41,040 nt of DNA from a bacterium (GTDB taxonomy: Bacteria > Bacteroidota > Rhodothermia > Balneolales > M1805): positions 1-41,040 of the forward strand of contig SBGQ01000077.1 of assembly GCA_006226965.1 (NCBI GenBank), written 5' to 3'. A model generated the notes under the pieces. The model did no database searches. It was not told the origin of the DNA and saw only the letters and a program-made list of their open reading frames with translations. How positions within the stretch are numbered: the stretch's first letter is position 1; every line of letters begins with the position of its first letter. Positions 1 through 41,040 of this stretch are shown in pieces. The position numbers and the translations under genes were made by a program.

Positions 1-111
1 ATAAATTTTTTTATCAAAAATTATGGATTGTAAGTGCGTAAAATAAAAATGCAATTTATAAGTGATGAAGCGCTGTTTGTGGGTGATGTATATGTTGTTT
101 AATGTGTATTC

Positions 112-438
112 CTAACGTTTTTTCTTCTTTTTTGGAAGCGGGGTTAATTCGATTAAAATCTGTATAAGTTTAGAGAGTTCATCAATATTCATCTTTTCGA
201 AATCAACAATAAAATGAATTTTTGCTCCCGGGTAAGGGGCTCCATTTTGTAGAAAGTTTGCAAAATCAGACTCAACAGCCGAATGGGTTTTAACAAATAG
301 TTGATTATCGCATGCCATTGCAATCATTTTGCCTTCGCAATAAATGCCGTATTCACCGAACATTTTTTTATATGTGATTTCAAAGTCTGCAGGTAGTGAA
401 TCCTGCAAATAGGTAATGAATTCGGTTGTAGTTCCCAT
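112..438 (-). CDS. TfoX N-terminal domain protein
   Basis: This is a small protein of about 108 residues matching the TfoX/Sxy N-terminal domain. It shows the family signature KKMFGEYGIYCEGKMIA near the N-terminus, followed by a DNQLFVKT strand and an alternating alpha/beta pattern. The C-terminus is a run of lysines (PKKKKKR). A longer reading is open from a GTG at 486, but the ATG at 438 gives the usual family start (MGTTTEFITYLQDSL), so I prefer it. In Proteobacteria, full-length TfoX regulates competence. Stand-alone TfoX-N proteins are widespread and their function is unknown. The gene is divergent from the lipoprotein gene at 528, and nothing in the neighbourhood suggests competence. 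Confidence 0.8.
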   Translation of the reverse strand: MGTTTEFITYLQDSLPADFEITYKKMFGEYGIYCEGKMIAMACDNQLFVKTHSAVESDFANFLQNGAPYPGAKIHFIVDFEKMNIDELSKLIQILIELTPLPKKKKKR

Positions 439-527
439 AGGCTTTTCAAATACTCGACTTGTGATAATTATTAAGCAGTTGGTCACAATTTAGGATTAAA
501 TCCCGATATCAATAATAAAATTAGTGC

Positions 528-944
528 ATGAAAAAAATATGTTTACTTCTCCTTATCGGAATATCAGCTTGTACTAAATCCAATCAGGCAAAATTAAAAA
601 GTGAAATCGTAGAAGTTGAAGCTCAATTCAACATGATGGCGAGAGAAAAAGGCATAGCAGAGGCATTTAGGTATTTTGCTGCTCCTGATGCTGCACTTAA
701 TCGAGAGAATAAACTGATTATCGGGAAAGATTCTATTTTCCAATATACAGCCAAACGAACTTCTTCGGATATCGAATTGAATTGGAAACCAACTCATGTA
801 GTGATGTCGGAATCTGGTGACTTAGCATCTAGTTACGGGTACTATTCATTCAATAAAAAAGGTTCAAGAGATACATTGAGAGGCGTTTTTCATACCGTTT
901 GGCAAAGACAAGCTGACGGTTCATGGAAGTACATTTGGGACTAG
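528..944 (+). CDS. DUF4440/SnoaL-like lipoprotein
   Basis: The product has 138 residues. It begins with a lipoprotein signal peptide (MKKICLLLLIGISAC; lipobox ISAC, Cys15), so it should be anchored in the envelope. The rest looks like a single NTF2/SnoaL-type domain of the DUF4440 kind: an N-terminal helix (EVEAQFNMMAREKG), an AFRYFAAPDAALNRENKLIIGKDSI segment read as two short pieces, and the terminal strands ending in GSWKYIWD. Such domains often bind small ligands but the function cannot be predicted. It sits between the TfoX-like gene (divergent) and the arsenic operon (same strand, 74 bp further on). The arsR promoter lies between them, so it is probably not part of that operon. Confidence 0.75.
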   Translation: MKKICLLLLIGISACTKSNQAKLKSEIVEVEAQFNMMAREKGIAEAFRYFAAPDAALNRENKLIIGKDSIFQYTAKRTSSDIELNWKPTHVVMSESGDLASSYGYYSFNKKGSRDTLRGVFHTVWQRQADGSWKYIWD

Positions 945-981
945 GAGTTTAAATTTTGAAGGGTTATTGTATTCTGATTTT

Positions 982-1005
982 ATTCATCGTAATATTGCAA
1001 TGAAT
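982..1005. promoter_or_regulatory. ArsR operator overlapping the ars promoter
   Basis: This is a 24-bp imperfect palindrome with outer arms ATTCAT and ATGAAT and core CGTAATATTGCA. Twenty of the 24 positions are symmetric. It overlaps a likely Bacteroidota-type -7 element (TAATATTG, 990-997), which has a TTG 20 bp upstream (967-969), and ends 13 bp before the arsR ATG. A dimeric ArsR bound here would block the promoter of arsR-arsM-arsC-acr3 until arsenite or antimonite releases it. The symmetry is seen directly; the identity as an ArsR site is inferred from position. Confidence 0.8.
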
Positions 1006-1018
1006 AAATGAAAGAACA

Positions 1019-1363
1019 ATGGGAGTAACCAAGACCAATCTATTTACAGAAGAGCAAAACGAAATGGCTCAAGTTGCCAAAGTGCTTGGGCATCCGGCTC
1101 GAATTGCCATTTTGCAGCATCTGTTAAAAATGAATACTTGTATAAATAGTGACTTAGTTGATGAGTTGGGTTTAGCTCAGGCAACGATAAGTCAGCATCT
1201 TCGAGAACTGAAAGAAATTGGAATCATTCAAGGGAGCATTGAAGGTGTATCCGTGAATTATTGTATCAATCCAACAAAATGGGATTCCGTGCAAAAGCTT
1301 TTCGAAAGCTTGTTTAGTCAATTTAGTTCAGCCCCCGCAAACTCTTGTTGCTCTACACATTAA
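1019..1363 (+). CDS. arsR: ArsR-family metalloregulator
   Basis: This 114-residue winged-helix repressor has the ArsR/SmtB pattern: VLGHPARIAILQHLL in helices 1-2, a recognition helix at LAQATISQHLRELKEIG (residues 52-68), then the wing and the strand VNYCINP. Candidate arsenite ligands are Cys41 (NTCINSDLV), Cys82 and the C-terminal pair Cys110-Cys111. The classical CxC motif of plasmid R773 ArsR is absent, so As(III) binding may involve the C-terminal pair, as in other atypical ArsR types. It is the first gene of the arsenic operon, directly behind a palindromic operator. The arsM start lies 18 bp after its stop codon. Confidence 0.93.
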   Translation: MGVTKTNLFTEEQNEMAQVAKVLGHPARIAILQHLLKMNTCINSDLVDELGLAQATISQHLRELKEIGIIQGSIEGVSVNYCINPTKWDSVQKLFESLFSQFSSAPANSCCSTH

Positions 1364-1381
1364 CATCAAAAAGAAATCACC

Positions 1382-2278
1382 ATGAAAACTGCTGAAGAAT
1401 TAAAAGAAATCGTTAAAGAGAAATACAGTGCCATCGCATTACAAGAAAAAGAAGTAAATGCGGCCTCTTGTTGTGGCGCAACAACTCCATCAAATAAAGT
1501 TTACAATATAATGATGGATGATTACACCGAAGTTGAGGGTTATAATCCTGATGCGGATTTAGGTTTGGGCTGTGGACTTCCAACTGCATTCGCACAAATA
1601 AAATCGGGGGATACAGTAATAGACTTAGGTTCAGGTGCCGGAAACGATTGTTTCGTAGCTCGCCATGAAGTTGGTTTAACAGGCAAGGTAATCGGTATCG
1701 ATTTCACAGAGGCGATGATCAATAAAGCCCGTGAAAATGCTGATAAACTAGGGTATAACAATGTGGAATTCCGATATGGCGATATCGAAGTGATGCCTGT
1801 TTCAGATAATGTTGCTGATGTTGTGGTTAGTAATTGTGTATTAAATTTGGTTCCGAATAAAGAAAAAGTTGTATCAGAAATTTTCCGAGTGTTAAAACCG
1901 GGCGGACATTTTAGTATCTCTGATATTGTTTTAGTTGGTGATTTACCGAATGAATTGCGTGAAGATGCAGAAATGTATGCAGGTTGTGTTTCAGGGGCGA
2001 TTCAAAAAGATGATTACCTTGGATACATCAAAAATCTTGGGTTCGAAAACGTTGAAATTCAGAAAGAAAAGCCAATTGTTATTCCTGATGATATTCTTGA
2101 AAAGTATTTGAATCAACAAGAGTTGGTTTCTTTCAAATTCGGAAGTACAGGTATTTACAGCATTACCGTTTTTGGTGTGAAACCGGGTGGTGCTAAGCAA
2201 ACGGAAATTCATAAAAGTGAGCAAGCGCCGCGTATTTTAAATCGCGGACGTTGTGCACCAAACTCAGGTTGTTGCTAA
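1382..2278 (+). CDS. arsM: arsenite S-adenosylmethionine methyltransferase
   Basis: This 298-residue class I SAM methyltransferase should methylate trivalent arsenic. The SAM-binding motif is DLGSGAGNDC (81-90). The cysteines known to be needed in the ArsM family are present: Cys64 (GLGCG), Cys152 (SNCVLNL) and Cys202 (AGCVSGA). There is an N-terminal CC pair (30-31) and a Cys-rich C-terminal tail (RCAPNSGCC) that could also hold arsenite. The length suits bacterial ArsM. It is second in the ars operon, so methylation of arsenite appears to be combined here with arsenate reduction and efflux. Confidence 0.93.
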   Translation: MKTAEELKEIVKEKYSAIALQEKEVNAASCCGATTPSNKVYNIMMDDYTEVEGYNPDADLGLGCGLPTAFAQIKSGDTVIDLGSGAGNDCFVARHEVGLTGKVIGIDFTEAMINKARENADKLGYNNVEFRYGDIEVMPVSDNVADVVVSNCVLNLVPNKEKVVSEIFRVLKPGGHFSISDIVLVGDLPNELREDAEMYAGCVSGAIQKDDYLGYIKNLGFENVEIQKEKPIVIPDDILEKYLNQQELVSFKFGSTGIYSITVFGVKPGGAKQTEIHKSEQAPRILNRGRCAPNSGCC

Positions 2279-2308
2279 TTAAAAACTAGGAAATCGGTAA
2301 TAAGATTT

Positions 2309-2929
2309 ATGAATTCAAGGTTGGAAATATATCTTGTTAGAGTAAAAAACTCATTCAATCAAATAAATGAAGAACGAAAAGCAATTTTATTACCGGTTTC
2401 TGAGTATATCAGCCAAAAGATTTTAAAAAATGAGTCGGTAAAGCTGGTTTTTATTTGTACACATAATTCCAGAAGGAGCCATTTGAGTCAGATTTGGGCG
2501 CAGTTGGCGACACATATTTATGGATTATCGGGAAAAATAGAATGTTATTCTGGCGGGACTGAAGCCACTGCGTTTAATCCTCGTGCAGTTGAAGCTGTAA
2601 AACGAGCAGGATTTCAAGTAGAGTTTTCTGGAATAGAAAATCCTATTTATTCAGTCTTTTTTGATGAATCTGAAAAACCGATACAATGCTTTTCAAAAAG
2701 ATACGATTCACCAAAAAATCCTAGTTATGATTTTGCGGCAATTATGACTTGTGATGATGCCGATGCAAACTGTCCGATTGTTTTGGGGGCTGATGCACGT
2801 TTTCCGGTAAAGTATATCGATCCAAAAGTTTCAGATAACACTGAAAAAGAGACACAAACCTATGACGAACGTTGTTTTCAGATTGCAACGGAAATGATGT
2901 TTATGATTTCGAAAGTGAAGAAAGTATGA
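2309..2929 (+). CDS. arsC: thioredoxin-type arsenate reductase (LMW-PTPase fold)
   Basis: The protein has 206 residues and a low-molecular-weight phosphatase fold. The P-loop is C-T-H-N-S-R-R (Cys50 to Arg56, a CX5R motif). A second region has Cys148 and Cys155 in CDDADANCP, the C-X6-C redox pair that carries the disulfide relay in thioredoxin-coupled ArsC of Gram-positive bacteria. It should therefore reduce arsenate to arsenite using thioredoxin. An N-terminal extension of about 45 residues precedes the P-loop strand; classical ArsC has only about 9 residues there. Its TGA overlaps the ATG of acr3 (ATGA, 2926-2929), which implies translational coupling. Function as a plain tyrosine phosphatase is unlikely given the context and the CX6C pair. 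Confidence 0.85.
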
Positions 2930-3960
2930 ATTCCACAAAAAAGCTCTCTTTCTTAGATCGGTTTTTAACGGTTTGGATTTTCTTAGCCATGTTAATCGGA
3001 GTATCGATTGGATATGTGTTTCCAAATTCAGCATCTCTAATTGAGTCTTTAAGTGTTGGCACAACTAATATTCCGATAGCCTTTGGTTTGATTTTAATGA
3101 TGTATCCACCATTGGCAAAAGTGAATTATAGTGCATTGCCAAAGGTTTTTCTTAATGTTAAGGTCTTAAGTTTGTCTCTAATTTTAAACTGGATAATTGG
3201 ACCTATACTCATGTTTGTATTGGCAATTTTGTTTTTACATGAGTATCCAAGTTATATGGTAGGATTGATTTTAATTGGACTTGCCAGATGTATTGCGATG
3301 GTTTTAGTTTGGAATGATTTAGCAGAGGGGAGTCCGGAATACGGAGCAGGACTTGTGGCATTAAACAGTTTATTTCAAGTGTTTGCCTATAGTTTTTATG
3401 CTTGGTTATTTATTACTTGGTTACCTCAATTTTTTGGATTTGACGGTGCAATTGTAGATATAAAAATGTCTGTAATTGCTGAGTCCGTTTTTATCTATTT
3501 GGGAATTCCTTTCTTAGCGGGTTTACTATCAAGAATCATACTAATAAAAAAGAAAGGAGAGGTATGGTTTAAACAAACGTTTATTCCAAGTATATCTCCC
3601 ATTACATTAGTTGCTTTGTTATTTACTATAGTTGTGATGTTCAGCTTAAAAGGTGAGTTGATTATTCAAATTCCGTTAGATGTTGTAAGAATTGCAATTC
3701 CGCTTGTTATTTATTTTATCATCATGTTCCTGCTTGGTTTTATTATCAGTAAGTGGATGGGTACTTCGTATGATAAAAATGCCTCAATTGCTTTTACAGC
3801 GGCTGGTAATAATTTTGAATTAGCTATTGCTGTTGCCATTGCAGTATTTGGTTTAAACAGTGGTGAAGCATTTGCAGGAGTAGTTGGACCCTTAATAGAA
3901 GTTCCGGCTCTTATTCTTCTTGTAAAAGTAGCGTTCGGTTTAAAAAATAGATTTTATTGA
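2926..3960 (+). CDS. acr3: ACR3-family arsenite efflux permease
   Basis: This 344-residue integral membrane protein has about ten hydrophobic segments and belongs to the ACR3 (bile/arsenite/riboflavin transporter) family. The conserved cysteine region [16 protein letters not shown] is present, as is the late-helix motif [19 protein letters not shown] with its conserved Glu. It exports arsenite across the inner membrane. The open frame extends to 2872, but the ATG at 2926 overlaps the arsC stop and gives the normal cytoplasmic N-terminus ([14 protein letters not shown]). No ArsA ATPase is encoded nearby, so it should work as a secondary transporter. It is the last gene of the ars operon and converges on the HD gene with an 8-bp gap and no visible terminator. 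Confidence 0.93.
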
Positions 3961-3968
3961 GTTTGAGA

Positions 3969-4817
3969 TTATTTACTGGCTCCTAAAGATTTAATCGTAT
4001 GCTCTTCTGTAAATACATGTGAAAAAAGATTGGCAAGCCATTGTTTCCCTTCATATGTGCGTCGTAAATATTCAATTGCCGGCTGAATTAACGGCGAAAC
4101 AGTATTCCAAAAAAATGTCGGGTAATTTTCGCGTAAGTCAGCAGCTGATTGATAGTTTAATTGCTCTGCTTCACCAGATTCAACAAATTCGGCATATAAG
4201 GCTGCACTTTTGCGCAAATAATGGGTATCACCCATTTGGCCGATTAAATCAGCTGCGCGTACCATTCCGGCTAGTGTATCTGTTTGTTTGTAAAAAGCAT
4301 CGTTGGGCATTGGAAAACGAGTGAGTTCAATCATTTCACAAATGGCATCCACATTAATATGACTTTTGTTTCCAAACCATTGCTGTACAAAAAGCTTAGA
4401 TCGGTTAACATGATAAGGGAGAAGGGCTGCATCAGTAGATCCGCGTTTTAGTGATACTTTTTCACCTGATTCATTTACAATGAATTCATTTTCAGTATCA
4501 CCCATACAAATCCCGCGGACGTATCCGACATCGTGGCAAAGCATGGCAATGGTTGCATTCAGCCAGTCTTGAGGTGTTAATGCGCCAGTAACAACATGTC
4601 TGCCTCTTAATATTACCTGACCAACTTCCGTAACCAAAATAGTATGCTCCAAGTTGTGATACGGAGCATCGCAATTGGATAAATTTTCTAAAATAGAACG
4701 CGAAACAAACGCGATTATACTCGGATATTCAGGTTCTAATAAACCAAATGCTTCTTGATAGTTTGCTTTTAAATGCTGGCTGAATGCTTCAATAACTATG
4801 GCATGCGGATTAAACAT
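3969..4817 (-). CDS. PDE-like HD-domain phosphohydrolase
   Basis: The protein has 282 residues and an HD-type metal site: His54 and His58 in YHNLEH, the HD pair His95-Asp96 (CHDVGY), and a later Asp190 (RAADLIG). The YHNxxH motif followed by HD resembles class I cyclic-nucleotide phosphodiesterases more than ordinary HD proteins, though the second histidine of the PDE signature (HDxxH) is replaced (HDVGY). It may hydrolyse a cyclic nucleotide or another phosphoester; the substrate is unknown. It converges on acr3 and lies 64 bp beyond the end of the Rrf2 gene on the same strand, so the two could be co-transcribed. No signal peptide or membrane segment is seen. Confidence 0.8.
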   Translation of the reverse strand: MFNPHAIVIEAFSQHLKANYQEAFGLLEPEYPSIIAFVSRSILENLSNCDAPYHNLEHTILVTEVGQVILRGRHVVTGALTPQDWLNATIAMLCHDVGYVRGICMGDTENEFIVNESGEKVSLKRGSTDAALLPYHVNRSKLFVQQWFGNKSHINVDAICEMIELTRFPMPNDAFYKQTDTLAGMVRAADLIGQMGDTHYLRKSAALYAEFVESGEAEQLNYQSAADLRENYPTFFWNTVSPLIQPAIEYLRRTYEGKQWLANLFSHVFTEEHTIKSLGASK

Positions 4818-4881
4818 ACTTCACTCCAATTAAGTAAAAACTCAAAGCCCAAATAAAAGAATAAATAATGATTTACGGGAA

Positions 4882-5304
4882 TTATTTTATCAGTTTATCT
4901 ATTAAAGAAACTTTATAATTCTCTAGATTGGTTTCTTTATAAAAATCACCCAACATTTTTTGAATAGGTTGCCATCTATCATGAAGCGGGCAAGGATGCA
5001 ATCCGTCGCAATCAGGATTTCCGGTAGCACAAATAGATTTCATATTGTGCCCCGATACAGCTTGTACAATATCATCTAAGGAGATTTCTTCCGGTGCCTT
5101 TCCGAGACAAACACCACCCTTTGCACCTTTGTAAGAAATGAGATACCCTTTTTCGGTTAGCTGTTGAAGAACCTTGGTTAAAAAGGTAAATGAAATCTCT
5201 AATTCCTGACTCAGTTTTGAAATAGGTACAATATCGTTTTGTGATTGATCTGCCAGAAAAATCATAGAACGGATAGCGTATTCACAAGCTTTTGAGCAAA
5301 ACAT
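4882..5304 (-). CDS. Rrf2-family Fe-S transcriptional regulator
   Basis: This 140-residue regulator has the Rrf2 winged helix: CEYAIRSMIFLA, then ISFTFLTKVLQQLTEKGYL as the recognition region and KGAKGGVCLG as the wing. Three cysteines and a histidine, Cys92, Cys99, Cys105 and His108 (CPLH), are spaced almost as the [2Fe-2S] ligands of IscR/NsrR-type proteins. Cys3, Cys7 and Cys66 are additional. It is probably a redox-, NO- or sulfur-sensing repressor or activator. A 20-bp inverted repeat ends 6 bp before its ATG, suggesting autoregulation, and a matching site lies upstream of the SQR-like gene. I cannot tell the effector from sequence. Confidence 0.88.
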   Translation of the reverse strand: MFCSKACEYAIRSMIFLADQSQNDIVPISKLSQELEISFTFLTKVLQQLTEKGYLISYKGAKGGVCLGKAPEEISLDDIVQAVSGHNMKSICATGNPDCDGLHPCPLHDRWQPIQKMLGDFYKETNLENYKVSLIDKLIK

Positions 5305-5549
5305 AAGAATAAAGACTAATTTGTCTTAAAATAAGCATTAAATATCAAATGTCAATGCGTAGGCGTAATATTTCGGACGAAAATATCCGATTATTTTTAC
5401 CTACTTGATTTTTTTAAAACAGTAATAAAATTTCACCTACACAATTGAAGATGGCAACGGGATTTCGGTAAAGTGAAAATAGCTAACGTTGAACGGGATT
5501 TCGTTTTACGGTTAAAATTAAATTAGAGAAGTGATTTTTCAACGAAATA
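5305..5549. other. intergenic region with short repeats
   Basis: This 245-bp AT-rich gap separates the Rrf2 gene from the end of the HEAT-like/cyclophilin gene upstream of it. Beyond the Rrf2 operator it holds a 12-bp direct repeat, AACGGGATTTCG, at 5456-5467 and 5492-5503 (36-bp period). It also has an inverted pair ATTTCGTT (5498-5505) / AACGAAAT (5541-5548) and a TCGGA/TCCGA pair near 5370-5390. No reading frame with a coding look was found. Confidence 0.5.
5310..5329. promoter_or_regulatory. predicted Rrf2 operator (autoregulatory)
   Basis: The inverted repeat TAAAGAC-N6-GTCTTAA has arms that match at six of seven positions. It lies directly upstream of the Rrf2 gene start at 5304 (minus strand). 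The same architecture recurs at 8365-8384 upstream of the SQR-like gene. The binding protein is inferred, not shown. Confidence 0.6.
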
Positions 5550-7529
5550 TCATTGTTTTGGGTGAACGCCGGCTTTAAGAACCATATCACCAACAATAAT
5601 TTGATCAACAACTTCTAAGCCCGAAAGTACTTTACCAAAGCGCGTATATCGTCCGTTCAAATGAGGGTGCCATTGGTGCATAATAAAGTATTGTGCGCTT
5701 TCTGTGTCGGTTCCGGCACTCGCCATTCCGATTGTTCCGCGCTCAAATTCTAAGTCAGAGCCTTCCGTTGGTATTATAGTCGATCCGCCGCCGTACCCGT
5801 TGCGAGTTTCAAAATCGCCGCCTTGCATAACAAAATTACCGATTACACGATGAAAGGGAACATTGTCGAACTTGCCGGAATTGCTCAAACTATCAATTAA
5901 CCAAACAGTTGTCGGGTTTCTTTCGGCATCTAATTCAATGGTAATTTCACCTTTGTTTGTAAGTAATGTCAAAATCGGGTGAGCGCCTAAATCTGATAAA
6001 CGACTTCTATTTGGAATTGCCAAAAGAACAGAACTTGCCTCAACTTCGGGTGTGATGTCAACACTAACAAGCGCCTTTTGCAAGGTAGGATTCGAGCTTT
6101 TTGATAATTCAGCAAAGAAATTTGTACTTGATTCCCCGCCAAGTTTTTTAAAAATCGGGATATAAGTTTGAAAAACTTCAATGTCCTGTTCAATGTCTAA
6201 GTTGAGTAAATGAGTTACAAACTCATCCATTGAAATAGCATTTCTGAGTGCCTCGCTTTCGAGTATGGAAACGGAGCCGATTAAAATGCCTCGATCTTTG
6301 CTACTCAATAACTTTCTCAAAAATGGGTAATATGTTTTTTGATTTTTTTGTGATAATTCACCAATTAAAGAGACCGCATATTCTGCAGCAGAAAGTTTTG
6401 AAGCGATTGCTACGGAATCCCAATTATCACTAATTACGAGTAGGATTTTGTCTGCGGTAAGGCTGTTCTCAGCTAATTTAAGCGCCTGATTTAAAGAATA
6501 CGGTTTAGAAATCAAGACAGTTTTTAAATCGTTACTAGTGAACGATTTTGATGCGGATGCATCATAAAGCCGAGCAGATAATCGAATAGGATGGTATTCG
6601 TCTTCATAATAATCTTGCACATCCTTAATGGATTTCTTAAACGTTTCGCCGTTGAGTTTAGGTGCTAACGTTTCAAAATAAGTTTGTAAAGCTAAATTAT
6701 TGCGTGTGGATAAAAATGATACACAAAGTTGAGCGTACTCTTCAGATTCAACATACCTGCCTAAAGCGCGAATCATTTCCACTTGTACATTTACTTCAAG
6801 AGATGGAAAGTTTAAGTCATTCATCCACGTGAGCAGTTCCTGAGACTGAACTTTTGATAAAATCTGAATTAAATATTGTTTGTTAAGGGTACTTAACTGT
6901 TCATAATTCGTTTCCAAAAAGTGAAAAAGCTGAGCAGAGTATTCGGGTTTGTAAATAATTTTTCGTGAACGATATGCACCGTACAAGTAATTGGTAATCA
7001 ATAGATTATTTACCACCGCTGTTGTTTTTTGAACCCAAGTTTTCAACAAAGAATCTGGAATTTCATAGGTAAGTGAACTTCGACTTATAGCATAAGCAAA
7101 AGCTTTTTCCTGCTCAGGATCGGAAGATTTTACCCAGTTTTCTAAAAGCCATAAATGTGTTGTCCAATCTGCTTTTTCACCAAGAGTTATAATCACATCC
7201 GGTTTGTAAACAGGGTTCATTTGGGGATAATCAGCAATAATACTTGCTAAATGAGCGTCTTTTAACGGCTGGCCTCGAAGAGAGAAAAATCCCAGCTTAC
7301 TTGGGTTATTTAGTACTCTATTGAGTAATACATCCACATTTCCGCTTGTGTTATATAATGCTCTATATGCCTGATCGGAAATATTCTTGTCTCTACTGTT
7401 TGTAAGTTCAATTAGTTTAGTGAAATCACGTTTTGAGACCGCTAAATCCAATTCTGTATAATTTGTTTGCTTAGTTGAGCAAGCAGAGAGAATCAAAAAT
7501 CCCCATAAAGACAAAAAAAATAATTTCAT
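5550..7529 (-). CDS. HEAT-like repeat lipoprotein with C-terminal cyclophilin domain
   Basis: The predicted lipoprotein has about 659 residues. MKLFFLSLWGFLILSAC is a lipobox signal; the frame is open to 7574, but the ATG at 7529 is needed for this signal. A long all-helical middle resembles HEAT-like repeats. The last 145 residues or so are a cyclophilin peptidyl-prolyl isomerase: FHRVIGNFVMQGGD carries the catalytic-site Arg, and GTIGMASAG, AQYFIMHQW and NGRYTRFGKV follow. The usual active-site tryptophan position is His here (HPHLNGRY). It should help fold envelope proteins. It is divergent from lexA across a 68-bp gap, so the promoters must be adjacent or overlapping. Confidence 0.87.
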   Translation of the reverse strand: MKLFFLSLWGFLILSACSTKQTNYTELDLAVSKRDFTKLIELTNSRDKNISDQAYRALYNTSGNVDVLLNRVLNNPSKLGFFSLRGQPLKDAHLASIIADYPQMNPVYKPDVIITLGEKADWTTHLWLLENWVKSSDPEQEKAFAYAISRSSLTYEIPDSLLKTWVQKTTAVVNNLLITNYLYGAYRSRKIIYKPEYSAQLFHFLETNYEQLSTLNKQYLIQILSKVQSQELLTWMNDLNFPSLEVNVQVEMIRALGRYVESEEYAQLCVSFLSTRNNLALQTYFETLAPKLNGETFKKSIKDVQDYYEDEYHPIRLSARLYDASASKSFTSNDLKTVLISKPYSLNQALKLAENSLTADKILLVISDNWDSVAIASKLSAAEYAVSLIGELSQKNQKTYYPFLRKLLSSKDRGILIGSVSILESEALRNAISMDEFVTHLLNLDIEQDIEVFQTYIPIFKKLGGESSTNFFAELSKSSNPTLQKALVSVDITPEVEASSVLLAIPNRSRLSDLGAHPILTLLTNKGEITIELDAERNPTTVWLIDSLSNSGKFDNVPFHRVIGNFVMQGGDFETRNGYGGGSTIIPTEGSDLEFERGTIGMASAGTDTESAQYFIMHQWHPHLNGRYTRFGKVLSGLEVVDQIIVGDMVLKAGVHPKQ

Positions 7530-7570
7530 ACTTGATTTATGTTTGGCTTTTAGTATATTGCACATATAAC

Positions 7571-7580
7571 ACATATATGT
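7571..7580. promoter_or_regulatory. palindrome in the lexA upstream region
   Basis: This is a perfect 10-bp palindrome (ACATATATGT) 17 bp before the lexA ATG, in the short gap between lexA and the divergent cyclophilin lipoprotein gene. A second ACATATA lies at 7562-7568. It could be the LexA operator, but the sequence is AT-rich and does not match the E. coli or Bacillus SOS boxes, so this is tentative. Confidence 0.35.
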
Positions 7581-7597
7581 ATAAAAATAAATCGGTT

Positions 7598-8260
7598 ATG
7601 GATAATAATCAGTTAACTCGAAAACAACGAGAGTTTTTCCACTACATCGTAGAATACAAAAAAGATAACGATGCGTGGCCAACCTATCGGGAAATCGCTG
7701 ATAAATTTGATTTTAAATCTCCCAATAGCGTCACTCAAAATATTAAATCGCTCATCAAAAAAGGATATCTGAAAAAGACGAATGAAGATGAGTACGAGTT
7801 GGCAAATCAGGGAAATCGATATATCAATGATGAAATTGAAGAGGAAGTAACCTATGGCGGAATTCCTGTAAAAGGAATTATAACTGCCGGTTATTTACAA
7901 GAAGCGGTTGAAGCTAATTTAGGCTCAATCACCTTAAATATGATTTTTCCTAATCTGAGTAAAATGTTTGCGCTCCGTGTTGCCGGTATGAGTATGCGCG
8001 ATGCGGGAATTTCTGACGGGGATTTTGTTCTTCTTTGTGATGATGATGTGAAAAACGGTGATATAGGCGCAGTTTTATACAATGGCGAAACCAGTTTAAA
8101 ACGCATTTTTTATGATAAAAACGGATTACGATTAGAACCTGCAAACGACGCGTATTCTGCTATTCAGGTAGAACCGGATGTTTTTGAAGAGGTTCGCATC
8201 ATTGGTAAATATGTCGGGCATGTGAATAAGTCCGGTATTTATAAAAACCGTCACAACTAA
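7598..8260 (+). CDS. lexA: LexA repressor
   Basis: This 220-residue SOS repressor has an N-terminal winged helix (LTRKQREFFHYIVEY, then PTYREIADKFDFKSPNSVTQNI). Its C-terminal self-cleaving peptidase carries the cleavage bond Ala97-Gly98 (ITAGYL), Ser132 (GMSMRDAGI) and Lys168 (SLKRIF). The cleavage-site-to-Ser distance of 35 equals that of E. coli LexA, and Ser-to-Lys is 36 versus 37. A longer frame from 7475 runs back into the divergent gene, and an ATG at 7577 lies inside a palindrome. The ATG at 7598 (MDNNQLTRKQ) gives the usual N-terminus. A terminator follows at 8300. Confidence 0.93.
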   Translation: MDNNQLTRKQREFFHYIVEYKKDNDAWPTYREIADKFDFKSPNSVTQNIKSLIKKGYLKKTNEDEYELANQGNRYINDEIEEEVTYGGIPVKGIITAGYLQEAVEANLGSITLNMIFPNLSKMFALRVAGMSMRDAGISDGDFVLLCDDDVKNGDIGAVLYNGETSLKRIFYDKNGLRLEPANDAYSAIQVEPDVFEEVRIIGKYVGHVNKSGIYKNRHN

Positions 8261-8299
8261 TTATGATTTAAGAGTTATACCTAACACTCAAAACTCGAT

Positions 8300-8335
8300 G
8301 CCGATGTATTCTTGAAAAGAGTCATCGGCTTTTTT
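8300..8335 (+). terminator. intrinsic terminator of lexA
   Basis: The stem GCCGATG (8300-8306) / CATCGGC (8323-8329) is followed by six T. Its 16-nt loop contains a further short TCTT/AAGA pairing. It begins 39 bp after the lexA stop codon and separates lexA from the sqr promoter. Confidence 0.85.
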
Positions 8336-8364
8336 GTACCTATCATTAGAGAATTCCAATGTTA

Positions 8365-8384
8365 TTAAGATAAAAAAGTCTTAA
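8365..8384. promoter_or_regulatory. predicted Rrf2 operator upstream of the SQR-like gene
   Basis: The inverted repeat TTAAGAT-N6-GTCTTAA has six of seven arm positions matching. It lies 48 bp before the ATG of the SQR-like gene and has the same arms and the same 6-bp spacer as the site at 5310-5329. It is taken as a binding site of the Rrf2 regulator. Confidence 0.55.
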
Positions 8385-8432
8385 ATTCTATCAGTTTATG
8401 AAAGCGTTTCCATTTATTCAAAGGAGGTTCTA

Positions 8433-9890
8433 ATGCAACGCTTACTGATATTAGGTGCAGGCATTTCCGGGCATACCGCAGCACTTCATGCTTGGAAAAA
8501 GCTTAAAGGAACACACGAAGTAATGGTGGTTTCTCCAAATAAAAATTGGAACTGGATACCGTCAAATATTTGGGTTGGCGTTGGGTTTATGGAACCCAAA
8601 CAAGTGACTTTCGATTTAGAAAAAGTGTACTACAAAGAAGGTATTCATTACAGACAGGCCAAAGCCTTGGAAATTTACCCGGAGGGAAATTCCGAACATA
8701 AAAAGCCATGTGTGCTTATCGAATATACCTCAGAAGGCAGAAGAGGTCAGCAAGAGTTTGTTGAGTACGATTATCTGATAAATTCCACAGGACCGAAATT
8801 GAATTTTAATGCGACTCCGGGTTTAGGCCCCGAACATCATTCGTATTCTGTTTGTACTTACGGGCATGCCGATGAAACATGGAAAGCGTTACAAATTCTG
8901 ATTAACGAAATGCGACACGGACAAAAAAAGCGTATCGTTATAGGAACCGGACATGGAACGTGTACTTGTCAAGGTGCTGCGTTTGAGTATTTATTTAACG
9001 TAGAATACATTCTAAAAAAAGAAGGTGTGCGCCACATGGCTGAGCTTTATTGGATTTCAAATGAAGCAGAACTAGGCGATTTTGGAATGGGTGGAATGCA
9101 TATTAAAATGGGTGGATATGTTACTCATTCGAAGATTTTTACGGAGTCTTTATATGCAGAGCGCGGAATAAAATGGATTACTCAAGCAGCCGTAAAAGAA
9201 GTTCGTGATAAAGAGCTAACCTATGAAGATTTAGACGGCGTAATGCACGAATTAGATTTTGATTTCGCCATGTTATTACCGCCTTTTTCCGGTGTTGGAT
9301 TAACAGCAAAAAATAAAGCCGGTGCTGATATTACCTCAGAATTGTTTGCCGCAAATGGTTTTATGAAAGTGGATGGTGATTATACACCAAAAGAATATGA
9401 CAATTGGTCGCCTGAAGATTGGCCAAAAAGTTATAAGCATCCCAAGTATGATAATGTATACGCTATAGGGATTGCTTTTGCGCCGCCTCATTCCATATCA
9501 AAACCGATGAAAAGTAAAAGCGGTACACCCATTTTCCCTACTCCGCCAAGAACCGGAATGCCTTCGGGTGTAATGGCTCGTGAGATTGCGTTTAACATTT
9601 GTGACCGCATGCTAGGTAATCCAGAAAAGGCAACTCGTACCGCTTCGATGGCGAAAATGGGTGCCGCTTGTATAGCATCAGCCGGAGCAGGTGTCTTAGA
9701 CGGTACAGCCGTTTCAATGACGGTTTATCCGATTGTGCCTGATTTTGAAACCTTTGAAGAAACCGGACGAGATTTAAACTTTACTACCGGAGAAATCGGC
9801 CTCGCAGGACACTGGATTAAACATTTACTGCATCATGGGTTTATTTATAAAGCAAAAGCAAAACCATTTTGGCGATTAATTCCGGAATAG
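8433..9890 (+). CDS. sqr: sulfide:quinone oxidoreductase-like flavoprotein
   Basis: This 485-residue flavoprotein belongs to the SQR/flavocytochrome c sulfide dehydrogenase family. It starts with the FAD-binding GAGISG (8-13). The redox-cysteine candidates are Cys141 (VCTYGHA) and Cys177/Cys179 in GTCTCQGAAFEY, the counterpart of the CxGAPxE motif. A later Cys413 is a possible third. MLLPPFSGVG is also typical. It would oxidise sulfide and pass electrons to the quinone pool at the inner membrane. The gene has one of the strongest ribosome sites in the window (AAGGAGG, 8421-8427, 5 nt before ATG). A 48-aa gene follows after 13 bp, then a terminator. The SQR subtype is not assigned. Confidence 0.82.
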   Translation: MQRLLILGAGISGHTAALHAWKKLKGTHEVMVVSPNKNWNWIPSNIWVGVGFMEPKQVTFDLEKVYYKEGIHYRQAKALEIYPEGNSEHKKPCVLIEYTSEGRRGQQEFVEYDYLINSTGPKLNFNATPGLGPEHHSYSVCTYGHADETWKALQILINEMRHGQKKRIVIGTGHGTCTCQGAAFEYLFNVEYILKKEGVRHMAELYWISNEAELGDFGMGGMHIKMGGYVTHSKIFTESLYAERGIKWITQAAVKEVRDKELTYEDLDGVMHELDFDFAMLLPPFSGVGLTAKNKAGADITSELFAANGFMKVDGDYTPKEYDNWSPEDWPKSYKHPKYDNVYAIGIAFAPPHSISKPMKSKSGTPIFPTPPRTGMPSGVMAREIAFNICDRMLGNPEKATRTASMAKMGAACIASAGAGVLDGTAVSMTVYPIVPDFETFEETGRDLNFTTGEIGLAGHWIKHLLHHGFIYKAKAKPFWRLIPE

Positions 9891-9903
9891 AAAGGAGCAG
9901 AAT

Positions 9904-10050
9904 ATGAGTAAAAGAATTCCATATGGTCAGAATTATTACCCACCGGTACCGACAGGTTTTACAAAATGGAAACGAATTAGTAAGTTTTGGCAGTTCTTTA
10001 GATTTATGATTATCAATCTAAAAATGCTTAGAATGGTAAGGAAACATTAG
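9904..10050 (+). CDS. 48-aa basic small protein downstream of SQR
   Basis: This is a short open frame with an ATG at 9904, TAG at 10048-10050 and a good ribosome site (GAAAGGAG) about 6 nt upstream. The predicted peptide starts MSKRIPYGQNYYPPVPTGF and continues with Trp/Phe-rich, hydrophobic and basic residues, ending in RMVRKH. The C-terminal half could be an amphipathic helix lying on the membrane. It is 13 bp after the SQR-like gene and just before the shared terminator, so the two form an operon. I do not recognise a family. A role in membrane attachment, assembly or quinone access of the oxidoreductase is a guess from position only. Confidence 0.7.
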   Translation: MSKRIPYGQNYYPPVPTGFTKWKRISKFWQFFRFMIINLKMLRMVRKH

Positions 10051-10100
10051 AACCGAAGTATTAAGCACTTTGTTTAACCTGAAAAGGTTAAGGTGGGGGA

Positions 10101-10134
10101 AGGTCGAAGTAATAAATACTTCGACCTTTTTTTT
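10101..10134 (+). terminator. intrinsic terminator of the sqr operon
   Basis: A perfect 11-bp stem, AGGTCGAAGTA (10101-10111) / TACTTCGACCT (10117-10127), with a 5-nt loop is followed by an unbroken T run. A weaker hairpin, TTAACC/GGTTAA (10074-10091), lies just upstream. Confidence 0.93.
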
Positions 10135-10149
10135 GATTACAATCTAGTT

Positions 10150-10983
10150 TTAAGATAAGGCCATTGAAAACGCTCTGCGTTTAGCTTTAGCAAGTGGATG
10201 AAAGTCTGTTAATAATTTAAACACAGCAACTGTAAGCTTACGAGCAAGTTCATCTGCGTATGATTTATCATACATTACCGATTGAATTAAACTATCGAGT
10301 GCTAACTGAAAATCGTTGTTCAATAATGCTGAAATGCCGTTTTGGAGCGATTCAATTGTTTTAGGGTGCCCACCATCCGGAAGTTTTTCTTTGCCATTTT
10401 GTATGGCAATAGCACGTTTCAAACTTTGGATGGATTCTTGTTCAAAAGCATATTTCCCGGCTTTAAATAACGGATGTAAAACTCGCTCGGCTTCATCAAT
10501 CGAGCCGGGTAATAACACCATAGCGAGTATATATCTGAATTCTTCATTTTCAGGATTATCAATAAATAAATCCTTAACCATTTCAAGAGCTTCGGTACGG
10601 TTTCCTGCTTCTAAAAGAGCATGAACCTGTTCGATTCCGGCTTCTTCTTTTTCATTTTTCGGAAGATGTTCATCCAACCACTTACGAATTTGAGCCTCAG
10701 GCAGAGCGCCGCTAAATTCGGCGATTAATTTTCCCTGATAAACCATTTTAACGGCAGGTATTCCTCTAATTTGAAATTGAGCAGCAAGTTCTTGATGAAG
10801 CTCAGTATCGATTTTAACCAACTTCCATCTGCCATTAGCTTCTTTTGCTAATTTTTCAATTGTTGGTCCTAAAACACGGCATGGTCCGCACCATTCAGCC
10901 CAGAAATCGAGAACAACCGGACGGACTTTACTTTCCTGAACAACGTCCGTCATAAAATCTTTTAAATCAAATGGGCTGCTCAT
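10150..10983 (-). CDS. CnoX/YbbN-like thioredoxin-TPR protein
   Basis: The 277-residue protein has an N-terminal thioredoxin domain with the full active site WCGPC (Cys32, Cys35) and the cis-proline region RGIPAVKMVYQGK. A TPR-like helical region follows from about residue 115 (EQVHALLEAGNRTEALEM). This architecture is that of CnoX/YbbN, a holdase that hands proteins to GroEL. E. coli CnoX has lost the second cysteine, whereas this one keeps both and may be redox-active. It ends 15 bp beyond the sqr terminator on the opposite strand. A 53-aa gene lies 5 bp upstream in the same direction and is probably co-transcribed. Confidence 0.87.
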   Translation of the reverse strand: MSSPFDLKDFMTDVVQESKVRPVVLDFWAEWCGPCRVLGPTIEKLAKEANGRWKLVKIDTELHQELAAQFQIRGIPAVKMVYQGKLIAEFSGALPEAQIRKWLDEHLPKNEKEEAGIEQVHALLEAGNRTEALEMVKDLFIDNPENEEFRYILAMVLLPGSIDEAERVLHPLFKAGKYAFEQESIQSLKRAIAIQNGKEKLPDGGHPKTIESLQNGISALLNNDFQLALDSLIQSVMYDKSYADELARKLTVAVFKLLTDFHPLAKAKRRAFSMALS

Positions 10984-10988
10984 GCCGA

Positions 10989-11150
10989 TTAATTTTCTTC
11001 TTTAACTGTGATTTCGATGTGTTTATTCGCGCCTTTAATAGCTTCGTGTGTTTGTGGATTTTTAATCCATGCGCGACCGCCATCATGCTGCAATTTTCTA
11101 TGATTTTTGTATTTGAAAGCTTGTTTGTGTAATTCAGGTAGAGTTTTCAT
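10989..11150 (-). CDS. 53-aa hypothetical protein upstream of the thioredoxin-TPR gene
   Basis: This small frame runs from an ATG at 11150 to TAA at 10989-10991. The peptide begins MKTLPELHKQAFKYKNHRKL and ends ITVKEEN. It is rich in Lys and His, has no cysteines, and shows no signal peptide or membrane segment. It stops 5 bp before the thioredoxin-TPR start codon, a spacing that suggests co-transcription. Synonymous-looking composition and the tight spacing support it as real, but I do not recognise a family. Confidence 0.6.
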   Translation of the reverse strand: MKTLPELHKQAFKYKNHRKLQHDGGRAWIKNPQTHEAIKGANKHIEITVKEEN

Positions 11151-11387
11151 AACAATCAAAAATTAGGTTAAAAATTCAGGGTGAATATACTGGAATTGCA
11201 GTTTTATCATGATGATTAATAGTATTGAATACGTGAAAATCTTCAATGAATGAACAAAATTATTCGATGAACGGAGTTGGTTTTATTTTGGTTAAGACCG
11301 ATGCTAAAGAAGCACCTTGTTTTGTATAGTTTATATCAAGTTGGGTGGGGTATATTGAATTGGTCTTATTAACGTAATCTTGTTGTT

Positions 11388-12431
11388 ATGAATAGTATCT
11401 ATACGCGCTTATCAACATTACCTGTGTTGGCAAACAATTATGTTTTAAAATTTCTTTTCATTGCATTTTTAGGGATTCATATTCCATTAATAGGACTAAT
11501 CGTTTTTATAGTTCTGAATGTCGGGGCACTTTCAGCTACTACAATTTTAATAACCACATTACTTCTAACGCTAATCGCGACAGGTATTACTCTCTACACG
11601 CTCAATAATTTATTGGAGCCTCTAAAAGTGAGTAAAAATGCGTTACAGAGCTATTTAAATGAACGAAAGTTGCCTGAATTGCCAGAGAATTTTAAGGATG
11701 AAGCCGGTGTGCTTATGCAAAAAGTTCAGGAAACGGTTATTAAACTGGATAGCATTCTGGAGCAAAAGAAAGACTTGATTGGGTTGCTTTCTCATGATTT
11801 AAGAACCCCGTTGGTAAACATTAAGATGTTATCTGAATACATTGAAAGCGGAGAGCCTACACCTGAAGAAGTATTAAGCATGGCAAAAATGATTTCAGAT
11901 TCCGTTGATCGACAAATTTTACTTTTTCAAGAGATTTTATCCATTCTCAGACAAGAAGATTTATCATGGGTAAAATTGCGACTATCAGATATAACAACTG
12001 AAGACTTATTGGATGTAGTGATGCATGATATGCAACCCTTAGCAGAAAAGAAGAATATCGCACTAAAAATTAATAACGAGATAAAGGACAAACTCACCGT
12101 TGAAAAAAACTTGTTTCCGCAGGTTATTAAAAACCTAATTAATAACGCTATCAAGTTTTCGCATAAAGGTTCTCAGATTGAAGTGGATTTAAAGAAAATT
12201 GGCGAAACAGTGATTATTCAGGTGAGTGATCACGGTTTGGGTTTTGATATGGACGACAGTGAGGAGATTTTCGAGAAGTTTTCAAAACGCCGTAAAAAAG
12301 GGACAATGGATGAACCGACTACGGGAATGGGTTTATACTTGTCTAAAAAGATAATTGAAGCTCATCATGGAACCATTGTAGCTAAAAGTGAAGGCCCCAA
12401 TAAAGGAGCCCGTTTTATAATAACCTTATAA
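11388..12431 (+). CDS. orphan membrane sensor histidine kinase
   Basis: The 347-residue kinase has two adjacent transmembrane helices (about 20-44 and 47-72) and almost no periplasmic loop, so it likely senses a membrane or cytoplasmic signal. A HAMP-like linker leads to the phospho-acceptor His136 (LLSHDLRTPLVN). The ATP-binding domain follows with an N box (NLINNAIKFS), a G1 box (DHGLGFDMD) and a G2 box (GMGLYLSKKI). No response regulator is next to it: the upstream genes are divergent and the downstream amidohydrolase is convergent, with 4 bp between the stop codons. Its partner must be encoded elsewhere. Confidence 0.88.
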   Translation: MNSIYTRLSTLPVLANNYVLKFLFIAFLGIHIPLIGLIVFIVLNVGALSATTILITTLLLTLIATGITLYTLNNLLEPLKVSKNALQSYLNERKLPELPENFKDEAGVLMQKVQETVIKLDSILEQKKDLIGLLSHDLRTPLVNIKMLSEYIESGEPTPEEVLSMAKMISDSVDRQILLFQEILSILRQEDLSWVKLRLSDITTEDLLDVVMHDMQPLAEKKNIALKINNEIKDKLTVEKNLFPQVIKNLINNAIKFSHKGSQIEVDLKKIGETVIIQVSDHGLGFDMDDSEEIFEKFSKRRKKGTMDEPTTGMGLYLSKKIIEAHHGTIVAKSEGPNKGARFIITL

Positions 12432-12435
12432 ATGT

Positions 12436-14091
12436 TTAGTTCGCAGAGTACACTTTTTTAGCAGCCAACCAAGTTTCAAGAACTTTAGTTGACCATATCT
12501 CGGATTCATCAACGGTAAAATAATTACGGTCGATTACAATAAAATCTGCCCATTTTCCGGTTTCCAAACTTCCGGTAACATCTTGCATAAATCCAGCCCA
12601 AGCGGCATCAATGGTAAAGCTTTTTAGTGCTTCCGAGCGGCTGAGTTTTTCTTCCGGATACCATCCGTCCATCGGGTTTCCGTTATGATCTTTACGTGTT
12701 ACGGCAGAGTATAATCCGAAAAACGGATTACTGTGTTCTACTGGAAAGTCTGAACCACTTGCTACTAATGTGCCTTGGTTTAAGAATGTTTTCCATGCAT
12801 ATGCGCCTTTAATTCGTTCGTGACCAATTCTATCTTCTGCCATATTCATGTCGCTTGTGGCGTGAGTCGGCTGCATGGATGCAATCACATCAAGCGATTT
12901 GAATCGTGGAATATCTGCCGGATGAACAACTTGTGCATGTTCTACTCTAAATCGATGGTCTATTAAATCAAATTTTTGAACGGTTTTTTCTATAGCATTT
13001 AGCACAACTTGATTGGCTTTGTCTCCAATGGCATGTGTGTTTACCTGATATCCTTTTTCAGCAGCTTTCATCATCATAGAAGTGAGTTCTTCTTCATTAT
13101 GAAACAGTAAGCCGAAATTTGCCGGGTCATCTGTATATGGATGAATCATGGCCGCCCCGCGACTTCCCAAAGCGCCGTCTTCGTATAGTTTCACACTTTG
13201 TACATACAATTTATCTTCGGCATAATGTTTTAATAACCCTGATGAAGCGATTTTGTCAAAATCATTTCCCGTGCCGCCAATCATAGCATAAATGCGAGTA
13301 GTAAGGAGGTCTTTATCTCCAAAATTTTTATAGAGTTTATAAATATCATAAGAAATTCCGGCATCATGTATTCCGGTAAGTCCAACGGATGCAATTTCTT
13401 CGAGTGCTAAGCTGAGTGCTTTTTCGGTTTCGGCATCTGTTCTTTCAGGAATTTTATTTTCTAATAAATTCATGGCATTATCCACAAAAACTCCGGTCGG
13501 ATTGCCGTTTTTATCTCGAATGATTTTACCGCCGTCCGGCTCAATACTTTCTTTAGAAATACCTGCTAAACGCATCGCTTCTGAGTTTGCCCATGATGCG
13601 TGCCCATCAATTCGACGTAAATAAACAGGCTTATCTTTTACCACTTTATCTAAGTCTTCCGCTGTAGGAAAGGTGTTTTCTTCCCAAAGTGTTTGATTCC
13701 AACCTCGACCTAAAACCCATTGTAATTCGGGATTGGCATCAGAAAAAGTCTCGATTTTTTTTAAAGTTGAATCTAATGATGTAATTCCCATCAGATTTAC
13801 ATCCAATTTTGTAAATCCTAAGCCAATGATGTGTGCATGAGCATCTATCAAACCCGGAAGAACGGTTTTCCCGTTTAAATCGAACTCTTTTGTCGGGGAT
13901 TTTGGCAGCATACTTGAATCAGAGCCTACATATACGACTTTGCCTTTATCCGTAACCATCAAATTAAATTGAAGAAGCGAATCCGCTTGAAAGGTATATC
14001 CGGTAAAGTTTTTGAAAACAAACAAACTGGGCTCAACTGCTTTTGAGCAAGACATAACAATAAAAAGAAAGAGTAAGTGACGGATTTTCAT
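12436..14091 (-). CDS. amidohydrolase lipoprotein (YtcJ/LAF3-like)
   Basis: The 551-residue metal-dependent hydrolase belongs to the amidohydrolase superfamily, YtcJ-like branch. A lipoprotein signal is present (MKIRHLLFLFIVMSC, Cys15). The metal-binding motif is DAHAH (83-87). Further family motifs are GLTGIHDAGISYD, HAIGDKANQVVLNA and the late GSDFPVEHSNPFFGLYSAVTR region, quoted only for recognition. It probably hydrolyses an N-acyl or cyclic amide substrate outside the inner membrane; the substrate cannot be read from sequence. It converges on the histidine kinase and is divergent from the GNAT gene, with a 50-bp gap. Confidence 0.87.
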   Translation of the reverse strand: MKIRHLLFLFIVMSCSKAVEPSLFVFKNFTGYTFQADSLLQFNLMVTDKGKVVYVGSDSSMLPKSPTKEFDLNGKTVLPGLIDAHAHIIGLGFTKLDVNLMGITSLDSTLKKIETFSDANPELQWVLGRGWNQTLWEENTFPTAEDLDKVVKDKPVYLRRIDGHASWANSEAMRLAGISKESIEPDGGKIIRDKNGNPTGVFVDNAMNLLENKIPERTDAETEKALSLALEEIASVGLTGIHDAGISYDIYKLYKNFGDKDLLTTRIYAMIGGTGNDFDKIASSGLLKHYAEDKLYVQSVKLYEDGALGSRGAAMIHPYTDDPANFGLLFHNEEELTSMMMKAAEKGYQVNTHAIGDKANQVVLNAIEKTVQKFDLIDHRFRVEHAQVVHPADIPRFKSLDVIASMQPTHATSDMNMAEDRIGHERIKGAYAWKTFLNQGTLVASGSDFPVEHSNPFFGLYSAVTRKDHNGNPMDGWYPEEKLSRSEALKSFTIDAAWAGFMQDVTGSLETGKWADFIVIDRNYFTVDESEIWSTKVLETWLAAKKVYSAN

Positions 14092-14141
14092 AGAAATTCA
14101 GTTAGCTTAGAAACCACATTGATGCGAAAAGTACAAAATCA

Positions 14142-14600
14142 ATGTCAATCATCATGAAAGATATCCAACCAGAACGTATTCGTATTGTAAAACTACCTTT
14201 GTTAGAAGCGCAATCAATTTTCCGGATGAACACTCTCATCTTTGGAGAAGAGCGCTTAATCAATCATTTCGAACATGATGATATTCGTTTGTATGAAGCT
14301 CGGGTAAATGGTATAGGAGTTGGGTTTAAGATGGGGTATGCTCTTTCATCAAAAGAATATTACTCGGCAAAAGGTGGTGTTTTAGAGGCTTTCAGAAGGA
14401 AAGGAATCGCTGAAAAACTGACTTTTAATATGATAATGGATTGCAAGAAATCCGGTTATAAAGTTCTGAGTTTTGACACTTTGCCAGATTTATATCCGGG
14501 AATGATGGAATTGGGGAAGAAGTTGGGGTTTGTACAAGTAAGTTCAGATTATGACGATCGCTATAAGTCAAGAAAAATCAGAATGAGTTTGGTTTTGTAA
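14142..14600 (+). CDS. GNAT-family N-acetyltransferase
   Basis: The 152-residue protein has the GNAT fold. The strand YYSAKGGVLEAF is followed by the acetyl-CoA pyrophosphate loop RRKGIAEKL (about residues 86-94), then a helix and the closing strands KVLSFDT and LGFVQV. The acceptor is unknown. An alternative ATG four codons downstream (14154) would also work. It stands alone: upstream is the divergent amidohydrolase, and a 271-bp gene-free gap follows. Confidence 0.8.
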   Translation: MSIIMKDIQPERIRIVKLPLLEAQSIFRMNTLIFGEERLINHFEHDDIRLYEARVNGIGVGFKMGYALSSKEYYSAKGGVLEAFRRKGIAEKLTFNMIMDCKKSGYKVLSFDTLPDLYPGMMELGKKLGFVQVSSDYDDRYKSRKIRMSLVL

Positions 14601-14871
14601 GATAAAAGAGGATACTTCGATTCCGTTATTATTTAAAGTTATGAGTTGAAAAATTTCTTATTAACCCGAATTTTGATTTACAAATACATCGAAAATTCTA
14701 GAAGTTAAAGAATCAATGTTAATTGAGTCGTAGCGCTAATGTCCAAATCATACTATCCGTTTTTACATCACCCAAGCCCACAACTGTTCACATTTATAAT
14801 ACTATCAAACTCAAAAACACAAGAGGATTTCAGGCTCGAACGTTTTTTTTACCAAATCAGCAATCAAGCAT
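14601..14871. other. gene-free gap
   Basis: This AT-rich gap lies between convergent genes (GNAT and acyl-CoA ligase). I see no reading frame with coding character, no tRNA-like fold and no strong terminator hairpin. Confidence 0.5.
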
Positions 14872-16524
14872 TTATTTCGTTTTCTTGAATTGAACCGATT
14901 TCCATTCTTTAAATAAATGCGCCACTTTCATGCGTTGGTATTTTCCGGTTGATGTCACCGGAATAGCATCACCAAAAACAACTACTTTAGGAGCTTTGGA
15001 AAAGGGTAATTCTTTTTGGCAATAGGTTAAAATAGTTTCCGGATTTTGTTCAGCACCATCATGTAATTGTACATAAGCCCCAACTTCTTCTCCGTACCAG
15101 TCGTTTTCAAAACCCACTGAAATACCGGCTTTAACTCCAGGCGCCTGATTAATAACTTCGTCAATTTCGAGAGGAGCAAGATTTACACCTCCACGAATAA
15201 TGAGTTCTTTTAAGCGTCCGGTTATAAAGAAAAAAGGTCGTTTTTGTTCGTCTTCAAGGAAAAAACCTTCATCACCACTTCGAAACCAACCAAAGGTAAA
15301 TGCTTTCTCATTAGCTTCTTCATTGGCATAATATTCTTTCATCACATTAACACCACGAATCACAATTTCTCCGCGTTCTCCGGCTTTTAAGGCTTCTCCT
15401 TTATCATCATGAATAGCCATTTCGTTTGCCGGAATCGGTACGCCGATGCTTGGATAACCATAATCCCGCATCCATTTTTGATGCTCTTCTTTTTGAATAT
15501 CGAGCGGTAAAAAACAAGAGTAACAAGTAGTTTCAGATAAACCGTAACCATGAAGTACGCGAATACCAAACCGATTTTCGAAGTTTTTGGCAACTTCAAC
15601 CGTTAAAGGACCTGCTCCGCAAATAATATGATGCAGTTGATTCGGGCGTTTATAGTCTTTGTCTTGATATTCATGGTTCAAATATTGAAGCAAAGTCGGC
15701 ACAACTGATACAATGTGCACTTGTTCGGACTCAATGCGTTCAAAGAAAGTTTTTACTGAAAATTTTTGCGTGAGTACAACAGATCCGCCGACAAAAGCAG
15801 GAGTAATGTGCGTAACAACCGTTCCGTTTACATGATGAATCGGCAGAACACACATCATTTTTGTGTGTTCATTAATATGATGCCATTCAGAAATAGCACG
15901 AGCATCTTCCAATAAATTTCGCTGGCTTAATAAAACGGCTTTGGGATTTCCGGTAGTCCCTGAAGTAAAAACGATAAGCGCGTCGGTTTCAGAATCCGGC
16001 GTATTGGTTTGAATGGATGTTGTTCCACGCCAAACAGTTTCATCAGCATAGATTTCAAGTTGAATCGCATTCGAAATGTTAGATTCGCCAATAATGCGTT
16101 TTATGCGCTCCGAATAAGGCGCTAAGATGAAAGCCAGTTTTACTTCACCGTGTTCCAAAATGTAGGCAATACGATGGTCGTCTTCGCTTAAATTCACAGG
16201 AACAACTGTAATTCCAATCATCCAAGCCGCAAAATATTGAACAATGGTCTGCCAGTGATTGTGAGCAATGGTAGCGATTCGGTCGCCTTTTTTTAGCCCT
16301 TGGTCTAATAAATATTGTGCGGTTTGTTCAGCTATTTGAAAAAATTCAGCGTATGTGAAGGATTTCTCAGGATGTTCTTCACTCAAATAATTTAAAAACG
16401 GAGTATGTAAATGGCGTCTTTTAAAGAATAAATCCTGAAAATCGCTTATGGAAAGCTCAGGAATTTGATGTGAATGAAGTTGTCGTGCTGAGATTATTTT
16501 ATCCTGTAAATCCTTCTTATACAT
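14872..16524 (-). CDS. AMP-forming acyl-CoA ligase
   Basis: The 550-residue enzyme belongs to the ANL superfamily, which activates a carboxylate with ATP to an adenylate and then a CoA thioester. It has the P-loop FTSGTTGNPK (186-195), the adenylate motif GYGLSETTCY, the hinge-region WFRSGDEGFF and GRLKELIIRGG, and the catalytic lysine region STGKYQR near the C-terminus. Length and motifs fit a fatty-acid or aryl-acid CoA ligase; the substrate cannot be told. The SnoaL-like gene lies 10 bp upstream, and the two very likely form one transcription unit. Confidence 0.88.
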   Translation of the reverse strand: MYKKDLQDKIISARQLHSHQIPELSISDFQDLFFKRRHLHTPFLNYLSEEHPEKSFTYAEFFQIAEQTAQYLLDQGLKKGDRIATIAHNHWQTIVQYFAAWMIGITVVPVNLSEDDHRIAYILEHGEVKLAFILAPYSERIKRIIGESNISNAIQLEIYADETVWRGTTSIQTNTPDSETDALIVFTSGTTGNPKAVLLSQRNLLEDARAISEWHHINEHTKMMCVLPIHHVNGTVVTHITPAFVGGSVVLTQKFSVKTFFERIESEQVHIVSVVPTLLQYLNHEYQDKDYKRPNQLHHIICGAGPLTVEVAKNFENRFGIRVLHGYGLSETTCYSCFLPLDIQKEEHQKWMRDYGYPSIGVPIPANEMAIHDDKGEALKAGERGEIVIRGVNVMKEYYANEEANEKAFTFGWFRSGDEGFFLEDEQKRPFFFITGRLKELIIRGGVNLAPLEIDEVINQAPGVKAGISVGFENDWYGEEVGAYVQLHDGAEQNPETILTYCQKELPFSKAPKVVVFGDAIPVTSTGKYQRMKVAHLFKEWKSVQFKKTK

Positions 16525-16534
16525 GAAATAACGA

Positions 16535-16933
16535 TTATTTTACTTGTTGAATCCAGTCAGGAAGATTGTAATAGTTGGTAATGCGAGTAATTTTTCCGTC
16601 TTTGATTTCAAAAAAGGCTCCCGCAGGTAATAAATAGGTTTGTCCATTTGCTTCAGGCAAACCTTCATCAGTTTTTAAATACGTTCCATACACTTTGAAT
16701 TCAGCCGCTGCACGTGTGCCTGATTCGTTGTACATCACAACAATATCAGCCAATTGTTCTTTGTACGATGTGTTCATTTTATCCATAAACTGGATGAAAG
16801 CCGTTTTTCCGACTTCTCTTTTGCCTTGATTGATATCGTGAATAACGTGAGTGTCTAACATGGAATAAAAGGTTTCCATATCGCCTTTGTTGAAAGCATC
16901 GTAGTATCGGGATATAATATCAGTTTGAGACAT
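16535..16933 (-). CDS. SnoaL-like (NTF2-fold) protein
   Basis: The 132-residue protein has a single SnoaL/ketosteroid-isomerase-like domain: IISRYYDAFNKGDMETFYSML at the start, GKTAFIQFMDKMN, and terminal strands with ITRITNYYNLPDWIQQV. This fold includes isomerases, cyclases and ligand-binding proteins, so the reaction is open. It is the first gene of a two-gene unit with the acyl-CoA ligase, suggesting a shared small-molecule pathway. A candidate -7 element, TATCTTTC, lies about 45-55 bp upstream on the minus strand. Confidence 0.8.
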   Translation of the reverse strand: MSQTDIISRYYDAFNKGDMETFYSMLDTHVIHDINQGKREVGKTAFIQFMDKMNTSYKEQLADIVVMYNESGTRAAAEFKVYGTYLKTDEGLPEANGQTYLLPAGAFFEIKDGKITRITNYYNLPDWIQQVK

Positions 16934-17038
16934 GGTGAATGTGATGTTTAAAGTTTAAATGTAATGCTTATAAATAGTGCGCGGAAAGATAATAAAACTG
17001 CTTAATATAATGCAGAAAAGCGCTTACAGGATGGAGAT

Positions 17039-17216
17039 AAAAAAGCTGCGAGAACATCGATATGTGCATTGACTCATATCAAGAAAATGCGGGTAACTGC
17101 CTGTGAAACGCTGACTTCCTTCAATCCGAAGATAAGGCCTGCCATTGTAGTACAGAGTCAGAATCCCTGGAATTTTATAATTATCGACAATGACGATTCC
17201 AAAATGCTCCCGCAGC
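17039..17216 (-). ncRNA. ssrS: candidate 6S RNA
   Basis: About 175 nt on the minus strand fold like 6S RNA, which binds the sigma70-type RNA polymerase holoenzyme. A 12-bp closing stem joins 17205-17216 (GCTGCGGGAGCA) to 17045-17056 (TGTTCTCGCAGC), with all positions paired including two G-U, and six T follow. Inside are a UGGAAU/AUUCCA hairpin on the 5' side and a terminal arm closed by CUGACU/AGUCAG with a UUCG-capped stem. A GAUAUG/CAUAUC hairpin sits on the 3' side of the bubble. It lies 88 bp after zapA, the classical neighbour of ssrS in Proteobacteria. A 64-codon frame from a TTG crosses it but looks accidental. Confidence 0.6.
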
Positions 17217-17226
17217 AATATCGGGG

Positions 17227-17256
17227 AAAAAAAGACTTACAGGAGAACTGCAAGTC
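17227..17256 (-). terminator. intrinsic terminator downstream of zapA
   Basis: On the minus strand, the stem GACTTGCAG / CTGTAAGTC (9 pairs, one G-U) with loop TTCTC is followed by seven T. It ends only 10 bp before the 6S candidate. The 6S promoter must therefore overlap this hairpin, or read-through is processed. A second small hairpin (AGCAC-GAAA-GTGCT) precedes it. Confidence 0.85.
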
Positions 17257-17303
17257 TTAATTATATTCAAAGAACGAAAGCACTTTCGTGCTCATCCTGC
17301 TGG

Positions 17304-17609
17304 TTAAATATCGGAATTTGCGGACTTAATGTCAGCTAAAAGTTTTTGCAATCGCTGTTGAATCTGAGATTGGTCGCCGGATTCTGTTTTTGGTTTTCTT
17401 TTTTCCAGATACAAATCTTCAGCAATACTCAAAGCGGCTAAAGCTGTAATAGTCGATTCCGGTTGCCCTTGTAATTCTTTTCTGAAATCACTGAATCGGG
17501 TATTTACAAAATCAGCAATTTCTTCCATGATTCGCTCTTCGCCTGACGGAACTTTCAACTGATACGCCTTACCAAGAACATTCACTTTAATTGAAATCAT
17601 TTCAGCCAT
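17304..17609 (-). CDS. zapA: cell division protein ZapA
   Basis: The 101-residue protein matches ZapA, which bundles FtsZ filaments at mid-cell. The N-terminal domain has ISIKVNVLGKAYQLKVP and EERIMEEIADFVNTRF, and a helical C-terminal part follows (STITALAALSIAEDLYLEKR). The start overlaps the end of the upstream coiled-coil gene by 8 bp (17602-17609), indicating coupled translation. It is the last protein gene of the pheST unit and is followed by a terminator and the 6S RNA candidate. Confidence 0.88.
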   Translation of the reverse strand: MAEMISIKVNVLGKAYQLKVPSGEERIMEEIADFVNTRFSDFRKELQGQPESTITALAALSIAEDLYLEKRKPKTESGDQSQIQQRLQKLLADIKSANSDI

Positions 17610-17847
17610 TTAATTTCTCCAAATGTTGATCAACTTTGTGAATCATCTGATTTACCTTTGCTTTAAGAGCGATTTTATCAGGTAAAGAAAGTTCACCGAA
17701 TAAATCAGATTGTGCTTGTTTCGGCTTCTCTAAAAGCTGGGCTTTTAAACTGGCATTTTCTTTTTTTAAAGAAGAAATGTGTTGGAGCAAGCGATGAATT
17801 TCTTGCTCCAGCTCGTTTAATAAGGGGTTAATAACTTGTTCACTCAT
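17602..17847 (-). CDS. coiled-coil protein preceding ZapA
   Basis: This 81-residue protein is mostly coiled coil (NELEQEIHRLLQHISSLKKENASLKAQLLEK), followed by a short segment SDLFGELSLPDKIALKAKV. It overlaps zapA by 8 bp. Size, coiled coil and position recall ZapB, the ZapA partner in E. coli, but the sequence alone does not prove homology. It may be a ZapA-associated division factor. It lies 69 bp after pheT on the same strand. Confidence 0.7.
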   Translation of the reverse strand: MSEQVINPLLNELEQEIHRLLQHISSLKKENASLKAQLLEKPKQAQSDLFGELSLPDKIALKAKVNQMIHKVDQHLEKLNG

Positions 17848-17916
17848 AATGATGCATTCCGATATTCAGTCGGTTGAAATTAGTCAATTTTTTTGAGATA
17901 GCTTTTTAAATCTGAT

Positions 17917-20337
17917 TTATTGACGTAATTCGGCAGCAAACTGTTGATTCAAGTTTTTAAGAATCTTTTTGATGATAGGCTCAATGTCCTGCATGGTTAG
18001 TGTGCGGGAATCGTCTTTGAATGTCATCCGATATCCGACACTTTTTTTGCCATCAGCTAAAGAACCGCCTTCGAAAACATCAAATACATGATAATTCGTG
18101 AGCAATCTTCCGGCAGATTTTTGGAGAACAGCACTCATTTCGCCGGCTTGAATACCTTTGTCAACAACTAATGCCAAGTCGAATTCAAACGAAGGGAATT
18201 TTGGAACTGAAACTGCTTTAAATTCATCTAATTTCTCGGCGATTTTTTCCAGTAAAGTGAAATCAAATTCAGCGAAATAAACAGGGAACGCCAAATCGAA
18301 TGCTTTAGCTTTTTTCGGGTCTATTACTTCCAAATAACCGACAGAAGTTTCATTTAATATAAACTCCAATTTCGTTGCAGAAACACTGACTTCTTTGAGG
18401 GAATTCTCTAAACGTAAAGCCTTAAACCAAGCATAAATTTTGGATTTCAAATCCGCAAACGAATAGTGAACGGCTTTGCCGGTCCATTCTTCTTTTGAGC
18501 GATATCCACATAAGGCAAATCCTGCATGTACGTGTTCTTTAACACCGTTAATTTCTGTGTGATTTTCTGATGAAGCCTCGAAAACGTGACCGATTTCAAA
18601 TAAAGAAAGGGAATGATTTCCTCTGTTTAAATTGAATGCAATTGTTTTTAAGAATCCATAGCGTAAGGAATCACGCAAAAATGTTAAGTCTTTTGAAATC
18701 GGATTCAAGGTGCGAATTAAACGTTCAGGTGCTTCAATTTCCAGTGCATAAGATTCAGGCAACAATGAATTTTGGTACAATTCAGTGAAACCTAAACCAG
18801 CCAATTTCGCTTTGTTTCGTTCTGTAAACGTTTCGTGAAACGGATAGGGCGACGGTGTGTGAAATGTCGTGTTTTTAGGCGATTCAATCGTGTTGTAATC
18901 CATCACACGAGCAACTTCTTCTACTAAATCGATAGAACGTTCAATATCAGGACGGAAAGTTGGAACAACAACTGAAACCGTATCAGTATCAACAACAGAA
19001 ACAGAAAACTGTAATCTCTTCAATAAATCCTGAATGGTTGGTTGATCTAATTGAGTACCGAGAATTCTGTTGGTGTATGATGTAGTTAAAGAAACCGTTT
19101 TTGGTTCAGTTTTGATAGGATGAACGTCTAAAGTGCCGTCAACCAACTCACCACCGGCTAAGTCTGCAATTAATTGCGCACAACGTTCAGCGGCCAATAA
19201 AGTAACATTTGGGTCAATTCCGCGCTCGAAGCGATAAGATGCATCGGTTTGAAGTCCGATTCTTTTTGCTGATTTACGAATTCCGGTTGGCTCGAAATAA
19301 GCCGTTTCTAAAAGTACATCTGTTGTAGAGTCGCTGATTTCAGAGTTTTCTCCACCCATGATTCCAGCCAAAGCAACAGGATTTTCGCCATCACAGATAT
19401 ACAAGGTATCAGCCGGAATTTTGCGTTTTTGGCTGTCTAATGTGATAAATTCAGTTTCGTTTTCATAAGCACGAACAACGATTTTTTTCGATGAAATTTG
19501 CTTTAAGTCAAACGCGTGTAAAGGTTGGCCTAATTCATACATCACGTAATTGGTGGCATCAACTACATTATTAATCGGGCGTAATCCGATTGCCAACAAT
19601 GCTTGTTGTAACCACTCCGGACTTTCTTTAATCGTCACATTTTTTATGACTTTCGCCGTGTATCGGTGACACTTCTCCGGATTTAAAATTTCAATATCTA
19701 CATAATCACGAACCTTACCGGCATCGTTGCTAATAGAAACTTCAGGTGTTTTCAACGGACGGTTAAATGCAGCAGCTAAATCACGTGCAACTCCTAAATG
19801 GCAAGTTGCATCCGGTCTGTTTGGCGTGATACTGATTTCGAAAACAACATCTTTGTTTGTTTTTAAAACCTGATTAATTGGCGTTCCGAGCGGTTTATTT
19901 GTGTCTAAAACCAATATGCCTGAATGATCTTCACCGAGTCCCATTTCATCAACGGCACAAATCATGCCCTCAGAAACTTCACCGCGAATTTTATTTTTTT
20001 TGATGGTCAATAATTCGCCGGGTTTTACTTCGACAGGTAATGTACAACCGACTGTCGCAACGGGTACGGTTTGCCCTACAGCTACATTCGGTGCGCCGCA
20101 AACGATTTGTACAGGTTCACCGGAACCTATATCAACGGTTGTTACTTTTAAACGATCAGCATTCGGATGTTGAACACAGGTTAATACTTTTCCAACAACT
20201 ACGCCTTCTAAATCAGAACCGATGGATTCCATTTCATCAACTTCAAGTCCAAGAAGAGTAATTCTGTTCTCAATTTCATCCGGTGTTTTATCATCCAGAT
20301 CAATGTAGTTTTTGAGCCAGTTAAGAGAAATTTTCAT
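17917..20337 (-). CDS. pheT: phenylalanyl-tRNA synthetase beta subunit
   Basis: The 806-residue subunit of the alpha2-beta2 enzyme charges tRNA-Phe. The domain order is normal: an N-terminal segment (MKISLNWLKNYIDL), a tRNA-binding EMAP-like domain (about 40-150, VVVGKVLTCVQHPNADRLKV), the B3/B4 editing domain (RHT-type region ISITPNRPDATCHLG, then NVVDATNYVMYELGQPLHAFD), B5, the core, and a C-terminal FDX-ACB anticodon-binding domain (FPSFEFDLALVVD to the end). It starts 12 bp after the pheS stop. Length is standard. Confidence 0.95.
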   Translation of the reverse strand: MKISLNWLKNYIDLDDKTPDEIENRITLLGLEVDEMESIGSDLEGVVVGKVLTCVQHPNADRLKVTTVDIGSGEPVQIVCGAPNVAVGQTVPVATVGCTLPVEVKPGELLTIKKNKIRGEVSEGMICAVDEMGLGEDHSGILVLDTNKPLGTPINQVLKTNKDVVFEISITPNRPDATCHLGVARDLAAAFNRPLKTPEVSISNDAGKVRDYVDIEILNPEKCHRYTAKVIKNVTIKESPEWLQQALLAIGLRPINNVVDATNYVMYELGQPLHAFDLKQISSKKIVVRAYENETEFITLDSQKRKIPADTLYICDGENPVALAGIMGGENSEISDSTTDVLLETAYFEPTGIRKSAKRIGLQTDASYRFERGIDPNVTLLAAERCAQLIADLAGGELVDGTLDVHPIKTEPKTVSLTTSYTNRILGTQLDQPTIQDLLKRLQFSVSVVDTDTVSVVVPTFRPDIERSIDLVEEVARVMDYNTIESPKNTTFHTPSPYPFHETFTERNKAKLAGLGFTELYQNSLLPESYALEIEAPERLIRTLNPISKDLTFLRDSLRYGFLKTIAFNLNRGNHSLSLFEIGHVFEASSENHTEINGVKEHVHAGFALCGYRSKEEWTGKAVHYSFADLKSKIYAWFKALRLENSLKEVSVSATKLEFILNETSVGYLEVIDPKKAKAFDLAFPVYFAEFDFTLLEKIAEKLDEFKAVSVPKFPSFEFDLALVVDKGIQAGEMSAVLQKSAGRLLTNYHVFDVFEGGSLADGKKSVGYRMTFKDDSRTLTMQDIEPIIKKILKNLNQQFAAELRQ

Positions 20338-20349
20338 GAGTGTAAATTC

Positions 20350-21354
20350 TTAAGCAAATTGAGAAATCAGACGAACGTCATTGTCATATAAATCGCGGAT
20401 GTCATTTAATCCGTAGCGTAACATGGCCATACGGTCAACACCCAAGCCAAGTGCAAAGCCTGTGTAAACATCAGGGTCAACACCGCAAGCTTTAAAAACA
20501 TTAGGGTCAACCATTCCGGCACCCAAAATTTCAAGCCATTGGCCGCCGGATTTACGTTCCCACCACACATCCATTTCTAAACTTGGTTCGGTGAAAGGGA
20601 AGAAAGAAGGGCGTAAGCGATATTTTACATCTGAACCGTACATCATTTTTGCTAACACGATGAGTGTTTCTTTCAATTCGGCAAGTGTTACATGTTTATC
20701 AACATACAAACCCTCGATTTGGTTGAACAAACAGTACGATTTTGCAGTGATGGATTCATTTCTATACACACGGCCGGGCATAATAGAGCGAATCGGTGGT
20801 GTTTGAGATTGCATCAAACGGACTTGAACCGGCGAAGTATGTGTTCGCATTACTAAATCAGGTTTTCCCGGTTCGTCTTTACGAATGAAAAACGTATCCT
20901 GCATATCTCGGGCAGGGTGTTCTGGCGGGAAGTTTAATGCCGTGAAGTTGTGAAAATCATCTTCTAATTCGGGGCCGTCTGCAATGGTAAAACCAAGGCG
21001 AAAGAAGACAGATTTTATTTCCTGAATTACTAGGCTAAGAGGGTGTAATCCACCTTGCGTAAACGGTAAAACAGGAAGTGAAAGATCGTCAGTTGCTTTT
21101 TTTAACACCGGCCCGGATTCTTCTAAGCGTTGTTGAGCTTGGTCGAATAAGTCCTGAGCTAATTGTTTTACTTCGTTGATTTGTTGACCCACAATGCGTT
21201 TTTGGTCAACAGGGGCTTGGCCGATTAATGGCATCAACTCAGCTACTTTTCCTTTTTTAGAAAGATAGGTGAGGCGATAGTTTTCCAAGTCAGCAGCCGA
21301 TTGAATCGAAACCGATTCGAGTTCCGTTTTTAGAGATGCAATTTGCTCAATCAT
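20350..21354 (-). CDS. pheS: phenylalanyl-tRNA synthetase alpha subunit
   Basis: The 334-residue catalytic subunit has an N-terminal coiled coil and class II motifs: HPARDMQDTFF, LMRTHTSPVQVRLM-type motif 2 region, and the C-terminal motif 3 FALGLGVDRMAMLRYG. A longer frame opens with a TTG at 21381, but the ATG at 21354 (MIEQIASLKTELESV) is the usual start and lies downstream of a terminator-like hairpin. It is followed by pheT after 12 bp. Confidence 0.95.
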   Translation of the reverse strand: MIEQIASLKTELESVSIQSAADLENYRLTYLSKKGKVAELMPLIGQAPVDQKRIVGQQINEVKQLAQDLFDQAQQRLEESGPVLKKATDDLSLPVLPFTQGGLHPLSLVIQEIKSVFFRLGFTIADGPELEDDFHNFTALNFPPEHPARDMQDTFFIRKDEPGKPDLVMRTHTSPVQVRLMQSQTPPIRSIMPGRVYRNESITAKSYCLFNQIEGLYVDKHVTLAELKETLIVLAKMMYGSDVKYRLRPSFFPFTEPSLEMDVWWERKSGGQWLEILGAGMVDPNVFKACGVDPDVYTGFALGLGVDRMAMLRYGLNDIRDLYDNDVRLISQFA

Positions 21355-21367
21355 AAGAATATGGGTT

Positions 21368-21403
21368 AAAAAAAAAGGCAAACTACCACTAAGATAATTT
21401 GCC
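21368..21403 (-). terminator. terminator or attenuator between rplT and pheS
   Basis: On the minus strand, the 9-bp stem GGCAAATTA / TAGTTTGCC (one T-G pair) and a 9-nt loop are followed by nine T. They end 13 bp before the pheS ATG. It either ends the ribosomal transcript or attenuates pheST. Confidence 0.8.
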
Positions 21404-21423
21404 TTGTCCTGTGATCAGTGACA

Positions 21424-21771
21424 TTAATTTAAGGCTTTTTCCACAATCGCTTTAAACGCCTTTGGATCGCGAACAGCGAGGTCAGCTAATACTTTACGGT
21501 TCAATTCCATGTTGTTGTTTTTCAAACCTGAAATGAATTTAGAGTATGAGGTGCCATTTAAACGAGCTGCAGCATTGATACGAGCAATCCAAAGCTTTCT
21601 GAATTCGCGCTTCTTGACCTTACGGTCACGGTAAGCATATTGTAAAGCTTTTTCTACTGCGTTTTTAGCAACAGTATAAACGTTTCTTCTTGCACCCCAG
21701 TAACCTTTCGCTAATTCTAAGATTTTTTTGCGACGGCGACGGGAAGCCACCAAATTGGATGAACGTGGCAT
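21424..21771 (-). CDS. rplT: 50S ribosomal protein L20
   Basis: This 115-residue L20 has the typical very basic N-terminus ([18 protein letters not shown]) and family segments [31 protein letters not shown] and [21 protein letters not shown]. It binds 23S rRNA early in large-subunit assembly and in several phyla autoregulates the infC-rpmI-rplT operon. It follows rpmI by 36 bp and is followed by a strong hairpin with a T run. Confidence 0.97.
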
Positions 21772-21807
21772 TTTATTTTACGTTTAGTTGTTTTTGTTGT
21801 AGTGAAA

Positions 21808-22002
21808 TTAGAGAACTAACATGTGTTTTACCAAAGCCATGTTCGCATCGTGTACAATTGTTGTACCGCGTAAATTGCGTTTTCTCTTAGGGCTTTTTTT
21901 GGTAAGAATATGTGAGCGAAATGCTTTTTTGCGGCGAACTTTACCGGTAGCGGTAAGGTTAAAACGCTTCTTAGCACTGCTATTGGTTTTACGTTTAGGC
22001 AT
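21808..22002 (-). CDS. rpmI: 50S ribosomal protein L35
   Basis: This 64-residue basic ribosomal protein has the L35 pattern [25 protein letters not shown] with the following [15 protein letters not shown] segment. Length and order (infC-rpmI-rplT) are standard. It is separated from infC by a strong hairpin, so it may have its own promoter or depend on read-through. Confidence 0.97.
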
Positions 22003-22069
22003 AACTTAATTGTGTTGACCTTAAAATTAAAGAGCCCCAAATATACTTAGAATAGACAGTTATACAAAC

Positions 22070-22099
22070 AAAAAAAGCCGATAAGATTCGGCTTTTTTT
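22070..22099. terminator. bidirectional hairpin between infC and rpmI
   Basis: GCCG (22077-22080) and CGGC (22089-22092) are flanked by seven A and seven T, giving an 11-bp stem with an 8-nt loop. On the minus strand it is a standard intrinsic terminator 18 bp after the infC stop. Confidence 0.85.
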
Positions 22100-22116
22100 A
22101 TAAGATTTGTAGCGAT

Positions 22117-22656
22117 TTATTTTCCCGGAGCAATTAGCATGTTCATGCGTTTTCCTTCGAGTTTAGGCGGAGATTCAATTTTGCCTAAATCGCTGAGAGC
22201 TTCCGCAAATCGGGTAAGCAATTCGTGTCCTTGATCACTATAAACGATATCGCGACCACGGAATTGAACCATGGCTTTAACTTTGTTGCCTTCTTCCAGA
22301 AATTTGCGAGCGTGACGCATCTTGAATTCAAAATCGTGATCATCAGTATGAGGGCGGAAGCGCAATTCTTTGATTTGAACAGTATGCTGCTTCTTTTTTG
22401 CCTCTTTTTCACGTTTTTTCTTCTCGTAAACAAATTTGCCGAAGTCCATGATTTTACAAACGGGAGGGTTGGCATTTGCTGCAATCTCAACCAAATCCAT
22501 TTCCAATTTGTATGCGATTTCTAAGGCTTCTTTCGGTGAAATGAGTAAATGTTCACCGTCGGGCTTGATTACGCGGACTATATCAGCCCTGATTTCTTCA
22601 TTAATGCGATTCCGATCCTCAGTTTGCGGAACCGGTCTGGAAAACTGCTTTGCGAT
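22117..22656 (-). CDS. infC: translation initiation factor IF-3, AUC start
   Basis: The product has 179 residues with both IF-3 domains. No ATG, GTG or TTG is available at the proper place: the first ATG (22506) would lose about 50 residues of the N-domain. The frame continues upstream through RNRINEEIRADIVRVIKPDG to an ATC at 22654-22656, preceded by AAGGAG (22662-22667) 5 nt away. The encoded N-terminus would be (M)AKQFSRPVPQTEDRN. Rare AUU/AUC starts are the known autoregulation device of infC, since IF-3 rejects them. The C-domain carries KELRFRPHTDDHDFEFK. Confidence 0.92.
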   Translation of the reverse strand: MAKQFSRPVPQTEDRNRINEEIRADIVRVIKPDGEHLLISPKEALEIAYKLEMDLVEIAANANPPVCKIMDFGKFVYEKKKREKEAKKKQHTVQIKELRFRPHTDDHDFEFKMRHARKFLEEGNKVKAMVQFRGRDIVYSDQGHELLTRFAEALSDLGKIESPPKLEGKRMNMLIAPGK

Positions 22657-22768
22657 AGTTACTCCTTGTTTATTATTAACTTATATAAATTGATTGTGAT
22701 TGTATGTTGCCTATAAATCAAAACTCTGAAATAAAGCTAGAAATATAGAATTTTCCAATATTTGTTTC

Positions 22769-24718
22769 TTAAGCATTTTTTTGAAAGCTCGGAGGCATTG
22801 CTTTGGTCTCCACTTCTTCCACTAATTTGGCAATAAATGCGTCAACTTCAATTGAACCTTGATTACCCATTTTGTGGCGACGAATTGCAAGCGAGTTAGA
22901 TTCTGCTTCTTTTTCACCAATAATGGCCATATAGGGGATTTTTTCCGTTTCAGCTTCTCTGATTTTACCGCCGATTTGTTCGTTACGTGTATCGGTTTCG
23001 ACGCGTAAGCCTTTTGCTCTCAACTTCTTAGCAACTTCATCTGTGAATGCATTATACGTTTCAGAAATGGATAATAAACGAACTTGTACAGGGGATAACC
23101 ATAATGGGAAATCGCCTGCGAAATGTTCAATCAGAATACTTAGGAAACGCTCCATTGAACCGAACGGCGCGCGGTGAATAATTACCGGGCGATGTTTACT
23201 GTTATCAGAGCCGACATATTGCAATCCGAAGCGTTCCGGCATCACATAATCAACCTGAACAGTTCCTAACTGCCATTTTCTTCCGATTGCATCTTGTACA
23301 ATAAAATCAAATTTCGGACCATAGAACGCTGCTTCGCCAATGCCGATGAAATAATCTAAGCCCATGTCATCAGCTACTTTGTGAATTACTGATTCAGCGT
23401 GATTCCACATTTCATCTGTTCCGGCATACTTAGCCGTATTTTCCGGGTCGCGGAAACTCAAACGAGTTTTTACAGGCATATCAAACGTTTTGAAAACCAA
23501 TTGAGTTAAATCAATGGCGTTATCAAGTTCTTGCGCTAATTGGTCTTCAGTACAATAAATGTGAGCATCATCCTGAGTAAACCCTCTTACACGACTTAAT
23601 CCGTTTAACTCGCCGGATTGTTCGTAGCGATAGACAGAACCGAATTCAGCAAGGCGAATAGGTAAATCTCTGTAAGAACGCGGCTCAGATGAATATACCT
23701 GATGGTGATGCGGGCAGTTCATCGGTTTTAACATGTACTGCTCATCTTCAACGGTAATCGGTGCGAACTGAGAATCGGAATAGTAAGGATAGTGACCTGA
23801 AGTTTTATATAGCTCCAAGTTTCCGATGTGCGGAGTAATTACTTCCTGATATCCTCTTTTAAGTAATTCATCACGTAAAAATGCTTCCAGAATTCGACGG
23901 ATAGTAGTTCCTTTTGGTAACCAAACCGGTAAACCGCGTCCTACCATCGGGTTGAACATAAATAATTGAAGCTGCTTGCCTAATTTTTTATGGTCACGTT
24001 TTTTGGCCTCTTCTAAACGAACTAAATATTCATCAAGCAAAGATTTTTTAGGGAAGGTGATACCGTAGATTCGTGTAAGCTGTTTGTTGTTTTCATCGCC
24101 TCTCCAATATGCTCCGGCTAAACTCATCAACTTAACCGCTTTAATTTGGCTAGTATCGGGCAAATGTGGGCCACGGCATAAATCAGTGAAATCACCTTGG
24201 GTATAGAATGTAATTTGTCCGTCTTCTAAACCATCTATCAGTTCTAGCTTATAAGGGTCGCCTTTTTCGGTGAAATAAGAGAGTGCATCAGCTTTTGAGA
24301 CTTCTTTTCTGGTGAAGGTGAGTTTTTGCTTCACCAAATCCATCATCTTATTCTCAATTTTTTCTAAATCTTCTGCACTTACTTTGTGGTCGCCGAAGTC
24401 AATGTCGTAATAAAAACCATTTTCGATAGGCGGACCGATAGCAAATTTTGCATCAGGGAAAAACGATTGAACAGCTTCCGCTAAAATGTGTGCTGATGAA
24501 TGCCAAAACGTGTATTTACCGTCTTCGGAATCCCAAGTGTTAATCGTAATGTTACCGTCTGCCGGGATTACTCTGTTTAAATCAAAAATTTGTTTATTCC
24601 ATGTGATACTAAGCGCGTTTCTTGCCAAACCAGAAGAAATGCTTTCTGCAACTTGTAATCCGGTAGTTCCGTTTTCAAATTCTCTTTTTGAACCATCCGG
24701 CAGGGTTAAAGTAATCAA
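22769..24718 (-). CDS. thrS: threonyl-tRNA synthetase
   Basis: The 649-residue class II synthetase has an N-terminal TGS domain (ITLTLPDGSKREFENG) and an editing domain with the HSSAHILAEAV motif (HxxxH) and a later Cys-x-x-x-His in LCRGPHLP. The catalytic core has MLKPMNCPHHHQVY and RAPFGSMERFLSILIEHF, and an anticodon-binding domain completes it. The frame begins with TTG at 24716-24718 and no ATG is available nearby upstream, so TTG seems the real start. The -7 element TATTTTTG at 24751-24758 would give a leader of only about 25-30 nt, leaving no room for a T-box. Confidence 0.95.
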   Translation of the reverse strand: MITLTLPDGSKREFENGTTGLQVAESISSGLARNALSITWNKQIFDLNRVIPADGNITINTWDSEDGKYTFWHSSAHILAEAVQSFFPDAKFAIGPPIENGFYYDIDFGDHKVSAEDLEKIENKMMDLVKQKLTFTRKEVSKADALSYFTEKGDPYKLELIDGLEDGQITFYTQGDFTDLCRGPHLPDTSQIKAVKLMSLAGAYWRGDENNKQLTRIYGITFPKKSLLDEYLVRLEEAKKRDHKKLGKQLQLFMFNPMVGRGLPVWLPKGTTIRRILEAFLRDELLKRGYQEVITPHIGNLELYKTSGHYPYYSDSQFAPITVEDEQYMLKPMNCPHHHQVYSSEPRSYRDLPIRLAEFGSVYRYEQSGELNGLSRVRGFTQDDAHIYCTEDQLAQELDNAIDLTQLVFKTFDMPVKTRLSFRDPENTAKYAGTDEMWNHAESVIHKVADDMGLDYFIGIGEAAFYGPKFDFIVQDAIGRKWQLGTVQVDYVMPERFGLQYVGSDNSKHRPVIIHRAPFGSMERFLSILIEHFAGDFPLWLSPVQVRLLSISETYNAFTDEVAKKLRAKGLRVETDTRNEQIGGKIREAETEKIPYMAIIGEKEAESNSLAIRRHKMGNQGSIEVDAFIAKLVEEVETKAMPPSFQKNA

Positions 24719-24750
24719 AGTATAAAATTTCGTTATTTGATAAATGTGCT

Positions 24751-24758
24751 CAAAAATA
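24751..24758 (-). promoter_or_regulatory. thrS promoter, -7 element
   Basis: TATTTTTG on the minus strand is an exact match to the Bacteroidota TAnnTTTG -7 consensus, 32 bp before the thrS start codon. The -33 element is not clear. Confidence 0.6.
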
Positions 24759-24795
24759 CCGATTCGCGCGAAAATTCATAAACACGAATACGGGT

Positions 24796-25101
24796 TTATT
24801 TTGTTGATTTTGCATTTAATTCTGCGCTGCTAGGTAAGCTGTCATCAATATCCTGATTTTGCCCGTTCAATTGTTGTTGCAGTTTTGCTGCTAAACTTCG
24901 CTTTTTAATCCACATAGGCACAAAAAGCAGGGCACCGATTAGAAATCCGGATGAAAAAGCAAGAACAGTCAATTGAGCAATCGTGAGATTAAATCGCCAA
25001 ATAAGAAACTCGATTTCAAGAGAATCTCCGTTTTGGAGAAAAAGAGTTACTAAAAAAAAGACGATAAGAGCGAAAAGACTAAATAGGAGCGGGCGTTTCA
25101 T
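24796..25101 (-). CDS. LapA-domain (DUF1049) membrane protein
   Basis: The 101-residue protein has two transmembrane helices (about 5-23 and 42-65) around the short NGDSLEIEFLIWRFNLT segment, then a basic cytoplasmic tail (IKKRSLAAKLQQQL). This is the LapA/DUF1049 layout. In E. coli LapA works with LapB in control of lipopolysaccharide synthesis. No lapB is adjacent here. It is divergent from miaB. Confidence 0.8.
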   Translation of the reverse strand: MKRPLLFSLFALIVFFLVTLFLQNGDSLEIEFLIWRFNLTIAQLTVLAFSSGFLIGALLFVPMWIKKRSLAAKLQQQLNGQNQDIDDSLPSSAELNAKSTK

Positions 25102-25225
25102 AGAAATAGAATTTTATCTGATTTATACCAAAATATGAGTTTCTTTGTTAATCTGTCATACTGACATTTTTGCAGATTTCGTATCTTATCCCACTTTTTT
25201 TGAATCTCAAAACCGATATCAACCT

Positions 25226-26587
25226 GTGAAAAGTAAAACCTTCTATATCGAGACCTACGGGTGTCAAATGAATTTCAGCGACTCAGAAATCGTGAATTCA
25301 ATTATGATTGAACGCGGCTTAAAGCCAACAGATGCGCCTGAAAATGCGGATGTTATTTTTGTAAACACCTGTTCAATCAGAGATAATGCTGAAAGAAAAG
25401 TTTGGGATCGTTTAAAATATTTTCGTTCGGTAAAAAAATCGGTGAATAACGATATGGTTGTCGGTTTACTAGGTTGTATGGCTGAGCGACTCAAGGAATC
25501 GGTTTTAGAGAGAGAAAAATTAGTTGATATGGTTGTCGGGCCGGATGCCTATCGAACTATCCCGAATTTATTAGATGAAGTTGAAGACGGAAGAAAAGCA
25601 GTAAACGTAATTTTATCCTTAGAAGAAACGTACGCCGATATCGCCCCTGTAAGAACTACCGGAAACGGAGTTAGTGCGTTTGTTTCCATTATGCGTGGCT
25701 GCGACAATATGTGTGCGTTTTGTGTGGTACCGTTCACTCGTGGACGCGAACGCAGCCGAGATTTAGAATCAATTTTAGATGAAGTTCAGGCTTTAAGTGA
25801 CCAAGGCTACAAAGAAGTAACGGTTTTGGGTCAGAATGTGAATTCCTTTAATGATAACGGCAGAACATTCACCGAATTGATGGATAAGGTAAGTTTGATA
25901 AATCCAGAAATGAGGATTCGTTTTTCAACCTCACATCCGAAAGATTTCCCGGATGAATTACTTCAATTGATTGCAGAACGCCCTAATATTTGTAAATACA
26001 TTCATATTCCGGCACAATCAGGAAATAACGATGTGCTCAAAAGAATGCGTCGCCCTTACACTCGTGAACAATACATGGAACTCATCCATAAAATGAAAAA
26101 AATGATTCCGGGTGTAGCATTATCGACCGATATTATTACAGGGTTTTGTGGCGAAACAGACGCAGAACATGCTGATACGGTTGAGTTAATGAAAGAAGTT
26201 AAATACGATTTAGCGTACATGTTCATCTATTCTGAACGTGAAAGAACCTTGGCACATCGTAAAATGGCGGATGATGTTTCCGACGACATCAAAAAAAGCA
26301 GACTTACTGAAATCGTTGATGCACAACATGCCGGTGCAAAATCAAACAACGAATTAGAACATGGTAAGCGTCATTTAGTTTTGGTTGAAGGGCCGAGCAA
26401 GCGCGATGAAAACCAATATCAGGGCAGAACCGACACGAATAAAATGGTAATCTTCGATCAAATTGATTTCAAACCGGGAGACTACGTAGAAGTTGAAATC
26501 ATAAAATCGACATCAGCAACCTTGTTTGGAAAAGCAATCAAGAAATCAAGCATAACTGAATTTTCATCACAAATGGCCTTGGCTTAA
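25226..26587 (+). CDS. miaB: tRNA-2-methylthio-N6-isopentenyladenosine synthase MiaB
   Basis: This radical-SAM methylthiotransferase of about 453 residues modifies A37 of tRNAs that read U-starting codons. The N-terminal cluster cysteines are in ETYGCQMN, VNTCSIRD and LLGCMAER. The radical-SAM CX3CX2C motif is RGCDNMCAFCVVPFTRGRERSR, split here only for recognition, and a TRAM domain forms the C-terminus. The frame opens at a TTG at 25145, but GTG at 25226 gives a start close to the conserved YIETYGCQMN, so I prefer it; the choice is not certain. The activator gene follows after 7 bp. Confidence 0.92.
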   Translation: MKSKTFYIETYGCQMNFSDSEIVNSIMIERGLKPTDAPENADVIFVNTCSIRDNAERKVWDRLKYFRSVKKSVNNDMVVGLLGCMAERLKESVLEREKLVDMVVGPDAYRTIPNLLDEVEDGRKAVNVILSLEETYADIAPVRTTGNGVSAFVSIMRGCDNMCAFCVVPFTRGRERSRDLESILDEVQALSDQGYKEVTVLGQNVNSFNDNGRTFTELMDKVSLINPEMRIRFSTSHPKDFPDELLQLIAERPNICKYIHIPAQSGNNDVLKRMRRPYTREQYMELIHKMKKMIPGVALSTDIITGFCGETDAEHADTVELMKEVKYDLAYMFIYSERERTLAHRKMADDVSDDIKKSRLTEIVDAQHAGAKSNNELEHGKRHLVLVEGPSKRDENQYQGRTDTNKMVIFDQIDFKPGDYVEVEIIKSTSATLFGKAIKKSSITEFSSQMALA

Positions 26588-26594
26588 GTAACCC

Positions 26595-27893
26595 ATGGAT
26601 CCCAAAGTATTTCAAGAGCAATTTGGATTGTTAGGCGATTCACCTGCAATGCGTCAGGTAATCGATAAAATCCGACAAATAGCCGGAACAGATATTACTG
26701 TACTTCTAAACGGAGAAAGTGGTGTTGGTAAAGACGTTACGGCGCGTGCTATTCATGCTTTAAGTGAGAGAAAACGCAAGAATTTAGTAATAGTAAACTG
26801 TGGCGCTATTCCTGAAGGAATTATAGAAAGCGAATTGTTCGGCCACGAAAAAGGCGCTTTTACAGGTGCCCACGAAGCTCGCGAAGGTTATTTTGAACGA
26901 GCAAACGGCGGCACCATTTTCTTGGATGAAATTGGTGATACTCCCAAAAATGTTCAGGTAAAATTGTTGCGAATTCTCGAAAACGGGGAGTTTTTTAGGG
27001 TTGGATCTGCAGAAGTTCGTAAAACGAATGTGCGTATTATCGCTGCAACCAACAAAGATTTGTGGACTTTAGTGCAAAAAGGTACGTTTCGTGAAGATTT
27101 GTACTATCGATTAAATACCGTTCAGATTGTAATTCCGCCGCTTAGAGAACGTACTGAAGACATTATTCCGATTTTCAGAAAGTTTGTTGTTGAGTTTTCT
27201 GCAAAATACGATTCTGTTTTTCAAGGGTTTTCTGATGATGCTAAAGCCTTATTGACATCTTATCGTTGGCCGGGAAACGTTCGCGAATTGAGAAATGTGG
27301 CTGAGCAATTGGTTGTTCTCGAAAAATCGAATTTTATTAATGGTGATGTACTCAGGAAGTATTTAAAAGGGCGTCAACATGAAGGAATTCCGGATAATTT
27401 GCCTGTACATTCTTCTTTGTACGGAAATCACCATACACATGAAACAGACGATTTTGCGCCGAAAGACCGAGAATTAATTTATCGCGCACTCATCGATTTA
27501 AAATCAGATGTAGGTGAAATGAAAAAAATGTTGGCTCAATTCATTTATTCGAATATTTCTGGCGGAAAACCCATGTTGCCGGCACCATTGGAATATAGAA
27601 GAGAACCAGAAGTGTATCGTTCTTATGAAGCTCCGGTGAATCCGCAAACGAATCTAGGAATTCAGACATATCCCGAATACAAATCGGTTCAAGTTAATTC
27701 AGATTTGGATTTAGATCCCTTTGAAGAACGTCTTCAAAACGATGAAATTCCGAGTATTGAAGACGCCGAAAAGTATTTGATTGAAAAAGCTTTGCGTAAA
27801 TATGAAGGGAATCGTAGAAAAGCATCGGAAGCTTTAGGCGTTTCCGAAAGAACACTATACAGAAAACTGGATCAGTATGGTATTGCCGAGTAA
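26595..27893 (+). CDS. sigma54-interacting AAA+ transcriptional activator without a sensor domain
   Basis: The 432-residue activator begins directly with the AAA+ domain. Walker A is GESGVGKD (40-47), the sigma54-contacting loop GAFTGA is intact (87-92), and Walker B is TIFLDEIGD. The C-terminal Fis-type helix-turn-helix is NRRKASEALGVSERTLYRKL. No receiver, GAF or PAS domain precedes it. A 120-residue low-homology linker with a short helical segment (RELIYRALIDLKSDVGEMKK) lies before the HTH. It is 7 bp after miaB and overlaps lptE by 17 bp, suggesting an operon and perhaps control of envelope genes. Confidence 0.88.
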   Translation: MDPKVFQEQFGLLGDSPAMRQVIDKIRQIAGTDITVLLNGESGVGKDVTARAIHALSERKRKNLVIVNCGAIPEGIIESELFGHEKGAFTGAHEAREGYFERANGGTIFLDEIGDTPKNVQVKLLRILENGEFFRVGSAEVRKTNVRIIAATNKDLWTLVQKGTFREDLYYRLNTVQIVIPPLRERTEDIIPIFRKFVVEFSAKYDSVFQGFSDDAKALLTSYRWPGNVRELRNVAEQLVVLEKSNFINGDVLRKYLKGRQHEGIPDNLPVHSSLYGNHHTHETDDFAPKDRELIYRALIDLKSDVGEMKKMLAQFIYSNISGGKPMLPAPLEYRREPEVYRSYEAPVNPQTNLGIQTYPEYKSVQVNSDLDLDPFEERLQNDEIPSIEDAEKYLIEKALRKYEGNRRKASEALGVSERTLYRKLDQYGIAE

Positions 27894-28392
27894 ATCTGTA
27901 TTAAGCTTATTGGCATTGGTTCTATTGCTGAGCGGATGTTTTTCCTATTCATTTTCAGGTGGAAATATTCCTCCGAACATCAACAAGATTTATATTCCAT
28001 TTTTTCCTGACAAAACTAATTCGGGTCAGGCTTCACTATCAGATCAGTTAAACCAAGCTTTAGTGAATCGTTTTATCAATCAAAGTCGATTGCAAATGGT
28101 TGCCGACGAAAACGATGCGGATGTAGTGCTAAAAGGAGATTTGGTAAGCTATAGAAATACGCCGTTCAGTATTTCCGGTGAAGATATTTCAACAGAAAAC
28201 CGAGTTGAAATCGTTGTGAAAGCGGTTTATAAATACACAGAAGAAACAAAGCCGGTGTACGACAAATCATTTAACGGCTTTTTTAATTACGATACAACTA
28301 CCGATCCGATTCAGGGTGAGCAAAATGCAATCGTTCAGGCTTTAGATCAGATTTCAAGAAAGATGTTTGATGAAGCTGTTGGCCAATGGTAA
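27877..28392 (+). CDS. lptE: LptE-like LPS-assembly lipoprotein
   Basis: The 171-residue lipoprotein has the signal VLSLLALVLLLSGC. It is followed by a segment typical of the LptE/LptE-like family of this group: YSFSGGNIPPNINKIYIPFF, then LSDQLNQALVNRFINQSRL. LptE plugs the LptD barrel and helps insert lipopolysaccharide into the outer membrane. The frame overlaps the activator by 17 bp, so translation is probably coupled. lptD is not in the window. NAD synthetase follows 25 bp later. Confidence 0.8.
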   Translation: MVLPSKSVLSLLALVLLLSGCFSYSFSGGNIPPNINKIYIPFFPDKTNSGQASLSDQLNQALVNRFINQSRLQMVADENDADVVLKGDLVSYRNTPFSISGEDISTENRVEIVVKAVYKYTEETKPVYDKSFNGFFNYDTTTDPIQGEQNAIVQALDQISRKMFDEAVGQW

Positions 28393-28417
28393 GCGAGTTT
28401 AAAGGAAAAATTTCATC

Positions 28418-30109
28418 ATGAAAATCAGATTATTTCAATTTAATCCCATTGTCGGTGATTTAGTCGAAAACACAAACCGCATGATTGAAGCAGTAAAAAA
28501 TGCCAAATCAGACGGAATTTCGATGATTCTTTTTCCTGAATTGGCGGTTTGCGGATATCCGCCCATGGATTTACTTGAACGGCCAAGTTTTGTAGAAACT
28601 TCTTTAGAAATGAATCGACGTTTGGCACTTGCTGCCGACGGAATTAGTGTGATTTGGGGTTCTATTTCAAAAAATGTGGATAAACCCGGTCGTCCGCTTT
28701 ACAACAGTTTGTATATGGCTGAAAACGGGCGAATTACTACAGTTGCACATAAAACCTTACTTCCGACTTACGATGTGTTCGATGAGTTCAGATACTTTGA
28801 ACCTGCGCATGAGTTTGTTGTAAAAGAGTGGAACGGAATAAAGTTGGGTTTTTCTATTTGTGAAGATTTGTGGTACAACGATAATGAGTATCATCGCTAT
28901 ACTGTAAATCCGGCTCAGGAACTAAAAAGTTTAGGAGCTGATTGGTTGGTGAACATTTCAGCATCACCATTTAGTAAATATAAGCCCAATCAACGTTTAG
29001 AGATGTTGCTTCGCCATTGTGATGAAGAACAACTGCCAATTTTATATGTTAATCAGGTTGGGGCTAATACAGAAATTATATTTGACGGTGATTCCATGAT
29101 TCTTAATGCTGACGGAAGAATTGTTGAACGCAGTGAACTATTTACTGAAAATTATATTGATGCGGCTTGGAATTCAGACAAAAAGAAGTTTGAATCCGTT
29201 ACCCAATCAAAACCTAAACCATTTTGTGACGAAGAAAGACAATTCAAAGCTTTAGTTTTGGGTTTAAAAGATTACATCAAAAAATCCGGAATTTCTGAGA
29301 AAGTAATTTTGGGCCTTAGCGGAGGAATTGATTCTGCTTTAACAGCAACCATTGCAGTTGAAGCTTTAGGAAAAGAAAATGTAATTGGCGTAACCATGCC
29401 ATCACATTATTCCAGTTCCGGCAGTGTAGATGATTCTGTGAGTTTGGCTGAAAAATTGGGTATTACCATTCACAAACTCCCGATAAAATCGATTTACGAT
29501 TCGATTTCTCATGTTTTAGAGCCGTTATTTAAAGGGACTGCATTTAACGTTGCCGAAGAAAATATTCAAAGTCGTAGCCGTGGAATCTTATTGATGTCAC
29601 TGAGTAACAAGTTTGGTTATTTAGTACTGAATACAGGCAATAAATCAGAAATGGCTGTCGGGTACTGTACTTTATATGGAGATATGGCCGGTGGAATTTC
29701 AGTCTTATCTGACTTGTATAAAATTGAAGTTTTTGCGATGTCGAAATGGCTAAATGAATCGTATTTCAAAAGAGAAGTGATTCCATGGAACACCATTACA
29801 AAACCGCCAAGTGCTGAGTTACGTCCCGACCAAAAAGATTCAGATTCACTGCCGGAATACGAAATATTAGACGGAATTCTGAAAGCTTACATTGAAGAAA
29901 AAGCAACGGTTGACTCAATTCTTAGTTTAGGATATGATTCAGCAACAGTAAAACGGGTTGTTCGTCTTGTAGATTTGAATGAATACAAGCGCAGACAAGC
30001 TCCTCCAGGATTAAGAATTTCATCAAAAGCTTTCGGAATAGGCAGAAGATTGCCAATCGTACAAAAGTGGACTCATGTACAGTTGAATAGCTTAATATTG
30101 AACGATTAG
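28418..30109 (+). CDS. nadE: glutamine-dependent NAD+ synthetase
   Basis: The 563-residue two-domain enzyme makes NAD+ from deamido-NAD+ with ammonia from glutamine. The N-terminal nitrilase-type amidase has the triad Glu41 (FPELAVCGYPP), Lys112 (HKTLLPTYD) and Cys148 (GFSICEDLW). The C-terminal synthetase has the P-loop LGLSGGIDSAL and the LNTGNKSEMAVGY motif. All catalytic residues are present. It is the last gene of the miaB-activator-lptE-nadE run; 172 bp then separate it from citrate synthase. Confidence 0.95.
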   Translation: MKIRLFQFNPIVGDLVENTNRMIEAVKNAKSDGISMILFPELAVCGYPPMDLLERPSFVETSLEMNRRLALAADGISVIWGSISKNVDKPGRPLYNSLYMAENGRITTVAHKTLLPTYDVFDEFRYFEPAHEFVVKEWNGIKLGFSICEDLWYNDNEYHRYTVNPAQELKSLGADWLVNISASPFSKYKPNQRLEMLLRHCDEEQLPILYVNQVGANTEIIFDGDSMILNADGRIVERSELFTENYIDAAWNSDKKKFESVTQSKPKPFCDEERQFKALVLGLKDYIKKSGISEKVILGLSGGIDSALTATIAVEALGKENVIGVTMPSHYSSSGSVDDSVSLAEKLGITIHKLPIKSIYDSISHVLEPLFKGTAFNVAEENIQSRSRGILLMSLSNKFGYLVLNTGNKSEMAVGYCTLYGDMAGGISVLSDLYKIEVFAMSKWLNESYFKREVIPWNTITKPPSAELRPDQKDSDSLPEYEILDGILKAYIEEKATVDSILSLGYDSATVKRVVRLVDLNEYKRRQAPPGLRISSKAFGIGRRLPIVQKWTHVQLNSLILND

Positions 30110-30211
30110 GCTTTCATTAGCAGTTTTTAATAAAATTTATCTGTTAAATAGCGCTTTTTTACAATAAAAAAAGAGGTTTTTGTCCACTAATGGCATAGGA
30201 AAATTGAGTGA

Positions 30212-30242
30212 AATCGTTTAATTTTCAGCATTAAAAGCGATT
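30212..30242 (+). promoter_or_regulatory. leader hairpin before citrate synthase
   Basis: AATCG-TTTAAT pairs with ATTAAA-(AG)-CGATT around a TTTCAGC loop: 11 pairs with a 2-nt bulge, ending 39 bp before the start codon. It has no T run, so it is not a terminator. A role in mRNA stability or regulation is possible but unproven. Confidence 0.35.
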
Positions 30243-30281
30243 CCAGACGAATTAAATAAGATTAAACGGAGAAACGGCAAA

Positions 30282-31442
30282 ATGACAACTGTAGTAGATG
30301 TTGACTTAAGTCAATACCCCTATATCAACAAGGGCCTTGAGGGCATTGTTGCTTTTACAACAAATAAGAGTTTCATCGACGGAGTAGCAGGTGAACTCAT
30401 TTACGGTGGGTACAACATAAATACATTAGCAGAGAATTCTACATTCGAAGAAGTATGTTTCCTTTTATGGGAAGACCGTCTTCCGACTACCGAAGAATTA
30501 AATACCTTAAAAAAAGCTCTTCAAGAAAATCGTGAATTACCGGAAAACGTAATCAACTTCATTAAATCTGTGAACAAAAAAGCTGAGCCAATGTCTGTAT
30601 TGCGCACAGCAGTTTCAATGTTGGCTGATGAAGATGAAAATCGTGATTTCAAATCTCATGATGTGAATTACGAACGTTCTGTGAAATTAACAGCTAAAAT
30701 ACCGACCATTATTGCGGCATTCCATAGAGTTCGTGAAGGACATGACATTGTAGCTCCATTAAAAACAGGAAGTACTTCGTTTAACTTCTTGTATATGTTG
30801 AATGGTGTTGAACCCGGTGAAAAAGCAGAAAAAGTATTCGATTTATGTTTGATTTTACATGCTGAGCATGGAATGAATGCTTCAACGTTTACAGCTCGTG
30901 CAGTTTGTTCAACCGAAGCTGATATTTATTCAGCTGTTACAGGCGCTATTGGTTCCCTAAAAGGACCATTACATGGCGGTGCGAATACTGCGGTTATGAA
31001 TATGTTACTCGAATTGCAAAAACAGCCTAATCCGGATCCTGTAGAATTTGTAAAAGGTAAATTAGCTCGTAAAGAAAAAATTATGGGCTTTGGCCACCGT
31101 GTGTACAAAACATTTGATCCTCGTGCTCATCACTTACAAAAATTAGCAAAAGCTTTAGCTGAAGAAACAGGTCATGTTGAGTTATACGAATGGTCGATGG
31201 CAATTTTAAACACCATGAAATCTGAAAAGAATATCGATCCAAACGTTGATTTCTTCTCAGCAACTGTGTATTACTCAATGGGTATTATGCCTGATTTATA
31301 TACTGCAATTTTTGCATTAAGCCGTATTTCAGGTTGGGCTGGACATTTTATGGAACAAATGGAAAACAACCGTTTGATTCGTCCAAAAGCATTGTTCATG
31401 CTTGAAAAAAACAAAAAATGGACAGCTATCGAAAACAGATAA
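30282..31442 (+). CDS. gltA: citrate synthase
   Basis: The 386-residue enzyme condenses oxaloacetate and acetyl-CoA at the entry of the TCA cycle. It is of the short dimeric type found in Gram-positive and many other bacteria. Key motifs are ILHAEHGMNAS, the active-site His in GPLHGGANTAV, GFGHRVYKTFDPRA, and the catalytic Asp in NVDFFSATVY. A GGAG ribosome site lies upstream. It is probably a single-gene unit closed by a strong terminator. A 2-methylcitrate synthase role cannot be excluded from sequence alone, but no propionate genes are near. Confidence 0.92.
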   Translation: MTTVVDVDLSQYPYINKGLEGIVAFTTNKSFIDGVAGELIYGGYNINTLAENSTFEEVCFLLWEDRLPTTEELNTLKKALQENRELPENVINFIKSVNKKAEPMSVLRTAVSMLADEDENRDFKSHDVNYERSVKLTAKIPTIIAAFHRVREGHDIVAPLKTGSTSFNFLYMLNGVEPGEKAEKVFDLCLILHAEHGMNASTFTARAVCSTEADIYSAVTGAIGSLKGPLHGGANTAVMNMLLELQKQPNPDPVEFVKGKLARKEKIMGFGHRVYKTFDPRAHHLQKLAKALAEETGHVELYEWSMAILNTMKSEKNIDPNVDFFSATVYYSMGIMPDLYTAIFALSRISGWAGHFMEQMENNRLIRPKALFMLEKNKKWTAIENR

Positions 31443-31461
31443 TCAGATTAGCTCCTGATAT

Positions 31462-31499
31462 AAAAATCCCCGGTTAGTTTCTAATCGGGGATTTTTTTT
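31462..31499. terminator. bidirectional terminator between citrate synthase and bshB1
   Basis: A 12-bp stem, ATCCCCGGTTAG / CTAATCGGGGAT (one G-T pair), with a TTT loop is flanked by A and T runs. It serves both convergent genes; the T run overlaps the bshB1 stop codon. Confidence 0.93.
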
Positions 31500-32238
31500 A
31501 TCTGACTCTTTTATGATTTAAAAAACTATCAAAGCTTGAGAGTGGTAGCGGGCCGCCAACATATTTAAACCCTTCGCCAAAATCGGCTCCAATTTGATGA
31601 CCAAGAAACTTTGCACGAGCACGAATAACTTCAAAGAAACGATTGGAAGAAATATAGGTTTGGGGTTCTTTTTTATCACCGTCAGCGGCAAATTGTGAGG
31701 AAAAAGCTAAAATGGCTTCTTCTTTAATAGATTGAGTCTCAGTGATATCAAAAACTACATCAGGGTTAAAAGGAGTATCTTGCATATAGTGAAATACATG
31801 ATGTGGGCGCCAAACATCTTGTGGGACATCATTCCAAGTGGTTTCAATTTTTCGTAATCCGCTATAAAAAAGTGAATCAATTAATAAACGAGTAGCTTTT
31901 CCATGATCAGGATGTCGGTCTTCCGGTGCAGTAATGAAACAAATATCGGGTTTATAAAGTCTGATTTGTTCAATAATTTTAAGTTGGTAAGCGCGTGTAT
32001 TATCTAAGATTGTATCAGGCATTTTGAGATTATCTCTAACAGAAAGTCCAATAATTTCAGCAGCTTTTTGTGCTTCCATAAGCCTTAATTCCGGAGTTCC
32101 GCGTGTTCCCATTTCACCTTGAGTTAAATCAACCACGCCAACTTTTAAACCTTGTTTAACAAGTTTGGCTAAAGTTCCTGCGCAACTTAATTCGGTATCG
32201 TCTGGATGGGCAGCAAATGCGAGTACATCTAATTTCAT
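31498..32238 (-). CDS. bshB1: bacillithiol biosynthesis deacetylase BshB1
   Basis: The 246-residue zinc deacetylase of the PIG-L/LmbE family matches BshB1, which deacetylates GlcNAc-malate on the way to bacillithiol. The zinc motif is AAHPDDTELSCAG at the N-terminus, and the second metal motif HPDH lies in PEDRHPDHGKA. The C-terminal segment GEGFKYVGGPLPLSSFD is typical of BshB1 rather than of other LmbE proteins. Bacillithiol-type thiols are known in Bacteroidota and, in methylated form, in Chlorobi. bshA and bshC are not in the window. Confidence 0.9.
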   Translation of the reverse strand: MKLDVLAFAAHPDDTELSCAGTLAKLVKQGLKVGVVDLTQGEMGTRGTPELRLMEAQKAAEIIGLSVRDNLKMPDTILDNTRAYQLKIIEQIRLYKPDICFITAPEDRHPDHGKATRLLIDSLFYSGLRKIETTWNDVPQDVWRPHHVFHYMQDTPFNPDVVFDITETQSIKEEAILAFSSQFAADGDKKEPQTYISSNRFFEVIRARAKFLGHQIGADFGEGFKYVGGPLPLSSFDSFLNHKRVR

Positions 32239-32321
32239 ATGTAAAAATATTTTTAATTAAAGTTCTGCTGAAACGAAATTATATTCACGGCGTATCGGCG
32301 TCGGTCTTAAAATAAGGTCTC

Positions 32322-33551
32322 ATGAGAATACTTTTTAGTTTTTGGGAGGGCATAAAGTTAGCTTTTGCCGCCATTTTTCAAAATAAAATGCGTTCAGTAT
32401 TAACAATGTTCGGAATTGTAATCGGAATTTTATCGGTTACAACCATGTCTACAGTAATTGACGGCATTGACCGCGCATTCGAGAACAGTATGAAAATGCT
32501 GGGTACAAATGTAGTTTATGTTGAAAAATGGCCGTGGAGTTTCGGCCCGAGCTATAAATGGTGGTTGTATATCAACAGACCAGAGATGAAACGCGAATAT
32601 GCTGATCAGATTCAGGAAATGTCTCGTTTTGCATCAGCAGCTAGTGCATCAATCTCAAGAGGTGAAAAAGTTCGTTTTGCAGATAAATATATAGATGGGG
32701 TTTATGTTTCAGGGACAACCGTTTCCTATACTCAAACATCAGATGTTGAGCTGGATGAAGGACGTTTCTTTACAGACGAAGAAGATCGTTTATTACGAAA
32801 TGTATGTGTAATTGGTGCCGATATTGTTACAAGTTTATTTCAGAACCAATATCCGCTAGGAAAGTCAATAAGATTTGGTGGACAGGATTATCTGGTAATC
32901 GGCGTTTTGGCGAAGCAAGGGAATTTTCTTGGATTAGAAAGCTTTGATAGCCAAGTATTGATTCCTTTTAACACGTATGAAAAGTTTTTTGGCTCTAGAA
33001 GAGGCGTTCAAATTGCGGTTAAATTTCAAAATGAAGAAGCATTGGCTGAAGGGCAATATGAATTAGAAGGAATCATGCGTAGAATTCGCGGTTTAGATCC
33101 TCTTGTTGAAAATAATTTTGCGATAAACAAATTGGAAATGTTCGAAGACCAATACAAAGCGATGACAGGCGCTATTTATGGAATAGGAATCTTTTTGACA
33201 GGATTGTCATTGTTTGTTGGTGGTATTGGCGTTATGAATATCATGTTTGTGTCTGTTAAAGAACGAACTAAAGAAATTGGTATTCGAAAAGCGATTGGTG
33301 CAAAATCGTGGGAGATATTGATTCAATTTTTAATAGAAGCCATAACAGTTTGTGGATTAGGTGGAGTTATAGGAATACTATTATCTCTGTTAGCGTCTAT
33401 TGCAATTAATGAAATATTTACTGCATATATGGATTGGGGAACAGTTGTTCAAGCCTTGTTGATAACCACATTCACAGGTTTAGCATTTGGATTTTTCCCA
33501 GCTAGAAAAGCAGCTACTGCTGATCCTATCTCATCACTTCGTTACGAATAA
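32322..33551 (+). CDS. MacB-like ABC transporter permease 1
   Basis: The 409-residue permease has the MacB layout: an N-terminal helix (about 19-42), a long periplasmic MacB_PCD domain, and three C-terminal FtsX-type helices. Typical motifs are GIGVMNIMFVSVKERTKEIG, cut here at its core, and the ending DPISSLRYE. It lacks an ATPase domain; the ATPase is encoded separately at 38730. It is 6 bp before a paralogous permease, and the two probably form a heterodimer. Confidence 0.88.
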   Translation: MRILFSFWEGIKLAFAAIFQNKMRSVLTMFGIVIGILSVTTMSTVIDGIDRAFENSMKMLGTNVVYVEKWPWSFGPSYKWWLYINRPEMKREYADQIQEMSRFASAASASISRGEKVRFADKYIDGVYVSGTTVSYTQTSDVELDEGRFFTDEEDRLLRNVCVIGADIVTSLFQNQYPLGKSIRFGGQDYLVIGVLAKQGNFLGLESFDSQVLIPFNTYEKFFGSRRGVQIAVKFQNEEALAEGQYELEGIMRRIRGLDPLVENNFAINKLEMFEDQYKAMTGAIYGIGIFLTGLSLFVGGIGVMNIMFVSVKERTKEIGIRKAIGAKSWEILIQFLIEAITVCGLGGVIGILLSLLASIAINEIFTAYMDWGTVVQALLITTFTGLAFGFFPARKAATADPISSLRYE

Positions 33552-33557
33552 AGATTT

Positions 33558-34781
33558 ATGAATTATTTAGAGATTTTAAAAATGTCTTTGTCAGCTTTAA
33601 AAGAAAATAAGCTGAGAACCATTTTAACGATGTTAGCCATAATTGTTGGAGTATTTGCCATTATAGCCTCGGTAACGGCGGTTAATGTACTTGATACCTA
33701 CTTCAATAATACATTGAGTGTAATGGGTGGGTCTGTGCTTTCAGTTGCGAAGTACCCAAACATTAGGGTAGGTAATGGAGAAGAATATCGAAACCGTAAG
33801 AATATCACATTTGATGATTTTGAACGTCTTCAGTCTATGACTCGTTTAGCACGAACTATTTCGCCATGGGAAACATTTAACTGGGCAGAAGTTGTTTATT
33901 CTGATAAAAAAACGGAGCCGAATATTAAAATTCGAGGTACAAACGAGTTTTTCTTAAGCAATAATTCATTTGAAATTGAATTAGGTAGAAATTTTCAACA
34001 AGATGATATTTCTTATTCCAGAAAAGTGGCCATTATTGGAGACGATGTTCGAAAAGAGTTATTCAAAAATGAAGTAGCAGTTGGCAAAGGAATAACTGTA
34101 GATGGTCAGTCTTATACTGTTATTGCGACTTTAAAAGCAAAAGGAACTGTTTTAGGAAATAAGCAGGATGATATAGTGGTGATTCCTTATACCACCGGAC
34201 TACAGGTTTATGGAGGTGGGGATCGAGATATAATTATTCAAGTTTCTGCTCCGAATATGACTCTTATACCGGAAACAATGGATGAGTTAATTGGGATAAT
34301 GAGAACCATTCGAAAAGTAGCGCCGGATAAACCAAACGATTTCGAAATCAACTCAAATAATTCATTAAAAGGGACTTTCGAAAGTTTTACAGGATATTTA
34401 TACCTATTTGGTTTTTTTGTAGGCGGAATTTCTTTACTTGGTGCCGGAATTGGAGTAATGAATATTATGTTGGTTTCTGTTACAGAAAGAACAAAAGAAA
34501 TTGGAATCAGAAAAGCAATCGGTGCAACGCGGTCTGCTATTACTAAGCAGTTTTTAACAGAAGCGGTATTTATTTGTCAATTAGGCGGAATTGGCGGGTT
34601 TCTTTTAGGCGTAATTGTAGGGAATTTGGCCGCGTTGGCCATCGAATCTGAAATGGTTTTCCCTTGGTTTGCCGCTATTGGTGGAATCATGGGTTTAACT
34701 GTAATCGGTTTATTATTCGGTGTTTTCCCTGCCATGAAAGCTGCAAAACTCGACCCTATTGAGAGTCTTCGTTACGAATAA
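33558..34781 (+). CDS. MacB-like ABC transporter permease 2
   Basis: The 407-residue paralog of the preceding permease has the same order of helix, periplasmic domain and three helices, and the matching ending DPIESLRYE. It keeps the GIGVMNIMLVSVTERTKEIG-like hinge near residue 305. Having two different half-permeases beside one ATPase suggests an asymmetric transporter. It is followed 64 bp later by a small-membrane-protein cassette, not by the rest of the efflux machinery. Confidence 0.88.
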   Translation: MNYLEILKMSLSALKENKLRTILTMLAIIVGVFAIIASVTAVNVLDTYFNNTLSVMGGSVLSVAKYPNIRVGNGEEYRNRKNITFDDFERLQSMTRLARTISPWETFNWAEVVYSDKKTEPNIKIRGTNEFFLSNNSFEIELGRNFQQDDISYSRKVAIIGDDVRKELFKNEVAVGKGITVDGQSYTVIATLKAKGTVLGNKQDDIVVIPYTTGLQVYGGGDRDIIIQVSAPNMTLIPETMDELIGIMRTIRKVAPDKPNDFEINSNNSLKGTFESFTGYLYLFGFFVGGISLLGAGIGVMNIMLVSVTERTKEIGIRKAIGATRSAITKQFLTEAVFICQLGGIGGFLLGVIVGNLAALAIESEMVFPWFAAIGGIMGLTVIGLLFGVFPAMKAAKLDPIESLRYE

Positions 34782-34845
34782 TTGCTGCAATAAAAGATTT
34801 ACCGAATGCCGATAATCTTCTTATTTTCAAAAGAAAAGGAAGAGT

Positions 34846-35064
34846 ATGGCACCAATTTCAGATACATTGCAACGCCAGTTAGATTTGGCGAAAATAAAAG
34901 TTAGAAGAGCGGTAGAGGACGGGGACTTAGAGCTCAAAGCTTTAGAGTTAAAAGAAAAAGCAGAAGAAACAATTCGGAAATACCCCATTCATAGTTTAAT
35001 TGCAGGTGCTGCAATAGGTTTCTTCCTAGGAAAACTGTTTTCGGTATCAGAAGATGATGATTGA
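34846..35064 (+). CDS. small YqjD-like (DUF883-type) membrane protein
   Basis: The 72-residue protein has a charged helical N-terminal part (LKALELKEKAEETIRKY) and one C-terminal glycine-rich membrane segment, HSLIAGAAIGFFLGKLF. This is the layout of the YqjD/ElaB/DUF883 family. In E. coli YqjD is an inner-membrane protein that binds ribosomes in stationary phase. Here it overlaps the YqjE-like gene by 11 bp, forming a translationally coupled cassette. A purine-rich AAAAGGAAGAG ribosome site precedes it. Confidence 0.72.
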   Translation: MAPISDTLQRQLDLAKIKVRRAVEDGDLELKALELKEKAEETIRKYPIHSLIAGAAIGFFLGKLFSVSEDDD

Positions 35065-35464
35065 TATTCTGAATCAGGTTCTACAAAGTTTACGCTCTAT
35101 TCCAACTGATGTAAAAACGATTATTGAGCGCAAAATTCAGCTCGTAATTTTGGAGTTTGGTGATTCTATATCAAAATCAGTAGCGGTTGCCATCCCAAAA
35201 TTAAAAGGTGCCGTTTTACTCGTTCTTGGAGCTATGTTTCTATTAACGGGTTTATCCATTTTTATAGGCGATGTTTTACAAAAGCCATATCTGGGTTTTG
35301 TAATTGTTGGGGCGATTTTTACTCTAGCCGGCCTTGTTTTCGTAAAGCGAAGGGTTGATATTACCAAAGATGAAACTAAGCTCCAGATTGAACAACAATT
35401 CATCGAAATTGCAGATAAAGTAGATTCAAAAAAACAAAAACAAGACTCTTTAACGACTAAGTAA
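35054..35464 (+). CDS. YqjE-like (phage_holin_3_6/DUF1469-type) membrane protein
   Basis: The 136-residue protein has two central membrane helices (about 47-67 and 77-95, AVLLVLGAMFLLTGLSIFIG and LGFVIVGAIFTLAGLVFV), with charged helical ends. It matches the YqjE/putative holin 3_6 family, which is chromosomal and not a real phage holin. The start overlaps the preceding gene; a second ATG three bases downstream could also be used. YqjD-YqjE pairs occur side by side in E. coli, which supports the call. Confidence 0.72.
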   Translation: MMIDILNQVLQSLRSIPTDVKTIIERKIQLVILEFGDSISKSVAVAIPKLKGAVLLVLGAMFLLTGLSIFIGDVLQKPYLGFVIVGAIFTLAGLVFVKRRVDITKDETKLQIEQQFIEIADKVDSKKQKQDSLTTK

Positions 35465-35471
35465 CACCAAC

Positions 35472-35795
35472 ATGAGCAAGCTTGAAGCACGAAAAAAAGA
35501 ATTACAAGAACAGGTTGATGATCTTGAAGGCGATATCAACGAAAGAATTAATTCTGTAAAAGCAAAAGTACAAGCAACTCTTTCTGTTCAAAAATGGGTA
35601 GAAGATTATCCGTTACCAAGTGTAGGTGCAGCGATTATTGCGGGCTTTGTACTCGCTTACAAATCCGGTAGTCCAAAAAAGAAATCAGAATCGCAAACAA
35701 GTACATCTAGTGATATAAAATCACTCATTCTTGCTGAAGTTAAAAAGCAAGTAATGAAAAAAGTGATGGAAAAAATCAGCGAGCGATTCTCGTAA
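35472..35795 (+). CDS. second YqjD/YtxH-like membrane protein
   Basis: The 107-residue protein has a long N-terminal coiled coil (LEARKKELQEQVDDLEGDI), one membrane helix with small residues (SVGAAIIAGFVLAYKSGS), and a charged C-terminal helix (LILAEVKKQVMKKVMEK). It is a distant look-alike of the small protein at 34846, so the cassette has two DUF883/YtxH-like proteins around one YqjE-like protein. It lies 7 bp after the YqjE-like gene. Confidence 0.68.
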   Translation: MSKLEARKKELQEQVDDLEGDINERINSVKAKVQATLSVQKWVEDYPLPSVGAAIIAGFVLAYKSGSPKKKSESQTSTSSDIKSLILAEVKKQVMKKVMEKISERFS

Positions 35796-35925
35796 AAATC
35801 TTTTTTCGAAATTCTGGAAAGCTTTACAACTCTTTAACACAACATTTTCGAATTCGACGTAACCTATTTGTACCCGTGCCGTTATAGGCTCCCCAATAGT
35901 TAACGAAATCAATAAACTACGTCGG

Positions 35926-37299
35926 ATGAAAAAGACAACATTTCTTTTTACCCTGCTTGCCTTAATCGTTGCAAGCTCAGTTTCATACGCTCAAAGTACT
36001 TCACCCAAGAAAATCACTTTAAAAGAAGCAGTTAATATCGCACTGCAAAACAATTTTCAGATTAAACAAGCTGAGAATAATTTGGAGTCAGCAGAAAACA
36101 ATGAATTTGCTGCAAAAATGAGTTTGTTTACTCCTGATTTAAACGGAAGTTTACGAGCTGGACAAACGCAAGGACGTCAGTTTAACACGGTTTCAGGTAC
36201 AATTGTTGATCAAATTACAACCTCGATGTCTGGTGGTTTATCAACATCTTATACCATTTTTGATGGGTTGAGAAATATCTACAATTTACGCTCTGCTACC
36301 AGTTCGAAAATTACTCAACAAGAGCGTTTGAAAAGAGCAAAAGAAGATATCATTTTCAATGTTGCTACACAGTATTTAACAATTTTATTAGATAATCAGC
36401 TTTTAAAAATTGCCGAGGAAAACCTAAAAAGCTCAAAAGTTCAGTTAGGTTTAATTAAAGCTCAGGTAGAAGTTGGGGCAAAACCAGTTGCGGATTTATA
36501 CAATCAGGAAAGTGTAGTTGCCAATAATGAATTGTTAGTTCTACAGCGTGAAAATGCGATTTCAAATGATAAAATGTCATTAATTCGCTCTTTACAAATA
36601 AATCCTATGGCTGAATATGAATTTGTCGCTCCTGAAATCCCAGATATGGTTGATGGAAAAGAGTATAATACAGCTGACTTGGTAAAATCAGCAATGAATA
36701 CGAGAAGTGATTTAAAGGCATTACGTGCTACAATTGAAACGAATAAATTCAATTACAAGTCATCTACTGGACAGTATATGCCAACATTAAGTGTGAGCGC
36801 AGGGATTAGTTCTAGTTACAACGACCGATTTACGGAATTTGTAAACGGGCAAACGCAAATTGTACCTTTTGGAGATCAATTCTTTGATAGAAACCGAAAC
36901 ATGAACTATAGTTTTAGCTTGCAAATCCCTATTTACAATCAGTTCAGTATTCATAATACCGTTCAACGTTCTAAAGTATCGTATAAAAACTCCATTTTAG
37001 ATTATAACAATCAAGAATTGGCTGTTACACAAGAAATTTTAAGAGCTTATTCAGATTACATCAGTTTCTCAAAACAATTAGAATCTTCTGACAAAGCCTT
37101 ATTGTCAGCTAAAAAAGCTCTTGAAACTCAGCAAGAACGATATAATATCGGTGCAAGTACTTTAATTGAGCTTACACAATCTAATGCACAATTTGTTGAA
37201 GCATCATCAAACAGAGCTCAAGCGCTCTTCCGCGTAATTTTCCAAGAACAATTGATTCAATATTACGTGGGTAAAATTAATCCGGATTTCGAATTTTAA
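35926..37299 (+). CDS. TolC-family outer membrane efflux protein
   Basis: The 457-residue protein has a Sec signal (MKKTTFLFTLLALIVASSVSYAQ) and the two-fold TolC repeat, each half with long helices. Examples are LKEAVNIALQNNFQIKQAENNL at the start and the mirrored LRATIETNKFNYKSSTGQY in the second half. It forms the outer membrane channel of the tripartite pump with the adaptor and MacB-like transporter. A 130-bp gap precedes it with a weak candidate promoter (TATTTG near 35865), so tolC-adaptor-ATPase may be transcribed separately from the permeases. Confidence 0.9.
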   Translation: MKKTTFLFTLLALIVASSVSYAQSTSPKKITLKEAVNIALQNNFQIKQAENNLESAENNEFAAKMSLFTPDLNGSLRAGQTQGRQFNTVSGTIVDQITTSMSGGLSTSYTIFDGLRNIYNLRSATSSKITQQERLKRAKEDIIFNVATQYLTILLDNQLLKIAEENLKSSKVQLGLIKAQVEVGAKPVADLYNQESVVANNELLVLQRENAISNDKMSLIRSLQINPMAEYEFVAPEIPDMVDGKEYNTADLVKSAMNTRSDLKALRATIETNKFNYKSSTGQYMPTLSVSAGISSSYNDRFTEFVNGQTQIVPFGDQFFDRNRNMNYSFSLQIPIYNQFSIHNTVQRSKVSYKNSILDYNNQELAVTQEILRAYSDYISFSKQLESSDKALLSAKKALETQQERYNIGASTLIELTQSNAQFVEASSNRAQALFRVIFQEQLIQYYVGKINPDFEF

Positions 37300-37323
37300 T
37301 TAACTCTTAGGGTAATCACTATA

Positions 37324-38733
37324 ATGGCAAAATCAGGAACAGGTTCAGGTAAGCGTTTGCTTATCATCGTTGCAGCAGTTATTGTATTATTGATAATAAT
37401 TGCAGTAGCAGGAAGATCAATGGGGGTTTTCGGTCAAAAGAAAACCGGCAAAGAAGTTGAAACGGCACAGGCTAAACTCAAAACAATTACATCCATAGTT
37501 GAAGCCTCTGGAAAAATTCAACCGGAAATCGAAGTTATTATTACTCCTGATGTATCCGGTGAGATAATCGAGCTTTATGTAAAAGAAGGTGATGTAGTAA
37601 AAAACGGAGATGTGTTATTGCGTATCAATCCGGATGTTTATCAAGCCTCAGTAGAGCAATTAAAAGCAAACTTGTTATCTATGAAAGCCAACTTGGAAAC
37701 AGGGAAAGCAAATCTAATTCGCTCAAAAGCAAATTTTACTCGCCAAGAGGAGTTGTTCAACAAAGGCTTGGTATCTGAGATGGATTACATTTCAGCGAAA
37801 TCTTCTTTTCAGGCTGATCAGGCAAGTTTAAAAGCAAGTGAGTATTCTGTTCAAAATGCAGAAGCGCAATTAGACAGAGCTCAAAAAGAATTGGCAAGAA
37901 CTACCATTTTAGCACCTATGGACGGAACGGTAAGTAAACTGAACGTTGAGAAAGGTGAGCGTGTAGTTGGTGCAATTCAAATGACAGGAACAGAAGTAAT
38001 GCGTATCGCTCGCTTGGAACAGATGGAAGTTCAGGTAAAAGTAAACGAGAACGATATCGTAAACGTAGCTTACGGCGATACAGCTAGCATTCAGGTTGAT
38101 TCTTATCCCGGTAAAGAGTTTTATGGGGTTGTAACTGAAATCGCAAACTCTGCAACCTTATCCGGAACAGGAACAACTGAACAGGTTACGGATTATGATG
38201 TGAAAATTAGAATTACTACCGCTCATAATAACGAACGCTCCAAAGGCAGATTGATTCAGGCAGTAGCGACCACCGAAGGAAAAGCAGATTTTGTTCCAAA
38301 CTTCAAACCGGGAATGTCAGCCTCTGTAGATATCAGAACAGAAACAGTGGTAAATGTTGTTTCAGTGCCGATACAATCAGTCACAGCTCGCGATTTTTCA
38401 AAGTTGAAAAAGAAAAAAGAAGCAAAAGACTCAGCAAAAACAGACTCAACCACAGCTGTTGCTGATACCTCTAAAAATGACGATAAAGCATCGGATGACT
38501 TGTTAATTCCTAAGGAAGATTTAAGAAGAGTAGTGTTTGTTGTAATTGATGGAAAAGCGGTAATGCGTGAAGTGCAAACAGGTATTTCTGATGACACACA
38601 TATCCAGATTTTAGTGGGTGTAACAGCCGGTGAACATGTTGTAATTGGACCTTATCGTATCTTGTCTGCAGATTTAGCGGACGATGACGACGTAACAATT
38701 AACAACGATAAATTTAAAAAAATCAGCTCATGA
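37324..38733 (+). CDS. MacA-like periplasmic adaptor (HlyD/RND MFP type)
   Basis: The 469-residue adaptor has one N-terminal membrane helix (about 11-30), a biotinyl-lipoyl half ([22 protein letters not shown]), a long alpha-hairpin, then the matching half [20 protein letters not shown] and a beta barrel. It bridges the MacB-like permeases and the TolC channel. A Lys/Asp/Ser-rich insert of about 40 residues (about 357-397, [14 protein letters not shown]...) interrupts the membrane-proximal region and is unusual. Its TGA overlaps the ATG of the ATPase gene (ATGA at 38730-38733). Confidence 0.9.
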
Positions 38734-39446
38734 GTAATCCTCTTCCATTAATCGCTATACGTGATTTAAAGAAAGAATATGTGATGGGAGACACCATTGT
38801 TCGAGCATTAAATGGTGTTTCGCTTGATATCAATAAAAACGAATACGTAGCCATCATGGGACCGTCTGGTTCAGGTAAATCAACCATGATGAATATTTTA
38901 GGTTGTTTGGATACACCGTCAGCAGGTGAATATTATTTGAATAATCATCGAGTAAGTGAATTAAGTGATGATCAATTAGCCGAAGCTCGTAACAGAGAAA
39001 TAGGTTTCGTATTTCAGACATTTAATTTGTTACCTCGATCAAACATCTTGTCAAATGTGGAATTGCCGTTAATCTATGCTGGCTTAAAGTCATCAGTGAG
39101 AAAAGAAATGGCAATGGAATCACTTGAAAAAGTGGGTTTAGGTGATCGCGTTCATCATAAACCTAATGAACTTTCGGGGGGGCAACGCCAACGTGTGGCT
39201 ATTGCAAGAGCATTGGTAAACAACCCCAGTATTATACTTGCAGATGAGCCTACCGGTAACCTTGATACAAAAACCGGTAACGAAATTATGCGCATCTTCG
39301 AAGATTTATATAAACAAGGTAACACCATTATTGTGGTTACTCATGAAGAAGATATCGCAGAGCATGCCCGTAGAATAGTTCGTTTGCGCGACGGCAAACT
39401 AGAAAGTGATACCGTAGTAGCAAAACCAACCTTAGCTCAGGTTTAG
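38730..39446 (+). CDS. ABC transporter ATPase, MacB/LolD type
   Basis: The 238-residue ATPase has Walker A GPSGSGKS (44-51), the signature LSGGQ (148-152), Walker B IILADEP (168-174) and the switch His in VVTHEED. It belongs to the MacB/LolD/FtsE group and should power the two permeases at 32322 and 33558. It is translationally coupled to the adaptor. It is the last gene of the efflux locus and is followed by a very large hairpin. Confidence 0.93.
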
Positions 39447-39464
39447 TTCACTCTGCCTTTCACT

Positions 39465-39540
39465 AAAGGTTTAAGGTATTCTAAAATGGAGATTAGATGA
39501 TTTTATCATCAAGAAATCTTCTGAATACCTTAAACCTTTT
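39465..39540 (+). terminator. large nested hairpin ending the efflux locus
   Basis: A 17-bp perfect inverted repeat (39465-39481 with 39523-39539) encloses a second stem, GGAGATT/AATCTTC (39488-39494 with 39515-39521), and a third, GATGAT-TTT-ATCATC (39496-39510). The right arm ends in TTTT. It may be an unusually long terminator or a small palindromic repeat element. Confidence 0.75.
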
Positions 39541-39580
39541 ATCGTTTTAGAAGCTTTACATCTTTTCAGTCGGAGATTCG

Positions 39581-39588
39581 TATTTTTG
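39581..39588 (+). promoter_or_regulatory. promoter -7 element of the crotonase gene
   Basis: TATTTTTG is an exact TAnnTTTG match. It ends 30 bp before the ATG at 39619 and covers the TTG (39586) where the longer reading frame would start. A transcript begun here could not contain that TTG, which supports the later start. Confidence 0.6.
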
Positions 39589-39618
39589 CCATTCAACGAA
39601 AGTTCCGTCATCTTCCTT

Positions 39619-40389
39619 ATGCTTATAGAAACTACACTTAGTTCTCGTGTTTATACGATTTGGCTCAATCGTCCGGAAAAGAAGAATGCGTTAAATGCAG
39701 CATTAGTTTCAGCGCTTAAGCATGCATTACTTGAAGCTATTTCAAATGTTGATGCCAAAATAATAACGATTCGCGCAAAAGGAGATGTGTTTTCAGCTGG
39801 TGCCGATTTAGAAGCACTTCAACAATTACAGGATGCTACTTACGAAGAAAATCTTGCTGACTCGAATCATCTCTCAGAATTATTTCAGTTGATATATGAA
39901 TCACCAAAACCTGTAATTGCCGCCGTTCACGGACATGCCATAGCAGGAGGTTGTGGTTTGGCAACAGTTTGTGATATAACACTTGTACAAAAAGGTGCAA
40001 AGTTAGGCTATACTGAAACCCGAATTGGTTTTGTACCTGCAATAGTTTCAAAGTTTATTGTTGAAAAATCGGGAGTTGCTTTCGCAAAAGATGTTCTTCT
40101 AAGCGGACGATTATTTGAAGCTGATGAAGCCTATCAGAAAAATTTAATTACTGAAGCTATCGATGAAACACGATTTGAAGAGCGCGTTCGTTTTTGGGAA
40201 GACATGTTAATTCAAAAGACAAGCGGACAGGCACTTTCATCAACAAAAAAAATTATACAACATGCTGCGGAGTTAAACTTTTCAGACTTCATACCCGTAG
40301 CCATTGAAACCAATGCTAAAGCACGTTCCTCAGAAGATTGCAAACGAGGAATTCATGCATTTCTTAACAAAGAACAGATTTCCTGGTAA
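39619..40389 (+). CDS. enoyl-CoA hydratase/isomerase (crotonase) family protein
   Basis: The 256-residue crotonase-fold enzyme acts on acyl-CoA thioesters. Its oxyanion-hole segments are FSAGADL (58-64) and GHAIAGGCGLA (105-115). A candidate catalytic Glu is in YTETRIGF (Glu133). It may be an enoyl-CoA or methylglutaconyl-CoA hydratase; the substrate is not determined. The frame can be read from TTG 39586, but that codon lies inside the promoter element, so the ATG at 39619 (MLIETTLSSRVYTIWLNRPE) is used. The rhomboid gene follows after 4 bp. Confidence 0.87.
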   Translation: MLIETTLSSRVYTIWLNRPEKKNALNAALVSALKHALLEAISNVDAKIITIRAKGDVFSAGADLEALQQLQDATYEENLADSNHLSELFQLIYESPKPVIAAVHGHAIAGGCGLATVCDITLVQKGAKLGYTETRIGFVPAIVSKFIVEKSGVAFAKDVLLSGRLFEADEAYQKNLITEAIDETRFEERVRFWEDMLIQKTSGQALSSTKKIIQHAAELNFSDFIPVAIETNAKARSSEDCKRGIHAFLNKEQISW

Positions 40390-40393
40390 TTAG

Positions 40394-41005
40394 ATGCAAG
40401 ACAATCATTTCCAACCCAATACTCAATTTTCATTATTTCCCCCTGCAATTAAAAACTTGCTCATTATTAATGGTCTAGTGTATGTTGCACAATTCACCCC
40501 GATAACAAGCTGGATTTTAGATAATTATTTCTCATTGTGGCCAATAGCATCCGGAAATTTTTATCCATGGCAATTGGTGAGTTACATGTTTATGCATGGT
40601 AATTTATCACACATTTTTTTCAATTTATTTGCTTTGTGGATGTTTGGTTTGCCATTAGAGCAAAAGTGGGGTTCATCAAAGTTTTTAACCTACTATTTTA
40701 TTACAGGTATCGGTGCCGGAATTTTACAGTTATTAGTAAGTGATGCCATAGTTATTGGAGCATCCGGTGCTGTGTATGGAATTTTATTGGCGTTTGGAAT
40801 GTTATACCCGAACAGATACATCTATATGTTATTTCCGCCTATTCCAATGAAAGCTAAATACTTTGTTCTGATGTTCGGATTTTTAGAACTCATAAGCGGT
40901 GTTTCCGGTTTAAACTCAGGAATTGCACATTTTGCACATTTGGGCGGAATGGTTTTTGGTTTTGCATTATTGAAATTGTGGAAAGTTAAAGGGGAAGCCT
41001 ACTAA
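40394..41005 (+). CDS. rhomboid-family intramembrane serine protease
   Basis: The 203-residue membrane protein has six hydrophobic helices. The catalytic Ser124 is in IGASGAVYG, the catalytic His182 in FAHLGGM, and the helix-2 motif is MFMHGNLSHIFFNLFAL. It should cleave other membrane proteins within the membrane. Its stop codon overlaps the next ATG (TAATG, 41003-41007). Substrates are unknown. Confidence 0.9.
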   Translation: MQDNHFQPNTQFSLFPPAIKNLLIINGLVYVAQFTPITSWILDNYFSLWPIASGNFYPWQLVSYMFMHGNLSHIFFNLFALWMFGLPLEQKWGSSKFLTYYFITGIGAGILQLLVSDAIVIGASGAVYGILLAFGMLYPNRYIYMLFPPIPMKAKYFVLMFGFLELISGVSGLNSGIAHFAHLGGMVFGFALLKLWKVKGEAY

Positions 41006-41040
41006 TGCCGGGATTCGGTAATTCATATCATTCATTTGGC
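41005..41040 (+). CDS. start of a gene cut by the window end
   Basis: The ATG at 41005 overlaps the rhomboid stop codon, and 12 codons are visible (MPGFGNSYHSFG). In Bacteroidota two rhomboid-like genes often stand side by side, so a second membrane protein is likely, but there is too little sequence to tell. Confidence 0.45.
   Translation, partial: MPGFGNSYHSFG

Follow-up and report, generated by a model that had tools for sequence, protein, structure and literature searches.

The window analysed here is the whole stretch of 41,040 nucleotides (contig SBGQ01000077.1, positions 1 to 41,040). It holds a gene for an Rrf2-family regulator of 140 aa on the reverse strand (P0001, 4882–5304; assigned by PF02082, TIGR00738, alignment and tree) and a gene for an SQR-like flavoprotein of 485 aa on the forward strand (P0002, 8433–9890; PDB 3hyv SQR, E=1.3e-37). 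Directly downstream of the SQR gene follows a micro-protein of 48 aa (9904–10050, forward strand), which is probably encoded in the same operon. The region of the SQR operator is immediately preceded by a gene for a LexA-like repressor (7601–8260, forward strand; TIGR00498, 111.8 bits, just above the cut-off). Positions 1019–3960 are occupied by a probable arsenic cluster, in which an ArsR regulator was recognized by HTH_5, whereas an arsenite methyltransferase, an arsenate-reductase-like protein and an Acr3-type transporter were assigned by eye.

Both the regulator and the SQR gene are preceded by a 20-bp inverted repeat. The site before the Rrf2 gene (5310–5329, reverse strand) reads TAAAGAC-TAATTT-GTCTTAA on the forward strand and TTAAGAC-AAATTA-GTCTTTA in the orientation of the gene, and the site before the SQR gene (8365–8384, forward strand) reads TTAAGAT-AAAAAA-GTCTTAA. 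As described in the original prediction, both are found at these positions with one mismatch each to TTAAGAC-N6-GTCTTAA, both are intergenic, and the SQR start codon is 48 bp away from its site. The gap to the ATG of the Rrf2 gene, given before as 6 bp, is 5 bp, and the spacers, described as the same, agree in length (6 bp) but not in sequence (TAATTT vs AAAAAA). A half-site GTCTTAA near 32304 could also be located, and its second arm is indeed absent.

For scoring, a weight matrix was trained on 39 distinct sites before homologous Rrf2 genes, taken from other named genomes only; these training sites were first picked by likeness to the TTAAGAC-N6-GTCTTAA motif with at most three mismatches. 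Among the 20-mers of the window, the two sites rank first and second with 24.7 and 22.6 bits, and the third reaches 5.2 bits. The concern that the motif might be common in random sequence is not borne out for sites of this grade: 4 Mb of Markov-random sequence with the dinucleotide statistics of the window contains none with at least 22.6 bits, and nine reach 14 bits. With the true matrix, 10 sites of at least 18 bits were found in 0.24 Mb of this genome and 98 in 1.2 Mb of relatives' loci, compared to none with the reversed and spacer-shifted matrices in the same sequences; since the relatives' loci had been selected because they contain Rrf2, SQR or, in part, the motif itself, the contrast between the matrices counts here and not the density of sites.

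Whole-genome scans were performed by pattern matching (3.78 Mb, 184 contigs). The raw count of the motif shows no excess over a reversed-pattern control (5 vs 6), a comparison that is uninformative, so that spacer-shifted controls were used instead; the reversed pattern is often equally common or commoner than the motif, probably a composition effect. In 60 genomes, a spacer of 6 bp gave 55 matches and a spacer of 7 bp 18 matches, none of them perfect, and the corresponding numbers in this genome are 5 and 1. As the raw count does not exceed its control, the case is based on sequence quality, position and conservation instead, and on these grounds we regard the two sites as genuine.

The site is conserved before homologous Rrf2 genes. 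Within the order, where the named relatives are Balneolales and Balneolaceae, 24 of 31 subfamily Rrf2 genes carry it just before the start codon (at most three mismatches). In a set of 80 named loci that spans several phyla (Balneolota, KSB1, Zixibacteria, Calditrichota, Ignavibacteria, Gemmatimonadota, Chitinophagaceae and others), 36 were found to have a site with at most two mismatches, where 0.25 are expected from shuffled upstream regions. The conservation in relatives on which the original prediction had been made to depend is thus observed for the regulator. Usually the site is located 7–35 bp before the start codon and overlaps the −10 box; its consensus in gene orientation is TTAAGAYAAAAKARTCTTAA. 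In 37 of 45 promoters a −10-like box lies over the left arm of the operator (13.5 expected), and 18 of the 45 have a TTGACA-like −35 box (1.9 expected). The predicted Rrf2 promoter of the window (5328–5355, reverse strand), with −35 TTGACA at 5355–5350, 16 bp of spacing and −10 TATTTT at 5333–5328, exhibits the same layout, its −10 overlapping the left arm. Such a position is the place where a repressor would sit and fits an autorepressor. At the SQR gene a TTATT-type −10 precedes the operator and the −35 is weak (by eye). We assign the site, on sequence evidence, as the operator of a broad Rrf2 subfamily characterized by C-x6-C-x5-C-x2-H plus Cys7. A Crp/Fnr-type factor as owner of the sites was dropped, because they precede Rrf2 genes across many phyla. 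A literature search with the letters of the motif returned only unrelated papers among the matches listed.

P0001 scores above the cut-offs of both superfamily models (PF02082: 95.7 bits, cut-off 30; TIGR00738: 97.0 bits, cut-off 73.3). The ligands Cys92, Cys99, Cys105 and His108 proposed earlier were confirmed and are almost invariant across the subfamily. With its three cysteines P0001 falls into the Fe-S branch, the cluster itself being predicted, and Cys7 is typical of the subfamily. Position 40 is Thr in P0001 and His in 108 of 117 cases. In the tree P0001 forms a long branch of uncertain placement, nearest to members from KSB1, Zixibacteria and Calditrichota that share the operator. It can be classified as a divergent member of the C-x6-C-x5-C-x2-H subfamily, and with its long branch and Thr40 it may have moved away from the others in specificity or signal. 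Its closest relative, L161 of KSB1, is flanked, by eye, by a DsrE-like gene on the upstream side and a RIC-like gene on the downstream side, neighbours hinting at sulfur and NO links together.

Four further Rrf2 paralogues occur in the same genome, three with the ligand pattern (C151a, C151b and C177) and one without it (C99). Both C151 paralogues are part of a clade II nos cluster (NosZ 922 bits, TIGR04246), and at their own starts a matching site is absent. Upstream of C177, which is closest to the common type, a perfect palindrome, ATCAGAC-N6-GTCTGAT (C177:890–909), is separated from the start by 6 bp. This palindrome differs from the TTAAGAC type, indicating that the operators have begun to diverge among the paralogues; with three paralogues carrying the ligand pattern and a related operator at C177, cross-binding is possible.

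Clustering of the genes downstream of the relatives' sites revealed Rrf2 in first place, followed by the RIC family of iron-sulfur repair proteins, a cytochrome c, copper nitrite reductases and DUF2249; a cupin gene is also among these targets. Profile searches yielded 256 bits for RIC (TIGR03652) and 476 bits for one NirK member (TIGR02376), another being below the cut-off. The cytochrome c family is nos-type, and its members stand before NosZ both at C151 of this genome and at L229. In the genome under study, the motif was found five times when one mismatch was allowed, each time in an intergenic position at most 72 bp from a start codon: at the Rrf2 gene, at SQR, at a YceI gene (with a second site adjoining), at a universal stress protein and at EF-G2. 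Sites with at least 18 bits were also found before HemN, CcsB (encoded in a run of genes next to nrfHA) and the DUF2249-cupin operon of the nos cluster, as well as before a cNMP-binding phosphofructokinase and a chemoreceptor. The weaker sites (phosphofructokinase, chemoreceptor, universal stress protein at 14 bits) may include chance matches. Sites at citrate synthase, tryptophanase-like, PEPCK and PPDK genes were set aside, being weak, distant from the start or seen only once. A RIC homologue was not found in this genome in a search run without positive control. The expectation that hits might cluster before sulfur genes did not hold, as most of the predicted targets in this genome are nitrogen-oxide and anaerobic respiration genes.

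Cys141, Cys179 and Cys413 of P0002 align with the cysteines of Aquifex SQR (3hyv), all three catalytic positions being kept, and SQR function is predicted on this basis. With 54.4 bits against a cut-off of 525, P0002 does not fall under the type III selenoprotein SQR model NF049943. Orthologues with 38–67% identity were found in 96 of the 395 genomes sampled across the phylum and in 2 of 129 genomes of the order; due to this rarity in the order the gene was probably acquired. In most of the phylum loci examined (L072, L125–L152), the SQR gene is directly followed by a micro-protein of 48–53 aa with the pattern PPVP...WRK..WQ..RF..LN.KM.R, which gave no match in Pfam and NCBIfam and is possibly an SQR partner. 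Upstream of the SQR orthologues, no site with at most three mismatches was found at 29 loci, including the one of the same order. The conserved operator expected of a sulfide-responsive SQR regulon was hence not seen, and the link between regulator and SQR is lineage-specific as far as visible with comparison genomes from outside its family.

The original prediction of a small regulon, in which an Fe-S Rrf2 protein controls itself and sulfide oxidation, therefore stands in part. It is probable that an Fe-S-type Rrf2 protein binds both its own promoter and that of SQR, given the operator's conservation before homologous Rrf2 genes and its position over −10 boxes, and as a prediction of binding sites the link between regulator and SQR has good support. 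The part describing the regulon as small and concerned with sulfide is not supported, since in relatives this operator is found ahead of the genes for RIC, NirK, nos-type cytochrome c and DUF2249 and the SQR orthologues are without the site. We consider it probable that P0001 represses nitrogen-oxide and anaerobic respiration as an NsrR-like Fe-S protein and that SQR was acquired as a target in this lineage.

In principle, the SQR site could be a chance palindrome, the autoregulatory Rrf2 site alone being functional. The missing conservation before SQR orthologues, that of the same order included, and raw motif counts not above the reversed control would be in accordance with this, but the site reaches 22.6 bits with an independent matrix, a score absent from 4 Mb of random sequence, while reversed and spacer-shifted matrices never arrive at 18 bits. 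Its location, intergenic, 48 bp before the start and oriented like the site of the nearby regulator, also renders coincidence very improbable. A true operator might be served by another paralogue, C177, C151a or C151b, as four subfamily members exist in one genome and a related operator lies 6 bp ahead of the start of C177. The SQR site, however, has the arms TTAAGA of the P0001 operator and not the ATCAGAC of C177, and the C151 paralogues lack such a site at their own starts; binding by one of these proteins in place of P0001 appears quite unlikely to us.

P0001 could furthermore be a dedicated sensor of sulfide or persulfide that controls mainly itself and SQR via its cluster or cysteines, with the nitrogen-oxide task left to C177 and the C151 paralogues. 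The distance of about 3 kb between SQR and Rrf2 with their matching operators, the long branch, the extra cysteines (3, 7, 66) and Thr40 of P0001, and the DsrE-like gene just upstream of its closest relative L161 (KSB1, by eye) would agree with such a specialization. It is nevertheless unlikely, as the TTAAGAC-type operator in this genome is also present before CcsB beside nrfHA, HemN and the nos-linked DUF2249 operon, the L161 regulator adjoins a RIC-like gene as well, and the SQR orthologues carry no site.

For the NsrR-like repressor that we prefer, a dimer would bind TTAAGAY-N6-RTCTTAA over the −10 boxes of its own and its target promoters in the resting state and thereby block transcription. 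NO or related species would damage the cluster, resulting in release of the repressor. NO as the signal is suggested by the target genes together with the known behaviour of NsrR (PMC1274295; PMC2577008). Genes of nitrogen-oxide respiration and NO damage would represent the conserved targets, and in this lineage SQR with the micro-protein, YceI, HemN and the genes beside nrfHA and nos would belong to the regulon as well. More tentatively, the FCB group and neighbouring phyla may share one ancient nitrogen-oxide Rrf2 regulator, with operator and ligands unlike those of NsrR, which captured sulfide oxidation here; one NO-sensing Fe-S repressor would then tie exposure to NO or nitrite to sulfide removal.

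The P0001 subfamily is similar to NsrR in its Rrf2 fold, Fe-S cysteines and putative repression. Published NsrR targets include dnrN, a RIC-type repair protein, and nirK (PMC1274295), and the targets of the subfamily overlap with both; with RIC, NirK, nos-type cytochrome c and DUF2249 they have the composition of an NsrR-type regulon (NO detoxification, denitrification). In contrast, P0001 obtains 47.6 bits with NF008240 (cut-off 182), the NsrR operator is gATGyAT-N5-ATrCATc compared to TTAAGAY-N6-RTCTTAA here, and the subfamily exhibits a CPLH-type histidine and FCB-group instead of proteobacterial or firmicute hosts. By model score or operator P0001 is not classified as NsrR. A classical NsrR site was also searched for in the window and rejected, the matches being no better than in shuffles and none near the Rrf2 or SQR start.

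IscR provides the closest solved structures (4hf0, E=2.4e-9), and its positions 98, 104 and His107 align with Cys99, Cys105 and His108 of P0001. It differs by a C-x5-C spacing, compared to C-x6-C in P0001, which scores 67.2 with TIGR02010 (cut-off 207.6) and 54.7 with NF008110 (cut-off 275); isc and suf genes are absent from the targets seen.

Rrf2 control of nos was suggested for Melioribacter by genome analysis (Melioribacter roseus Mros1101; PMC3534657), and another study reported that clade II nos scaffolds contain Rrf2 genes (PMC6264515). These BadM/Rrf2 regulators probably share their regulatory role with the subfamily described here, where Rrf2 likewise stands beside cytochrome c and NosZ at C151 and in L229, although the P0001 gene itself is not located in a nos cluster. 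In the literature accessible to us, these two papers included and subscription journals poorly covered, no description of an operator for clade II nos Rrf2 genes was found. Rrf2 genes beside clade II nos clusters have been suspected of regulating N2O reduction in Bacteroidota-type bacteria, and with TTAAGAYAAAAKARTCTTAA over a −10 box prediction of their regulons is enabled across many uncultured lineages.

Repression of an SQR gene is known from CstR of Staphylococcus aureus, which in contrast to P0001 is a CsoR-like dithiol persulfide sensor and not an Rrf2 protein (PMC5480029). In S. aureus the responses to nitroxyl and sulfide meet (PMC5480029), and by analogy it is plausible that SQR has a functional place in such a regulon. 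The link between P0001 and SQR offers a concrete case in which nitrogen-oxide control may reach sulfide removal.

Follow-up and report, generated by a model that had tools for sequence, protein, structure and literature searches.

6S RNA is a small RNA that holds RNA polymerase back in slow growth. In Escherichia coli and Bacillus it imitates an open promoter, captures housekeeping RNA polymerase and is released again when the polymerase synthesizes a product RNA. The gene order around it in E. coli is zapA-ssrS-fau, where zapA is a cell-division gene. For beta- and gamma-Proteobacteria the order ZapB-ZapA-SsrS has been reported (PMC7641849). Bacteroides thetaiotaomicron reportedly has a 6S RNA together with product RNAs (PMC7366714), an expressed 6S RNA is listed for Flavobacterium psychrophilum (PMC9723704), and the 6S-Flavo family goes back to Weinberg et al., 2010 (PMC2864571). 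A search of the open-access literature found no description of a zapA-6S order in Bacteroidota.

The window analysed here is the whole stretch of positions 1 to 41,040 of contig SBGQ01000077.1 (GenBank assembly GCA_006226965.1), and the region of interest is 17039-17303 on the minus strand. The nearest named PheS matches are from Balneolaceae/Balneola. An earlier note, made from the sequence, had pointed to a candidate 6S RNA next to zapA in this region. Our best explanation, to which we give a probability of about 0.87, is that 17039-17219 (minus strand) is an ssrS-type gene encoding the divergent 6S RNA of this Balneolales bacterium.

Two covariance models were used in the comparison. R1 was built from alignment A1, which holds 23 RNAs of Balneolales relatives, and R2 is a second model with other Rhodothermia added; the window was excluded from both. 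Like 6S/SsrS (RF00013, E. coli ssrS), the window RNA is about 180 nt long, has a closing stem, a bubble and a long terminal arm and lies directly after zapA, and the RNAs of its relatives align end to end with RF00013. It differs in that RF00013 misses the window copy and scores the relatives under its cut-off, while R1 and R2 both fail to find E. coli ssrS. 6S-Flavo (RF01685) also lies directly after zapA and is touched weakly by R2, but the window sequence is very different from it. Bacteroidales-1 (RF01693) overlaps with 6S-Flavo as a model, and R2 finds two of its sub-threshold loci; in contrast to the window RNA, its loci over the cut-off have no adjoining zapA.

Direct Rfam searches

A search of the whole window at the Rfam gathering cut-offs reached no family. 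RF00013 (gathering threshold 46.4 bits), RF01685 (85 bits) and RF01693 (60 bits) were absent among the matches of the region at E values up to 10, so the check with these models that had been proposed for the region came out negative. The window's own genome contains no RF00013 match, no RF01685 match at E ≤ 0.001 and no RF01693 match at E ≤ 0.01. Relaxed Rfam matches in the region (eukaryotic families and an RNase P fragment) were put down to chance. Taken alone, the direct Rfam evidence is such that the 6S claim would fail.

The RNA gene and its neighbours

The features of the locus are listed in Table 1. The RNA gene proper occupies 17039-17219, and 17220-17303 is the 3' flank of zapA including the hairpin. 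The predicted fold of the RNA runs from 17218 to the T run, and between closing stem and terminal arm it shows a bubble with one hairpin per side.

Table 1. Features at the zapA-RNA locus of the window.
Feature	Position	Strand	Evidence
6S-like RNA gene, about 180 nt	17039..17219	-	R1 and R2 matches
Closing stem, 5' strand (14 pairs)	17203..17216	-	fold; helix-length comparison
Closing stem, 3' strand	17045..17058	-	fold; helix-length comparison
Terminal arm (GGG...CCC), UUCG loop 17127-17130	17091..17167	-	fold; consensus pairs kept
CGAU, 5' side of bubble	17183..17186	-	RF00013 alignment of a relative and R1 alignment
T run (TTTTTT) right behind closing stem, intrinsic-terminator-like 3' end	17039..17044	-	sequence, fold
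Terminator-like hairpin between zapA and RNA (11 pairs, then T run)	17232..17258	-
zapA	17304..17609	-	PF05164, 58.9 bits, E 6.4e-16
zapB-like gene upstream of zapA	17602..17847	-	PF06005, E 6e-4, below the Pfam cut-off

Most of what the earlier note had read from the letters was found again: the bubble with its two hairpins, the terminal arm with the UUCG loop, the final T run and, upstream of the RNA, the terminator-like hairpin behind zapA. Its closing stem is present too, with 14 pairs instead of 12. The longest uninterrupted helix at this position is 14 in the window; pairing the window's 5' end with 3' ends taken from six other RNAs gives 5 to 7. The long hairpin with closing stem, bubble and terminal arm, i.e., a 6S-type shape, is found in the fold and in the covariation described below.

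The fold energy of 17039-17303 gave a z score of -3.58 with 0 of 200 shuffles as good, for a stretch that includes the zapA hairpin; the RNA alone gave z = -2.85 (1 of 200 shuffles as good). Fold energy by itself is thus moderately unusual at most, and the covariance model of the relatives is the stronger support. In the window, an alternative pairing of CAUUG (17192-17188) with CAAUG (17071-17067) is possible in the bubble. The relatives suggest such an inner bubble stem, which would compete with the two bubble hairpins.

The gap between zapA and the RNA is longer in the window than in the relatives and holds the terminator-like hairpin. Since the RNAs of the 23 A1 relatives start -7 to +35 nt from the zapA stop codon, the additional hairpin is regarded as a trait of the window's lineage. 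A sigma-70 promoter scan gave four matches (5.2 expected), none of them positioned to start the RNA. The RNA may have its own promoter across the zapA hairpin, an overlap that the earlier note took to be required, or it may arise by read-through and processing.

Open reading frames do exist across the RNA (a 64-codon TTG frame at 17024-17218 and one of 63 codons on the other strand), which could be taken for a small protein gene. The frames have no Pfam match, the best tblastn match among the fetched loci (E 0.05) is unconvincing and falls in an unrelated locus, and the RNAs of the relatives, 163 to 229 nt long, carry stops in nearly all frames. We give a coding function next to no chance.

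Downstream of the RNA (16535-16933, minus strand) the window carries a SnoaL-like gene and then an AMP-binding (acyl-CoA synthetase-like) gene, at the place where relatives have ymdB.

A zapA-linked RNA family in Balneolales

In the following, f2, f3, f4 and f5 are labels for other Balneolales families, L numbers denote loci and G numbers genomes. A DNA search with the RNA region in 59 genomes matched the own genome alone. Conservation at the DNA level was too low, and relatives were therefore approached through the neighbouring zapA; ZapA was found in 59/59 searched genomes of the order. In f2, f4 and f5, a non-coding gap with an RNA comes after the zapA stop, and behind it lies a YmdB-like frame (PF13277 and TIGR00282 in one tested locus, the others judged alike by eye).

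The 23 gap RNAs of A1 come from f2, f4 and f5. Left out, besides the window's own L001/L002, were the duplicate L035, the truncated L008, the repeat loci L132-L136, the Ignavibacteria locus L065 and all loci without a gap RNA (f3 loci L013, L017-L023, L025, L027-L031 and L121-L131; others L033 and L034). The terminal arm of A1 has 22 consensus pairs with 96.6% of cells paired, and 12 of these pairs show two-sided changes (61 cells). The covariation score was matched by 0/500 shuffles, and slid versions of the arm drop to 34 to 55% paired. A larger alignment of 33 chosen loci (A3), which was fitted to the model, gave two-sided changes in 14 of the 22 arm pairs (123 cells). The compensatory changes that the earlier note had asked for in relatives are thus clearly present.

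Because stem length differs from family to family and the alignment program displaces the stem, closing stems were compared by helix length per sequence. Several relatives have stems of 6 to 9 pairs, which is within chance (shuffled ends reach 8 pairs in 9% of trials), so that good support for the closing stem is limited to the window (14 pairs) and the longer ones.

R1 matched the window at exactly 17039-17219 with 46.2 bits (E 2.6e-7), end to end over model positions 1-183; the runner-up in the window scored 14.7 bits, and the window RNA is the single match at E ≤ 10 in its own 3.78 Mb genome. R2 scored 44.6 bits at the same RNA (E 1.7e-8) and 20.2 bits at the next best place in that genome. 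With this full-length match directly after zapA, the window RNA is a member of the zapA-linked Balneolales RNA family. Fold and an independent model of relatives together bear out the structured RNA that had been proposed after zapA on the minus strand. Across the order, R1 matched 33 of 128 genomes, namely the window's own and 32 of the 35 listed f2, f4 and f5 genomes; the three genomes of these families without a match (G028, G040 and G047) are 73 to 84% complete. R2 found the same 33 genomes. Across the class, R1 matched 50/244 genomes at E ≤ 0.5.

The window RNA is 40 to 57% identical to its Balneolales relatives. It keeps 16 of the 22 consensus arm pairs, five of them by two-sided change, and breaks six; sliding the arm gives 6 to 11. 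One could read this as a degenerate 6S gene that has lost its function in the window's lineage: the window scores 46 bits versus 109 to 188 bits in f2, f4 and f5, two helix segments are broken, and there is the additional terminator-like hairpin upstream. Against decay, the RNA retains an uninterrupted 14-pair closing stem, the T run and the five compensated pairs. Moreover, no other genome of its family is among those listed, so divergence is expected. We consider loss of function improbable and prefer a divergent 6S RNA gene.

Relation of the family to 6S RNA

When 14 loci were compared by cmscan with all 4227 Rfam families, RF00013 was the best family at the gap for L024, L026 and L014 (31.5, 30.8 and 27.3 bits; E 0.011, 0.017 and 0.11), each over model positions 1-187. 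It was again the best family in two of 18 further loci, L170 and L172 (36.7 and 31.2 bits; E 0.00053 and 0.011; model 1-187). Matches to RF00013 at E ≤ 1 were found in just 3/14 and 2/18 loci of the two sets. In 128 genomes of the order, RF00013 had five matches at E ≤ 0.1, all directly after zapA by coordinates. The scores of the relatives range from 25.9 to 36.7 bits, all under the 46.4-bit cut-off. R2 reaches beyond the order to Ignavibacteria and weakly to 6S-Flavo and Bacteroidales-1 loci (E 0.011 to 0.62). Among E. coli, 6S-Flavo and Bacteroidales-1 loci, R1 gave a weak Stygiobacter match alone (E 0.38).

There is thus a structured RNA, a zapA-linked family to which it belongs with strong compensatory change, and a match of that family to RF00013. 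The homology of the window RNA to known 6S RNAs runs through its relatives only, by way of R1 and R2 and then of RF00013 below its cut-off. The lack of a direct 6S match in the window and the sub-threshold Rfam matches of the relatives would also fit an unrelated conserved small RNA, or a 3'-UTR element of zapA, that resembles 6S RNA in shape by chance. Such a coincidence is very unlikely in our judgement, as RF00013 matched end to end five times in 128 genomes, each time at this one locus, and R2 extends, though weakly, to the 6S-Flavo and Bacteroidales-1 loci. An RNA of 6S shape that binds core polymerase without sigma factor, as the actinobacterial Ms1 does, or a different RNA that binds polymerase would look similar; Ms1 is reported to be related to 6S RNA in structure and to be bound to core polymerase, and structure alone cannot separate the two. 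This has an equally slim chance, given that RF00013 is the best Rfam family of the relatives and that product RNAs are reported with the Bacteroides 6S RNA (PMC7366714). A 6S-type RNA beside zapA, as the earlier note had it, is the best-supported reading through the covariation and the RF00013 matches at the orthologous gap of relatives.

Predicted function

The most likely role of the window RNA is that of a 6S RNA, with mimicry of an open promoter and sequestration of the housekeeping RNA polymerase. The RNA would be transcribed alone or processed out of the zapA transcript and would fold into a long hairpin whose bubble imitates an open promoter. It would then capture polymerase carrying the housekeeping sigma factor, and transcription would be lowered once nutrients run out. 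Release would occur as the polymerase transcribes the 5' side of the bubble into a short product RNA. The U of CGAU (17183) falls in the column of E. coli U44, via the RF00013 alignment of L024 and the R1 alignment; U44 is the product-RNA start in E. coli. If that start is conserved, the predicted product RNA would have its first nucleotide opposite U17183 and the sequence 5'-AUCGACAAUGACGAUUCC (complement of 17200-17183). CGAU is present in f4 and the window but absent in f2, and because of this absence the product RNA is put forward as a hypothesis. The placement of CGAU in the U44 column is suggestive of a product-RNA template.

Gene order of zapA and 6S RNA across groups

Weaker R1 matches led to 18 loci (17 from other families of the class and one from f5), with zapA upstream in all except L181. 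The downstream frame is rny-like in most of them by eye, and RNase Y was confirmed in L173. Among 10 further loci, zapA is present in nine; L153 (G016) has none within its short stretch, and the zapA of G016 is on another contig.

In a sample of the phylum, 6S-Flavo matched 36/296 genomes, 12 of them over the cut-off. zapA, identified with a profile of the ZapA set gathered in this analysis (used for 6S-Flavo and Bacteroidales-1 loci alike), ends just upstream in all 12 of the 6S-Flavo loci read, which belong to Flavobacteriia; rny lies downstream in both loci tested (L188 and L194). The zapA linkage noted in this genome therefore recurs in its phylum. Bacteroidales-1 loci have zapA upstream in four of eight cases, and those four genomes match 6S-Flavo at the same place: in L188-L191 (G253, G315, G284 and G437) the two models overlap, so they describe related RNAs. 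No zapA adjoins L186 and L187, the Bacteroidales-1 loci over the cut-off. R2 found the 6S-Flavo locus L205 at E 0.18 and the places L190 and L191, in RF01685-matching genomes, at E 0.21 and 0.62. On an Ignavibacteria contig (L065, Stygiobacter), zapA is followed by an R2 match (E 4.2e-6) and then by a frame that is rny-like by eye.

The genomes of f3 (e.g., G002 and G017) have no R1 or R2 match anywhere. In the f3 loci read (e.g., L030 and L031) the next frame, ymdB or another gene, lies 10 to 159 nt behind zapA, and no RNA was seen there. Their 6S RNA may have been lost, moved or changed beyond recognition. With neither a gap nor a recognisable 6S RNA, f3 is a natural experiment for the linkage of zapA and 6S RNA.

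The recurrence of the zapA-6S order over Bacteroidota and Ignavibacteria is a more interesting point than the window RNA itself. Its presence in Rhodothermia, in Flavobacteriia and on one Ignavibacteria contig makes it testable whether division and global transcription control share a link that is old or was favoured repeatedly. At somewhat less than even odds, the pairing could predate the split of Bacteroidota/Ignavibacteria from Proteobacteria and have been kept by selection, which would tie zapA, and in this phylum also its RNA-decay neighbours rny and ymdB, to an RNA that slows transcription. The 6S RNA of Balneolales and several other Rhodothermia families goes unannotated because it scores below the Rfam cut-offs.

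Two sub-threshold Bacteroidales-1 matches away from zapA, L192 and L193, were also found by R2 (E 0.011 and 0.049) and are probably 6S RNAs at another place. In G016, the RNA lies at or near the ends of both contigs C38 and C69 (L008 and L153), as if the assembly break falls inside the RNA.
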